Assembly (NCBI GenBank): GCA_021432635.1
Contig: MU270035.1
Span: forward strand, 310,001-374,000
Source of the DNA: Thozetella sp. PMI_491
Taxonomy: Eukaryota > Ascomycota > Sordariomycetes > Chaetosphaeriales > Chaetosphaeriaceae
DNA length: 64,000 bases
Direction: 5' to 3'
In this document: positions 1 through 64,000 of the stretch, one piece after another
Position numbering within the stretch: position 1 is the stretch's first letter
How the letters are laid out: each line of letters starts with the position of its first letter
Made by a program: the position numbers and the translations under genes
The notes under the pieces: model-generated
The model's database searches: none
What the model was told of the DNA's origin: nothing
Seen by the model: only the letters and a program-made list of their open reading frames with translations

Positions 1-186
1 CTGTGAGACCTCTGCGGAGGATCATGGCTCATGCATTCCCGCCATGTCGGCTTAAATAGCCATCATGGCCTGCTGCCTATGTGGTTGCGGGCTGTCCTCC
101 CAACAGAATTCGCTCAGAATTCGCCTTGAACCAGCCCAGAACTCAGAACATCACTCGACCTGCCGGCCTCTCTGCCCGCCTGAAGA

Positions 187-1341
187 ATGAATTGGTGGCC
201 AGTAATCGAGTTCATCGATGCCCTCACCTGGTGTACGGTTCACACTGAAGCCCCGGAGTCGTATGTTTGCCCTATCTACAAGCTCGTCCTCAGCGAGGAG
301 TCCTATGAGGGAATATGCACCGCCACGCCACTCAGCTTCGCTCCCGGCCTGGAGGACGTCGTCAATGCCTCGTCCCCCCCCAGCATCGAGTTTTTCTCTC
401 GCCTCCCTGCTCTGCCTGCTAGTGTGTGGGCGATATATGCCCTCCTGCTAGAAAAACCCGATGCTGAGCCTAGGCTCTACATTGGCTCTGGCACTAATGC
501 CCAGAGTGGCGCGGCGGCCCGGTTTCAAGACTACGACAAGCTCAAGCATCTTCCTCGCTTCGTTCAGCAAGCTATCGACTCAGGCTTCACCATCACCAGC
601 CGTGGCCCCCTATGTTGGGCTCCTATCCCGCCCCAAGAGTTGATTCCTTCCGCCAGAGTTCGCTTCTTCGCCCTGGAGGCCGCCCTATGCTTTCTCTTCT
701 ATGCTGGTTTCGAAACCAAGCTAGATGCATTCTGGACTGTTTTCCTGCCGTGGACACGCGATACCGTGAGCTGGCGACCCCTATGCAGCCATACACCACT
801 CATGGAGCGCCCGCATGGCGCTGATGATGCCACCATGACACCTGAGCAGCTCAAGCATTATGCTGCAGAGCGCAAGCGACGCACCAAGGAGCTCATGGCC
901 GTGAACTCCAAACGTGCTGAGGATAGGGAGCGTGCCCAAGACCTCAACGCCTACCTAGCCCGCAAACGTGCCGAGAAATACGATTGGGATCAGAGAAACA
1001 AGGATCGTGTTCACGATACCGCCGCCGGTGTCAGAGCCCGTGCTATCGCTTCTAAGCGATTCACGTGCACGACTTGCGACATGTCCCTGCAGTCCATAAC
1101 GGCACTCAACAAACATTTCAACACCAAGAGCCATCACGAGGCTCTGCGGCTCGCCGCAGGCGGGGAGGCCAAGCCAGTATCAGCTGCTACTATACGGTCC
1201 CGAAAGTTTGCCGCTGCTAGCAAGAAGAACATGCGTTTCCATTGTTCTCCATGCGACAGGTCGTTCAACATCAAGGGCCACCTGGACAAGCACCGCACCA
1301 CCAAGAAACATCTTCAGAAAATCGCCGAAGCCGGCGCATAG
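187..1341 (+). CDS. GIY-YIG-like and C2H2 zinc finger protein
   Basis: Intronless frame of 384 codons from an ATG. The N-terminal half contains a GIY-YIG-like signature: AIYALLLEK followed by LYIGSGT (about residues 82-103), then an Arg-containing segment ARFQDYD and a downstream LEAAL segment (about 165) where GIY-YIG folds carry their glutamate. A charged, coiled-coil-like stretch rich in Arg/Lys (about 220-280) follows. Two C2H2 fingers end the protein, starting CTTC at about 294 and CSPC at about 353, each with C-x2-C-x12-H-x5-H spacing. The family is found in filamentous fungi; a nuclease or nucleic-acid-binding role is inference from the fold, and I do not know its substrate. The stop is 62 nt before the splice acceptor of the atp1 exon, so the gene may lie inside an atp1 intron. 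A decayed relative lies at 3164-3480 on the other strand. Confidence 0.75.
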   Translation: MNWWPVIEFIDALTWCTVHTEAPESYVCPIYKLVLSEESYEGICTATPLSFAPGLEDVVNASSPPSIEFFSRLPALPASVWAIYALLLEKPDAEPRLYIGSGTNAQSGAAARFQDYDKLKHLPRFVQQAIDSGFTITSRGPLCWAPIPPQELIPSARVRFFALEAALCFLFYAGFETKLDAFWTVFLPWTRDTVSWRPLCSHTPLMERPHGADDATMTPEQLKHYAAERKRRTKELMAVNSKRAEDRERAQDLNAYLARKRAEKYDWDQRNKDRVHDTAAGVRARAIASKRFTCTTCDMSLQSITALNKHFNTKSHHEALRLAAGGEAKPVSAATIRSRKFAAASKKNMRFHCSPCDRSFNIKGHLDKHRTTKKHLQKIAEAGA

Positions 1342-1403
1342 CCTCTGATAGTGCACGCATCCATCTTGGTATCAATTGCTAACCCAAATTCTTAACTTGT
1401 TAG

Positions 1404-2283
1404 GCGCGTCAATTGCTGAGTGGTTCCGCGATTCTGGGCGCCATGCCCTTGTCGTCTACGACGATCTGTCCAAGCAGGCCGTGGCCTACCGTCAGATGTC
1501 CCTCCTTCTCCGTCGTCCCCCCGGACGTGAGGCTTACCCTGGTGATGTCTTCTACCTGCACTCTCGTCTCCTCGAGCGTGCCGCCAAGATGAACAACAAG
1601 CTCGGCGGTGGCTCCATGACTGCCCTGCCCGTCATTGAGACCCAGGGTGGTGATGTGTCTGCCTACATTCCCACCAACGTCATTTCCATCACCGACGGTC
1701 AGATCTTCTTGGAGTCTGAGCTGTTCTACAAGGGTATCCGACCGGCCATCAACGTCGGTCTGTCTGTGTCTCGCGTCGGTTCCGCTGCCCAGCTTAAGGC
1801 CATGAAGCAGGTCGCTGGTTCGCTCAAGCTTTTCTTGGCCCAGTACCGTGAGGTCGCTGCCTTCGCCCAGTTCGGTTCCGATCTTGATGCTGCCACCAAG
1901 CAGACCCTCAATCGTGGTGAACGCGTAAGTGCTTCTCTCCAGGCCCTGTTATGTCAGGGGCAGCGGATGCAAAATGATTTGTTGCGCGTGATTAGATCGC
2001 TAACTGGGTTATGCTACAGTTGACCGAGCTCCTCAAGCAGAAGCAGTACTCTCCCATGGCCGTCAACGAGATGGTTCCCCTTATCTTCGCCGGTGTCAAT
2101 GGCTACCTCGACACCGTCCCTGTTGCTAAGATCCTCCAGTGGGAGGCCGACTTCTTGGCTCACCTCAAGACCAACGAGACTGAGCTCCTTGCCACCATTG
2201 ACAAGGAGGGTGCCATCAGCAAGGACCTTGAGGCCAAGCTCAAGGATGTCATCCAGAACTTCACCAAGGGCTTCCTCGGCTAA
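1404..2283 (+). CDS. atp1: ATP synthase subunit alpha, mitochondrial (C-terminal exons only)
   Basis: Two exons are visible, 1404-1924 and 2019/2020-2283, split by an intron of about 95 nt (GTAAGT donor, CGCTAACT branch, CTACAG acceptor; the exon resumes at 2020). The product begins at the conserved [12 protein letters not shown] segment and runs through [19 protein letters not shown], the [11 protein letters not shown] segment and the C-terminal helical domain to a TAA. This is roughly the last half of the F1 alpha subunit, which forms the catalytic hexamer with beta in the mitochondrial matrix. The Walker A part and the targeting peptide are absent. The first base follows CTTAACTTGTTAG, a good branch and acceptor, so the 5' exons should lie beyond the left edge unless this is a partial copy. 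The intervening 1.4 kb holds the zinc-finger gene. Confidence 0.88.
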
Positions 2284-2291
2284 TTTCAGTA

Positions 2292-2297
2292 AATAAA
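2292..2297 (+). terminator. AATAAA poly(A) signal-like hexamer after atp1
   Basis: An AATAAA lies 9 nt after the atp1 stop codon. It is very close to the stop for a functional polyadenylation signal, so the assignment is tentative. Confidence 0.3.
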
Positions 2298-2600
2298 AAG
2301 TTCCTGGAGGTCTCGCCGGGGCGTACCGCGGAGGGATGATGGCTGTCTATACCGCATAGTTTTTGTGTTTCTAGAGAGGGGGCCATTTCTCGTCGGTTGC
2401 GTGACGGAAGAATGGAGTGTGAAGCCGGCGATTCTCCAATCAAGCCTGTGTAAAATAGAGCGCTAAAGTCAATCAAGCACTCAATTCCTTTTGTCCCGAA
2501 AGTCTTTGCCCACAATAGGCACTATTTGCAGCCTCTACCAAAGGTGCGTTCACATCGCCAGCAACTTGCCGCGACGTTATAGTACGCGTAGCATCTGTGT
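2298..2600. other. atp1 downstream region
   Basis: About 300 nt of presumed 3' untranslated and spacer sequence. No reading frame or structured element is recognised. Confidence 0.4.
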
Positions 2601-2637
2601 GTTTCTTAGCCTGGGGATTAAAAGGCTATTCTCTTAC
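2601..2637 (+). repeat. Second copy of MITE-like arm
   Basis: GTTTCTTAGCCTGGGGATTA followed by AAAAGGC matches the arm at 3601-3625 with only three differences in about 25 bases, in the same orientation and exactly 1 kb upstream. The rest of this copy would run into the assembly gap. Confidence 0.45.
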
Positions 2638-2672
2638 ATCCGCTACTGTAGGCCATACGAAAAGATAGCTCG

Positions 2673-2805
2673 NNNNNNNNNNNNNNNNNNNNNNNNNNNN
2701 NNNNNNNNNNNNNNNNNNNNNNNNNNNNNNNNNNNNNNNNNNNNNNNNNNNNNNNNNNNNNNNNNNNNNNNNNNNNNNNNNNNNNNNNNNNNNNNNNNNN
2801 NNNNN
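2673..2805. other. Assembly gap (133 N)
   Basis: A run of N of 133 positions. It directly abuts a 9-bp minisatellite, the likely cause of the gap, so its true length is unknown. Confidence 0.98.
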
Positions 2806-2877
2806 AGGGCCAGTAGGGCCAGTAGGGCCAGTAGGGCCAGTAGGGCCAGTAGGGCCAGTAGGGCCAGCAGGGCCAGT
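2806..2877. repeat. 9-bp minisatellite AGGGCCAGT x 8
   Basis: Eight consecutive units of AGGGCCAGT; the seventh has a T-to-C change. The array begins at the gap edge, so the true array is probably longer. It gives open frames of Pro/Gly/Thr or Arg/Ala/Ser repeats on both strands, which I take to be an artefact of the 9-bp period and not a protein. Confidence 0.95.
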
Positions 2878-3163
2878 CACCAAGGGATGGTATACTTGTA
2901 AGGCATATCATCTTGTACAGAGGTAGAGACAGAAGTACCCATACCTTAACACATTATAAACCCTTCTGAAATATTTATCGCAGGCTAATTTAGTCAGGGT
3001 GTTTCTATCTACCAGGCAATCGCGTTATACAGAGCGCGCTATTCATACTGTAGGCACTCAATAATATACGCCCATTCGACGGTGTCGCGTGTCCAGGGCA
3101 AGTGAACCGTCCAGAATGATAGAGGTTAACAAAATTGAGGTCAAAACGATTGCTTGAAGTATC

Positions 3164-3480
3164 TCAAGCTATGGCCCGACTCTTGGTCTTCAGGTGCATA
3201 TCGAGATGGCCCTTGACACCGAAGTTGTGAAGACGGACAGAGCAATGGAATCGCATGCTCTCCTGCTGGCGGCGGCAAATTTCCGGGACCGCATAGTCTC
3301 AAGAGAAGCTGTCTTGGCCTCTCCGCCTGCGGCGAACCGCAGCCTCTCGTGATGAGCCTTAGTTTCGAGATGTTTCCTGAGTGCCATCACGGAGCCCAGG
3401 GAGAATTCGCATTTGTCGCAGTAGAATCGCTTAGAACCTAGAGTATGAGCCCGGACACCAGCAGCTTGTGCCAACTGCAC
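3164..3480 (-). pseudogene. Decayed C2H2 zinc finger relative of the 187-1341 gene
   Basis: On the minus strand the sequence encodes AAGVRAHTLGSKRFYCDKC and an intact first finger with C-x2-C-x12-H-x5-H spacing, then RLRFAAGGEAKTAS and MRSRKFAAAS. Each segment matches the C-terminal part of the protein at 187-1341. After AAAS the frame shifts; a neighbouring frame continues with MRFHCSV and GVKGHLDMH to a stop at 3164. In that second finger the second Cys and the last His are lost. In-frame stops lie just upstream of 3480, and the GIY-YIG part is not visible. It is a truncated, frameshifted relic, oriented opposite to the intact gene. Confidence 0.8.
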
Positions 3481-4207
3481 CGGCTAGGCCAATGCGGGAG
3501 AATATCAATAGGCGAGTCGCTGGATTTTGAAGTTGAAGAGTGATGAGAAGCACAGTAGAAAGACAAAAGACTATGCAATACAACCCCTATTTATTTGTTT
3601 GTTTGTTAGCGTGGGGAGTAAAAGGCCACTGTCTTCATAGGTATTTGACCGTTGACTTAGCTGTATTTAGAATCAACTGCTAATTTTACCCTTTACAGGG
3701 TTTATAGTAGCAAGTGGAGGGTACTGATCCTTTATTTCCGCCCTAACAAACAAACATGGGCTGTATTATCTTTTAACCGGTTCTTGCTAGGGAACCGTGG
3801 GAACATAGCTGTTGTTTACCCCTGGTCATGTCTCTGGCTGCGGCCAAAAGTGGGGTGTGCAGCTGGACTCTTAACATAACTTTTAGGTCTTAGTGACATC
3901 ATGAGGAAGGCAATATGAACATTACACCCACCATATCGCCACCAAAGAATTATTTCATGATTGCTGGCGCGCCATCTTCCTGATGGCGATGGTTTCCTCT
4001 CGATTTTCCTTCAGCCTCGCCTTGGCCTTCCGGTGTTCTTGTCCTTGCCGAAGCACCAAAAAGCACCCCACACTGCTCCCTTAGGTTTCAAAGTCCCCGC
4101 ACAGCATCTGTCGCGAGGGTAGCTTTGCTCCGGACGTCATCCTCATCTCACCTGACTTCACTTCCGAGGGAAAATCACCCACGCACCGTCTTGCTTCGAC
4201 TGTCGAC
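3481..4207. other. Spacer between zinc-finger relic and NNRD gene
   Basis: No gene is seen. The stretch includes the MITE-like element at 3597-3755 and the upstream region of the NAD(P)HX dehydratase gene. The part between 3480 and 3800 is more A+T-rich than neighbouring coding sequence. Confidence 0.5.
3597..3755. mobile_element. MITE-like element with about 23-bp terminal inverted repeats
   Basis: The left arm GTTTGTTAGCGTGGGGAGTA (from 3601) and the right arm near 3729-3751 (reverse complement GTTTGTTAGGGCGGAAATAA) are imperfect inverted repeats around about 100 bp of non-coding sequence. No transposase frame is present. A second left-type arm at 2601 supports a repeated element. Target-site duplication is not clear because both ends merge into TTTGTTTG-type runs. 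Confidence 0.4.
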
Positions 4208-5534
4208 ATGACTGCGGAAACTGCTTCCCCTGCTGACATGTCTCCGACTACGAAGGACATCCTCGGGCAGGTCCGCCGGATGGTGCCTCCCATGCTCGAA
4301 AAATTCCATAAAGGTGCGCGCGAACAGCCAGCAACCCCGCCGACGATACCGAGGAGCTCTTAGACATCCTGACGGCCTCCACGAGGGAACGAAAAGGCTG
4401 ATTCGATACAAATAGGTCAAATGGGGCGTGTGGCAGTCATCGGTGGCAGCGAAGACTATACTGGTGCACCGTACTTCTCCGCCATGGCGAGCGCCAGGTT
4501 AGGTTGCGATATGGTGCGCCTATTCCCTACACCTGTAGCCTCGCGGAGCCCGTATGCACATCTGCGGCTCCTCGCGAACTATAGAATTGCAGCTAACGGA
4601 ACCTGCTCTAGTCCCACGTTATATGCACTCCCACTGCCGCCGGCGTGATCAAGACTTATTCCCCGAACCTCATGGTCCATCCCCTCATGCGTTCGTCTCC
4701 CACCTTCTTCGCCGCATCTTTGACGGGCTCATCTGCCGATACCGACCCAAGCACCGTCGCAAAGTCCATCATCGCGCTGCTCCCTCGACTCCACGTTCTC
4801 GTCATCGGCCCTGGGCTTGGTCGCGATCCCTTGATGCAGGACACCGTGGCTCGTGTAATCCGTGCGGCGCGAGAGCAAGGTATGCCGATAGTACTCGACG
4901 CGGATGCCCTCCTTCTGGTGCAAAAAGATCCTAGTATTGTGAAAGGCTATGCGCGTGCCGTGCTGACGCCAAACGTGGTCGAGTTCGGGCGATTGACCAA
5001 GGCGCTGGGCATCGACGAATTGGGGGAAGACAACGACAAAGGAGGCGAGACGAGGAGGGTTGAGGCACTCGCCAATGCATTGGGTGGCGTGACTATCATC
5101 GAGAAGGGAGCAAAAGACCATATCAGCAACGGGAAGTCAACTATGGTTGTGGACCTCCTGGGCGGACGGAAGCGTAGTGGCGGCCAGGGAGACACCCTCA
5201 CTGGATGTATTGCGACGTTCCTAGGCTGGCGGAAGGCATATCTAGACGGGATATGGGAGCATGACGGGAAGCTAGGTGAAGATGAGACTATTACCCTGGC
5301 CGTGTTTGGAGGGAGCGCCGTTACTAGGGTGAGTGTTCTGTCCTTCGTGCCTTGCTAGGGCGGCCATGAGTGCCGTGGGACGACTGACAAGCCATCGCGT
5401 CGCAGGAGTGTTCGCGTCTCGCGTTTGCCAAGAAAGGCCGGAGCCTCCAGGCTAGCGATCTGACCGACGAGGTTTACACGGCCTACACTAATCTCTTTGG
5501 GGAGGACGACGAGCCGGAGGCATCGAAGCTTTGA
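4208..5534 (+). CDS. ATP-dependent (S)-NAD(P)H-hydrate dehydratase
   Basis: Four exons (4208-4313, 4416-4513, 4612-5328, 5406-5534) give 349 residues; every intron has GT..AG ends and total exon length is in frame. The enzyme repairs hydrated NADH/NADPH (NADHX, NADPHX) using ATP, the eukaryotic CARKD/YjeF C-terminal domain activity. Signatures seen are [20 protein letters not shown] (ribokinase-like start), [32 protein letters not shown] and the [10 protein letters not shown] motif with the catalytic-type Asp. The chosen ATG precedes [20 protein letters not shown], which is conserved at the N-terminus of fungal members. There is no operon-like context, and the next gene to the right is 5 kb away. 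Confidence 0.93.
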
Positions 5535-8500
5535 CCGCCCAGAGATCATGTCTATCGCTAGAAGGTATCAACGCCATGCCGCCAGCCTCCCGCCGTGATC
5601 GTCATAAGGCTACCCGTCTCGGTGTTATCCACGGAGCTAGTGGAGGGATGGCGGGTGATTTGCGCCCGATATCCCCATGTTTGGCCCGGTACGAATATGA
5701 CCACCCCTTCTTCTCTTCGTCAACTAGGCCATGGCGGGCCAGCCGAGTTTATGCCATTCTAGCCTTCTTTCACAGCGGTCCTGACTGCGAGTCTGAGACC
5801 CCCGGACTCGGCGCTGGCGTCTCTGTATCGAAGTGGCTCAAGAAGAAAATGCTGGGCGATCATGACCTCTCGTCTCCTTCGTGCTCATCATGAACGTTGG
5901 AGTGAGACTGCATGCTCTCGACCCAGATCGGTGCTGTGGAAATACCTTGTCCACCGTTCTCTCGGCCGCCGAAGTAATCCCAACGGTAGCCAGCCACACC
6001 AGCCGGCGGTCGTTCCGGGTCTAGGAGAACGGAGGTGAGCGCCGAGTTGCGCCCGAGACCGCCTGGACATGCATGCATAAGGCCGTGGGTGTTGAGTGGC
6101 CAAGGAAGACGGGCCGGCAGGGTGATAGTCAGGAGGTAGAGGTCAAAACGCTCTGGTCCTTAAACCACCACGGTATGGCCGCCCAGCGGTAATTAATTCG
6201 GATGCATACCCGCGCATTGCCTAACGTGACACATTGGTGATATCTGGACAAGCTAGGCGTGCCTTTCCACTTCCGAATGGACTGTCCGAGGTCATAGGTA
6301 GAGTATTCGCATCTCCTAACTGTGAGACAGTGGGACACCCTTCCACAGTTCCATGGCGTTACTGCTCGGGCTTCGCAGTGTCCCTGCCACCTGCCTACCT
6401 CGATTGTTCAACGGATGCAGCTCCCTCTCCCGCGGTCCCACCTCCGGCCTGGGCTAAGCACAAGTCTGCTGTGATCGGGTATCGGTGTCTAAGCCCCATC
6501 GTCTTGGGTACTTGAGTGCCAGATCGACGAGATCAGATAGAGGAGGCGCGCCGATCTCGTAAGCCCGCTACAGAGTATTGCTGCAACGGCGGCTGGGCAT
6601 GCGTTGTAAGGAGGGCGGGCTGCGACGAGGCGGCGGCTTGCCGCCTGGCGAGAAAAAAAAGGTGGCAGCAAGATGGGCACGGGTGGACTGGAGTAGGGGC
6701 AGGGGCGTGGCCGGGAGTTCGGTCGTATGCATCCCTTCGCGGACGCAGGTTCCAGGCTAAAGCAAGACATATTCGAACAGGGGCGGTCGACTAAACTCTC
6801 CCTCGACGATGTGCTCAGAGATTCACCGGCCTGATTGGCCAGCCAGCGTAATTAACTCAAGGCATCCCCTCCTGGAGCCCGTATCTAGCTCCTCTCGTGC
6901 AAGTTGGGTGCACAACATGAAACTTGTGCTGCCCGGCTTGCGTTCGCTTCGGCGCCAAGTTCATTGGACGGCTGGCGGCTTCGTGCAGTAAGGCAAGACA
7001 TTTCTTGCCCTGCTCCCCAAGCCTCCCTCTCAGCGGGCGGCCTGCGGGCGTTCGTTGCAGTGTGCCCGGCCGGAGATAGCGTGATGCCCTGCGTGGTCCC
7101 TTCACACCCGAACGTGAGCGCCATTGCCAATAGCGCTAAGCGCCTTTGCCACCACCCCATAGACGGCTGGTGGTTTGGCTTTTTCGCATCGTTAGGAGCA
7201 TGGCAAGGACAAATCACGCTACCCAGCCGTGCCGTGCCCAACGGCCTCAAGGCAGAACAATTCCTTCCTTCTGGTGCCGGCCTCAACGGTTGCGAAGTGC
7301 GGCATGCTGCCGCGGTCGACAACGACGCAGACTGAGATCGTGCCGACATGCCTCAGACTTAGGAGATGCTCTCTACAAATAACTACCATTCCCGCCCCTG
7401 ATGGCATGACTCCATCGCTTGTAAGTAGACTTTCCAAGCTCAAGCTTTCCCAAGCGTGTCACCCTGTATATACACGTTCCTAGCGCTAGTCTTGGAGCTA
7501 CCAGGAAAAAGCAATAGTGATATGATGGCCACTATTGGCCGGCCGAAGGAGGGTCGGCTTCTTAGTGCTTCCAACTTGATGACTGGCCAGGGCTGAAGGC
7601 TACTGTCGCACCGGGGCCGCCACTTGCGGAGTGCCCAACTCGGTGAAGCAGGTGCCACCTTGTTTCCTTGGAAGCCGTGATGATCGAGCGCCTCCTCGTT
7701 GCTTTTGTTCCCTTTCATCTGCCATTGACGACGGCATCGTACCCTTCGCGGCTTCTTTCCACAGAGCGCTCTCCCCAACCGCAGCGACTCAGAGCTTGGG
7801 CCACTCATCCACTGCACAAGCGCAAAGGACCGAACGATATTCGTGGGTGGTTGGACGCAGGAACATCAGTACGGTCCCCGGGAGGCACGAGCCAATTCCC
7901 CAATGTTTACGGCTCGGAGCCGTGCGAGCGTTGCTGGGCCGCAACGTGCGCATCCAGGGCGTTAAAACACGAAATATAGCACTTAGGACGAAACGAATGC
8001 TACGAACCCGGTTATCGTTGCCCCTGGGAAGAAACTACGAACAGGTTGCCCAAGACATTCTGGCAAATACCCAAATTTAGACCACTCCACTCATCTGGAA
8101 ACCGCGAAAGTGGAGAGAGGGGTTGGCTGGCTGAGAAATTGAAGCCCCATCACCCACTGGCACGAGGTCAGCCACCTTTGAAGATATATCTGATGGCCGG
8201 TTCAGGGAGCTCGTAGATATCCCAATTCACTAGGGGATATACAGCCTCTTGATGGCTGAGATGAACCTTTGTGGGGAGGGGGGAGGGCTTACGGTAGCCC
8301 AATTGACTCGTCATGGCCCAGTCCGTTCTAAACCATGCATCGGATATACTGCCCGCGACATCTAGGTACCTTATCTATATTCTCTAGGTGTATTAGAACA
8401 ACGTTGTGCAGGCTGCGTACGTCATACGCATATCAGTTACAAGCCTATCTTTCTTACTTCACCTTGGCACATGGTGATTACCCTAAGAATGCTACGCAAA

Positions 8501-10898
8501 GCCACGAGAGCCACGAGGCAGCTTCGGGGACAGGCCCGACCAGCCTTCACTTCTCCGGCCAGGGCAAGGTGGTGGTTGGGGACGACATCAACCCAGCCGT
8601 CGTCTGATTCACCTAAGTGCAGCTCTCGACGTGAGAGAGGGAGGGGTGCGGCATAAGTGAAGTCAAGCTTGCATTCGGCATGAGCCGGGGAGCCTCGCTC
8701 CGATGCGCTCAACCCTCTCCCCCTCAAAGCTCGGTAAAGCATGGTTGGCAGGTCGGTGGGTGGGAGGGGCGGGAAAGCAAGAGGCTGACATGGCTGGTGG
8801 ACACCGCCATTTTGAACCCTGGCTTGCCCTAATCTACCTGCAATTGCTGGAACAGGTGCGGGGACTGTAGCCGCGTAGCATGTTACCCCTGCTAGATCCC
8901 GTTAAGCGAGGTAAATCACATCCTTAGCGATCACTGCAAATGACCGTGCGTACCAGCCTCGGACAGCCTCCTCTTGTTTTGAGGGCCTTGTAGCCCGTGG
9001 CAGTGAGAGGGAAAAAACCCCCTCCAAAAAACCTATGAGAGGGTGGCTGTCATCATGCATGGCTTCATCGTAGCCACACCTTGACGCCTCCCTCTGTCTC
9101 CAATGTCAAAATCTCAAACATGGCCAATGGCCTCAAGGAGCGGAGGGGGGACGACGGCAAGACCGCGGCCGTCCTCTCGCACCCCCTCCCTCGCTCCGAG
9201 GCGCTCCTAGGCGTTTGCTGAGGGGCGGGCGGGCGGCAAGCGGAGGGGAACCTTGCTTCGTTTTCTACCCCAGGGGTCCTATATCGAGATCGAAGTCAGG
9301 GCCGAGAATCCTGGGGCCATTGGCTCTCGACACATCACACGTGCTAGGAGGAGGGGGGGGAGGGGAGGAAGGGGACAAGACTCCAGGGATGTGATCCGAG
9401 CTACCGCCGGCATTGGACCTCGTGAGTGAGGGGGTTTCTTCCAGGAATGCCAGGCATGATCGATCAACGAGGGGCTGAAGGGGTCGGGCTCGTGGAAACT
9501 CTCCGATGAAGCAAGGAGGGCCTCTAGGGACGACGAGACCGGCCTTCTGCTGCTGTTCATTGCGTTCAAAAAGGATGGACTAGGGCACACGCGTGGTTCT
9601 GGCCTATTTTTCTTTTTGTCGGTTCACAGCCAACGGTCGTCAAAGTCGAAGTAGCTGAGACTGCGCTGGGCCCCTGTATTGCTTTTTTTTTTCCGTCTCT
9701 CATGTCTCTCTAGGCTGGAGGGCGCCCCCCCGAGACCAAGCCGCTCCTTCCCCAGCAGCCACGAGACCGGCGTTTCTAAGCTCAGGAAAAGCAAACTGAA
9801 GGTGGAACCCAGTGGATGCCAGCATCGTCACCAAAAGATTATCGAGGTACAGTCCGTTCGTCCATCATTTCTCCTTGCCCTTTTCAGCGGAGGCCTGAAG
9901 CCACCTACATACGGGGTGGGATGAGCCCGCACTGTCTTGCTCCTAGACCTCCTCTGCCCCCCCCGCAAGTTATATGCTTCCATTCCTCCTCCCCTTCTCC
10001 CCCGGCATCCACACTTTGGGTCTCCAAGTCAACGCTGTTCCATGCTGCCTTTTTCCTGTGGACACTTGGACAAAAAGCGACCTCGCTCAATCCGGCACTT
10101 TCTCTCCTCTTTGGACCCTCCATCACCCCCACCCCCTGGACACTTCGCCCGGCATTTGCCCATGCATGTTGTCTCCTCTCAGATCACCAACACCAACCAG
10201 GGATGCTTCCCACCCCCCACATATAAAAGATCTGAGCGGCCTGCCTCCTCCTCCACTCAAATCACACCTCAGCGTCTGTGGGCTGTATAACCCATGCCCG
10301 AGGCGGCTGTCACCTGGAGCTGATTTTAACTTACATGGGAATCCTCTAGACTCCAAAGACCTTGGCTGTTGGAGGAGCACTGCAGTCCCGTGGTACAACA
10401 TCCTCTCAAACCCCACCGAAGCTCGGGTCGCTACCCAAGACGCCCCTGGCCTTCATTCCCCTAGACGGCAAGACTGCGTCTCCTGCGGTGCCATCGAACC
10501 GCAATTCTTATCCTCATTGTGTCATACTCAGTCCAACCATCGAGGCGATCTCCCATCGCACAGACAGCGTTCTCCTGTCTGCCCGCCCTCGAGGTCCATC
10601 GAGTCAAGGGGGAAGCTCCCTAGGTTTCGCAATTCATTTACTGCGGCCCAATCCTAGGCTTCTGCGCCTAGGAGGTCCTGGCTCCTTATCAACCATTTTC
10701 TTGCTCTTGTCCTAAGAGGTCATCATACAGCCCGGCACGGACTGCTGCTGTAGGTGCCCGGCTCGTTATCACAGTGCCATTCGCGCTCGAGCTCAGCTTC
10801 GGTTCCATATGTGTGTTGCACACCCTCTCCTAGTGGCCTGCGCTGCAACAATACTGATATTTCTCTAGCGTTGGCCTGTGGCCACTCAGACGCCCACC
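5535..10898. other. 5.4 kb gene-poor region
   Basis: Only short overlapping frames without recognisable domains occur on either strand. There are G/C homopolymer-rich patches (for example 9180-9370 and 9950-10140) and CT-rich sequence toward 10.9 kb, as in long fungal 5' leaders. An open stretch at 10362-10715 on the plus strand (Pro/Ser-rich) could be leader sequence or an unrecognised upstream exon of the gene at 10899. No tRNA or transposon relic was recognised. Confidence 0.5.
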
Positions 10899-12890
10899 AT
10901 GGCGACCGGCATGGATAGGCTGGAGAGGAATTTCGACAGGCTCGAGAGGTTCTTTAAGAAGCGCAGGTCTGGCCCGTCCCGAGCGTCCGTTGCTTCCAGT
11001 GACCGAAGCTCAACATGCCCATCATCTCGACCAGAGTCGTTTGATTTGAGCGTGCAAAAGTTCCCTTCGCCCTCTTTCATAAGACCTACCTCCACGCGCA
11101 TGCTAGCCCGTGACGACGTGGTACCTGTCTCGAGGCCAAGTCGCCGGGCTCAGAGCTTGCCCGAGGCACCAAGTACGCCAGAGCGAAGGCTTTCTGCCGA
11201 GACCTCGCCCAGCACGTACTCGAACATTCTTGATCAGTTTCCCAAGATCCCTCAACGATCGTCGTCGCTGCGTCAGTCAGCCTCGTTCAGTCGACGTCCT
11301 ATACGGCCTAGGAGCGGAACTGCCTCTTTGGCCGAGTTGCTGACCTCTGTCGTGCCCGAGGATCTTAGTTTGAGCACGGATACTCTGGTTGGATCTTCAA
11401 TGTCTGCTTTCAGGTTCCGAAGGAGGTCAGACTCTCCCAGCCGAGCGGTGAGGATTGAAAGGGAAAAGGTGGATCAACATGTAGCCTCGGCGCCAACTCA
11501 CAATGTCCTCACACCACCACCCTCAGCCTGTGACGAAACCTTTCCCGGCCAAACCAAGAGATACCCGGAGAGCCTAATCCTGAAATACTCGACCACACAT
11601 GGAAACCCCACCCCAGAGCCTTCCCCCAAACTCGCCCCTCTTCAGCTGCGAAGCATCTTGAAAACCTCGCAGATTATCCCGGCCAGCGCGTCAACGCGGC
11701 CCAAGAGCCTCGATAACCACGCCGACGGAAGGCCAAAGATCACTATGTCTTCGCTACGCAAAGCCATCAGTGATTCTGCGCTCTCGGCTTCCGTGTCTCC
11801 ATCTAAGATGGACGAGGATCTGAAAGAGCCGAGCCTGAACGACTTCATGGCCTTGAGCGACGATGATATCGCCGACGATCGCCCAGTGACCCCCGAGAGG
11901 CCAATTCACCTTCAGGAACCATCCACACCGCCAACCTGCTGTCTACCCCCAAACCCTCCCCAACCAGAGACCCCTCAGTCCTCTTCGGCGTCTGAATCGC
12001 CCCTATCAATGCCACACTCAATCCCTCAGGCGCCTGCACCTATTCTCTCCCCCCCAGCAAGCCGAGCTCCCGCGACAGTAGCCGCGTTCGAGGCCGCCAG
12101 AATTGCTACGCGATACAAGTTCGACCTAGTCTACGTGGTTAATCTTTGGCCAAGCAATACGGGCTGCTCGCAACCTCGCGCTCTCTGCAGTAAGGCTTCG
12201 GCGCCATGCCATGTTACCTCTATCCCCTCGGGCCAGTCTCTCTCCACCCCTATGAACTCTCTCCGAAGCCTTCAGGCACTCCATACCTGCCTTGAGGGTC
12301 AGGGATCTGTGGCCAACATCAACCCTCCAGGCGGAATGAACGGTCGCATTCTCGCCGCGTTCGGACTTCCCTCGGTACTCTCGCCCTTCCGCATCTCGGC
12401 GCCCGTCCACCAAAAGGTTCTTCGCGCTGATGGATGGCTCGAATACCGCAGTGATACCCCCGCTAGTGATGAGTTCGCACGAGGTTATAGCTGCGCCTTT
12501 TACACTGGGTATACCCCTGATGGCAGGTGGCGTCCCGTGGAGACCGAAGTGGACAGGGAGCGCACGGGATCGCCGGAAGAGCGTACTAAGAAGCGTTCTG
12601 AGAAGCCACCCAATCGGGGTATAGTCTTCGCGGCTTACCGCCTGCCCAAAGACGACGGCACCACCTTGAGCAGCGACACCGCCGAGCTCGAGAGTCTGCA
12701 CCAAGACGCAGAGCTGTTTGTTCAGACCCTAGTCGACATTCATATGATGCAACGCCACAAGGACTTGGGATCCGAAGCTCATGCTGCCCAGCTCGTTCGC
12801 AACAACAGCACCCACTGGTGCGCTCCAGGGAACCAGCCGTCGCAGACAAGTGCGCAAGCCTCCCCGGCCACCCCCATACTCGCCGTCTAG
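10899..12890 (+). CDS. Conserved-looking fungal protein of unknown function, 663 residues
   Basis: Single open frame starting at an ATG with a favourable CACCATGG context; an in-frame GTG lies 7 codons upstream. The N-terminus MDRLERNFDRLERFFKKRR is a short amphipathic/basic helix. Residues about 25-390 are low-complexity Ser/Pro/Thr-rich and probably disordered, with many SP sites. The C-terminal part (about 390-640) looks globular: a block around ATRYKFDLVYVVNLWP, then GRILAAFGLPSVLSPF, LRADGWLEYRS, FARGYSCAFYTGYTPDGRW and RGIVFAAYRL, ending in a helical segment ELESLHQDAELFVQTLVDIH. The alternation of strands and helices is compatible with a GAF-like fold, but this is a guess. I do not recognise a named family. 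Confidence 0.75.
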   Translation: MATGMDRLERNFDRLERFFKKRRSGPSRASVASSDRSSTCPSSRPESFDLSVQKFPSPSFIRPTSTRMLARDDVVPVSRPSRRAQSLPEAPSTPERRLSAETSPSTYSNILDQFPKIPQRSSSLRQSASFSRRPIRPRSGTASLAELLTSVVPEDLSLSTDTLVGSSMSAFRFRRRSDSPSRAVRIEREKVDQHVASAPTHNVLTPPPSACDETFPGQTKRYPESLILKYSTTHGNPTPEPSPKLAPLQLRSILKTSQIIPASASTRPKSLDNHADGRPKITMSSLRKAISDSALSASVSPSKMDEDLKEPSLNDFMALSDDDIADDRPVTPERPIHLQEPSTPPTCCLPPNPPQPETPQSSSASESPLSMPHSIPQAPAPILSPPASRAPATVAAFEAARIATRYKFDLVYVVNLWPSNTGCSQPRALCSKASAPCHVTSIPSGQSLSTPMNSLRSLQALHTCLEGQGSVANINPPGGMNGRILAAFGLPSVLSPFRISAPVHQKVLRADGWLEYRSDTPASDEFARGYSCAFYTGYTPDGRWRPVETEVDRERTGSPEERTKKRSEKPPNRGIVFAAYRLPKDDGTTLSSDTAELESLHQDAELFVQTLVDIHMMQRHKDLGSEAHAAQLVRNNSTHWCAPGNQPSQTSAQASPATPILAV

Positions 12891-14299
12891 ACGGCAGCGT
12901 GCAGTGGGAGTCGGCCAGGCCAGGAACCACTCTAATGATACTTTGCAGTGTAAATGGTGGTTCGCAACCACCTAATCTGACACCCCACTCGTGTCCTCAC
13001 GGCTATCCATCTTGTCTTGTACGTAGCTGGTTCTGCGAACATAGGCATCTGGCGTGGGTAGGCGCTAGTGGCATAAATTCGTTTATACTTTTTGTCCTTC
13101 TTTATACCCAATTCATTTCTCGCTCTACGGAGCATTATGGAGGATTGGGAGGACTCGGTGAACGGTAGCGTTCCATGAACAATTATATATGCGCGCGGAT
13201 CCAAAGATATAGAGATTGGTGCTTTATGGCAATCTCACAGCAACTAACGTGTTGCTGAAAGGTGTTAGGCCTGCTGTCAAGCCAACGATAGTTATGTGAC
13301 AAAGATGATGATGAAGCTAGGTTGACATCAAAAGGATAGGATCAAATACTAGATATATTTCCAGATAAGCGCAGACGTATCTCTACGCAGGGCGATTGCT
13401 CTAAAGCAGACTTCACGACTAAGGACGCATAGCAAAATAGTTGATAGATGTTGCCTCTCAGGACCGGCAGAGCCTCATACGTGGCCGTCTCCCTAGCTCG
13501 TGGAGTGCTGGTCGAGGCTAGAGAACCACGGTCCTCACATGAAGCGGCTATTGAATTTGGCGAGTACCGCTTAACCGTTTGGTTGCAACAGCACATGGTC
13601 GAAATAGGGGTTAGCTGCAAAACAGCGAGAAAACGGCGAGCTTGTGAGATGTTTGCGCATGCCACAGTAGTATGAAGAGAAGTTGCCATGGCTTGATATC
13701 CACGACGTCAAACTCCTATACTACGGCCGTCACGCTAAGTATGAGCAGTTGACTACTGCGCCGAGCCAACTGTTAGTCTGGCTTGCCTCCCATGGTTGGG
13801 AATGCTCAATGTAGCAGCCACCGTGTGGATTAATGGACCTGTCGCGAAGGCATACGCATTGAGGTTTCCAGTATAAGTTCTTTGCATACGGCATCGCCAA
13901 CGAGATATCGATACTGGGTAGACCTCTACAGTGCATACCTTCATCTCTGCCTCGACCGTCGGCTTCAGGTACGTAATGGCTGTATGTAATGCTGATATGA
14001 CACGGGAACAAGGGGCAACAATGAGAATGGTCACGAGGGAAGCCCCGGTATTTCTGTGCCATGGGAAGAGCCGGTATGGTATCCGGTCGGACTCCTTGAA
14101 GGGCCGCAGCTCGACTGATAATTTCAGCTCAAGCTAATCCTGAAGCAATGCTCCAGAGGTATGCTGCCATGTACACATGCGCGAGATGAACCGTTTTCAG
14201 AACCCTAAAATGATCCACTGCAAACCGAAATGTGCATGCCGAAACTCCCTCCTTCCTCTTTTCCCAGTCCGTCCTCCGCCCCGTTGCCGGGCCAGCCGT
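12891..14299. other. 1.4 kb intergenic region
   Basis: Separates two converging genes. Short frames here have no recognisable domain, and no repeat or RNA gene is seen. Confidence 0.5.
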
Positions 14300-14940
14300 T
14301 TACCGGACAATGGCGTCGAAGCGCTGCTTGAACCACCGGACGGTGTCGTCGCGGGTGATACGGTGGTTGGAGCCGATCCTGCTCTTGGCACGGCGGCGGC
14401 GGGAGACACGCTCACCGGGGCGGGTCATGCAGGCGTAGAAGTCCATGCCGTAGATACCGATCGCAGGGTCGTACTTGATGCCGAGATCGATGTGCTCGCT
14501 GATGCCGAAGCCGAAGTTACCGCTCTCGCTGAAGTTGCGCTTGCGCAGCTCGTATTCCTTGACCTTGAGGCCACGCTCGAGAATCTCCTCGGCCTTGGGG
14601 CCACGGACAGTGACGTGCACAGCGATCTTCTCGTTACGACGGATACCGAAGGTTCGGACGGTGTAGCGGGCCTTGCCTATTGCGCAGATTTGGTCAGGAC
14701 AACACTCTTCCACGACAAGGTCGCCTAGAGAGGACAACTAACTGTAGACGGGGGTTTGACCGCTCAGCTGCTCGAGCACCTTGGCGGCACGGGTCAGTCT
14801 GTCACCAGACTCGCCGACCGAGATGTTCAGGACGAGCTTCTGAATGCGGAGCTCCCGCATGGGGTTCTGGGTCTTCTCAGACTGCGTACATTGTTAGTCG
14901 GAAGATCATTGTGCAATTCGTGCTGGTATTGCCTCACCAT
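14300..14940 (-). CDS. rpl11: 60S ribosomal protein L11 (uL5)
   Basis: The minus-strand coding sequence is joined from 14938-14940, 14743-14881 and 14300-14676, giving 172 residues. The first exon is only the ATG. The 56-nt intron after it has GTGAGG, GACTAACA and CGCAG signals, and exon 2 resumes with [19 protein letters not shown]. The second intron interrupts [19 protein letters not shown]. The protein binds 5S rRNA with L5 in the large-subunit central protuberance. The C-terminus [18 protein letters not shown] is typical and length matches the family (about 174). It is divergent from the SmB gene across 420 bp. Confidence 0.96.
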
Positions 14941-15360
14941 GGTGGCTGCTTGGGTTAGTCAAGGCCTGAGTGTGGTGGTGGTTGATTCGGAGTTTGAAGG
15001 ACAAAAGAAAGATTTCGCGCCTGGATTTTAGGAATTGGGGAGTTTGTGTGCGCTCATGCAAAAAACTGACCCACTTTGTGGTCAATTCTGGTGGGGGACG
15101 AGCTTTGTGGGTCGGATGGGAGGCTCGCAGTGCCGAAGCTCAGCCGAGCGAGAGGGGTGGGGCGAACTGGGCGGGAACGTGCCTTCAGCCTCGCCTCCAA
15201 AAATTTACCTGTTTAGCTTCATCCAACCACAATCGCGAGACTCTGAGGCTTCCACCAAAGCTACGGAGACCGCAACGACGAAGTTACTGAGCTTCGTCAA
15301 CTCCCAGACCCAATTTTTGAACATCTGGAAGGCGCTACCCAGTAGCATCTTGTCGCAATC
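14941..15360. promoter_or_regulatory. Shared divergent promoter region of rpl11 and smb1
   Basis: 420 bp between two start codons facing away from each other, so both promoters must lie here. No TATA box is obvious, as is common for housekeeping genes of this type. No element was assigned at base level. Confidence 0.55.
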
Positions 15361-16253
15361 ATGGCGTCCAATAAGCAAGGCAAGATGGTACGTCTTCGGC
15401 TCCGTACACCGCTCTCATGCTTGATCGTTGACATGGCAGACTAACCATACGCGTGTTTCTTAGGCCGGTTACGTACGTATTGCGTTTTCCAAGCGCGCCG
15501 AGAGCTCGGGCTGTGCGCTGACAGTGTTGTCTAGATAAACTACCGGATGCGCGTCACGCTCAACGACGGCCGGCAGATGACCGGACAGATGCTTGCGTTT
15601 GACAAGGCATGTGCATATTCCGAGCATAGATCGAATTACTTGAGCTCGTTCTAACGTATGTATAGCATATGAACCTAGTTCTAGCCGACACGGAGGAGTT
15701 CCGCCGAATCAAGCGCCGGCAGGCCAAGTCCTCGGCCCCAGGCGCGTCGTCCGCGACCCAGACCATTGAGCAGGAGGAGAAGCGCACGCTTGGCCTCACG
15801 ATTGTCCGCGGCGCCCATATTGTGTCTCTATCGGTTGAGTCGCCACCGCCAGCGGACCCGAGCGCTCGTCTAGGCAAGACATCTGGCGGAGGCATCTCGA
15901 CGCTCGCTAGTGGTCCCGGCGTCGCACGAGCTGCTGGGCGCGGGGCAGCTCCATCCATTTCACTTGCTGGCCCTGCCGCCGGTGTTGGTGGAGGTGCACC
16001 TCCCCCGGCGTTCCCTGGATTCCCGGGAGCGCCGGGCGGCGGCCCGCCCGGCTTCCCAGGCAGAGGAGGTGAGTTCCCCCTTAGTCGCCCTTGGCGATAG
16101 TTCTCTAACGATTACCGAGCAGGACCGCCCCCTGGCTTCCCTGGTTTTCCTCCGGCAGGCTTTCCTGGAGGTGCTCCTCCCGGCTTCCCACCAGGAAACT
16201 TCCCTCCGGGGGGTGCGCCGCCGCCTGGCTTCAACCCTCCGCCCCGTCGCTGA
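15361..16253 (+). CDS. smb1: Small nuclear ribonucleoprotein-associated protein B (SmB)
   Basis: Five exons (15361-15387, 15464-15472, 15535-15606, 15666-16068, 16123-16253) give 213 residues. The Sm fold is clear: MRVTLNDGRQMTGQMLAFDK (Sm1) and HMNLVLADTEEF with the later LGLTIVRGAHIVSLSV (Sm2). The C-terminal tail is Pro/Gly-rich with repeated PPGFPG-like units, the tail type that in SmB binds WW/GYF domains. SmB is a core ring subunit of the U1, U2, U4 and U5 snRNPs. Exon 2 is a 9-nt microexon encoding AGY. The third intron, between FDK and HMN, has a GC donor (AAG|GCATGT) with a normal TATAG acceptor. Confidence 0.95.
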
Positions 16254-16778
16254 GATGCACGGGAGGGCTTAATGACGATACCCAATTCCTGTTACCCCGG
16301 CAGCCATGGTCCGAGAAGAGCCTTGGTGCACACTTAGGGGTTGGTCTTAGAGAGCGAGGTGGGATATGCGCAGCAAGCACGGTGGATATGGACTTTGGGC
16401 GTTTCAGGGGTTTGCAAAAGCCAAAGATAATCGGACACCAAGGCTGTATGTATTCTATACACCGCAAATAGGGCCGACGACGGTCTTAGTAGGGAAAAAA
16501 AAATACCAAGACATCGCGTTCTATCATGGTAACAACCGCTCGAAAAGCAATAGTAGCTTGGAGGTCGTGTGCACGTGCCCTTACGAGCCTGACGGCTTCG
16601 CTCTCCGGTCCGTCCCATCGGAGCTGTATGTGGGAAGGGGCCGGTGCTGCCGACCGCAACGTCAGGTGGCCCGTGCTCAACCGCCCAAATTTCTTTTCTT
16701 GCGAGATATCCGAACCTGTAAACCATCCTCCGGAAACCTGACCCGCGTGAGCAATTGACCAGCGCCAATACCTTCGCA
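16254..16778. other. Spacer between smb1 and mpc1
   Basis: 525 bp containing presumed 3' untranslated sequence of smb1 and the mpc1 promoter. No further gene is recognised. Confidence 0.5.
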
Positions 16779-17588
16779 ATGGCCGCCTTTGTCAAAGCTA
16801 TCAATGCCAAAATCCGGTCCAACCCGGTCGCGGATTACATCTGCTCAACCCGTGAGTCTGCCCTAACCGCTCGCATTGGAAGAAAACCCAAGTCGCCGTT
16901 GTCGGACAGTCCCCGATATATCCGGGCACCCAAACGACGTTGACTCACGGAGGCCACGATGCCGGACTTTTGGAGTCGGGTGGCCATACGAGCCCTTTGC
17001 CTCATGCGACCCGGCCTCTTTTGCCCGTCCAATTCTGGGCACATTCCTGTGACCGCAGTACCCTCTTCGGGGGCGTGGTGCGGAAGCTGCTCCCGCGCAA
17101 CCGGGGATCGGAACCTCTCCAGACGGCTGACCGCCGGCTTCTACAGACTTTTGGGGCCCTGTCTCCAACTTTGGTATCCCGATCGCTGCGGTGATGGACA
17201 CCCAGAAGAGCCCTGACCTGTATGTGCTGTCGCTTGGTGTGACGAGAGGGGCGATGGAGGCGACCCGTCGAGTCACCCGCCCCAGTGTGTGCAACATACC
17301 TAGGTACTGACGCTCTGTCTCCTTAGCATCTCCGGGAACATGACCTTTGCCCTCTGCATCTACTCCGCGACCTTCATGCGCTATTCGCTCGCCGTCCAGC
17401 CGAAGAACTACCTCCTCTTCCTCTGCCACTTCATCAATGAGGGCTCTCAGCTCACCCAGGGATACCGCTACATGCAGTACCACCACTGGGGCGGAAAGGA
17501 GAAGGCTGGTGTCCAAGGTGCTCTTGAGGCCGCCAAGGAGAATGCCCAGAAGGTTGAGGCCAAGGTCGAGAGCGCCGTTGGAAAATAG
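16779..17588 (+). CDS. mpc1: Mitochondrial pyruvate carrier subunit 1
   Basis: Three exons (16779-16851, 17147-17219, 17327-17588) give 135 residues. The first intron is long for this genome (295 nt). Conserved features are [20 protein letters not shown], then [20 protein letters not shown] with the pore-lining helix, and [19 protein letters not shown] with the second helix. A hydrophilic C-terminal tail rich in Ala/Glu/Lys follows. The protein forms a heterodimer with MPC2/MPC3 in the inner mitochondrial membrane and imports pyruvate. Length is normal. The next gene to the right is pyruvate carboxylase. Confidence 0.95.
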
Positions 17589-19600
17589 ACGTGACTATAT
17601 CGATCCTGCGTCCTTGCCGCCAGCGAGCACCGCGAGGGGCGCGTGTGGGAAGCGAAGGGGCGGGGACCTGGCTAGGACCGTAGCCACCGCTCGCTATGGA
17701 CAGCCATAATCCGTAGAGGAGGCGAGGCGGCCTTGCGCTATCGTTGGAGTTGAGAAGGACATTTACTACCTTGGTCTGTATGATACACGGCTGGCTTTGG
17801 CGAGGCGGCGCAACCCATGGTCTAGAAGGTAGCACAGGCAGGAATGCTTGAAACAAGTAATTCATGCGGACCCCTTCGTGTATTCGTGATGTGCGAGTAG
17901 TGATGAGAAAGTAACGGGACGGCTAGCAATGTCTGTACGTAGTACATGCCAAGGAACCATTTCTTCTGCCTAGCTTGCATAGGCTGTCGCTCTCCACCTC
18001 ACCTCAGCTACATACACGTCACCAGGAAGCTCGCCGCAAGCCCTGTTAGATCGCTCCGGGCTACCTAGCCCGTCATGCGCCAACATGACCGGAAAGCAAC
18101 TCCGTCGATTGATCCTAAGCGACCCTTCCGAGGAACCCTGCGGCCCCCGGATCTACACTGCGCTCCCCGACTACGTTACGGCTGCCGATGGACTCTGCGG
18201 CTTCCGATTGAGTCAATGGCCGCAGCAGGGTACTTGGGACTTGGCAACTTAGTCGAGGGATGACAGATCGACAGAACAACCTCACCTGATCAACTCCATG
18301 GCAGAGTATAGGCGCTCGAGGAATGCCGAGCCGGAGGAGCCCATAATGCCCCCGAATTGAGCCTTGGGGAGCCAAAGATCTCGTCTGGAAGCACCGCGTT
18401 GCCGTCTTGCCAAGGTGGCTAGTCTCGACACTGTACTAGCCAAGACCGACATTGCTTCGTCGGCGCCATGTCATAATTTGCAGTGTGTTTATATCAACAT
18501 TGCTCCCTGGCATCCAGATGTGGCCAAGACGGCTCGGCCGGTGGAGGGACAGGTTCAATTGGGCCAGCGAGCTCAAAAAGGTCTAAGCTGAAAATGGCGA
18601 TGTCGAGACCTGTAATGGCCCCGACAGAGAAACGGCCGTGCTACGTCAAGTCTAGCACTTGCCTGAACCAAGAACATCAGGGTGAAGGAGGTTCACCGAC
18701 ATCTCCGAACTTGAACGTGCGAGCCGGGGGACCGAGGTCGGAGCTACTGGAAGCCTTCAAGGTCCCGGCAGGTACGGAGTCAGTTGCCCCCCCCGGTTCC
18801 TTCGCCAACCAAGCCGGCGTGGTCCATCAACCCTGGGCGCGGCTTAGGGCAATGTACTGTACAGCCAGGTGCCCGTCGAGCTAAGGGTCGTAGCGCAGTG
18901 CCTTGGGAGTGCCATAGGGCTCCCTATCTAAAGGTTACATCTCTGTACTCGGCAGGCAAGCAAGCATGCTTCATGGCCTGGGCAGGGCGCGTGCTGGGGA
19001 GGTAGTAGGTTTACCCCGCTCATCCTGAAGGCCCAAGCTCCCTTCTCAAGGGCTGCTTGTCCGCCTTGCAAGGTACACAGTACCTAGTGTACCTGGGACA
19101 TGGGAGGGAAAGCTGGGAGGGGAAAAGAGAGAGAAAAAAAAACCGCAACTCAAACGGCTACAGCCAGCCGCGCGGTCTGGTTCGTGGCCAGCCGGAGTGG
19201 CGCGGAGCTGGGTGCAGATGGATTGCTCTTCACATGACACTGCAGAGCTTGCGGACAGCTCGGTTGAGGGGCCAGGGTGGTAGCGAATCTCTTTCTCTAG
19301 CCGCCCTTGCCTGGGCAGATCTACCATGCAGATGAGTGCATCCCACGAGCCTGCCGCGGCGGCGCGGGATGAGATGGTACAGTACCACCTAGTGCGCAGC
19401 CAACGCCTGCCCAGTGATTGATGATGAACGGGCCAGCGATTGCGGTGAGGCGAGCAGGGGCAGGGATTGGGCCGCCTACGGGGCACGCTACGCCTTGCTG
19501 TATCTGAGGTACGGTACAGTCGGTACAGTACCTACCTAGCACGGTGCTTGCTCTACCTGGTCTATTTGGGGCGGCATCCGGGGGCTCCACGAAGAAGCAG

Positions 19601-19630
19601 GCTACACTGGGCCACACTGGGCCACACTGG
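19601..19630. repeat. 10-bp tandem repeat GCCACACTGG x 3
   Basis: Three adjacent copies of GCCACACTGG, the first with one C-to-T change. Confidence 0.85.
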
Positions 19631-19910
19631 CCTAGTCAGGAACGGACCACATCGGCCGGCTCTGCGCGAGATCTCGCCATTCACTCCCCCGAGGTTAATG
19701 GCTATCCTCGGCTTGGGAGGTGGTGCCAGGTCCTGCAAGCAGAGCCATCTCGTTCTTATCAGCCACGTACCGGCCCGGCGAGATGCTGCGCCGGCACGAC
19801 CGAGGTTGCTACGCACATCTTTCCGATGGTGCGACGGAGCAAGCCGGGGCAATGCCCGCGTCTCCCGGCCCTGGGCCATTGGAAGGGGGAGGGCGGGGGA
19901 AAGAGGGCGA

Positions 19911-19993
19911 GAGAGGGAGGAGAGGGAGGAGAGGGAGGAGAGGGAGGAGAGGGAGGAGAGGGAGGAGAGGGAGGAGAGGGAGGAGAGGGAGGG
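19911..19993. repeat. 9-bp purine minisatellite GAGGGAGGA x about 9
   Basis: About nine head-to-tail units of GAGGGAGGA with almost no divergence. One strand is all purine. The 9-bp period creates open frames on all phases (Glu/Gly or Pro/Ser/Leu repeats), which are not genes. Confidence 0.93.
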
Positions 19994-21791
19994 GACGACA
20001 GCCAGGTGCAGGTTCGGAACCAATGGGTCTTTCCCTGACCTGGTCCAATGCACATAGGTCCAATAGAAAGCACATTGATGACTTGCAAGATGCTGTAAAG
20101 CTGTTAGTCAATTTTGAGCATTTGTTGGGGGTCTAAGACCTGTATCCAGCCTCCCTGGTTGGTTGACGGCCGGAAGGATGCCAGCACGGAGCCTACGGAG
20201 TACCTTATGCAAGCCACCGCAAAATCTGCGGCCCGGCTACTCGGAAACCCCGCGCTAACAGCCTGGGTAGGACACGCATGCTGAAGCTCCAGGTGCTACA
20301 GTACAGTACCTGGAAAACAGATCTAGAGATAGGGACGAAAAGGGGGGGGAGGGGTGAGAGAAGAAGGGGGAACTAAAAAAAAAAAAAAAAGAGAGCACAA
20401 GGACAAAAAGAATAAGAAGTAGTAGACATTGGCCTGACCAGTGGGCCCCAGCAGCCCAGTTGGCCCTCGGTTGTCTCTTAGTCCGAATTGGCCCTATAGG
20501 GAGATTCACCAGTACCGAGGTCCTCGAGACGTATGCAATTGGGAGAGATCTACTCCGTATGGACGGGAGGAAAGGATGCCCACCTGCCAGAGCCCCAAAA
20601 ATTTCGGGCCAAGCAGTGGAAAGATAGCCCGATGTAGGAGATGGGCCCGTTGTCTCACGGCCGGCCTGGTCGCGCCCCTCCTTCATGCCTTCATGCCAAC
20701 TGCCGCGAGTCCTGCGGCCAGCTCTTGGGAGGTTTACTACGTACTTACCACCGCAGATTTTACGGGACCGTAGATTTAACGGGGCCATAGATCTCACGGC
20801 CTCTTGGCGCCCGTTTGTTTGGCCTTCAGACGGCAAAAGAAACAAGGCCAATTGGCACTCCCCTTGGCAGCAGTATCTCATCCTTTCGCGCTGACATCAG
20901 GAGGCGGTGAACTCCTCGTCCTGCCGGCCCGGGCTGGCTTGCCTGCGATGCAGGGGGGGGTGGAGGGAAATACGATACACAATGGCAAACACCCTCCGGC
21001 CGCGCATTTTTCTCCCTGCGATGCGCGGTTTCTGGCGCCGCACTTGTCAGGATAGCCGAAGTGTACCGCAGGAAAGCGCGTGTGAAAAACAGACCCGGTC
21101 ACTCGTTGCCTCAAACCCTCCACCCCCCATCCCCCCCTTCTGCACAGTGGGGCAGGCTCGGGCTGCTGCAGCAGACCCTTGGCGGCACTTGGTGCAGCTG
21201 CTCGTCCTTGGCTTAGCACGCACATCTACGTACCTACGGTCGGCCATCTGGATCCTGGTCTTGGCACGCCAGGCCAGGGAGCTTCGATCTCTGACTCTTG
21301 CCCTCCTCGAGGATTCAAGACAAAACCCCTCAACCCTCCTCGCTCTCCCCTTCGACCTCTGTCCTCCTTTGTCTCTCTCTCTCTTCTCGACTGACTCTGC
21401 CGGACCTGCTTCCTCCTCCCCCTCCAATCTCCCCTATCTAGCCTCACCCTTTTGCGAGACATCTTGGCCTCCCTGGCTCCCTAGCTTCGCCCAACCCTTT
21501 GGGGGACGCCCGCCAATCGCTCCCTCATTGCCCCGAGGTTAGCACGAGCTGAGCTCCCCACGTCGTAGCGTGGCCAGCTTTAGCCGAGCTCTAGCTTCCC
21601 ACCCCGAGCAACCCCGCCAAAAATCGAAGCCACCCCGCCGTGCTCGCTCCCTCTCTCGCCCATAGCTCAACATAATACTAGCCGCCGATAGCTGCCCGCC
21701 GAAGAGTAGACGCTTCTCGACCTTTTTTTTTCTTCTTCTTCTCCTCTCCCCACCGCCATTGACTGCTAGCACATCACAATCGTCATTCGAC

Positions 21792-24700
21792 ATGGCGACC
21801 GCAGACAAGTATGAGGAGGTGTTCGAGGAGGGGGACGTCCCCAAGGAGGCCCAGACCATCCACCGCATCCGGGCCAACTCGACAATTATGCAATTGAACA
21901 AGATCCTCGGTGAGTCAAGCTCCAAGGAGCTCCGGAGAGCTTCGCCCTCTCCTGCCAGAGCCTCAATTGCGCCCGGCGACTCCTAAAAGCATCGCTAACC
22001 ACCGCCGTCTGCTGCGTCTAGTCGCCAACCGAGGTGAAATTCGTAAGTTGTCGTGTTCTCCCTTATCCGGAAGCCTCGGGCTGACTTGATCCTAGCGATC
22101 CGAGTATGTTGACAGAGAGTGTCTCCCTTTCGCAAAGATAGCTTGCTCACATGAATGCCTCGCGCCCAACAGATTTTCAGAACCGTGAGTTGCCCTCTGC
22201 CCTACTGACCGCCTCTTGCAGCGCCCGCCTGCTGCCTTCCCTCCCCCGCCCTCCTCCAGGATTCTTGTCTAACCTAGCTGCGCAGGCGCACGAGCTGTCG
22301 CTTCACACCATTGCTGTCTTCAGGTAAGCCTGCAGCGACCCCCTCGAGATGCTGCCGTTGCTAATTGCGCAGTTATGAGGACCGTCTCTCTATGCACAGG
22401 CAGAGTATGCCCAATCCCCCTGATCTCTCCAACTTCGGCCCAGTTTGTAGCTAACTGGGACAATCAGAGGCCGACGAGGCCTACGTCATTGGCAAGCGTG
22501 GGCAGTATACCCCTGTCGGAGCTTATCTTGCCGGTGATGAGATCATCAAGATCGCCGTCGAGCACGGCGCCCAGATGATCCACCCAGGTACGAACACCGC
22601 CCATCTCGAATGCTACGGTTCACAGCTCGACGCAGTATTGATACTCTTCCAGGATATGGCTTCTTGTCCGAGAATGCCGGGTTCGCTCGCAATGTCGAAA
22701 AGGCTGGCCTCATCGTAAGCCACCCAATCTCCCATCCTATACCGACCAGATTAGCTGACAGTAGGCCCAATACAGTTCATTGGTCCTTCCCCCGACGTGA
22801 TTGATGCGCTCGGCGACAAGGTCTCGGCCCGAAAGCTGGCCATTGCTGCTAAGGTCCCCGTCGTCCCCGGTACCGAGGGTGCTGTCGAGAGGTATGAGGA
22901 GGTTAAGAAGTTCACCGACGAGTATGGATTCCCCATCATCATCAAGGCGGCCTATGGCGGCGGTGGCCGTGGTATGCGTGTCGTCCGCGATCAGGAGAGC
23001 TTGAAAGAGGCTTTCGAGCGCGCCACGTCTGAGGCTAAGACAGCCTTTGGCAACGGCACCGTCTTTGTCGAGCGCTTCCTCGACAAGCCCAAGCACATCG
23101 AGGTCCAGCTTCTCGGAGACAACCACGGAAACATTGTGCACCTGTACGAGCGTGACTGCTCCGTGCAGCGCCGCCACCAGAAGGTGGTGGAGATCGCCCC
23201 CGCCAAGGACCTGCCGCAGGATGTGCGGGATGCCATCCTCAACGACGCCGTCAAGCTAGCTAGGTCGGTGAACTACCGCAACGCCGGTACCGCCGAGTTC
23301 CTGGTCGACCAGCAGAACCGGTACTACTTCATCGAGATCAACCCTCGTATCCAGGTTCGTCCCCCATCTTCTGCACTGCCGTCTCCCACAACACCGCCAC
23401 CGAGTCCCCACTCCCCATACATTTCAACTCTGCCTATACACACTTCCTTTCTTCCAAACACTAACACCTGGACAGGTCGAGCACACCATCACCGGTAAGC
23501 CTGTCACCTCTACAAACACTTGATATGCCTTCTTACTGACCACCTTGGGCATTTAGAGGAGATCACGGGGATCGACATCGTCGCCGCCCAGATACAGATT
23601 GCAGCCGGAGCCACCCTTGCCCAGCTCGGCCTGACCCAGGACCGCATCTCCACTCGCGGGTGAGTATCACGATGGCCTCACCATGACATTATTGCTAATA
23701 CACTCGGTTTCAAGATTCGCTATTCAATGCAGAATTACCACAGAGGACCCAGCCAAAGGTTTCCAGCCGGACACTGGCAAGATTGAGGTGTACCGCTCTG
23801 CTGGTGGCAACGGAGTGCGTCTTGATGGCGGAAACGGTTTCGCCGGAGCGGTTATCACGCGTATGTACTCCCTTTACCTAGGACCCACATTTCCCTATAC
23901 CCTGTCCCACTTATATCACCAGTGGCCCCATTTTGGTCCCCGATACAGTCTTGACTATCACAGCTCCTTGGATAGCCCTGCTGACCTTTTCTGAAGCCTT
24001 CTACGATTCTATGCTTGTCAAAGTCTCATGCCATGGAAGCACGTATGAGATCGCTCGCCGCAAGGTTCTCCGGGCGTTGGTTGAGTTCCGAATCCGTGGC
24101 GTCAAGACCAATATCCCTTTCCTTGCTTCGCTCCTGACGCACCCGACCTTCATGGACGGAACGTGCTGGACGACCTTCATCGATGACACTCCTGAGCTTT
24201 TCGATCTCGTAGGCAGCCAGAACCGCGCCCAGAAGTTGCTGCAGTACCTCGGAGACCTTGCCGTCAACGGAAGCAGCATCAAGGGTCAGATTGGCGAGCC
24301 CAAGTTCAAGGGTGACATCATCCTGCCCAGCCTCCTAGATGAGGCTGGCAACAAGCTGGATGTGTCCCAGCCTTGTACCAAGGGCTGGAGGCAGATCATC
24401 CTGGAGCAAGGCCCCAAGGCCTTCGCCAAGGCTGTGCGCAACTACAAGGGGACTCTCCTCATGGACACCACCTGGCGTGATGCCCACCAGTCGCTGCTGG
24501 CCACCCGCGTCCGCACCGTTGATCTGCTGAACATCGCCAAGGAGACGAGCCATGCGCTTTCCAACCTGTACAGTCTTGAGTGCTGGGGAGGCGCAACCTT
24601 TGATGTGGCCTTCCGCTTCCTCTACGAGGACCCCTGGGATCGCCTCCGCAAGATGCGCAAGGCGATCCCCAACATTCCCTTCCAGATGCTCCTGCGCGGC

Positions 24701-26364
24701 GCCAACGGTGTCGCCTATGCTTCGCTTCCCGACAACGCGATTGACCACTTCGTCGACCAGGCCAAGAAGGCAGGTGTCGATATTTTCCGCGTCTTCGATG
24801 CCCTAAACGACATCAACCAGCTCGAGGTCGGCATCCGCGCTGTCCAGAAGGCCGGTGGCGTCGCCGAAGGCACCATCTGCTACAGCGGTGACATGCTGAA
24901 CCCCAAGAAGAAGTACAACCTCCAGTACTACCTCAACTTGGTCGAGCAGCTGGTGAAGCTGGACATCGATGTCCTCGGCATCAAGGACATGGCCGGTGTT
25001 CTGAAGCCCCATGCCGCCACCATCCTCATCGGCACCATCCGCGAGAAGTACCCCGACCTGCCCATCCACGTCCACACCCACGACTCTGCCGGTACTGGTG
25101 TTGCCTCCATGGTTGCCTGCGCCATGGCCGGCGCCGATGCCGTGGATGCCGCCACGGACAGCCTGTCCGGTATGACTTCTCAACCCAGCATCAATGCCAT
25201 TCTCGCCTCGTTGGACGGCACCGACAAGGACCCTGGCCTCAACCCCCACCACGTCCGTGCCCTGGATACCTACTGGTCGCAGCTTCGTCTCCTGTACTCG
25301 CCGTTCGAGGCCCACCTTGCTGGCCCCGACCCAGAGGTGTACGAGCACGAGATTCCCGGTGGCCAGCTCACCAACATGATGTTCCAGGCCTCCCAGCTCG
25401 GCCTGGGATCGCAGTGGCTTGAGACCAAGAAGGCCTATGAGCATGCCAACGACCTCCTCGGAGACATCGTCAAGGTCACCCCGACGTCCAAGGTGGTCGG
25501 TGACCTTGCCCAGTTCATGGTGTCCAACAAGCTCTCTGCTGAGGACGTTAAGGCACGTGCTGGGGAGCTTGACTTCCCCGGCTCTGTGCTTGAGTTCCTC
25601 GAGGGCATGATGGGCCAGCCCTATGGTGGGTTCCCCGAGCCGCTCCGCACCGATGCTCTCCGTGGCCGAAGGAAGCTTGACAAGCGGCCTGGCCTCTCCC
25701 TCGATCCTGTCGACTTCGCCAAGGTCCGGAAGGAACTTGGACGCAAGTTTGGAGGAGCCGTCACCGAGACCGACCTCGCCAGCTACATCATGTACCCCAA
25801 GGTTTTCGAGGATTACAAGAAGTTCGTGAGCAAGTACGGAGACTTGTCGGTGCTGCCGACTCGGTACTTCCTGTCCAAGCCTGAGATTGGTGAGGAGTTC
25901 CACGTCGAGCTGGAGAAGGGCAAGGTCCTGATCCTGAAGCTGCTGGCGGTTGGGCCGCTCTCCGAGAACACCGGCCAGCGCGAGGTGTTCTACGAGATGA
26001 ACGGTGAGGTCCGCCAGGTCACCATTGACGACAAGCAAGCCTCGGTTGAGAACGTGAGCCGGCCAAAGGCCGACCCGGGCGATTCCAGCCAAGTCGGTGC
26101 CCCCATGGCTGGTGTCCTTGTGGAACTTCGCGTCCACGATGGTACCGAGGTGAAGAAGGGCGATCCTCTCGCTGTCCTGAGCGCCATGAAGATGGTATGT
26201 ACACCCGGCCCCCGCATGTGCTCTCCTTCCAGCTTTCTAACACTTTTTGCTTCTAGGAAATGGTTATTTCTGCTCCCCACAACGGTGTGGTCTCGTCGCT
26301 TCTGGTGCGCGAGGGCGACTCCGTCGATGGCTCCGATCTTGTGTGTCGCATCACCAAGCATTAA
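21792..26364 (+). CDS. pyc: Pyruvate carboxylase
   Basis: Fourteen exons give 1,187 residues: 21792-21909, 22022-22042, 22096-22103, 22173-22184, 22286-22323, 22373-22404, 22468-22587, 22653-22714, 22776-23354, 23476-23494, 23557-23659, 23715-23860, 23997-26194 and 26257-26364. It converts pyruvate, bicarbonate and ATP to oxaloacetate and is cytosolic in many fungi; no targeting peptide is seen. Biotin carboxylase domain: VANRGEI, then [14 protein letters not shown] (about 194-207) and the [15 protein letters not shown] region. Carboxyltransferase domain: [10 protein letters not shown] at 576-585. The biotin motif AMKM ends exon 13 (Lys about 1151) and continues as EM in exon 14. Eleven of the 13 introns lie in the first third of the coding sequence, with several microexons. 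Confidence 0.97.
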
Positions 26365-26895
26365 GCTCGTGCACGTCAATCCTTTTTCTTTCCACTACTG
26401 GTTAGCTAGGTGTTAGACCCTGTTACGGGATGTCCTTCGGTTGGGGGTGGCGGTTGGTCCCTTGAGCCTCGCGGTCGAGTGGGATTGGCCGGTTCGGCGG
26501 CATACAGTTTTGCGGGCTCACGGAGAAATACGTATTGCGATGGAATAGCCTGTTGTTTTACCAAATTTTGTAGTGTCTTTTACGAAGACATGTTAAAATT
26601 GACATTGATTCCCTATGAGACCCCCGGTGCTATCGAGTTGTGTGGCAAACCACCAGTCTGCCCCTATTCCTATCCCTATTCCACTTATGTGCAGGGAACA
26701 CCAGATCACCGCAGCCCATTATGTCCCCAGGTGTGAATATATCTACAAGAATTGGTCCGTTGTGGGCTATGATAACCAGATTCTCGCCGAGGTTGTACAT
26801 TGTCCTCTCAGCTTCAGCCTCCAGTCGTCCTTACAGCCCTTATCTAGAGTATAAGCCCCCACGAATCCCATGCGTGATCCCCCAACAATCTGTGC
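26365..26895. other. Spacer between pyc and the convergent secreted-protein gene
   Basis: 530 bp of presumed 3' untranslated sequences of two converging genes. Nothing else is recognised. Confidence 0.5.
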
Positions 26896-27414
26896 TCAAG
26901 CTTGTATAGCTGACATAGAGAAGTTCGTAGTTCCATTATATGCCTCGTGCGCAAATAGCGTGCCGGGAAACATGGTAACGATATCTGAGCTGTTGATGGC
27001 TCGTGTTGCCGTGACATTGGATCCGTCAGCCATATTCATCACAATGAACTGCGCCGATCCGTCGTCCGCCTGATTCCATTGAAAGAACACTGTCGAGTTG
27101 GCTCCGCACTGGGTCATGGACACGGTCACCATCGTTTCGTCTGGGGTCGTTGTGAGCCTCTCGCAGGCCGCAGGCTGAGTGTCCAGCGCGTAGGCAACTG
27201 TGAAGCGGTACCTTGGCAGTAGGCCGAGAATGTGAGCTAAGGAATCTTATCCTGAAGTAATACGGCGAAGGGGGAGGGTGCCATACTCTGCCCGGTTGCT
27301 AAGTTCCAAGGCTCCGGCCTGCAGGTTGGTAATGTTGAAGTCCGGCAGGCTTGTAGATTGGCCGAGTACAGCCGTCGCGCTTACTACGAGCGCATATAGG
27401 GGCATGAGAGTCAT
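26896..27414 (-). CDS. Small secreted protein of unknown function, 147 residues
   Basis: Two minus-strand exons, 27287-27414 and 26896-27211, are joined across a 75-nt intron (GTATGG donor, CCAAG acceptor) and stay in frame. The N-terminus MTLMPLYALVVSATAVLG is a classical signal peptide with probable cleavage before QSTS. The mature part has two cysteines (in QPAACERL and MTQCGANST), so one disulfide is possible. It has several N-glycosylation sequons (NIT, NST, NVT, NSS, NGT, NFS). No catalytic motif or known family is recognised. A small, glycosylated, extracellular product suggests a cell-surface or effector-like role, but that is inference. A second Met three codons downstream could also start the protein. 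Confidence 0.65.
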
Positions 27415-28142
27415 GTTGAGCTGTGTTGTGTGCTGGCTCCGATCCCAGTAGACGCCTATTTCCGTGATCCCTCCGTCAATCTCGACAAGTGCGATGCTAA
27501 CGCTTCCGGTAGCCGATCGAGATTGGCTCCCTTATGTACTGGAGCTGCGTGTACTTGGGCTTGATAGCCGCCTTCGAACATGAAACTCAGGAGCGCGACA
27601 CCTCTGTGAACATAGTAGTTGTCGATCAACCTACTCTCTTTTGTTCTTTGGATCACGTACGCTCTGCCTGTAGGAATGAAAACACTTTCGAAGCCACAGG
27701 AAACAGAGTTGAGGTCTCCTAAACGAAGAGCTCCATCGTTCGCCATCCCATCGTTTCCAGTTTCAGCCAGTATCAAGTGTGTGGGCTGACGTCAATTCAG
27801 GCCATCGTCCGATATAATGGCCGGGGATTCGCGTTTCACGATGGTGGACATGACAGCAGTTCCTATGGCAGAGCACCGGCGACGCGAAGGTTGCCGTCGC
27901 TGGGCTGGGATTTGTTATCTCGTAAAGATGGAATAGGTAATTATAGGATAGCTGCATGGCATGCTTCTCGAGGTCCAATATGTGTGGATGCCTTTTCCAA
28001 CTTAGTCTTGGGTCTGGCTAGAGATTTGCCCTATCAACTACAAGCTTCTTCACTAGCCTCCTAACTACACTTCAGGCCACCCACCCTTTGACTTCGGTAG
28101 AATAGAACTCAAAATGGCGTGGCGTAACTAAACTAGCTAGAG
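27415..28142. other. Intergenic region left of the repeat array
   Basis: Nothing recognised except short frames without domains. Confidence 0.45.
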
Positions 28143-28535
28143 TATATCTAACCCTCTCGACCGGCGTGGCGATACTTCACTGCAATATCTAACCCTCTTG
28201 ACCCGGCAATATCTAACCCCTCTCCCCCACCCACCCACCCAAAGGAAGGGGCGGGGAGGGGCGGCGGCGGCGACTCTTCACTGCAATATCTAACCCTCTC
28301 GGCCCCTCGACCCGTTAAAAGCCACCCACCCAAAGGGAGGGTGGGGTCGGGCCACCGACCCGCAAGCCACTTCACTGCAATATCTAACCCTCTCGACCCG
28401 CTAAAAGCCACTCACCCAAAATATAGGGTGGCCGGCATTTCCCTTCACTGTAATATCTAACCCTCTCGACCCCTTAAAAGCCACCCACCTAAAGAGATAA
28501 ATATCGGGTCGAGAGGGTTAGATATTGCAGTGAAG
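28143..28535. repeat. Array of about 30-bp direct repeats closed by one inverted copy
   Basis: A 30-bp unit starting CTTCACTGCAATATCTAACC and ending in TCTCGACCC occurs at 28175-28204, 28276-28305, 28370-28399 and 28443-28472. Partial copies lie at about 28143-28162 and 28207-28222. The last three full copies are followed by a second conserved block, TAAAAGCCACCCACC plus AAAG. At 28506-28535 the unit appears in reverse complement. Copies 28443-28472 and 28506-28535 form a 30-bp inverted pair with one mismatch around 33 nt. Spacing of the full copies is irregular (about 73-101 bp). Confidence 0.9.
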
Positions 28536-30373
28536 AGGCTTGTGGCCCATCTGGGGCACTATGGGTGTCGGGAATGTATGTATAATACCGAGTATGCACG
28601 ACGCAAATTTCCTCCTTACCGAATTATTGACACCTAGTGCTCGCGGGGATGTTGGAGTCTTTTATAGCACCTTCTTTGCAGATCAGCTGAGGTTATCGAC
28701 CCTAAAATCGATATGCCCAGGCCACCAGAGATATTAGGCCAAAATTTCAAGAATTCTGCAATAGCTGTATCCTTAGGTCAAATCAGCGAGGTACTAGTCG
28801 TCGGCGATACACGTGTGAGCCACTCCTCCGCATCATGTGAAAGTAAAACGTTACATTAGAGGACGATATAGAGACCCTAGGAGCTTCCATTTTTTTATCA
28901 GCTTACCAGCCGACCAAGGTCAATGTGCACGATCAGGCAGGAGTAACGAGAGAAATCAAGAAGTAGTGGGAATGGAGCCTTGGCTTAATCGCTCAAGCTT
29001 ATACTAAGAGAGAATCAATGGTCTATCGAGGCCTATAAAACTCATGTCGTAAATCATATCTCTATCTATCTGTCGCCTTGACCGTTTGATCCGGTAAGCT
29101 GTGGATAGCAGGATCAAGACGCTGGATCAAAATCGCAGCTAAACGTCGACCGCTGCCGGCTGCGGCAAACGCGACCAGGCACGTAGCCCTGCTGGCCTGC
29201 AGGTCAATGAGAAAGACATGTGGACAAATAAAAAACAAATACCAGTAAAATTATGCCTTGCTGCTTGCGTTGTCCGTGAGGTCGACTGTCCGCGCTGGTG
29301 CAAAAACTAGGCGTCCTTGGTGTGGATGCCAATCATCTAGAGCGAGATGGACCTCGGCGGTGCACGGGACCCGCGGACAGCAACCCATGCGCCTTAGCGC
29401 TCCATCTGAGTTCAGCACAGTGTCTTTGGACTATTATGCTGGTTCCAGGCTTGTCTGCTCGACAGTGCCTCCAGCGCTTCGAGAGATCCCTACAAGGCCC
29501 TCGACAACCCTCAAGCCGGGGCGAGAAATAGCCATTCTAACCAACAGATATTTCAACCGGTGCTTCCTGAAGCGGCATCTCTCGCCGAAGGCATCAGCAG
29601 GGATCTGTACGACTTTGCCGAGTACGAAGCAAAGTTGCCCACGACGCCCGCACTCCGAGAAACCCTCCGCGACGTGGAGAGTAATTAGTGTTATGGGCTT
29701 CTACTATCATTATTCGACCAGCTTAGCTCGTCTAGGATCAGCAATGAGCAGCAATTTAGGCCTCCGATATCGGACCAAATACCACGTCTACTGCGCCATG
29801 CAAAGATTCGCCGGGCAGCTACAGCCGTTGATGAGGTGGCCGAAGGCATGATTCTCACCGCTTGAACTGCTAGACTTCAGCAGGTGCCTAAAGGGGTATC
29901 GACTGCAGGCTCATGGACTGCCGAGGAACAGGCCCATGCATTAGGTACTTGTTGAAAAAGGTAGCCTCAAGAATAAAGTGGCACCAAGGAGATTGTAGGA
30001 GATTGTAGAGAGACCAGAGCAGCCTGATCGATCGAGAAACTCAGTCATGTCAGAGCTGCCGATGACGGACGGCTAACGCATGAAATAGGGAATAGTGACT
30101 ACTTGGTAGCAGGTTCGTATGGGATTATCATTCTTTTCCTCCATCAACTACTACACGAGTCCAGATCAGTATAGACTTAAACTTTTAGCGCTCAAACACG
30201 ACTCCTGTAAAATACCCGTAGTGTTTTCATCTCCAATAAACATAAAACTTCCTCCGGTCGTTAATATTAAAATGTTCTTGGTCAACGTAGAATGGCTCCA
30301 AAAATAAATCCCTCCACAATTCAACTATCGAAGTGGTTTTTGCCGAACTCAGTCTGAGCAGAATGGCATTTCC
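28536..30373. other. Intergenic region with faint coding relics
   Basis: No intact gene. Around 29130-29220 one frame reads DRCRLRQTR and a neighbouring frame ACRSMRKTCGQ, reminiscent of a broken Zn2Cys6 cluster. A plus-strand open stretch from about 29409 to 29685, with no Met, ends in SLAEGISRDLYDFAEYEAK and a stop, and looks codon-biased. From about 29900 to 30330 the sequence is A+T-rich. Confidence 0.35.
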
Positions 30374-32208
30374 TCATACTAAGGAGATACTCCTAGTAAG
30401 ACCCATTTCGGCCTGCTGTTGCAAGCCTGAGCTGAAGCGGCTCCTGCTCCGGATTTTCTCGCCCCATATGATGAAGCAGAAAGGAACTGCGCAGAGTGCG
30501 GCAGCGATGAAGGCCAGCAAGGTGCATGACCAGGCAATACCCAATGCTTCCAACATGTTGGTCACAGCTAATGGGATTAGTGCTCCGGCAAAGCTCCTCG
30601 TGGCGCCACATGCCGCCAGTGCCGAGGCCGAGTAGACGCCGTACGCATCTGCGACGTAGTTGATCAAGGCCATGAAAATCAGTTGGTTGGCGAGGCCATA
30701 CGGAACTGTAGCCAAGAGCGGGACGATCCAGTGGATCTCAGCCTTGGCCGACCAGCCCAACCAGAGCAGCGAGATCATGAAGCAGGGCCCACCAATGCAT
30801 GCAAGCGGGAGGCGGAGATACTCGGGGCGCTTTCTGGGGTGCTTAGCGGCCAGGCGAGGGGCGAGTCTGTTGTCGAACCAGACTTGTATGCAACAGCCAA
30901 TAATGGTGCCGAGAGCAACTGGAGCCCCGCGTTAGCGCGACTACGGATGGGGCCATAATGGGGGAGGAACCCACTCATGAGAAAGCAAACCCCCGAGATA
31001 CCGGGGCTAAAGTGATAGATATTTTGGAAAATCCGGGTAGATATCACGAGGAGCCTAGTGGGGTGTGGGGTTAATCAGAGAGGACCATACGATCGAGCAG
31101 GCTCCCTTACATGTAAAAGCTCGCATAGACGAACGCCATGTAGATGCATGTTGAAGTTAGAAGCATCTCGTTGCAGAGAAGCCGGACTGGCCGAGTCAAA
31201 GTGGTTCCCTAATTTTGACTGCATCAGCCTCTCATCTATCCAAATGCCAACACGGGGGCGGTAGATGACACACCAAGGTGCTCAGCAGACTCCCACGTTC
31301 TAGGTCGTAAGGAGATATGTACGCCTCGCTGTTGTTGGCTTTGTTGAGCTTCTTCGCCTTTGTGCGCAAGAGCTTCGCGGCAAGAGTCTCCGGTAGCCAT
31401 ATGAGGAAACCGGCCGAGAGGGCGGCGAATATGAGGGCAACCCTGCGAGATAGTCAGTTGTTTGGAAGCGATAGCCGAGTAGCTAACTTGCACGGAGCTC
31501 ACCAAAATGCCCAGTGCCAGTCGATACGTCCGAGAAAGCCTCCCACGATGGGGGCGGTTAATGGGCCGATAAAGGTAGCTGCAGACCACGACATCATGGC
31601 AATTCCTCGGACCTTGCTGTCCACGAAGACGTCGGCGATGCAGCCGCCCATGACGCTCAGCGGAGGGGCTCCGAAGGTGCCAGATAGAAAACGAAATATC
31701 AGGAAAGCAGGCCAGTTTGGCGCCAGCGGGCTCGCCACGGTCCAGATTGTGAAGCCGGAGAAGCCCACGAGGAGCACCGGCTTTCTGCCATAGGCTTCAC
31801 TTAGGGGAGCGAAGATCAGAGGACCACAAACAAATCCCATGAGATAGACCGAGGCGGGGAGGACGGTCTGCGGGCCATCAGGCACATGGAATGTCTCTTG
31901 CAGGTACGGCATGAGGTTGGAGGTCAGAGCAGAGCCTAGGCTGCTGTTTATAGAGATTACAGTCGCTGTGACTACAACCATGGCCTTCTTCCACTGCGGC
32001 AGTGTCAGTCGGAGGTGGTGTCCCGGGGGGAAGCCCGGTGAGGCGGCGCCGGTCGGCCACGACGTACCCTCTTCCAGTTATGCGGGTTGACAGGATCATT
32101 TTCCTCAAAGGATACAAGAATATAGTCAAGAGAGCCCCGATCGTTGTCGGTGCTAACGCTGCTTGGCGCCTGGCTCACAGCCTCTTGTACAGAAGACTCC
32201 TTCATCAT
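30374..32208 (-). CDS. MFS transporter (DHA1-like drug/polyamine antiporter family)
   Basis: Six minus-strand exons (32068-32208, 31503-31993, 31274-31442, 31111-31208, 30975-31054, 30374-30918) give 507 residues, all introns GT..AG and in frame. The N-terminal cytosolic tail ends in NDPVNPHNW, typical of fungal DHA1 transporters. Motif A is GPLIFAPLSEAYGRKP (about 104-119), in the loop after the second helix. The remaining helices include LSGTFGAPPLSVMGGCIADV, and later NYVADAYGVYSASALAACGA followed by the FAGALIPL segment near helix 11. It is a 12-helix proton antiporter of the plasma membrane by family; substrate is unknown. Two adjacent ATGs exist at the start; I chose the first. An open frame continues upstream without a convincing start. 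Confidence 0.88.
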
Positions 32209-33712
32209 GACGAAGTTACAAGAACAGATGGGGACAGGAAAAGTGTTCAACGGCGCAAAAGGGTGAGGAATGGGGCCCGGGGCCTGCCTATTATGGGTTC
32301 CAAAGCTGGGCAAGCGTTCCAGCAAGGTCGCCGTCTGGTGGATCCCTCCTTCCGATGACGGCCACGGATCCCCGACGCCGTTGCCGAAGACGAGGTGGGC
32401 CAAACGCCGGCTTGGGTCCGAGTGGACAAGCTCCCCTTCGACCGGGCCAACTTGTGGGTGTCGGTCACGCCTCATCCGTGGTTCCGCCCCCCCCGTTGGG
32501 CTCCGAACGGATGCCACGTAGGATCGGCTATGGAGTTCGAGGCAGGCCGAGACCGTACGTGAGGTGCATCCTCCTTCCTGCCGGGGACAGGGCCGCCAGC
32601 AAACTCTTCATACGGTAGAACCACATCGAGACGAGAAGAGGAGCTTGGCGGCCCCTGCGGCATCCCTCAGTGGCCAGGGAAATGGGACGGGGGCTTATTT
32701 GGGGGAAGGGGGGCGGCCGTTGTGGGCCTTCACCCGGACCGGCGCTCGAGTTTTGACCTGGATGGCATCCTGGGGACCGACGAACTATGGGCTGGGAGCC
32801 CCACTGCTGGGACCATCTCGCCGAAGCCGCAAGGTGAGCTGGGTGAAGATTGGATCTAGCGAGTCACGAGTTCAACGACGGGGCAAGGGTGGAGGCGGCC
32901 GGTCTGGTTGCGGGCCCTGCAAGCCACGCCCGCTACCCCAACCAGCCCAGAGTACGTACCTGGGGATGCACTCAATCGACGATGCAGATTTTTCCTAATT
33001 TTTTTTTCCTGATTGAAGCGCATGAGATGGGAAGGGAGCGAGATTGGTGGAAATGCTCATGCAGCATTGCTATTGCGCAACATTGCCAGACCGAGCCGCG
33101 CTAAGGGAAATATCTCGGACACAACCAAACAGTGCTGACATAATCAAAGGTGGCCTCGGTGGAAAAGGGGCAATGTTTACATTGGGCCAGCCGGTCTGCC
33201 TTGTTCGACTCTAGAATTCTGGGTCTGGCGACAAAGATGGACGGGGCCGGGAGGCGAATCTATTTTTTTTATTCAACTATAGTAGCCTAGAATGTGCAGG
33301 GCTGTGTTCCAGGGCATTCTGTCCGACCACATAGATCCTAGGCTCATTGTACAATGCTAGGAGCCAGCTCTTAAAAGGCTGTTCGGTGTGCAAGAACATA
33401 TATAGGTGTTATGGTGGCTAATACGCACACTAACTAATGAACCGATGCTAGTCTTGTGTAGTCGTCTTAACCCCTCGACCTTGTTTAGTTGTCACCCGCG
33501 TGATCTATTGAAGCTCAGTCACTTTGGCAAGGTCCAAGATATCTAGCTGCCAGTCTGGAATTTATGAGATTTTATATATTTTCAAGATTTTATGAAAGAA
33601 CATTGTATATGTATATACAGAAATAAAGTCTAATCAGTAGTAGCAGGTCGAAGAGATAACCCCCAGCAAGCCGTAAAAGAGACCAGCCGCACACGCGTGA
33701 GGACTCTCCCAA
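32209..33712. other. 1.5 kb intergenic region
   Basis: Promoter side of both the MFS gene (minus) and the gene at 33713 (plus). The right half (33.1-33.65 kb) is A+T-rich. No further gene is recognised. Confidence 0.45.
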
Positions 33713-34732
33713 ATGCGGCACCGCATGCTTTCGTTGGGAAAAATTCACGCCTGGGACGTTGCTTGTTTTCAGAACAGACTTGACTCGAAAAAACATCCCA
33801 ACATCCAACTGCTCACCGGTGGGTTCCAGCCCAAAGACACCACCTCTTCAAACGGACTTCTTTCCCACTTTCAACGTGGGTACATAAACAAGATGCTCTT
33901 TTCCGGCGAGAAGAAGAAGTACCACCTATATCCTGATTTCGATCTCTATAAATGTCCGGGGAACACTATCCAGCTAGGGATGATCTTGCGCAATGTCTAT
34001 CGAGAGGGCTTATCTTCGCCCCTCAATCCGGGCGAGGTAGTTCCAATCGACGAGAAGGTACGAGAGAGCATCCATTAAACCCACACAGCGAGCCTTCTCA
34101 TGTGCCATCCTCAATTGCCCTTCATTATTTTCTCTTCCTAGGTACAGTTGGGGAGATGGAACAAACCATCATGGGCTTCAAGATGTCTTGTTTACTAACT
34201 GAGGTTTTCAACGCGACTCAGGAGATCAGCCAAATTTCCGATATCACCCATGGCGAAGGCCTCTCCATTACTGTTGAGAAGCTCCGCTGTGGCACGCAAA
34301 CAATTATCGCCATGTTGTTTGGCAGAGTCAGGAAGGCTTGGAACAGGCTGCTCAACATGGACACAGATCCTGCTATGCTGTGAGTCTATGTTCGCAGGGG
34401 CTGGTACTTCACACACTGATTTGCTTTCCGGAAGCACGGCTCGGGCGCTGTCGACTCGCACTTTTGAGCCTACCCTGGAATACGCCAAAGAGGCTCTCAC
34501 GCATTACGAGGTGCAGAGCTACTTTCGACGCACCGAGAATCGACACCCGGTATACTTGGTGTCAGGAATTCTCATCGCGGAAGCCCCGGTCTTATCTGGC
34601 GGTCGGCATGGCCCTGCAAGAGTTCCTTCGGAGATGGCTACCACCCTCCTCGGTTTTCGAGTCCATAAAGTTGTGGTAAAGAGAGATGGCAGCGTGAAAA
34701 TCTCTGAGAAAGCAACTGGTGCAATCCTGTGA
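33713..34732 (+). CDS. Possible gasdermin-like pore-forming protein with one unresolved junction
   Basis: The first segment (33713 to about 34059, open to a stop at 34076) reads MRHRMLSLGKIHAWDVACFQ, then HPNIQLLTGGFQPKDTT and YKCPGNTIQLGMILRN. The last segment (34435-34732) contains STRTFEPTLEYAKEAL, HPVYLVSGILIAEAP and TTLLGFRVHKVVV. The order of a YKC-like strand, a VYLVSG strand and an LGFRV strand recalls the N-terminal pore-forming domain of gasdermins and their fungal relatives (RCD-1/HET-Q1 type, which act in regulated cell death); the assignment is inference. A middle segment (about 34142-34379) joins the last one through a normal 55-nt intron. Between the first and middle segments the good TTCCTAG acceptor is out of phase with the only plausible donor, so the gene is either frameshifted or spliced with a weak acceptor. 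Confidence 0.45.
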
Positions 34733-36740
34733 CGTGCGGCTGGGGGTTTTTATGGTGTTAACATGGCCTTCTCCTGCTCTCCCTGGCGGCGGCAATGGCA
34801 CTCTTCATTCAGAGCCGTACTGACGATCGTTCAGAAAACGAGCGCAAGATGTAGACTCCCTTCCGATGGAAGTTAACTGTACGAGGATATTGGGCTCAGG
34901 GATTAAGAGATCTTGTCAGGTTACACGCTCAAGCTAAATCAGCTTGGCGTAATCTCCCCCAGATCGACCAAGTACCTAGTTAGACGGCTAAGACAGTTCC
35001 CCAAGCCAGCTTCCTGACTTCCCTACTAGTCGAAGACACTGTTGCACATGTGGAGACGTACTACCTTAGTTGTAAACGGACATCACAAGAATCGCGCCTT
35101 ATCCACAAATCCTATCACTTCACCCACTACACCCGTTATGGGTAGGAAAGACCGACCGAACGCTTGCAGTCAAGCACTTGTCCATAGCCAATCTCTGGTC
35201 GGGAGTATCCGAACAGATAACGGCCCCTCGAGTTCCCGCAACATAGCGCAGCTCTGTACCCGTCCCCAGTCTTGGCATATGGAGAGGCGAAGGGCTTTTA
35301 CGACCTCGCTCCTGATGACCTTCGGACTGGAAATCGCGTCTGACATGGGTCGAATATGTGGTCCAAAGAGAAAGGCTGGCATAGTAGACAATAGGTGTTT
35401 GAAGTGCGATATACGCATGCTGGCCTAGAGTGTGGCTTACCCGCCCCGTTGTTAAATAAATGCTGCAGATTCTCTAACCTTGAAGGATTGAAGCACCTTG
35501 ATGGACCGGTAGACCCTCTAGAATTCCCCGGTTATCGCACTAGCCTAAACCTCCGTAGCAGAAGCTGGAGTTTCTGCAACCCCACTTTCAGAAGCAATTC
35601 TAGGTTCTAGGGCGCTGCTAACTATGAAAGAATTCGCTCTCACGGATGCCCATTCTCCGGAGTTGCTTACCGGAAGAAGAATGGTCAATGCCGGAAAATC
35701 CAGAAGGCCACGTCGACACTGGGACGCGGAGAATCGGAGCGCACTCTAGTGGACAATTTTTTCTTTGTTATGTTCTGCAGCATAGCTGCAGACTCCTTTG
35801 TCTAAACCCTTAGGTGCTGTGTCAGGTTTCTTTGTGAAGGCGGGGAGGCTTCGTTAGATGATACCCGGCATCCGGCTGGCAGCAGTTAGCAGTGTTTCCC
35901 GTAGCCGGTGCCGGCCGGTCTGTTTCCGACTTGCCGGCTGGCTTTTGTCTACTGCCGGGCCCGTAGTTTGCAACTGTTGGCCGAGATCTTCGGTACCATT
36001 GTGTTCCGTGATGACGAAATAGGTACAAACTAGACGGTTACAATTAAGATGCAGCAGAGCATGTGTCTTCCTGGCGATGAATACTGTAGGACACGTAGCC
36101 AACCTAAAAATGTTAGTAGACAGCCCGCGAGGAGCAGCTCACGAGCACGATAGATGGCAGAACATGTCTACCGACCCCTAAACTGCGGCTCTTCGCGCTC
36201 CTCTGCGGCGTTAGGAATAGGCCCAAACAGTAGCTACTGAAGTTCGCCTTGAGCTCTAGGCTGGTTCGATGGACGCGAGAACCTGTCACAGTTAGTCTCC
36301 TCCGGGCGACGGCGTTAGAAACGGCACTAACCCCTGATTCCCCTCCCAACCCAAGCTGCTGGGTCAGTCAATCGTCCCCAAATTGCCGCCAGCGGCATTC
36401 TAGTCGTTCTTCTTGGTGTTCTAGCGCGCAATCTAGTCCGTATCAGGAGCGCGGGTGAAGAAGACAGCACACTACACGAGGCATTCTAGCGCGAGATGCT
36501 TCCCGCCAGGACGGTCAACTCCACTTCCCCCTTACTCCAGAGGCTTGCTCTGAAGAGCCTGCCCCTTAATTAGCGCCGGAGAGCCTCCCAGCGGAGGGTG
36601 TTCCGGACGAACAGGTGGCTGTCGATTAGGATAAATATCCTGGACTGGTCCTGTCTAAGTCTGTCTTGTCCTCATCAGCTCACTTCTCTCATCGCCTACA
36701 CACCAATACCAAAGCTTCACCGCAACACCTATCGACTAAC
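34733..36740. other. 2 kb intergenic region upstream of the aspartic protease
   Basis: No gene recognised. The imperfect palindrome AGGATAAATATCCT lies at about 36629, some 110 bp before the protease start, where a TATA-like promoter element would be expected. Confidence 0.45.
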
Positions 36741-37979
36741 ATGTATTCCTCTACCGGCTTCCTGCCAACGGCTCTGGCCTGTGCCGGCCTTGTCTCCGCT
36801 CTCCCCGCGATCAACCACAATGTCGGCCCCGGCATGATCTCTATCCAGCAAGTGCGCAACGAGCAGTTCCAGTTCAACGGCCCGGTGGAAGTCTACAAGA
36901 CCTTGAACAAGTTCAAGGCCCCGATCCCGGAATCCCTGAGCAAGGCTGTTCGGAACATCACTGCCCGCAACCTGGAAGGGCGAGCCACCGGCAGTGCCTC
37001 CGCTTCTCCGGTTGACTCCTATGACAGCTCCTACGTCATCCCCGTCTCGATCGGCACTCCCCCACAGGTGCTCAACCTGAACGTTGACACGGGATCCTCG
37101 GACCTGTGGGTCTTCAGCAGCCTCACCCCCAAGAGCCAAGTCAATGGCCAGTCCATCTACACGCCTTCCAAGAGCAAGACCTCCAAGCAGATGGCGGGTG
37201 AGACCTGGTCCATCTCCTACAGCGATGGCAGCTCTTCGAGCGGCAACGTCTATACCGACGTCGTCAGTGTCGGCGCCCTCACCGTCAGCGCCCAGGCTGT
37301 CGAGGCCGCCTCGACCGTTTCCAGCGAGTTTACTGCCGACAGCAAGACCCACGGCCTCCTCGGCCTTGGCTTCGACAACGTCAACACGGCTAGCCCCAAG
37401 CAGGTTCCGACCTTCTTCTCCAACGCCAAGTCGTCGCTTGCCGCGCCCGTCTTTACCGCTGATCTCAAGTACCACGCCGCTGGCAAGTACAACTTCGGCT
37501 ACATCGACACATCGGTCCCCACCAGCGCTATCACTTACGTGCCGGTCAACACTGCCAACGGCTACTGGGAGTTCATCTCGTCCGGCTACTCCATTGGCAG
37601 CGGTTCCTTCGTCAGCACCAATGTGGACGGCATCGCCGACACCGGCACCAGCCTTGTGTACCTGCCCAACATGATCATCAACTCGTACTACAAGCAGATC
37701 AAGGGCGCCACCAACAACGCCAACTATGGTGGCTGGACCTTCCCCTGCAGCTCGACCATCCCCAACTTCACATTCGGCGCCGGCAAGGCTCGCATCACCA
37801 TCCCCGGCAAGTACATCAACTACGGCCAGGTCTCTAGCTCGCTTTGCTTCGGTGGCTTGCAGTCCAACGACGGCATTGGCTTCAGCATCTTCGGCGACAT
37901 CGCCCTCAAGTCTGCCTTTGTCGTCTTCAACGGCGCAACCCCGCCTACTCTCGGCTTCGCCACCAAGACGCTCAACTAG
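36741..37979 (+). CDS. Secreted pepsin-like aspartic protease (endothiapepsin type, family A1)
   Basis: Intronless, 412 residues from the ATG after CTAAC; upstream in-frame codons lack an ATG. A signal peptide (about 1-20, ending ACAGLVSA) is followed by a propeptide to about residue 90, with KAVRNITARNLEGRA before the mature enzyme. Catalytic Asp residues are in VDTGSSDLWVF (Asp116) and IADTGTSLVYLP (Asp300). The flap YSDGSSSSG and the Cys pair around FPCSS and SLCFGG are in place. The C-terminus is GDIALKSAFVVFNGATPP. The enzyme should be secreted, self-activate at acid pH and degrade external protein. Lengths and motifs match endothiapepsin/penicillopepsin relatives. Confidence 0.95.
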   Translation: MYSSTGFLPTALACAGLVSALPAINHNVGPGMISIQQVRNEQFQFNGPVEVYKTLNKFKAPIPESLSKAVRNITARNLEGRATGSASASPVDSYDSSYVIPVSIGTPPQVLNLNVDTGSSDLWVFSSLTPKSQVNGQSIYTPSKSKTSKQMAGETWSISYSDGSSSSGNVYTDVVSVGALTVSAQAVEAASTVSSEFTADSKTHGLLGLGFDNVNTASPKQVPTFFSNAKSSLAAPVFTADLKYHAAGKYNFGYIDTSVPTSAITYVPVNTANGYWEFISSGYSIGSGSFVSTNVDGIADTGTSLVYLPNMIINSYYKQIKGATNNANYGGWTFPCSSTIPNFTFGAGKARITIPGKYINYGQVSSSLCFGGLQSNDGIGFSIFGDIALKSAFVVFNGATPPTLGFATKTLN

Positions 37980-38420
37980 AGGCTTACAGCCATGGCATCG
38001 AAATGCCCCAAAAGATTACGACTTACGAATCAATGATCTGCTTTAAAAAGTAATAGACTTGGGATTGGGAATAGACATGGGATAGACACGGGATAAAAAA
38101 TACCTTAGATACCAAAAGTGGCATAAGCTACATCAAGATACAAATAACCAAAAAGAAATTCAAAAAAATTCACACATAACACTTGCATCTATTTTGGAAT
38201 CCTCCTGACACTGTGGTGCATTCTAGAGCTGGATCAGAATATCACGGGCAGCCCGGGGTGCCTTGGTTTCTTTGTCTGGGCCGAGAGCGCGCCACCCTCC
38301 TTCAAACGCTAAGCACGCAAGTATAAGCAGGTCTAGGAGCGTTCTGGAACCCAACTCTTCCCCCCGCCAGCTTTCTTGCTCTCCATATTTCTGCTGCACT
38401 CTTCTTTCCTTCTTCCTTTC

Positions 38421-38457
<37 letters not shown>

Positions 38458-38467
38458 NNNNNNNNNN
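38458..38467. other. Assembly gap (10 N)
   Basis: Ten N directly after a 33-nt T run, a homopolymer-caused gap. Confidence 0.95.
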
Positions 38468-38532
38468 TGCCCTGGGTTGTCTGGGTCCGTGAACCCGACA
38501 AGAGGCTAGACGCCTGGTGTCGAACTCGTCTC

Positions 38533-38565
<33 letters not shown>

Positions 38566-38708
38566 CCCTCTTTTTCGGTTTTTGTTTAAATTGTTATCTA
38601 CGGGCAAGATTCAACGCAAAAAGGCTGACTGGGATAGGATATAGGGGCTACGCCACTGGGAAGGACCTTGCAATCCTGCCATCCTTGGCTAACCTTGGCT
38701 TGCCTTAA

Positions 38709-38790
38709 GTGGCGGCCTTGAGTACCTGTGAGTGGCCTTGGGTGGTGGCCTTGAGTGTCGGTGGCCTTCGGTGGTGGCCTTGAGTGGTTG
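38709..38790. repeat. Imperfect tandem repeat of GGTGGCCTTGAGT type
   Basis: About six degenerate units sharing TGGCCTTGAGT or TGGCCTTGGGT, of varying length (10-20 bp). Confidence 0.75.
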
Positions 38791-39296
38791 CAGAGGGTGA
38801 AGGAGTGCGTTGTGTCCTGCTGTATGAGACGCACGGGCCATGTGCGCAAATAGCCGGGGCGCCGAGGGGTGATGTTTCCGCTTTGCCGTATGGCCTGTGC
38901 GCCCGCCCGCCCGCTCCGGCGTGGCCTCTTTGGCGACATCGCGTGCTGAGTTCCGTCAGCAGCTGCCATTGATCAACCCTCCAAAGCCAAGCGACGCTCA
39001 AGGCGCCCATACCCAATCCGTATCTGAATAAGGACAGGATTTTGTGCGCAGTTCAAAATTGGCTGGAGCATTTGGACAAAGCTTTCTCTAGCCGTCCCTC
39101 TCTTCCTCTTTCCTTTGCTTGCTCGCCGCCCGCTCTTGCCCAAGCCAAGGTCGCCAAGCATCTAAAGCTGTCGGATTGACACGATGAAACTGGACTGAAC
39201 AGCCCCGTCACGATAAGACCAGCCACCCCTAGCCCCCCGGATCTGGGCAGGTTGCTACACGGCGACCATCTGGTAACGAGATTTTATCAGCCCGTC

Positions 39297-42068
39297 ATGG
39301 CGGCCCACGACTCTAGCGCTTTGCCCCAACCTCTCGCAAGCGACGAACCCCCCTCCCGTGGAAGGATGTCGCACGAATCCGCCTCGTCCATCTCGACGAC
39401 GAGCCTTGTCTTCGAACGCATCAGCGAGCGCCTCGACCGCGAACGTTCCACCAGCAGGCACCGGAGAGCTCCCCGCCAATTTGACGCACACGACGACCAC
39501 GACCACGATGGCCTCTCCGACTTCGACGAAGAGGACCCGCTCAAGGCCGAGCATGAGAGCGACGACCTCGAGACCGGACCGTTCCTGGGCAATGGATCCC
39601 GGAGCAGCGGCAGGCACCTTGCCTCGCCCCCCAAGGGCATGGATCGCAGTCTACGCCGGCTGCTGACCATCCTCGCCGGCGTCTTCGTCGCTGCCTGGAT
39701 GGTCGGGCTCTTTGTCTACGTCTCAACCAAGTCGTACCAGCACTCGTCGCAGGTGGAACATGACCCGCAGGCTACCGTCACGCGAGGCAACGGGAAGAGC
39801 ATTACGCTGGATCAGGTCATGTCCGGCTACTGGTATGCTGAGAGCCACTCGATCAGCTGGATATCCGGCGCGAACGGAGAGGACGGGCTCCTGCTGGAGG
39901 AGGGCGCTCGCGGCAAGGACTATCTTGTTGTGGAGGATGTCCGGGCTCAGAACCCCGACGCCATCAGTGGCGCTGGCGCTCCCGCAGTCCAGAGCAGCCA
40001 GACTTTGATCCAGAACCCCTTTTTCAATTATGAGGGGAGAAGCTACCGCCCGGGATACACCAACCCAAGCAAAGACCTGAAGAAGGTTTTGATTGGCACC
40101 GCTGTCGAATCGAATTGGCGCCATTCCAAGACCATGGTGTATTGGATTATGGACGTCGAAACCCAGACTGTCCAGCCCTTGATACCGGGCGAGCCCGAGG
40201 CACGCTGCCAACTGGCGCAGTGGAGCCCGACGAGCGACCTCGTGTCGTTTACTCGCGATAACAATTTGTTCATCCGCCGCCTCGATGCCAACCAGGCCAT
40301 CCAGGTGACCAAAGACGGCGGCGCTGAGGTGTTCAATGGCATCCCCGACTGGGTCTACGAAGAGGAGGTGTTCGGTGGACCTAGCGCAACCTGGTGGTCC
40401 AAGGACGGTGCCTACCTGGCATTTATGAGGACAAACGAGACGGGCGTGCCCGCGTTTCCCATCCAATACCAAGTTTCACGCCCGAGCGGGGAGAAGCCCG
40501 CACCCGGCGAGGAGACCTATCCCGAGACGAGGCTGATCAAGTATCCCCGGGCCGGATCCCATAACCCCATTGTCGAGCTGAAATTCTATGACGTCGTCCG
40601 TGGCGACGTGTTCTCGGTTGAGATTTCCGGAGGCTTCGAGGACGAGGACCGGCTCATCACCACTGTCGTCTGGGCCGGCAAGCAGGTACTGATCAAGGAG
40701 ACCAACCGCGTCAGCGATGTGATGCGTGTCGTGCTTGTGGACGTGGCCGCTAGGACTGGCAAGACGGTCCGGACGACAGACGTCAATAAACTGGATGGCG
40801 GCTGGTTCGAGATCTCGCAAAAGACAACCTATGTCCCGGCCGACGAGGCCAAGGGGCGTCCTTTCGATGGCTATATCGACACCGTCATCTACGACGATGG
40901 CGACCATCTGGCGTACTTCGTACCTCTAGACAACCCTGAGCCCATCATGCTGACGAAGGGGAACTGGGAGGTTGTAGACGCGCCCACCGCTATTGATTTG
41001 GACCGCAATCTCGTTTACTTCCAAGCGACCAAGGCATCTTCTATCCAACGCCACTACTACCAGGTGTCGCTCACAGGCGAAGGTCTGACCCCGGTGACCG
41101 ACGACAGCACCGAGGGGTACCACGGCATGTCTTTCTCCCACAAGGCCGGCTACGCTCTACTCTCGTATAATGGCCCGGGCATCCCGTGGCAGAAAGTCAT
41201 CAGCACCCCCAGCAACCCGACCAAGTACGAAAACGTGGTGGAAGAGAACCGGGACCTTGCAGACAAGGCCAAGAAGTACGAGCTTCCGATCAAGATCTAT
41301 GGCACCATCAACGTCGATGGCGTGGAGCTGAATTATGTGGAGCGGCGCCCGCCTCATTTTGACGAGAGGAAGCGCTACCCCGTCATTTTCCAGCAGTACA
41401 GCGGTCCCGGATCCCAGACAGTAGGCAAGCGCTTCGCGGTCGACTTCCAATCCTACCTCGCCGCGGGCCTCGGCTACATCTGCGTGACGGTCGACGGACG
41501 AGGGACTGGCTTCATAGGGCGCAAGAACCGCGTGCTGGTGCGCCGTGAGCTTGGCAAGTGGGAGGCGCACGACCAGATCGCCGCCGCGAAGATCTGGGCG
41601 GCCAAGAAGTATGTCGACGAGTCGAAAATTGCCATCTGGGGCTGGAGCTATGGCGGCTTCCAGACCCTCAAGACGCTGGAGCAGGATGCAGGCCAGACCT
41701 TCAGATACGGCATGGCCGTCGCACCAGTCACGGACTGGCGCTTCTACGACAGCATCTACACGGAGCGGTACATGCTGACGCCGCAAATGAACCAAGATGG
41801 ATACGATCGGACGTCGATTGCCAATGTGTCGGCGCTGAGCCAGAATGTGCGTTGGCTTATGATGCACGGCACATCCGACGACAACGTCCACTTCCAGAAC
41901 TCTCTTACACTCCTAGACAGGCTAGATATGGCAGGCATTGAGAACTACGACATACATGTCTTCCCCGATAGCGACCATGGTATCTATCACGACAATGCCA
42001 ACCGGATCGTCTATGATAGTGAGCTGCCCCTTGCCTTTTTCTTGGTCCGATTAGCCGCTAACACATAG
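39297..42068 (+). CDS. Type IV dipeptidyl aminopeptidase (STE13/DAP2-like, family S9B)
   Basis: Intronless, 923 residues from the ATG in GTCATGG; in-frame sequence upstream has no ATG. It is a type II membrane protein: an acidic/Ser-rich cytosolic tail of about 118 residues, then the anchor [20 protein letters not shown] (about 121-143), a beta-propeller with the VYEEEVF glutamates (355-357) that bind the substrate N-terminus, and an alpha/beta hydrolase domain. The triad is Ser784 in GWSYGG, Asp861 in TSDDNVHF and His894 in DSDHGIYH. It removes X-Pro and X-Ala dipeptides. Ste13 matures yeast alpha-factor in the Golgi and Dap2 acts in the vacuole; the sequence alone does not tell which. The pheromone precursor at 54783-55547 carries suitable spacers. 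Confidence 0.93.
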
Positions 42069-42784
42069 CAGAGCTGGAGAACTGGCTGGTCAATGCATTC
42101 AACGGCGAGTGGCTAAAGATCGCTAACGCTAAGCCGAACAACAACAAGAGAGGGCTGACGACTAGCCCGTGATATCAACCCTCGGTGTCTGAGTTTACTG
42201 TCATAGGGAGTTTCGGAGACATGGGAAGGCGTTCAGGCGGCGCGCATTGAAATGGGAACTATTGAAGGGCATGAAAAACCTGCCTTCTGCATGTACTAGA
42301 TACGCTATCTGGCTACCAAGGCGACATGTCTGCAAGTTGATAGTGGAAATTCACGAACAATCTCGAAACACGAGAACTGAATAAGTAGAGAAGCCTTCAA
42401 GACTGGAGTGAAGACGTAGAATGAATGTACAACGTGTCCAATCATGATATATCTACGAACAAGAGTCCTAAGAATGCCCAGTTCAAAGTTAGAACAAGGC
42501 GCTACGAAGACAGAACCTCACGTTGAGCGCGTTGCGGTCTACCCAAGACCATAAAGCTTGAGAGAGTTCCTTGATATAATTGATGCCTAGTATAACCCTT
42601 GATCATGGTACATTAATCATTCCAACTTGCACTCGCCATGTATACAGTAAAAGTCCACCCAAAGAAAGTTTCCACCCCAGCCTAATCACAGTCAGGTCCT
42701 ACGTGTCTGGTGCCTGGGCGGACGGGTTGGTCCATTTGCCCAGTGCAAAGAGAAGAATGAGAGAGTTCGGCCCGTCTTGGGCTC
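42069..42784. other. Spacer between two converging genes
   Basis: 716 bp. Nothing recognised beyond presumed 3' untranslated sequence. Confidence 0.5.
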
Positions 42785-43438
42785 TTAGTGCTTCTCGAGC
42801 TGTGGAAGCACGACATCGGACCCCTCGATCTTCTCGATGATGGCAGCTGTGCCGTAGGCGCCGACCGACGCGAAGCCGCCAAGGTCCGCGACATCGAAGC
42901 GAAGGGCAATGATGGCGTTGCCACCACGGCTCTGGGTCTCCGCCACAAGACGGCCCACGGCATCGTTGCGGGCATTGTAGATCTGCGTGGATGTATTAGC
43001 GCTTGTCTTGGACCGCTTCGATATGCACCTAGTCTCTCAAGCGGAGACGCCACATGATTGTCCAGTCTCCTCCCCCTCCCTCTCTCCCCGCAACCTCCAA
43101 TGTTACTTCCAAATAAAGACCATACTCGCGTTCAAAGTCCGTAAAAAGCAGAGGGGAAGGCTTACCAAATCGGTGAACCAACGAAGCTCGCCGCCAGCCA
43201 TGGCCTTGAGGACCATAGAGATGCTGGCAGCAATGTTGCGGGAGCGGACTGTCAGGCCGTAGACGGCGCCGAGGACCCGGACGACTCGGTAGCCCGGCAC
43301 ATCGACCATAGTGGTCGTGAGAACGCCATTGGTCTCAGTGAAGCAGTGAAGGTCCGAGATCTCGGGTGGGACGGAGCTCCGTTGGCTATTCTTGACGTCC
43401 TTAAGGCTGCGGTTATCGGTTGGGCGGGAGCCGAACAT
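42785..43438 (-). CDS. YbjQ/UPF0145-family protein
   Basis: Two minus-strand exons (43166-43438 and 42785-42982) with a 183-nt intron give 156 residues. The family features are VLTTTMVDVPGYRVVRVLG, VYGLTVRSRNI, then in exon 2 YNARNDAVGRLVAETQSRGG and NAIIALRFDVADLG. The fold forms small homo-pentamers in bacteria; the biochemical function is not established. The first 40 residues are a hydrophilic fungal extension. The exon junction TDL|IYNAR is in phase 0. Confidence 0.88.
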
Positions 43439-44914
43439 GGTTGCTGGATGTACGTTAATGGATGGCGGACGCGAATCAAGTAGGGCTTCGGGACAATGCC
43501 CTTGAGAAGTGTGCAATTGATACAGCTCGGTCGCGAAGTGTAAATGGTGATGGACTGAGTAGGTATGAGTAGACTAGAATGTCGGCGAGACATGCCTCTG
43601 TCTTAAATACTTGGACGCATCCGGCACCGCTTCATAGAGGCCACAAGACATGCGCCAATAAGCTAGCGGGCATCGTTCCCATCGGGTTCCTCCTCCATCG
43701 TAGAAAACCTATGATGGCCAGCCACGACGTCACACAGCCAAAGCAGCAAGGTAAGGTTTGCAGCAAATAGCTCTCATATGGAACAGATCGGTAGGGCCAG
43801 CCGCCTGTGATAGGGCGCCACTGGATCGGGATGATCAGCGAAGTGGAGCCACTCGATCGTATCTCGTGTTTTCCGGGATGGCAATGCTGTACGTTACCCC
43901 CATCTGACTGTTTCCGGCCAAGAACAAGCACATAACTTGCAGTGCCCCAATGGCATCTGCCTCGCCCCAGGCAAATTCTGGCACAGCACTCGGCTGAGCC
44001 GTTTGATGTCTCCTGTTTAGGAAAGGGTTGTCAGAGTATGCTGTGGAAATGTAGGTTGGCCGAGAAGGTGCATCGCAGCCTCGCCATTCATTGCATAGAC
44101 CGACCGGTAGCATAAGCACGGAGAGATAGACAGGCGACTTGGGAAAGTGCTCGGCGTATAGGTAGCCAGCCCATAGCTTCGTTGTCATTGTCAGGTTTTT
44201 GTGACCGTCTGGTCGTCCCGACAATTCGCGGCGAGAATGCCTCGATACGCTAGCTGAGCGAGCGACTAAGTACGCCTGCCAAGCCCAAACCAGTACATAA
44301 CATCAACAGCATTGGCGCCTTCCTCGCTGCTCCCCTTGCACAATCGCACCTACCTTACCCACCCCGCAACACCATTTTCAGGCACGGAGCCTGCTCCCAT
44401 AAAAGCAAGGGAGGTGGTAGACAGCAAGGCGACCTCGGCTGGCGGCTTTCGTGCGGTTTAGGCCGTACCCCACAATCCAATATGGGATATTTCTTATATA
44501 TATCCCGCCCCGATATATCAGGCGGAGTCGAGCTTCCATCTGGCAGGAGTACCTGCATCCAGAGCCGACGACTGGGGCCGTACCACCAAAGGCGAGAGAT
44601 GCCAAAAAAAAAATAACTCCCAGAAAACCTCAATCCCGCGTAAAATGGGGCTCGCTGGCATTCAGCCGATGGAGAACACATCTCCTCGTCCCGAGATCCC
44701 ATGGCGCAATGGGCTCGTTAGAGGTGAATGTGAGGAGCAAAACCCCCTCCCCCCAGTGTACCGTCGGATCATACCATAAATATAAAAGAGAGAAAGCCTT
44801 GGCGCCTTCCTCGTTCCCCTAGAATTGCCGTCCTTTGAGCATCTCTCCCCAGTTCCGCCAGTGGCCAACCCCGTTTCTGTTCCGCCATCTCTCTCCTCCT
44901 GATCCTCTATCACG
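43439..44914. other. 1.5 kb intergenic region
   Basis: Holds divergent promoters of the UPF0145 gene and the GH131-like gene. A minus-strand open frame at 43835-44224 was considered but has no recognisable domain. Confidence 0.45.
44781..44787 (+). promoter_or_regulatory. TATA box of the GH131-like gene
   Basis: TATAAAA lies 128 bp before the start codon, in an A-rich stretch followed by a CT-rich leader, a usual fungal core promoter layout. Confidence 0.5.
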
Positions 44915-45934
44915 ATGCATCGCCCACCCTTCATCATGCTCATGCTCGCAGGAGCAAGTGCCCCATCTGTCTTTGCTCTACCGTATGCCGGCAACGGGAC
45001 CATCAAGTGTCCTATCGTCTTCGACGGCCGCATCAAGTCCAGCCTGACGCCGACCGACTTCGACTCGGGCGGCAGCTCACCGTTCGGGCCTGACTACGTG
45101 AAGGGTCAGGGCCTTAAGTGGAGTGAGATACTCAAGTTTCCCACCGACGCGGGCAGCGCACGGTTCGATCCGGACGGCTACAAGCCGGTCGAGGTCACGT
45201 TGAGCGACAGCAGCATCTTCCAGAGCCAGAAGGGGTTCCGTCGGGCCGGTCTCCAGTTCCAAGGCGATAGTAACAACGGGAGCCCCGCGTCCTCGGGCAT
45301 CAAGACGCTGCACTTTAGCGTCAAGCAGGATCCTACGCGGCCGCTGAACCTGAGCCACGAGTACCTGGTATGTCTTCTCGACTCTTGCCCCTTTGTTAGA
45401 GCGATACGCTCATGCCAGTGGCCCTAGACCGTGTGGCACGAGGCCGCCGACTACTCTGCCAACCAATTCAATTTCGAGCTGGGCACAATCCTCGGCCAGG
45501 AGAGTTTGGCCAAGAGCACATATAAAGTTCTCGATCGCAAGAACAAACAGATCTGGTCGACCGCCATCGAGAAGAATGAGTGGCAGAACTTCGCCATCCA
45601 GCTTGACTATTCCAAGAAGTGAGAACCTCCCCCCTCTCCCCCACCCAGAGTTAGACTACAGCCTCAGTCGCAACCTAGCTAACCTCATGACTTTGCTCCT
45701 TCCAGCACGCTCCAAGTTTACTACTCCAAGGGCGACGCGCCCCTTGCGAGTGTCACCAAGGCTGTCTCGAACGACAACTCGGGCGGGGGCCAGTTCCAGA
45801 TCGGCGTCCTGAAGAAGCCGACGGGTACCAGTGATGTCGTCAACTCTGGCTATCAGGAGGGAAAGATCAATGAGGGCCAAATCTACGGTAGCTTGTTTAT
45901 CGAAGACAGCGCCAATGCCTGCATCTCGCTGTAA
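44915..45934 (+). CDS. Secreted glycoside hydrolase-like protein (GH131 type)
   Basis: Three exons (44915-45367, 45428-45618, 45706-45934) give 290 residues. The signal peptide is about residues 1-22 (MLMLAGASAPSVFA). The mature protein begins near LPYAGNGTIKCPIVFDGRI, then TPTDFDSG and YVKGQGLKWSEILKFP. A jelly-roll-like sequence follows, including FRRAGLQFQGDSNNG, TVWHEAADYSANQFNFELG, IWSTAIEKNEWQNFAIQLDY and QFQIGVLKKPTG. This pattern fits the fungal GH131 family, which acts on beta-1,3/1,4/1,6-glucans. I rely on memory of the family for this, so the substrate is an inference. No cellulose-binding module is present. It is secreted to the medium or wall. Confidence 0.78.
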
Positions 45935-46354
45935 AAAGGGCAGCGAGCGCCACGCCAAGGACGCAATCCCTCGTATCCCAGCCCTTTCTTACACATCACA
46001 CGCCAATTAGGTTCAGGAGGGTGCCTTGCACATAGCATTGCAGCACATCAGAGACAAAGATCGAGAAGCAAGGGAATTTCAGAGCGACCTAAGTTCCTGA
46101 AGTAGCTATCATACAAATAATGTGCACATAGAATACCATACAACCCCGCACTCCACAGGCCCAAATAGTCCCGAAAGGAGGCTCCTGTGTTGTCAAGATT
46201 ACGTCTTTTCTACTCGGTGTCCTATGTCGTGTTTCCATTTCTCGTGGGTGGCGAAGGCGACGATGTCGGGAGATGTGGTATTCTCGTAGTATTGGTTTTT
46301 GTCGCCGAGAGGCAAGAGTCTGCAGGGGAACCTATCCCCCACCGGGATGGTCCT
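45935..46354. other. Spacer between two converging genes
   Basis: 420 bp, presumed 3' untranslated sequences. Nothing else seen. Confidence 0.5.
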
Positions 46355-49300
46355 CTAGTAACCGTAACCGGTCGGCTGAGGAGCGAAGCCGTTTGTCTGG
46401 CCGTATGGCGCCGGCGACGCCTGGCCTGTTGGCCCAGCCGTGATCATGAGACGGCCGCCGCCCAGAATAGGGGTGTTGTCCTCCACCTTCTCCTGCTCCT
46501 TCTCCTTTGCCTTTCGCGCCTCGTTGTCCGCCTTGAGCGTGGCCAACTCCCTTGTGTTTTGGCACAGCAGGTTGATCATATAAGGCATGGTGAAGTCCTG
46601 CAGGCCGTTACGCCACGACATCTCCAGGACAACATCAGGACGGATAAGGTCATTGCAAGCATAGAGCATGCCGACATAGCACTCCCGGTTTCCAATATCG
46701 ACGAACTAGATCAACGGTCAGCGGACTGTCCACGCCAGGTAGCAGCCATAAAATAGGAGCGATTTTTGAACTTACGTAGCGGAGGAGCTCTTCCACGACT
46801 TCAGGCTTGCCCGATATGGCAGCAGTTTCGATGGCATCCTTCCATAGCTTGTCTTGCTTGGAGAGATTGATCGACTTCTCCCAGCGCTTGTTCTTGCGGT
46901 AGATGTTGGCAGCGATCTGGCGGAAGAAGACCAAATCATGCTTCTCCAGCCGGCCGGCGAGATCAACCGCATCATAGTTGTCGTAGTGCTCTACTGAGTC
47001 CCGCAGCGTCTTGTAGTCCTCCTCCTCAATGAGCAAGTCGTTGATGGCGTCGTTGACTGTTCGCTTGTTCTGGGTCTGCACGTTAAGGAGGAACGGCTTG
47101 ATGAGAGGCAGATTGTCCGACTTCTGGAAGAGCCGCACGACTCGGTTGACATCAATGCGCGTCGTCAACACCTGCAGGAGGTCTGTCAGCAGCGAGGGGT
47201 GCTGCTCGAGATAGAAGTTGATGGCCTTGTAGTAGATCTCGAGGTTGGCCACCTTAACCACAATCTCCTTGAACTGTTGGTGCTCCCATGAGTTCTCCGG
47301 GCGCTCCATGACGGAGAGGGCAGCGTTGTCAAACTCGTCATAGTGGTAGTAGCAGAACACCAGTTCGGGCCAAAGGTTCGCCTCCTCGCAGGCACGGATC
47401 ATCTTGGGGAGGTTCATGCGGCTCCAGAACAGCTTGAGGTGCTCCATGAGGCGCTCCGGGCGGTACTTGGAGAGGGCAATGCCGAGTTCGGTGAACATGC
47501 CCATGTGAGCACGCTCCAGTCCCAGGCCTTGCTCGAGGAGGCCAATGAGCTCATCGAAGTATCCGTTGCGCTCGTAGTTCTTGACAAGAGTCTGCAGCTG
47601 CTCAGCATCGACGATCAGGTTCAGACCGCAAATCTGAGCCAACCGGAACTCCTTCTTGTCGACGCAGGCCTCGTGTACCTCCTTCCAGACCTTGATGTTG
47701 TTCGCCTTGCGCGCGCAATCCACAGCGGCCTGGTAATCGCCGAGGTGAACGAGGGTGGTGGCAAGCTTGGCCCAGTTGGAGATGCTGCTGTAGAAAATCT
47801 TAGCAGCCTCGAATAGACCCTCGGAGTACGCCTTGTCGCCGGACTCCTCGATGTTGGCAACGTTGGTGGCGCGGAGGAAGTCCTCCAGCTCTGCGAGCTG
47901 ATCGAGGCGCGCGAAGCAGAAGGCGAGCGCGGTATCGATCGCGGGCTCGCGCAGCGTCTTCCGAGCCATGCGGAGGTACTTGATGAGATCCTCGTTCTTT
48001 CCGGCAGCAACCGCAATCTCGATGACCTCCTCGTAGTTCCTGGGATCCTCGGCCTTGATGTACGAGTCAATCGAGTCGGTCACCCGGAGGCCGTCGAGCT
48101 GAGCCTTGGCCACCTTACTCCAGACCTCAGGCATGTCGACCTCCTCGGCAAAGGCCTGGGCGCGGTCGATGCTAACGACGTGCTCCACCAGGACGTTCAC
48201 GGCAGCCTCCTTGTTGCCGATCTTCTTGAAGATCTCAAAAGCCTCCTCGTGGAGACCAACGTCGATACAAACGCCGGCGATCTCGTCAGCGTTAAAGCCG
48301 TCGAGGCGGTGGATGTAGTCCATCACACGAGCCTTGTCGGCCTTGGCGGCCGTGTACATGAGCAGGTTCTGGAGGTTCTGGTTATCGCTGAAGGGCGAAG
48401 GCTCCAGAACGATCTTCTCCAGTAGCTCGATGAGCTCGCCAGGAAGGTCGGCCGCGAGGAAGCAGGCAACAGCCTCCGACACCTTAGCAGGGTCGCTCGA
48501 CTCAGGCACGGCCGTCGAGATGACCTGGTCAATGACGGACCGGCGGTGCAGGTTGTTTTCACTGAGTACGAACATCCACAGCTCCTTGTCGGCACGTTCG
48601 AGCAGGTAGCGGCCCTGCGCCTTGTACATCGAGTTCTCGTTCGTAATGTTGACGAGCTCAAGGTCATTTTGTCCCTTGCTATAAGCAATGTAGGCCAGGT
48701 TGGGGTCGCGCTTCTCGCAGTACTTTCCGACCGCGAGCGTATCATACTGATCGTTCTCCTTGAGGAACTTCTCCGGGTTGTTGTTGGAGTCGATGTAGAT
48801 CTTGGCCAGGGCGTTGAAGACGACCTGCTGCTGGTTCCCGGAGGCCAGGGTAGCCTCGAGGAAAGGAAGCAGCAGCTTCAGGCGGTTACGGCTCTCAACC
48901 TCGGAGACAAGTTCATCAATGGGGATAGAGGCGGCATTGACGCTGGCTAGAAGGTTCTTGATGATGTTCTCGTCACAGTCCACATCCAGGAGACCGCCGA
49001 TGACAGCGGGTGTCCTAGAAGGGTTGACCTGCTGAACGTAGACCTCAATCGACTTGAACTGCTGGTTCTGGTAGAGATAGAGAACCAGGTCATGGACGAA
49101 GTTGAAACGGTCGCACACGACGATCAAGGGCAACTGCTCTGTAAGCTTAGCCTCTTTAAGGAAGTTCTTGACCTTTTCTGGGTTGTAGTGGTTGCTATCC
49201 CGGCAGATACGCTCCACTTCGCGGAACTGTCCCATCTTCGTGGCAGCCTCGATGTACTTGAAGTTGACATCCTGGTCCTCGGACATATTGACGATGCTGC

Positions 49301-51600
49301 CCAGGTAGTAGAAGAGGCCCTCGGCAGTCTTATACTTCTCGAACAAGTCAATCAATCGGACGGCACCGAGCAGGTCAGAGTACTTGGTCGCAATCTGCAC
49401 CACAGACTGAAGGTTCAGACGGATGTTCGTCTTCAGCATGGCGTCCAGGCAGTCAAGCGACTGCTCTACCGAGAGCTTACCGAAGAAGCCGATGAGCCAC
49501 TCGGGATTGAAGTTCGGGGCCGACGCAATGTTGACAACAATCCGCTTGATGGCGGCAGGATCCTCGAAAAGTTCCAAGGCCTTCTGGAAGAGACCGGCCT
49601 GCTCGCAGAGTGCGGCAATCCGGTTCTTGTCGAAGTGAGAGAACATCTCGTTGCTGAGGATGGCCTCGGCCACTTGCGGGGCGTTGATCAAGTTCATTTC
49701 AAGAAGACGAGTCTGGAGTTGGGCGTGCTCGGGCTTGTTGTCCTTGAGAGCATCCAGCAGGAAAGCCGTGGCTTGCTGCACCATGCCCTGTGACTGGAAA
49801 ATATCCACTACTCGCTCAATATCGATCAAGGGCCCGCCCTCGTGGTTAACGAGTGCAGTGGCGAAGTCGCCGCTCTTGTCAGGGCTCACCCGGACGATGT
49901 GCTGCAGGAGCTGGACGAAGTCGGGGCGGTAGCCGGTCTGGGCGCAATAAGGAAGAATCTTATCGAACTGGCCTGTCTCGGCGAGACCCGGCACGACCTT
50001 GTGGGGTACATTGCCCTTCAAGTAGATAGCGAGGGCCATGTTGATGTCGTGAGGACGGACTAGGTCACCCAGTTGCTCGGAGCACTCCAGCTTGTTCTCA
50101 CCCAGCCACTTCTGCAAGAGCTGCTTCCTATTCTGGTTCAGTACGGGCTGGGCAAGTTCAATAGACTCGTGCTGGTTCAGCGCGCCCTTGTCGAGAAGCA
50201 TGCCGAAATATGTGAGAATGGGCGACATGGTGCCCGGGGTCTGGGGAAGCCGCTTGAAGCGCTCGATGGTCTGAGGGGTACGCAAGAAGCCCCGGGGGGA
50301 ATTGGCGGCGATCTTGGCGGCTTCTTGGTAGTTGTTGGTTGCGAGGAGCTGCTCGAATTGCTGTTGGTACAGGTTGTCGGCACCGGGGAGTCCAGCGCGG
50401 GACGCCAGCTTGAGTGCCAGCTCGTTTCCGTGGCTGTTCAAGACGTAGGGGACCAGGTTGTTGTCATCGGCACTCACGAAGAGAACCTGACCCTTCCTGT
50501 TGATACCGATAACACCAATCGAGTCTCGATCGCCGGTCGCAGTGAAGATGGTGTCGCTCGAGATGCGGTTCATAAAGATGCAGGTCCCGGACTCGAGATC
50601 GTAAAGATGTATAAAGCCATACTTTGTGATGAGGTAGATGACGCCGTACTTCTGCGAGACCTGGAGCGCGACAGGAAAGTCGTTACCGGCCTCGGGGGGG
50701 AAGAAGACGTCGACAGCTTTCTTAGGGAACACCGGGTTCGTCTCTGCGTGGTCGACCTCGACGATGTGCAGCTTCGCGCCGGTTGCCGTGCGAACGGCAA
50801 ATGTGAAGACCTTGGTGTCCTCGGGGGCGCCATCTAACCGCAGAGTGCCGAAAGCCGCAGCGTGGCCCTCGATGGCCTGGCTAATGCCCCGGTCTTTGGA
50901 GTAGAGCTGCATCGCACCGACGACCCGACCCTGTTGTTGTGAGATACCGACCACAACCATCCACTTGCCGTCCGCGCTGGTCCGGTAGTTGATGATTTGG
51001 TTGTTCTAGCCTTGTTAGAGAAGCTGTGCGAGGCGCCCAGAAGAGCTTACGACATACCTGAATGTTGGCGTTCCGGTCAAAAGCCTTGACGGGTGCGTCC
51101 TGGCTGGGGTTTGAGATGTCCCAGTGGTACACTGAGGACTCGGTGACGAGACCCAGGGACGACTCGCTGATCCACTTCCAGAATGTTACGTCCTCCGACA
51201 TCGTCGTAGACTTGAGCTTCGCCTTCTGCTCGAGGTCGAAGATCTGGAGGGTGCGTCCGGCCTTTAAGGCGATGATCTGGCGTGACCAGTGCATGATGGC
51301 CGAGTCGGCCTTGATGGCGCGCCGGATGACATTGTTGTTGTTCTTCAGGTCGATGATCACGACGTCCGGAGAGCTCGTCTCGTCCTTCTTGTCTCGCACG
51401 CAAACGTAGGCATCGGATTCTATTGTCTGTATGGAAATCGGTCAGCATCTAGCGCGGGCAGAGGTCGAGGATGGACAATAGGCACAGCGAGGGGGGATGA
51501 TGGGTGTACGTACGCAGTTGTTGAAGGTGATGGAGGCTGCGTTGACGCCCACACTGCTGAGCTGCAGCAGCTCCTGGAACTTGATGGGCAAAGGAGCCAT
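46355..51600 (-). CDS. chc1: Clathrin heavy chain
   Basis: Four minus-strand exons (51514-51600, 51058-51426, 46776-51005, 46355-46705) give 1,678 residues, normal for the family. It builds the three legs of the triskelion that coats vesicles at the plasma membrane and trans-Golgi/endosomes. The N-terminal beta-propeller starts MAPLPIKFQELLQLSSVGVN and includes SESSLGLVTESSVYHWDI and IINYRTSADGKWMVVVGIS. The long leg consists of alpha-helical heavy-chain repeats. The C-terminal trimerisation part is YVGMLYACNDLIRPDVVLEM, RNGLQDFTMPYMINLL and a Gly/Pro/Gln-rich tail. Three introns lie near the ends; the 4.2 kb third exon is uninterrupted. Confidence 0.97.
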
Positions 51601-53136
51601 GGTGATCTCAGCAGTGCGCTAGAGTGCGCGGAGTCGCGGCGAGATGCCAGTCAACCTGTCGGGAGCTGGAAAGGGTGGATGCCGCGAAAGGGGAGATCGG
51701 GCGAGAAGTGGTGCAAGAGGAGGTTGGGCCGAGCTCCAAGACCTCGCAACCAGGGTATTACCAGAAGATGCAGAAGAGAGGGGTCAATTAAGAGAAAGAA
51801 TTGGGCGCATCAAGCGAACGTCTTTCTTCCTCACCTAGGAGGTGGAGATGGAAAAAGGCCGATGCGGAAGGGGGGAGAAGGTTTGTGGTTTGCGTTTGTG
51901 GGAAGGAGAGAGCTGAGATACGTCAGGGGACAGCGGCTACTTTTTTTGAGTGATCTGTTACCTTCACACACTTGGTCGCGACGCTTACGCCCGGACCAAG
52001 GCAGCTGGCAGGGATGCGAAATTGAGCGAAAGTGGCCACACGTGATCGCGTCAGCGCAGCCGCATCATTGGTTAGAGGAGAGCTCACTCGTGCCTTCTAG
52101 CCTACCATAGTAGCTACCTCGCAGCTCTTGCCTGGAATTTTGGGCTCCAACATGCACGCAGGAGTAGCAAACGACGCCAAGGGGCTTGACGCTGACTAGT
52201 TCAAACTCAATGAGATGCGCTGCTTGTGCTCTTTGAGTCGCCGTAGCAGCTTGTCTTTGTGCGCAATCTAGTGGAGCATCCCTCCAGGCCTCTAATGTCT
52301 ACTCATACATACCTCCAGAATTTCCTCCAGTAGTTTTGTCAGAGCTCGCAAGCTCTCATGAGAGAAGTACCCACACCCGTGGATATTCACATGGCAATAA
52401 AAATAGATGGCATCTAGCCTCGTAGGGAGCTGCCGGGGCACGCTTTCGCATTGTTTCAGGCCATATCCATGCAGCAATCAACTCGCCACAGCGGCTGGGA
52501 GGATTCTCTTTTTCACAGGGCTGGGGAATGTTGCTAAGAGCTCCCAGAAGGCAGCCTTGAAGCTCCGCTGCTATCGCCAGAACAAGCTGGGATCGAAGAC
52601 CAAATCGTTGAGCACGTATAGGCGACAATTCGGAGGTTAAGGTTTGACAACCCCCAAGCATCCGGTAGGCACGGTATTTCTTACTCTACTCTCGAAGAAA
52701 ACGACAGCAGTGTCGCCGAAGAATGTACGACCAATCATTGCAGCCCTTCCCACGGCCACCAGAGGCGACAGAGAAGCGCTGCACCCAAGAAAGTTCGCTG
52801 GTTTGTTCTCCGTCCTGTCCGAAAACTTCAACAGTCATGGGCGCAGCACATGCCGGAGCAAGGGGCCTCGTGGTGAAAGTAGGTTTCGAGAACGTGATAA
52901 TGCGTTGTTCATGATGAGAAAAAGGAAAAAGAAGTGCTAGCCAAATTTTTTCCCCATGAAGTTTTGATGCCGCCAGCAAGTGGGTCGTTCGGTGAAAATT
53001 CGGCAAAATGATAGATTAGCGGCGCTGGCGGGCCATTGGGTCTCCTTTGACCTCAAGTAACCGACAAGATCCCATTGCGTCGTTAACACCCTCCAACCAG
53101 CTTAGAACGTGATGCGATAGCACAGAGCTAGCCACA
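51601..53136. other. 1.5 kb divergent promoter region
   Basis: Between chc1 (minus) and the FMP32-like gene (plus). No further gene is recognised. Confidence 0.5.
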
Positions 53137-54009
53137 ATGGCCGCCGTGCACGCTCTTCCTCGATTCCTGCTCCCTCGTCTCAGCTGGACTGGACCAATCT
53201 CGGCTTCCCTCGCCGCGGCGACCTCAATCTCAGCCCTCCGAGGACCCCAAGCCGGAAGGCATCCTGGATGGGATGGCAAACCATCAGCGCGCCCTCAGGG
53301 AGTCCGGATGCCCGGTGCCTTCTCGTGTAGCTTGCAGGGCCCTTCGGTCCGGAGAGCGTTCCATACCACCACACCCCGGCAGAGGGATCACTACTTTGAC
53401 ACCTTGAAGTTCGTCCAACGCCTGCAGGATGAGGGCTTCACCGAGGAGCAGTCTGTGGCCATGATGAAAGTACTCAACGATGTCATCGAGGAGAGGCAGG
53501 TCCCCAGACGTCCCCTCTGACCCATGCTCCCCCGCTCGATCACCTTGGGAATAACAACTTACCTTCGTTCCTGGTACAGCATCCAAAACCTGACTCGCAC
53601 CATGGTCCTCCGCGAGGATGCTGCGAAGGCCACGTACACGCAAAAGGTCGATTTTGCTAAGCTCCGCAGTGAGCTCCTGTCCGCAGATAGCACCGAGTCG
53701 AACACAACGCGCTCAGCCCATGAACGACTCACAAATGATATTGCGAAGCTCTCCAGCCGGCTGAAGGACGAGATCAACCGGACTCAAGCAAGCGTGCGGC
53801 TCGACCTTAACTTGGAGAAGGGTCGCATCCGCGAGGAGGCCGTCTCCCAGGAGCTCAAGATCAAGGAGACAGATGCCAAGATCGAGCAGGAGGTTGCTGC
53901 GCTACGGCAGCAGCTAGAGCAAGTCAAGTTCCAGACCCTGCAGTGGCTAATGGGCGTGTGTACGGGTTTCGCGGCGCTGCTCCTTGGTGCTTGGCGCCTC
54001 CTGATGTGA
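53137..54009 (+). CDS. FMP32/MCUR1-like mitochondrial coiled-coil protein (DUF1640)
   Basis: Two exons (53137-53495 and 53580-54009) give 262 residues. The N-terminus is Arg/Ala/Ser-rich and reads as a mitochondrial presequence, ending near AFHTTTPRQRDHYFDTLKFV. The family core follows: LQDEGFTEEQSVAMMKVLND, then LTRTMVLREDAAKATYTQKV and DFAKLRSEL. A long coiled coil (about 150-235) precedes a C-terminal membrane helix (WLMGVCTGFAALLLGAWRLL). Relatives are inner-membrane proteins linked to cytochrome c oxidase assembly in yeast (Fmp32) and to the calcium uniporter in animals (MCUR1). The intron has a GC donor (GAG|GCAGGT) and a TACAG acceptor; the nearby GT would break the frame. Confidence 0.88.
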
Positions 54010-54782
54010 GATTTGGACGCCATGAAAGATATCAATCGCCAACGCAGTCTGTTCCGATGTCTTGAGGGGCTTCAGCAAGCCAAGCTGATGCGAGAGCGCA
54101 AAGGTGCACCGCCTAAGCCTTGGACCTACCTATGCACAGACAAGCGCCAACCGCTTCTTCACTTAGAACTAAGGTAGGCAATCAATGCGTTTACTTGCGA
54201 GCATGTCAGGACAGCCCTGGCGGAGCGCGATACCCAAAGTCCTTGGGTCAGTGGCGCCAAAAACTGTGCTTCATTGCCGTAGCTATAACACCATTATGTA
54301 ACTAGCAGTCAACGCAGTTGTTCCGCTCTCGATGATAAGTGTCTGGAAATAAACCGACTGTCCTCTCCCTGAAAGGTGCTATGGTGTCAATGAGAGAGTG
54401 TCTCCGACCCTAGTTACCGGCCCTGATCTCCACCAACCATAACTTCTGTACCATCTCGCGCCGGGGAACGACACACTGCAGTGATACGACACGACAGACC
54501 ACTAGCAGCTCAAAGAGGGAAAGTGGACGTTGAAGACGATTCTTTTTTTCTGCTTTAATTTCCCTTGGGATTAGGTGAGGCGTGAGGGAACGGCTGTAGT
54601 CTGAATAGCGAAGAAATGCAAAACGGGGCAAACTTCCATAGCCGTCGTGATGTCGTCGCTCATAGCTCCATAGCCCCGAGCGCAGCATCATAAGGCCTTG
54701 GATCCAGGAAATAAATCAGCAATACAATAGAAGAAATTATCGGCAGTGCCCCCAGGATGGCGTAAGGGGTGTCCAAGTCGCT
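54010..54782. other. Spacer between two converging genes
   Basis: 773 bp. No gene recognised. Confidence 0.5.
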
Positions 54783-55547
54783 CTATTCGGTATTGGCGGC
54801 GACGATGTTGCGGGCCATGTTGTACATGGCGTGGAGGTCGCGCGCGGCCTTCGTACAGGCGCCGTCGGGTCCGTTGCATGCTGCTTCAGCCAAGGCGTCT
54901 GCAGAGGCTTCCCGCTTCCAGCAGCTCTGGCCGCGGATCTGGCACCAGGGGTTGGCATCTCGCTTGGCCTTGGCGACAGGGTCGAAGGGGACATCGCGGG
55001 CCTCGTTGGCAGAGTCGATGGCCTCAATGACGGCCACTGCGGCGCGTTTTGCCTTCCAACAAGACTGGCCGCGGATCTGACACCAGCGCTTGTCGCTCTC
55101 ATGGGCTTCAGGGTCATGTTCCTCGGCCTCGCTGCGCTTGTGCTTCCAGCAGCTCTGGCCGCGAATCTGGCACCATCGTTTCTCAGGGTCGTTGTCATGC
55201 CTCTCGACCTCTTCGGTGTCCGGATGGAAGTGCTCGTCGAGCTTGAGGCCGGCGTAAAAGTCGGTAGCGTCTCGCTGCGTGAGGGCAACCAGAGACGCCA
55301 GCTGGTCGACGCCGCGCTTGGCGTGGTAGGCGGCACCGCCAGGGGCATTGGAGAATCCTGCCTCGCGCGACTCGACGAGAGGGCCTCCTTGCTGAAGGGC
55401 GGTGACAAAGGCCTCAGCGGCACGCTTGGCTTTCCAGCAAGACTGTCCGCGAATCTGGCACCAAGCCTCAGGGTCGGCGCTAGCAACAGCAGCAGCCTCG
55501 GCTGAGAACGCGACGGCGAGAAGAGTGACGAATGAAGAATACTTCAT
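54783..55547 (-). CDS. Alpha-factor-like mating pheromone precursor
   Basis: Intronless, 254 residues. The signal peptide is about residues 1-20 (MKYSSFVTLLAVAFSAEAAA). The decapeptide WCQIRGQSCW occurs four times, at residues 29-38, 125-134, 155-164 and 201-210. Copies 1-3 are followed by K(A/H)KR and copy 4 by KR, Kex2-type sites. Copies 2 and 3 start directly after KR. Copy 1 is preceded by VASADPEA and copy 4 by KR-DANP, runs of X-Ala/X-Pro dipeptides that a Ste13-type dipeptidyl aminopeptidase would trim. The Neurospora relative (ccg-4 product) contains WCRIHGQSCW-type repeats. The mature peptide is secreted and read by the Ste2-type receptor PRE-2 of the opposite mating type. The C-terminal 40 residues, with two more Cys, have no known role. 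Confidence 0.95.
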   Translation of the reverse strand: MKYSSFVTLLAVAFSAEAAAVASADPEAWCQIRGQSCWKAKRAAEAFVTALQQGGPLVESREAGFSNAPGGAAYHAKRGVDQLASLVALTQRDATDFYAGLKLDEHFHPDTEEVERHDNDPEKRWCQIRGQSCWKHKRSEAEEHDPEAHESDKRWCQIRGQSCWKAKRAAVAVIEAIDSANEARDVPFDPVAKAKRDANPWCQIRGQSCWKREASADALAEAACNGPDGACTKAARDLHAMYNMARNIVAANTE

Positions 55548-56718
55548 AGTAGCTTTTGTAGGCGGCTTGTGTTTTATGTGTGGTATAGGGGAAGTATGTA
55601 TGATGGGGAGGCAAGATTGCTGCGCTAGACCGGCCTCTTATCAAGTTGTCTAGTGGTTGTTTCCTATGATAGGTGTCTTCACCTGAAGAATAAGAGACTT
55701 CGTGGATCGTAGTGGTGGAGGGAGTACACAAGAGAGGTCTTCAAGTTCAAGTTATAGTCGAGTTTCTATGCAGTCGTAGTTATTTTACACTCGTGCGCCA
55801 GGAGCAAGTCCCGGAGGCCTGGACCACATGGAGGCGAGCTCTCAGACCCCAGACCAAAGGGAGGGTAATAGTTCCAAGTCACAAGAGCGCCTCAAACGAT
55901 TGACATGAAAGATCACAGTCTTGATGCTCGGTTAGCAATGTGATATATTGGCTAGACTTGGTTAGACTTGACGAGGCTCAATGAATTATTCAGTTCCCGA
56001 TCGAGGTCTGAATAGCCAGTTCTTATTGAACCCCTACCTTTGAGCAAGGATAAATTACAAAGACTGAAGAGCACATGTCAATAACATTTCCCTTCTCAAG
56101 TCTAACGAAGAGACTCCCTTGCGTGAGGCGGATACAACTTAGCAAGGTGTGATCAGCTGGGTGGAGCCAGCATATGGCTGCCATGTTCTATGGTAGTAGC
56201 CAGAGCCAAATGCATCATGCGGAACGGAGTATATGCAAATCGCCAGCCCGTGCTATGAAAGCTTGCCTGCGTGAATCTTGGTACGATTTTACGAGTTGAG
56301 AGTGCGGTTTGGAGCCGGATCCCCCCAAAGTGGTAAAATGTGGGTCCGTCTATTGACATCTTATTCAACCCCCTTTTCGGAAGCGGAGCTAGGTCAGCCA
56401 ACAATGGCGCACCACGGTCCTCTATAGAAGCGAGAAGCACGCACGGCTTAAAACTGCCCGGCAATTGAATGGTAGGGTCGTCTCGTATCTAACTGCCTTT
56501 CAATCCCCCTCCCCTCCCCGAAACGCCACTCGCATCTCGGAATGTGACCTTGATATCCCCTAACGAACCCCCTTATTCCATATTCCACATGGTGCTTGCA
56601 CACGCTCCAACGTAGCTGAGAGAGAACCAATCAATAATTAACTCACTATCAAAATTTCATTGCAATTTACTGAAAGAAAACTCTCGTGTGACAATCCCTT
56701 GCCCAGGCTGGAGATCTC
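55548..56718. other. 1.2 kb intergenic region, pheromone gene promoter side
   Basis: Contains the promoter of the minus-strand pheromone gene and the 3' side of the next minus-strand gene. I did not identify specific pheromone-response or clock elements. Confidence 0.45.
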
Positions 56719-58683
56719 TCACTCGTTCTGCTTCTCCCGCTGTGGCATGTTGGATTTGTGCAAGCCCCAAGCCTCGGCCCACCGCTTGTTGCGCGCCCGT
56801 TGAAGTGTTTCATCCACCTGGTCTTGGTAGCACACCTTGCCTTCGATATTCTCTGCGCCGATACTGAACCCAGGGCCAGCCATCTCCCGCCGCAACGCAC
56901 GTCTGCTTGGTCCGGTATACGGGGCGTAGATCAACGGCGCTACTGTCGAAGTGGTAGATGCGGCACGCTCAAGCCTCGCCTGCTCAAGTGCCACGGCCAT
57001 ATCGATACCCACGTATTGGCTTGGTCCGGAATACGGAGTATCACAACTCTGCTCTGAATGATACTGCAGAACATATCCGGTCAGGTTGCTTGTCCGTTTT
57101 GATCTCTGCTGACTTGGAAGAGTCTCGCGGTCGTCATGCATGGAGCTAGCTGAGTAGATTTGTGTTTCCTTAGACAATGAACCCAGCGCATCTGTGGTGA
57201 TTTGACTTGTCTTGCTTCCTGCATGTTGCAATTTGTCCGTAGCCACAGATTCGAGTGTGGGCATGCAGCTAGATCCAGAACCGTCGACAGATTTGCCAGC
57301 CTCCGAGATTCTCTCCAGGCTCCATTTTATTATCATCTCTACTCCTTTTCTGTCTCCCTTCATGGAAAAGAAAGAAGACGAGTTTGAGGGGTTGTTTGCT
57401 GAAGCTGACGCAGGGAGGAAAAGTGAGTTGGCTCGATCGATCTGAGAACCATCGTCTTTCCTCTCGAAGTTGGACTCTAGGCTTCGGTCAATGAAGAATG
57501 CCTTGGCTTCAGATGAATCAGGTAATCCTGGTATCTGCGAATAGCAACCTTTCTCCTCCATGTGTGCAAAGTTGGGGCCGATACTTACTTCGGAGACCAG
57601 GGTGCGCATACTGCTAGTCCTGAAGACGCCGTTCGCAACCTCGTTAAGTCGGCTAGGATCCGGCCGACCTTTAGTCCAGTCGGCACCGAAGAATTCCGAT
57701 TTTATGGGCTCCTTTATCTTCACGGAGTCCCCAAGGAGTGTCTCATCAACTCGCCCAGCATCTGCGTTCCCACTAAAGCTAGGTACGGTTGAAGCCGGGC
57801 TCGGAGGGCCCGCTGGATCCCACGCCTGCTGGCTCATAGTAGGGCAAGTCATCACAGAGAAGGCTCTTTCTTCTCGAATTACCCCTAGGGTGAAGGCATC
57901 CGAAGCCGGTCTCTTTGGAAGACAGGCCAGTAATGACTTCGTAGTGACCTGAGCAGCAGCGGATATGTTTGGACCCGGTAAAAGACGTTTTTTGCAATCA
58001 TCTCGCGACCCCAACTGGCTCACAAGGATTGCGTCCGGCTTGACTACTTTTCTCTCGGCGCATTTCTCTTCCTCTGATGCATTTTTTAGTGAGCGTGCGT
58101 CGTTGGTGTACTCCACAGGAAGGGGTAGCTTCGGGGCGTTTTGAGAGCCGCAACTCTCCGTAGTTTCCGGGGCAGCTGGTGCTACGAGGCGGCGATATGG
58201 TCGATAAGTCTTCTCCATAGCTCCAGATTCAATCATCTCGGTTGATTCACTCTTCTTTCTGGCAAGTCGTTCTACTTCTCTTACCATATCGGTACCCTTC
58301 TTGCATTCGTTCCAGGCATCTAATATCGAGGTGTTGCTTGGCATGTCAAACGACGACACACGTCCGGGGCGCGGGTTCGATGCACCAGGTGTCTGTTCTT
58401 TTCGGGCTTCCTGGGAGTTTTGGGCCATTTGAGATTGGTTCGTCCTTTGTCGAGGTTTTTTGGCTGTTTTGTATTTCCGTCTTTCAGCCCTGCGAACTGC
58501 TTGGCAATGGGGGCAATAGCTCTTGATATTTTCTTCGTCAAACACCGCCAAGGGACACTGGATCGGCGATTTCTTGAATGCCAGATGTAAAACCCGGGGT
58601 ACTTTCGGGCACTCGACTGAAAAGGCTAATCTGGTATGGCCGGGAGGGCAAAATAAGTAGCAATGTGTCTTGACAAAGCACAT
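56719..58683 (-). CDS. Unknown 654-residue protein with Cys-rich N-terminus
   Basis: Single open frame from an ATG. The first 65 residues are Cys/His-rich: MCFVKTHCYLFCPPGHTR, VECP, PIQCP and YCPHCQAVRRAERR, a plausible zinc-binding head followed by a basic patch with Lys/Arg and Gln. The rest is Ser/Thr/Pro-rich and probably disordered. A short motif repeats near the C-terminus, DTPYSGPSQYVG and YAPYTGPSRRAL, each preceding or flanking a helical ALEQARLERA or RREMAG segment. I do not recognise a family. A second Cys-rich unknown lies immediately upstream on the same strand (59503-60366). A regulatory or nucleic-acid-binding role is possible but unproven. Confidence 0.7.
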   Translation of the reverse strand: MCFVKTHCYLFCPPGHTRLAFSVECPKVPRVLHLAFKKSPIQCPLAVFDEENIKSYCPHCQAVRRAERRKYKTAKKPRQRTNQSQMAQNSQEARKEQTPGASNPRPGRVSSFDMPSNTSILDAWNECKKGTDMVREVERLARKKSESTEMIESGAMEKTYRPYRRLVAPAAPETTESCGSQNAPKLPLPVEYTNDARSLKNASEEEKCAERKVVKPDAILVSQLGSRDDCKKRLLPGPNISAAAQVTTKSLLACLPKRPASDAFTLGVIREERAFSVMTCPTMSQQAWDPAGPPSPASTVPSFSGNADAGRVDETLLGDSVKIKEPIKSEFFGADWTKGRPDPSRLNEVANGVFRTSSMRTLVSEVSIGPNFAHMEEKGCYSQIPGLPDSSEAKAFFIDRSLESNFERKDDGSQIDRANSLFLPASASANNPSNSSSFFSMKGDRKGVEMIIKWSLERISEAGKSVDGSGSSCMPTLESVATDKLQHAGSKTSQITTDALGSLSKETQIYSASSMHDDRETLPSQQRSKRTSNLTGYVLQYHSEQSCDTPYSGPSQYVGIDMAVALEQARLERAASTTSTVAPLIYAPYTGPSRRALRREMAGPGFSIGAENIEGKVCYQDQVDETLQRARNKRWAEAWGLHKSNMPQREKQNE

Positions 58684-59502
58684 TTGTTAGCGCACCGCTT
58701 AGGTCTTACGATGGAACCCAGAACAGGTATCCTCACAGGCCCTTCCTACCGACTCGGACCGGTCTTTTCTTGATTTGAACCAATATCAGGATCTCTTGCC
58801 CACCGGGGATTAGGTTGATAGCTCCGGCCCTGTGGTAGCAAAAGACTATTCGCGCGTGCAGAACAGGGACCACCTTGGAGTCGTATATATAGCTATTGGG
58901 TTCGATTGCATATTGATCGTCGATAATCAGAGCCTATCAAAGGCCACTGTTCTTGCCATTTCTTTGTCCATCGTGGACAAAGCCGCGCTTGGAAGGCTTG
59001 CATAGTAATTATGCCATCCATGGCTATACAATACATTGTCTCGAACAAAACAGGTCACAATAGAGTCTACCATGTCGGGCTCGCTTAGGATCTCGCCTTT
59101 CCAACATTGCTTGACGGTCTGGGGAATTTATTTGAAAGTTTAACAGGGGTGTTGCACAGCTTCAAGAATCTAGAGTGTGGGGCACATCCAAGACCTGCGT
59201 CATACTGTGAGTAATGAATTAGCTATTGCTAGACACGGCTAGTTTTGGTCGCCTTCATATGGCCAAACCTATAGAAGAAACGTCTTTTTAGGGAAACGGA
59301 AGCTCTAGCCATTCCACGAACAGTTATTAGTTGACAAGTCAGTGCAGCCAGGCGTTGGTCTCACTTGGTCTCCGTAACCAGTCTCGTCCACTAATTGATT
59401 CTCAGCTGGATATCCGCGGCACAAATATCTTCTAGTTGATATTTGATCCTGGCTTAAGGTTAACTCTAGTGAGACCCGTGAGTCGTCCGTTCCTGCGCCC
59501 GC
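58684..59502. other. Spacer between two minus-strand unknown genes
   Basis: 819 bp without a recognisable gene or repeat. Confidence 0.5.
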
Positions 59503-60366
59503 TCAGTTCTTTTGCGGCGGGTCGAAGCACCCTTCTTTGGACTTAGTGCAGCGAGCACATTTGGTTCTATTTTTGTCCTTGGATACAAGGCACGGTTGGG
59601 GTTTTTTCGCTGGCTTGCCTTGTGCTACAAGCCTGGCATATCTCTGGTCAGCTTTGAGGCATCTGAAGCACGGCCCTTCGGGACGTGGAATCGGATTTGA
59701 CATAATCATAGCAGCAGCCTCGTGCTCGCCTTTGGTCTTGGGATGCATGTTGGGGGTTGGTTTGGAGCTTTTATCCCTCGACGACTTCTTGGGTCGCTTC
59801 CTTGGGTTGGTGTCCTTGGGGCTTCGCGTAGCGGAATGTGAGGCCTCTGGCGCCCCTGGGTGTTCTTCTTTCCTCTTTGGAGGTCTCTGCTCGAGGATGG
59901 GATCATCGGTCTCGCTATAGTTGGACAGAGGAGGTGATTTGAGCGCAGAAGCCACTGCATTGCGACTGCTTTCGGAATCCGGGGAGGCTGTACGATACGG
60001 CTCGTTTAAACCTGTTGGGTCAGAAACATGACTAGTTGACTGAGATGCTCTCTGCTCCGGGGCGATCTCTAGATTTTGAGATGATGAACGCCGGTCTGTA
60101 CTCCGAATTTCGCCTGCAGGTTTTTGGGCATTGAGTCTGGTCCACTCCAACTCGCAGGCATAGAGGAGCACCTCCCATCGTCGATACTGCTCCTGTATCT
60201 TCGCGTCACTTGCCGGGTCGGCTAGAGCTACTGGTGGTTCCAGTGATTTCAGAAGTGGAGACTTGGCTTGGCTTTGGACTTGGATAGGCCGTAGAGGGAC
60301 CGGCGCCAAGCTCCTGACGACCTCAGAGAGGATGTTAGAGGTGTTCTCACCAGTTGTCATTTCCAT
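59503..60366 (-). CDS. Unknown 287-residue protein with C-terminal Cys cluster
   Basis: Single open frame; the first of two near-adjacent ATGs is used. Residues 1-220 are hydrophilic and Ser/Pro/Lys-rich, with a short folded-looking stretch IQEQYRRWEVLLYACELEWT (about 58-77) and a bipartite basic nuclear-localisation-like segment PRKRPKKSSRDK. The last 55 residues hold six regularly placed cysteines: CFRC, then PQPC about 25 residues on, then CARC and EGC (C-x2-C ... C ... C-x2-C-x6-C), with many Lys. This resembles a fungal zinc-cluster-like DNA-binding head placed at the C-terminus, but the spacing is not that of Zn2Cys6. No name is known to me. Confidence 0.68.
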   Translation of the reverse strand: MEMTTGENTSNILSEVVRSLAPVPLRPIQVQSQAKSPLLKSLEPPVALADPASDAKIQEQYRRWEVLLYACELEWTRLNAQKPAGEIRSTDRRSSSQNLEIAPEQRASQSTSHVSDPTGLNEPYRTASPDSESSRNAVASALKSPPLSNYSETDDPILEQRPPKRKEEHPGAPEASHSATRSPKDTNPRKRPKKSSRDKSSKPTPNMHPKTKGEHEAAAMIMSNPIPRPEGPCFRCLKADQRYARLVAQGKPAKKPQPCLVSKDKNRTKCARCTKSKEGCFDPPQKN

Positions 60367-62970
60367 GTTCGTTTTGTTAGTGAGAGATGTAAAGTGGTGT
60401 AGGCAGTTGATTGAACCAGTGGGATATCTGCTGAGAAACAGAAGGGGGGGTGGTAGTCATACTGTTGAATAGCTCTTTCGGAGATGGGTTTCGAGAGAGT
60501 TACGAGAATGGCGGGCTACTCGATCTTTACTTTCTGACCTAATGTCATTTCAAGCTCCCTAGTGTAACGAACATCTTTTCTCCGAAATGCCCAATACAAT
60601 TCATCACTGAACCCTTCTGTTTATACTGACTCCAACTAGTATCGTGTGCTTAGTTGTTCCCGGTGTAACACCTTGTTTCCTGCTGTTACTATCTTGTCGA
60701 GATATACGCCTATCATAGCCGACTGAATATCACACCTATGCATTTTTCTACTGCTAAAGCAGGCGTCGTAGACTGTGCATGTGCCGATACACAATCTCAT
60801 TCCCTCAACTGAGATGTATGGGTAGAAGTTGTGCCGTGTTTGCATAAATTGCCGATTGTCTAGCATCTATACGCTTTCCCTCGCCTACCGGTCCATCTGC
60901 TCAAGCAACAAAGTTTGTGTTAATGAATGAAGGAGGACCAAAACCAATCGATTTTCTCGTATGCCATCTACTAGGCTTCCTGTGACCACCTCGATCACGT
61001 AGGATGGTAACTTCGACTATGGTGTAGGCTATGATATCTTGACCTGGGCTTAGATGGACCACGCACCGTGTACGTTTGAATGCAGCCTGACTAGCAAGGG
61101 CTGTCAAAAATAGCCAATAGGATAAGGCATCGTATAGGTGCCCACGATAACACTTAATCCTAAAGTACACCGAAAGGCGGCGGCAGGACAGCCACCGAGC
61201 CGAGCCTAGCTCTGGCAGGACTAGCTGGACTCCTGGCGGCACGATAAGACGCCATGGATATTTGTGAATAGGTTTGGCATCCAATTGGCATTGGCCTTGG
61301 TTTGGCTGGTTGAAGCCAGGGACGTTTGTGTTACCACTTAACCAGCAAGCGAGCGGCAGCCACATTGTCTTGGCAATGCCTGGACGCACCTTCGGGTAGC
61401 ATGTGGGTGTGGCATCGACAAGAGTCTGAAGAGTCTGCGCTGGGGAAGACTCGTCGAGGAGCCCGGGCTTTGGCCTTCTCCGAGGAAGGCCCCCCTCCCG
61501 ATCCCGAAACAGGGAAAGCACGCAGCGCGTGCTGGACGAGCGTGCAGGACGAGCGTGCAGATGGCGGTGGTTGGGGTCGATGGTGGTGTATGTCCCCTTT
61601 TGGCAGGTGATTACAAATCCTGATGAGATATGATAATGCGGTGATGATGGCTTGGATGGCACATCAGCTCGACCAGGAGGCCAGCCAGGTGGACCCGGCG
61701 AGGACGGTGGACCGGGAGGAGGGGGGCGGGACGGTTAGGGGGAGAAGACCGGCGTCCCGCAGCGCATCCCGTGATGGCTTCGGACTTTCCCTCGCGCAGG
61801 CCCAAAGGGCAACGAAGCCAGAGCCACAGAGCTTTGGTCATTAGTCAACGTGCTGGAAAGTCCCGCAAGAGAAGGGGATAGTGACTCATGAGCCCCGCCG
61901 CATCGGAGCGAAAAATGGCCCCGCCGCCTTTTTCTGGTTATTTCCTTCGCGCATGTCGAAAGGCGCGATTGCCCCCCCTCACTCTCCTCTCCCCCGTGCC
62001 TCCGAGTCGGCACCTCACGGCCCACCTCCCGGGAACCCCGGAAATGGAAAGGATGACAGCAACCCCAGTTGCAGTTGCCCAGTCAGGGGGTCCCGCCCAC
62101 GGACATTCGACTGGCCGCCACCTGGTGCGGGCCTAAGCCGGAGTGATCATCAGGCGATTGATCCTCATGCTTCATTTCTCGCACCTTCGGACTTGCATCG
62201 GCGGACCGCGGAGCGCTGACCAAGATGCCAACCTGCCGCTCACCCAAGCACCCAAGCGGTCGATGCTCACTAAAGCCGCTGCTGCTAGCCACATCCAGAC
62301 GTCTTCTTCACTCTGCGCTACACAAAACCTGCCCCCAGCTCGGCCCGGAGCCGGAGGGGCATCCTATATCTCCGAGCAGGGCAAACCTCGCGCACGAAGG
62401 AAGGGAAAAGTGTAGTATAATGCAAGCCAGGAGATGCTCGCCACACGCCCAACCCCGGCCGAGCAAAGTTTTCTGCCAACAAGAGAGCGTGCAGAAACAG
62501 CGTCTCACACACTCGTCTCACCGAGCAGAGTTTCTTGTAGGTACGAGAGTGTGTAGAGACAGCCTCATCTGTCCAGGCTGGCAAGCTCTGGATCCTGCTG
62601 CGGCTTAGAGGAATTTAGTGTACCGCAGCTCGCCTGAGGGGCAATGGTCTGACAAAGCACCGTCTATGTAGCCAGCCTCCCTACAGGTAGGTACCTGACT
62701 GCAAAGTGGGCGGCGTTAAGTGGTCCAGGTCGGATCTCTAGGTTGGTCGTTTGACCATGGCCGCTCGCTTGGTCGCAGAGTAGAAAAGGCAAGGGCTTCG
62801 GCCTCTCCTCCGCCCCGGGATCGCTCGCCCTCTTGTTTCTTTCTCAGTAGTCCTCTCTGGCCGATCCGATATCCTCAAGTCTCTCGCAGTGGTTGCTGTG
62901 CCAAGCATTGGCACCCCCCTGACTACCCCCTAATACCCCCTATTCCCTTAGGATCCAAACACAAACATAC
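60367..62970. other. 2.6 kb intergenic region
   Basis: No gene with a recognisable domain on either strand. It contains an imperfect duplication at 62459-62565 and the upstream region of the methyltransferase gene. Confidence 0.45.
62459..62565. repeat. Imperfect tandem duplication, about 62-bp period
   Basis: CCGAGCAAAG at 62459 and CCGAGCAGAG at 62521 start two related stretches. The part GAGAGCGTGCAGAAACAGC in the first copy corresponds to GAGAGTGTGTAGAGACAGC in the second, differing only by transitions. Confidence 0.6.
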
Positions 62971-64000
62971 ATGGCAGCGACCGTACTACCGGGGCTGGGC
63001 GGCCCCACTTCGACGGACCAACGCCATTCGGACAGCTCGCTCGACGGCATCGCCGAGGAGAAGCGGGAGGCCTTTTCTCTCTCTTCAAAGCCGTCCGGAT
63101 CAAAGTCGAGAAAAAGCTCCCTGGATGTGCTGGAGCACCCCGGCCTCTTGGCCCGCGCCAAGACGTTCCGGAAGTCGTTCAAGTACCTGCACGACCTGAC
63201 GCCCCAGCAGGTGGACAACTTCATGGCGTCGTACGTGATCTACAACCTTGACTGGGCAGACGAGCAGCAGATGATCGCGGCGCTGGGCCCCAACTACCGC
63301 GAGAAGGTGGGGGAGTGCCTGCGCAGCTACTACGGCGTGCTAAATCACCTGTGCGCGCTGGGTGACGTCGAGAAGATGTACATCCCGCCTCACATGGACA
63401 AGAAAGCGTCTCCCTTTGAGAACCAAGTCCTCTGCGAGCGCGCCATCGCCGAGGCCGTCGGCTTTGGGCCCGGCGACAGGGTGTTGGAGCTGGGCTGCGG
63501 GCGCGGCCGTGTGTCTGCTCACATGACCATCTTGACGGGCGCGCACGTCACCGGCGTCAACATCGACCCGGACCAGGTCGCGCAGGCGCGCGAGTTCAAT
63601 GCGAAGCACGGCCTGGGCAACGAGTTCGTCGTGCAGGACTTCAACGATCTGCCGCTGCCGTTTGCCGACAGCTCGTTCGACGGATTCTACCAGATCCAGG
63701 CGCTGTCTTTGTGCAAGGATCTGCCCGCCCTGTTCCGGGAGCTTGCCCGCGTCCTCAAGCCAGGCGCCAAGGTGTCGCTGCTGGACTGGGCGAGCCTGCC
63801 GGCCTATGACCCCTCCAACCCGGAGCATGCAGAGCTGATGCGCCGGGTGAAGCCCCTAATTGGTGCTGTGGGCACCCCTACACCTGCCATCTTCGAGAAG
63901 GCATTGGAGGACGCGGGGTTCGCCGTGCAGAAGTCGGAAATCCCAAGCATCGACGGGCTGCAGGCTCCCCTAATAGACCGTGTCGACGGCTATTTCCGCG
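62971..64000 (+). CDS. Sterol 24-C-methyltransferase-like protein (partial, runs off the right edge)
   Basis: Open from the ATG at 62971 to the window end (343 codons, no intron seen). The SAM-binding motif I is VLELGCGRGRV (from residue 171), followed by GVNIDPDQVAQAREFN, NDLPLPFADSSFDGFYQIQA and RVLKPGAKVSLLDW. The upstream SYYGVLNHLCALG and AIAEAVGF segments match the SMT/Erg6 class. A hydrophilic N-terminal extension of about 60 residues precedes it. True Erg6 has DVGCGVGGPAR at motif I and a YEYGWG-type segment; here these differ, so this may be an Erg6-like paralogue instead of the ergosterol enzyme. Confidence 0.8.
   Translation, partial: MAATVLPGLGGPTSTDQRHSDSSLDGIAEEKREAFSLSSKPSGSKSRKSSLDVLEHPGLLARAKTFRKSFKYLHDLTPQQVDNFMASYVIYNLDWADEQQMIAALGPNYREKVGECLRSYYGVLNHLCALGDVEKMYIPPHMDKKASPFENQVLCERAIAEAVGFGPGDRVLELGCGRGRVSAHMTILTGAHVTGVNIDPDQVAQAREFNAKHGLGNEFVVQDFNDLPLPFADSSFDGFYQIQALSLCKDLPALFRELARVLKPGAKVSLLDWASLPAYDPSNPEHAELMRRVKPLIGAVGTPTPAIFEKALEDAGFAVQKSEIPSIDGLQAPLIDRVDGYFR

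Follow-up and report, generated by a model that had tools for sequence, protein, structure and literature searches.

GIY-YIG introns are well known from fungal mitochondria. In the phage T4 enzyme I-TevI, encoded by the td group I intron, a linker and a DNA-binding part come after the nuclease domain, and the target falls within conserved codons of a gene for an enzyme, as would the targets of the nested genes described below. In the VMA1 intein and HO lineage of yeasts, a homing element occupies a block of conserved codons in a gene for an F/V-type ATPase subunit, and HO has zinc fingers; this element is removed as protein, uses a LAGLIDADG nuclease and occupies a site that differs from those in atp1 and atp2. 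Introners are mobile spliceosomal introns that occur as many similar copies at many sites. A further intron type, the shintron of Mirusviricota, was described in 2025: 334 endonuclease genes, 132 of them GIY-YIG, lie inside spliceosomal introns, with a target-gene preference that places 64.1% of shintrons in virion morphogenesis genes, and introners are mentioned as well (PMC12768974). In Ustilago maydis, UMAG_11064 is a nuclear GIY-YIG homing endonuclease remnant of mitochondrial origin, which is reported to have a damaged active site and to be inserted in a helicase gene that it truncates (PMC7593156). A Fusarium GIY-YIG gene is assigned to an unplaced supercontig (PMC4511438), and the main text of a survey of the GIY-YIG superfamily contains none of the terms fungi, zinc finger or spliceosomal (PMC1564403). 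Among the listed titles and abstract openings of open-access journal articles, we found no example of a cellular spliceosomal homing intron.

Here we analyse a 64,000-nucleotide stretch of the Thozetella sp. PMI_491 genome (the window; G000:C21:310001-374000), drawn from a 72.3 Mb assembly of 157 contigs that all own-genome searches cover. Positions without a contig name are those of the window. The oversized intron at its left edge, in the gene for the F1 alpha subunit of ATP synthase (atp1), and a related intron in the F1 beta gene (atp2) are likely to be, or to descend recently from, spliceosomal homing introns.

The initial annotation had apparently located a GIY-YIG/zinc-finger gene inside an intron of nuclear atp1, on the condition that the 5' exons lie to the left of the window. 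These exons, together with a GTTGGT donor, are present directly left of position 1, and the last two exons lie within the window (Table 1). Removal of GT...AG introns in silico yields a complete F1 alpha chain of 551 residues from seven exons, with an uninterrupted reading frame; 12 splice models with small border differences were open, and the chosen one reads as normal alpha sequence. Intron 5 measures 1,523 nt, as against 62-212 nt for the remaining five atp1 introns, and the remaining nine introns of atp1 and atp2 taken together span the same 62-212 nt. As the annotation had it, no atp1 exon occurs before position 1404, this part of the window lying wholly inside intron 5. In the chosen model the intron reads GTTGGT...TTAG; its donor looks weak, and an alternative donor six bases downstream would add two residues inside a conserved block. 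The proposed CTAAC branch-site motif and AG acceptor lead directly into the exon that continues atp1, and the best PDB matches of this exon include entries that we take to be yeast ATP synthase.

Table 1. Features of the atp1 locus and its surroundings; positions are those of the window unless a contig or locus is named.
Feature	Position	Strand	Basis or remark
atp1 exons	L009 3517-3588, 3801-3955, 4104-4160, 4232-4352, 4415-4880, 6404-6924, 7020-7283		splice model
atp1 intron 5, 1,523 nt	G000:C21:309881-311403; window part 1..1403, 120 nt further left	+	splice model
Nested ORF P0001, 384 aa	187..1341	+	intact ORF; full-length homologue in atp2 intron
GIY-YIG-like domain, aa 78-175	418..711	+	AIY (Y84), YIG (Y98), R112, Y116, E164
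C2H2 finger 1, aa 292-316	1060..1134	+	top-scoring stretch for zf-C2H2_jaz and zf-met, each of which passes the Pfam cut-off
C2H2 finger 2, aa 351-375	1237..1311	+	C353, C356, H369, H375 kept in both copies
CTAAC branch-site-like motif, atp1 intron 5	1379..1383	+	sequence
Acceptor AG, atp1 intron 5	1402..1403	+	sequence, splice model
atp1 exon 6	1404..1924	+	F1 alpha chains matched in PDB
atp1 exon 7 including stop codon	2020..2283	+	sequence, splice model
Decayed, rearranged family fragment, 3' of atp1	3072..3465	-	tblastn; both finger regions and WTRDTV piece out of order

Intron 5 carries an intact ORF of 384 codons (P0001) on the sense strand, which bears out the description of a complete gene within an intron of more than 1.4 kb. 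The ORF begins 306 nt past the donor and stops 62 nt ahead of the acceptor. The stop-free stretch comprises 385 codons, whereas the longest seen in any of six frames when the intron was shuffled 2,000 times by single nucleotides is 336 (mean 134); homology to a second ORF, described below, is stronger evidence for a real gene than this length. An in-frame stop lies just 5' of the P0001 start codon (181-183), and the host frame meets a stop soon beyond the donor in atp1 and at the donor in atp2; the nested ORF is thus not fused to a host exon. We infer that it would be expressed from an intron-internal transcript start or by translation of unspliced RNA. The 306 nt that precede the ORF match nothing in the genome except themselves.

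An arrangement of the same kind is found in atp2, on contig C7, which encodes a complete F1 beta chain of 518 residues once GT...AG introns are removed in silico. Intron 5 of this gene, between L010 positions 3120 and 4508, is 1,387 nt long versus 70-94 nt for the other atp2 introns, so that in atp1 and atp2 alike the ORF-bearing intron is the sole long one. It holds a full-length sense-strand homologue of P0001, P0002, with 142 of 373 positions identical (38%); the first likely ATG lies 153 nt past the donor and the ORF ends 76 nt ahead of the acceptor, with CTAAC again near the end of the intron. Both introns have GT-AG ends, and their removal in silico restores the host frame in both genes. 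Outside the ORFs, the 3'-terminal 40 nt of these introns show no more likeness than is seen between unrelated introns (score 6, with unrelated intron pairs reaching 12).

These observations bear on the alternatives that had been raised for the atp1 locus. A PF00006 search of the genome scored 11 candidates and gave eight exon-level matches, which by reading of the sequences belong to atp1, atp2, VMA1 and VMA2, one gene each; atp1 is therefore neither duplicated nor truncated. A partial duplication of atp1 is accordingly excluded in this assembly, which has one complete atp1, no second complete copy elsewhere, and the upstream exons on the same contig. An N gap 1.3 kb downstream of the intron (2673-2805) indicates that the area is not flawless, but the exon borders are clean and the same arrangement recurs in atp2 on another contig, so that misassembly would need independent events on C21 and C7 at matching codons; we consider an assembly artefact or a partial atp1 duplication to be almost certainly the wrong explanation. 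A nested host gene as a one-off event fails to explain the homologous ORF-bearing intron at the matching codon of atp2. The suggestion that survives best is that of a nuclear counterpart to homing introns among spliceosomal introns, which the homologous intron at the homologous atp2 codon favours.

We then examined the predicted proteins. P0001 comprises an N-terminal region, a GIY-YIG-like domain, a charged linker and two C2H2 fingers. In GIY-YIG enzymes the catalytic roles fall to two tyrosines, an arginine of helix 1 and a glutamate of the last helix. The GIY and YIG tyrosines, the arginine and the glutamate are present in the nested ORFs in superfamily order, and W-x-IY, LY[IL]GSGT, AR-x3-Y and ALEA are kept at corresponding positions of P0001 and P0002. 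Alignment of the active-site Tyr, Arg and Glu had been put forward as a check on the initial annotation, and Y84, Y98, R112 and E164, along with Y116 (P0001 numbering), are invariant in both copies. The I-TevI set, which we take to be Y6, Y17, R27 and E75, has the same order, and a tyrosine four residues past the arginine is the UvrC form. The motif set arose in 0 of 200,000 shuffles of each protein, an approximate count for a pattern chosen post hoc, with gap characters among those shuffled for P0001.

A model of the GIY-YIG-like domain built from the two sequences has the element order b-b-a-a-b-a, as in GIY-YIG, at low confidence (mean pLDDT 52.8). Searched with Foldseek against BFVD, it gave 1,109 matches at E <= 10 and none at E <= 0.001; rank 1 is a GIY-YIG protein and rank 2 an intron-associated endonuclease (probabilities 0.97 and 0.96; E 0.014 and 0.042), with low TM-scores of 0.27-0.43. 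Against the PDB, none of the 308 matches reached E <= 0.001; I-TevI catalytic-domain chains take ranks 3 and 5 (E 0.74 and 1.1), mixed with ribosomal or virion proteins, which take ranks 1, 2 and 4. Profile methods spoke against the GIY-YIG assignment: Pfam returned no PF01541 match for either domain even at E <= 10; hhalign against 11 phage I-TevI-type domains assigned probabilities of about 1% and 0.5%, with the YIG segment as the short aligned part; and in PHROGs both P0001 and P0002 had no more than weak matches, the best at E 0.0059, of which none bears the name of a nuclease. Run against PDB sequences, the domain profile returned three antibody-type matches, which we dismissed as chance. 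Genome-wide, PF01541 scored two candidates and reported one gene, distinct from the nested ORFs and presumably SLX1. On the strength of the motif residues and the low-confidence fold, we regard membership of the nested ORF domain in the GIY-YIG superfamily as very probable.

At Pfam cut-offs, the only families that match P0001 are C2H2 families (zf-C2H2_jaz and zf-met), which count two C2H2 stretches, the first being the better. For the second (aa 351-378), phmmer gave a weak match to a zinc finger of known structure (E 0.0085). A full-length fold model of low confidence from the two sequences (mean pLDDT 49.4) places a long charged helix at aa 219-288.

Intron positions were compared between the two genes. 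In an alignment of the alpha and beta chains, the six atp1 introns fall at columns 24, 75, 94, 142, 302 and 480 (0-based) and the five atp2 introns at columns 3, 74, 110, 124 and 302. Column 302 alone is common to both sets, and it corresponds to the two ORF-bearing introns, at a homologous Gly codon inside an unambiguously aligned block that includes LTGLTLAEYFRD; the near-match at 74/75 falls in the poorly aligned N-terminal part. The spliced phases at the Gly codon are 1 in alpha and 2 in beta. Because intron borders can slide by one base, the DNA breakpoints in atp1 and atp2 may coincide, and short border slides are common in the remaining introns of the two genes too. Alpha and beta are ancient paralogues that split long before fungi, so inheritance of the intron through duplication of the host gene is not credible, and a site-directed insertion, or one strongly favoured at the shared Gly codon, is likely. 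Both full copies found (2/2) sit at this codon in genes for F1 subunits, a preference in target gene or target site.

Our expectation was that atp1 and atp2 would be most similar as DNA at the insertion site. This is not so: the two sites share 26 of 56 bases, and the pair is absent from the 12 best-matching atp1/atp2 window pairs at each of four widths. VMA1 (L011, G000:C6, 2000-4000, minus strand) has a TG-I-T-L-A-E-Y-F-R-D block without an intron, an unoccupied homologous site that shares 28/56 and 31/56 bases with the atp1 and atp2 sites, respectively. A degenerate beta-type site pattern, which is too narrow for VMA1 and cannot span an intron, had no match in the genome. Given the low likeness of the sites as DNA, and a VMA1 site that is equally alike, the data do not point to a single enzyme that now cuts both; they would fit better with an old jump after which each enzyme adapted to its own site, or with parallel invasion, than with ongoing exchange between atp1 and atp2.

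The modest DNA likeness of the sites (26/56) could also be taken to mean that two nested-gene insertions took place separately, in introns whose codons match by coincidence or that occupy a proto-splice site of the preferred kind, and introns can arise in parallel at favoured sites. This reading must account for a single shared column in roughly 500 aligned codons that belongs to exactly the two ORF-bearing introns, and for homologous ORFs that are complete nowhere else found in the genome; we hold it to be quite improbable.

We next consider how large the family is and what has become of it. P0001 searched against its own genome gave three matches at E <= 1e-3 from five candidates, namely the two full copies and a fragment, and P0002 gave five at E <= 1 from seven candidates; the P0002 matches on C118 (E 0.21) and C82 (E 0.54) are too weak and were taken as chance. 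The copy count is a lower bound, since the own-genome search scores the best candidates only. The fragment, 3' of atp1, consists of tblastn pieces at 3465-3259 (64%), 3265-3182 (54%) and 3119-3072 (81% over 16 aa), with 74% DNA identity over 228 bp. It is nearer to the atp1 ORF (64% across 69 codons; dN 0.29, dS 0.51) than to that of atp2 (39% across aa 292-365 of P0002). A third copy was probably once present and has since decayed. Between atp1 and this fragment, positions 2673-2880 hold an N run (the assembly gap noted above) that abuts a short GGGCCAGTA-type tandem repeat. Frames of the next gene after atp1 occupy 4211-5358 on the plus strand and resemble what we take to be ATP- or ADP-dependent NAD(P)H-hydrate dehydratase.

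Between P0001 and P0002, differences at the three codon positions are 0.52, 0.43 and 0.66 (dN 0.72, dS not computable), which is the pattern expected of a protein kept by selection, that is, of past protein-level constraint. Two ORFs that stay intact and constrained at such an old divergence (38% amino acid identity), in only two full copies found, would also suit domesticated intron-nested host genes, whether once a mobile element or simply a nucleic-acid-binding protein of the ordinary C2H2 kind, kept for regulation of ATP synthase through co-location and with mobility over; the jaz type of the fingers, which Pfam labels double-stranded-RNA-binding, points the same way. Domestication alone, however, leaves the same-codon insertion in two ancient paralogues unexplained, neither copy has lost the nuclease motif residues, and the decayed third fragment suggests turnover. 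We consider it an unlikely account of the locus. An introner was rejected as well: only two full copies were found, they are 38% identical in amino acids and occupy one site type, and the 5' non-coding part is unique.

Searches for relatives used a few short peptide patterns and found none in viral contigs, whether with the two-protein alignment or with each protein, and none in genome contigs with the alignment; P0002 had no relative among phages by tblastn. These searches say little about fungi, since the collections hold prokaryotes and viruses and the short peptide patterns were few. HNH_3 and LAGLIDADG_1 had no match in the Thozetella genome, which, together with the single PF01541 match, suggests that the mitochondrial genome is perhaps absent from the assembly.

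How, then, do the two introns compare with the systems described at the outset? Rfam at E <= 1 gave no group I or II intron match in either intron region; each region has one below-cut-off match (E 0.32 and 0.31), neither of which is an intron family, and a group I intron with a GIY-YIG gene was rejected on the same search. Like I-TevI, the nested ORFs have the GIY...YxG...R...E motif order. They differ from it in lying within a spliceosomal rather than a self-splicing intron, in lacking significant sequence similarity to it, in having R-x3-Y where I-TevI has R-x3-H, and in carrying C2H2 fingers. With UMAG_11064 they share the placement of a gene, here probably of the GIY-YIG type, in a fungal nuclear genome and differ in their location within spliceosomal introns (PMC7593156). 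The likeness to mirusvirus shintrons comprises a GT-AG intron with a nested gene, here probably of the GIY-YIG class, a gene preference and no group I or II signature (PMC12768974). Unlike the shintrons so described, which reside in virus genomes, the present introns are hosted by cellular nuclear ATP synthase genes, and their proteins end in C2H2 fingers, escape the Pfam GIY-YIG model and occupy homologous codons of two paralogues. Within the literature searched, the atp1/atp2 pair is most likely a cellular, C2H2-bearing and paired version of an intron type reported only from giant viruses.

The homing-intron reading suggests a mechanism. The sequence itself shows the gene models, the intact ORFs, the insertion codon and motif residues common to both copies, past constraint on the protein and no further full copy among the matches; that the introns are spliced, that the ORFs are expressed and their proteins cut DNA, that the introns home and in which direction they passed between the genes are inferences. 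The ordinary spliceosome would remove each intron by way of its GT-AG ends and CTAAC motif, and as a result ATP synthase would remain unharmed and the host gene would tolerate the insert. Each intron would be the carrier of a free-standing GIY-YIG-type endonuclease gene with its own start codon. By family resemblance, the linker, with its long charged helix, and the C2H2 fingers would bind DNA around the conserved TG-x-x-[IL]-AE-[WY]-FRD codons of an allele that lacks the intron, cleavage of that allele at the target would fall to the GIY-YIG-like domain, and repair of the break would copy the intron into the cut allele. One lineage probably took the homologous codon of both F1 genes, either by an old paralogue-to-paralogue transfer or by parallel invasion.

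More broadly, we lean towards the view that cellular spliceosomal introns are mobile, now or until recently, by endonuclease homing, with a GIY-YIG/C2H2 element at the same codon of both F1-ATPase genes as a host-side counterpart of the shintrons, possibly their source or their recipient. The gain of spliceosomal introns and their selfish spread in cells are a long-standing question, and a pair of insertions that sit at matching codons in paralogues of ancient origin offers unusually clear evidence of site choice. If this view is true, homing of spliceosomal introns would become directly testable in a eukaryote, in two core genes, at a defined site and with candidate enzymes small enough to purify.
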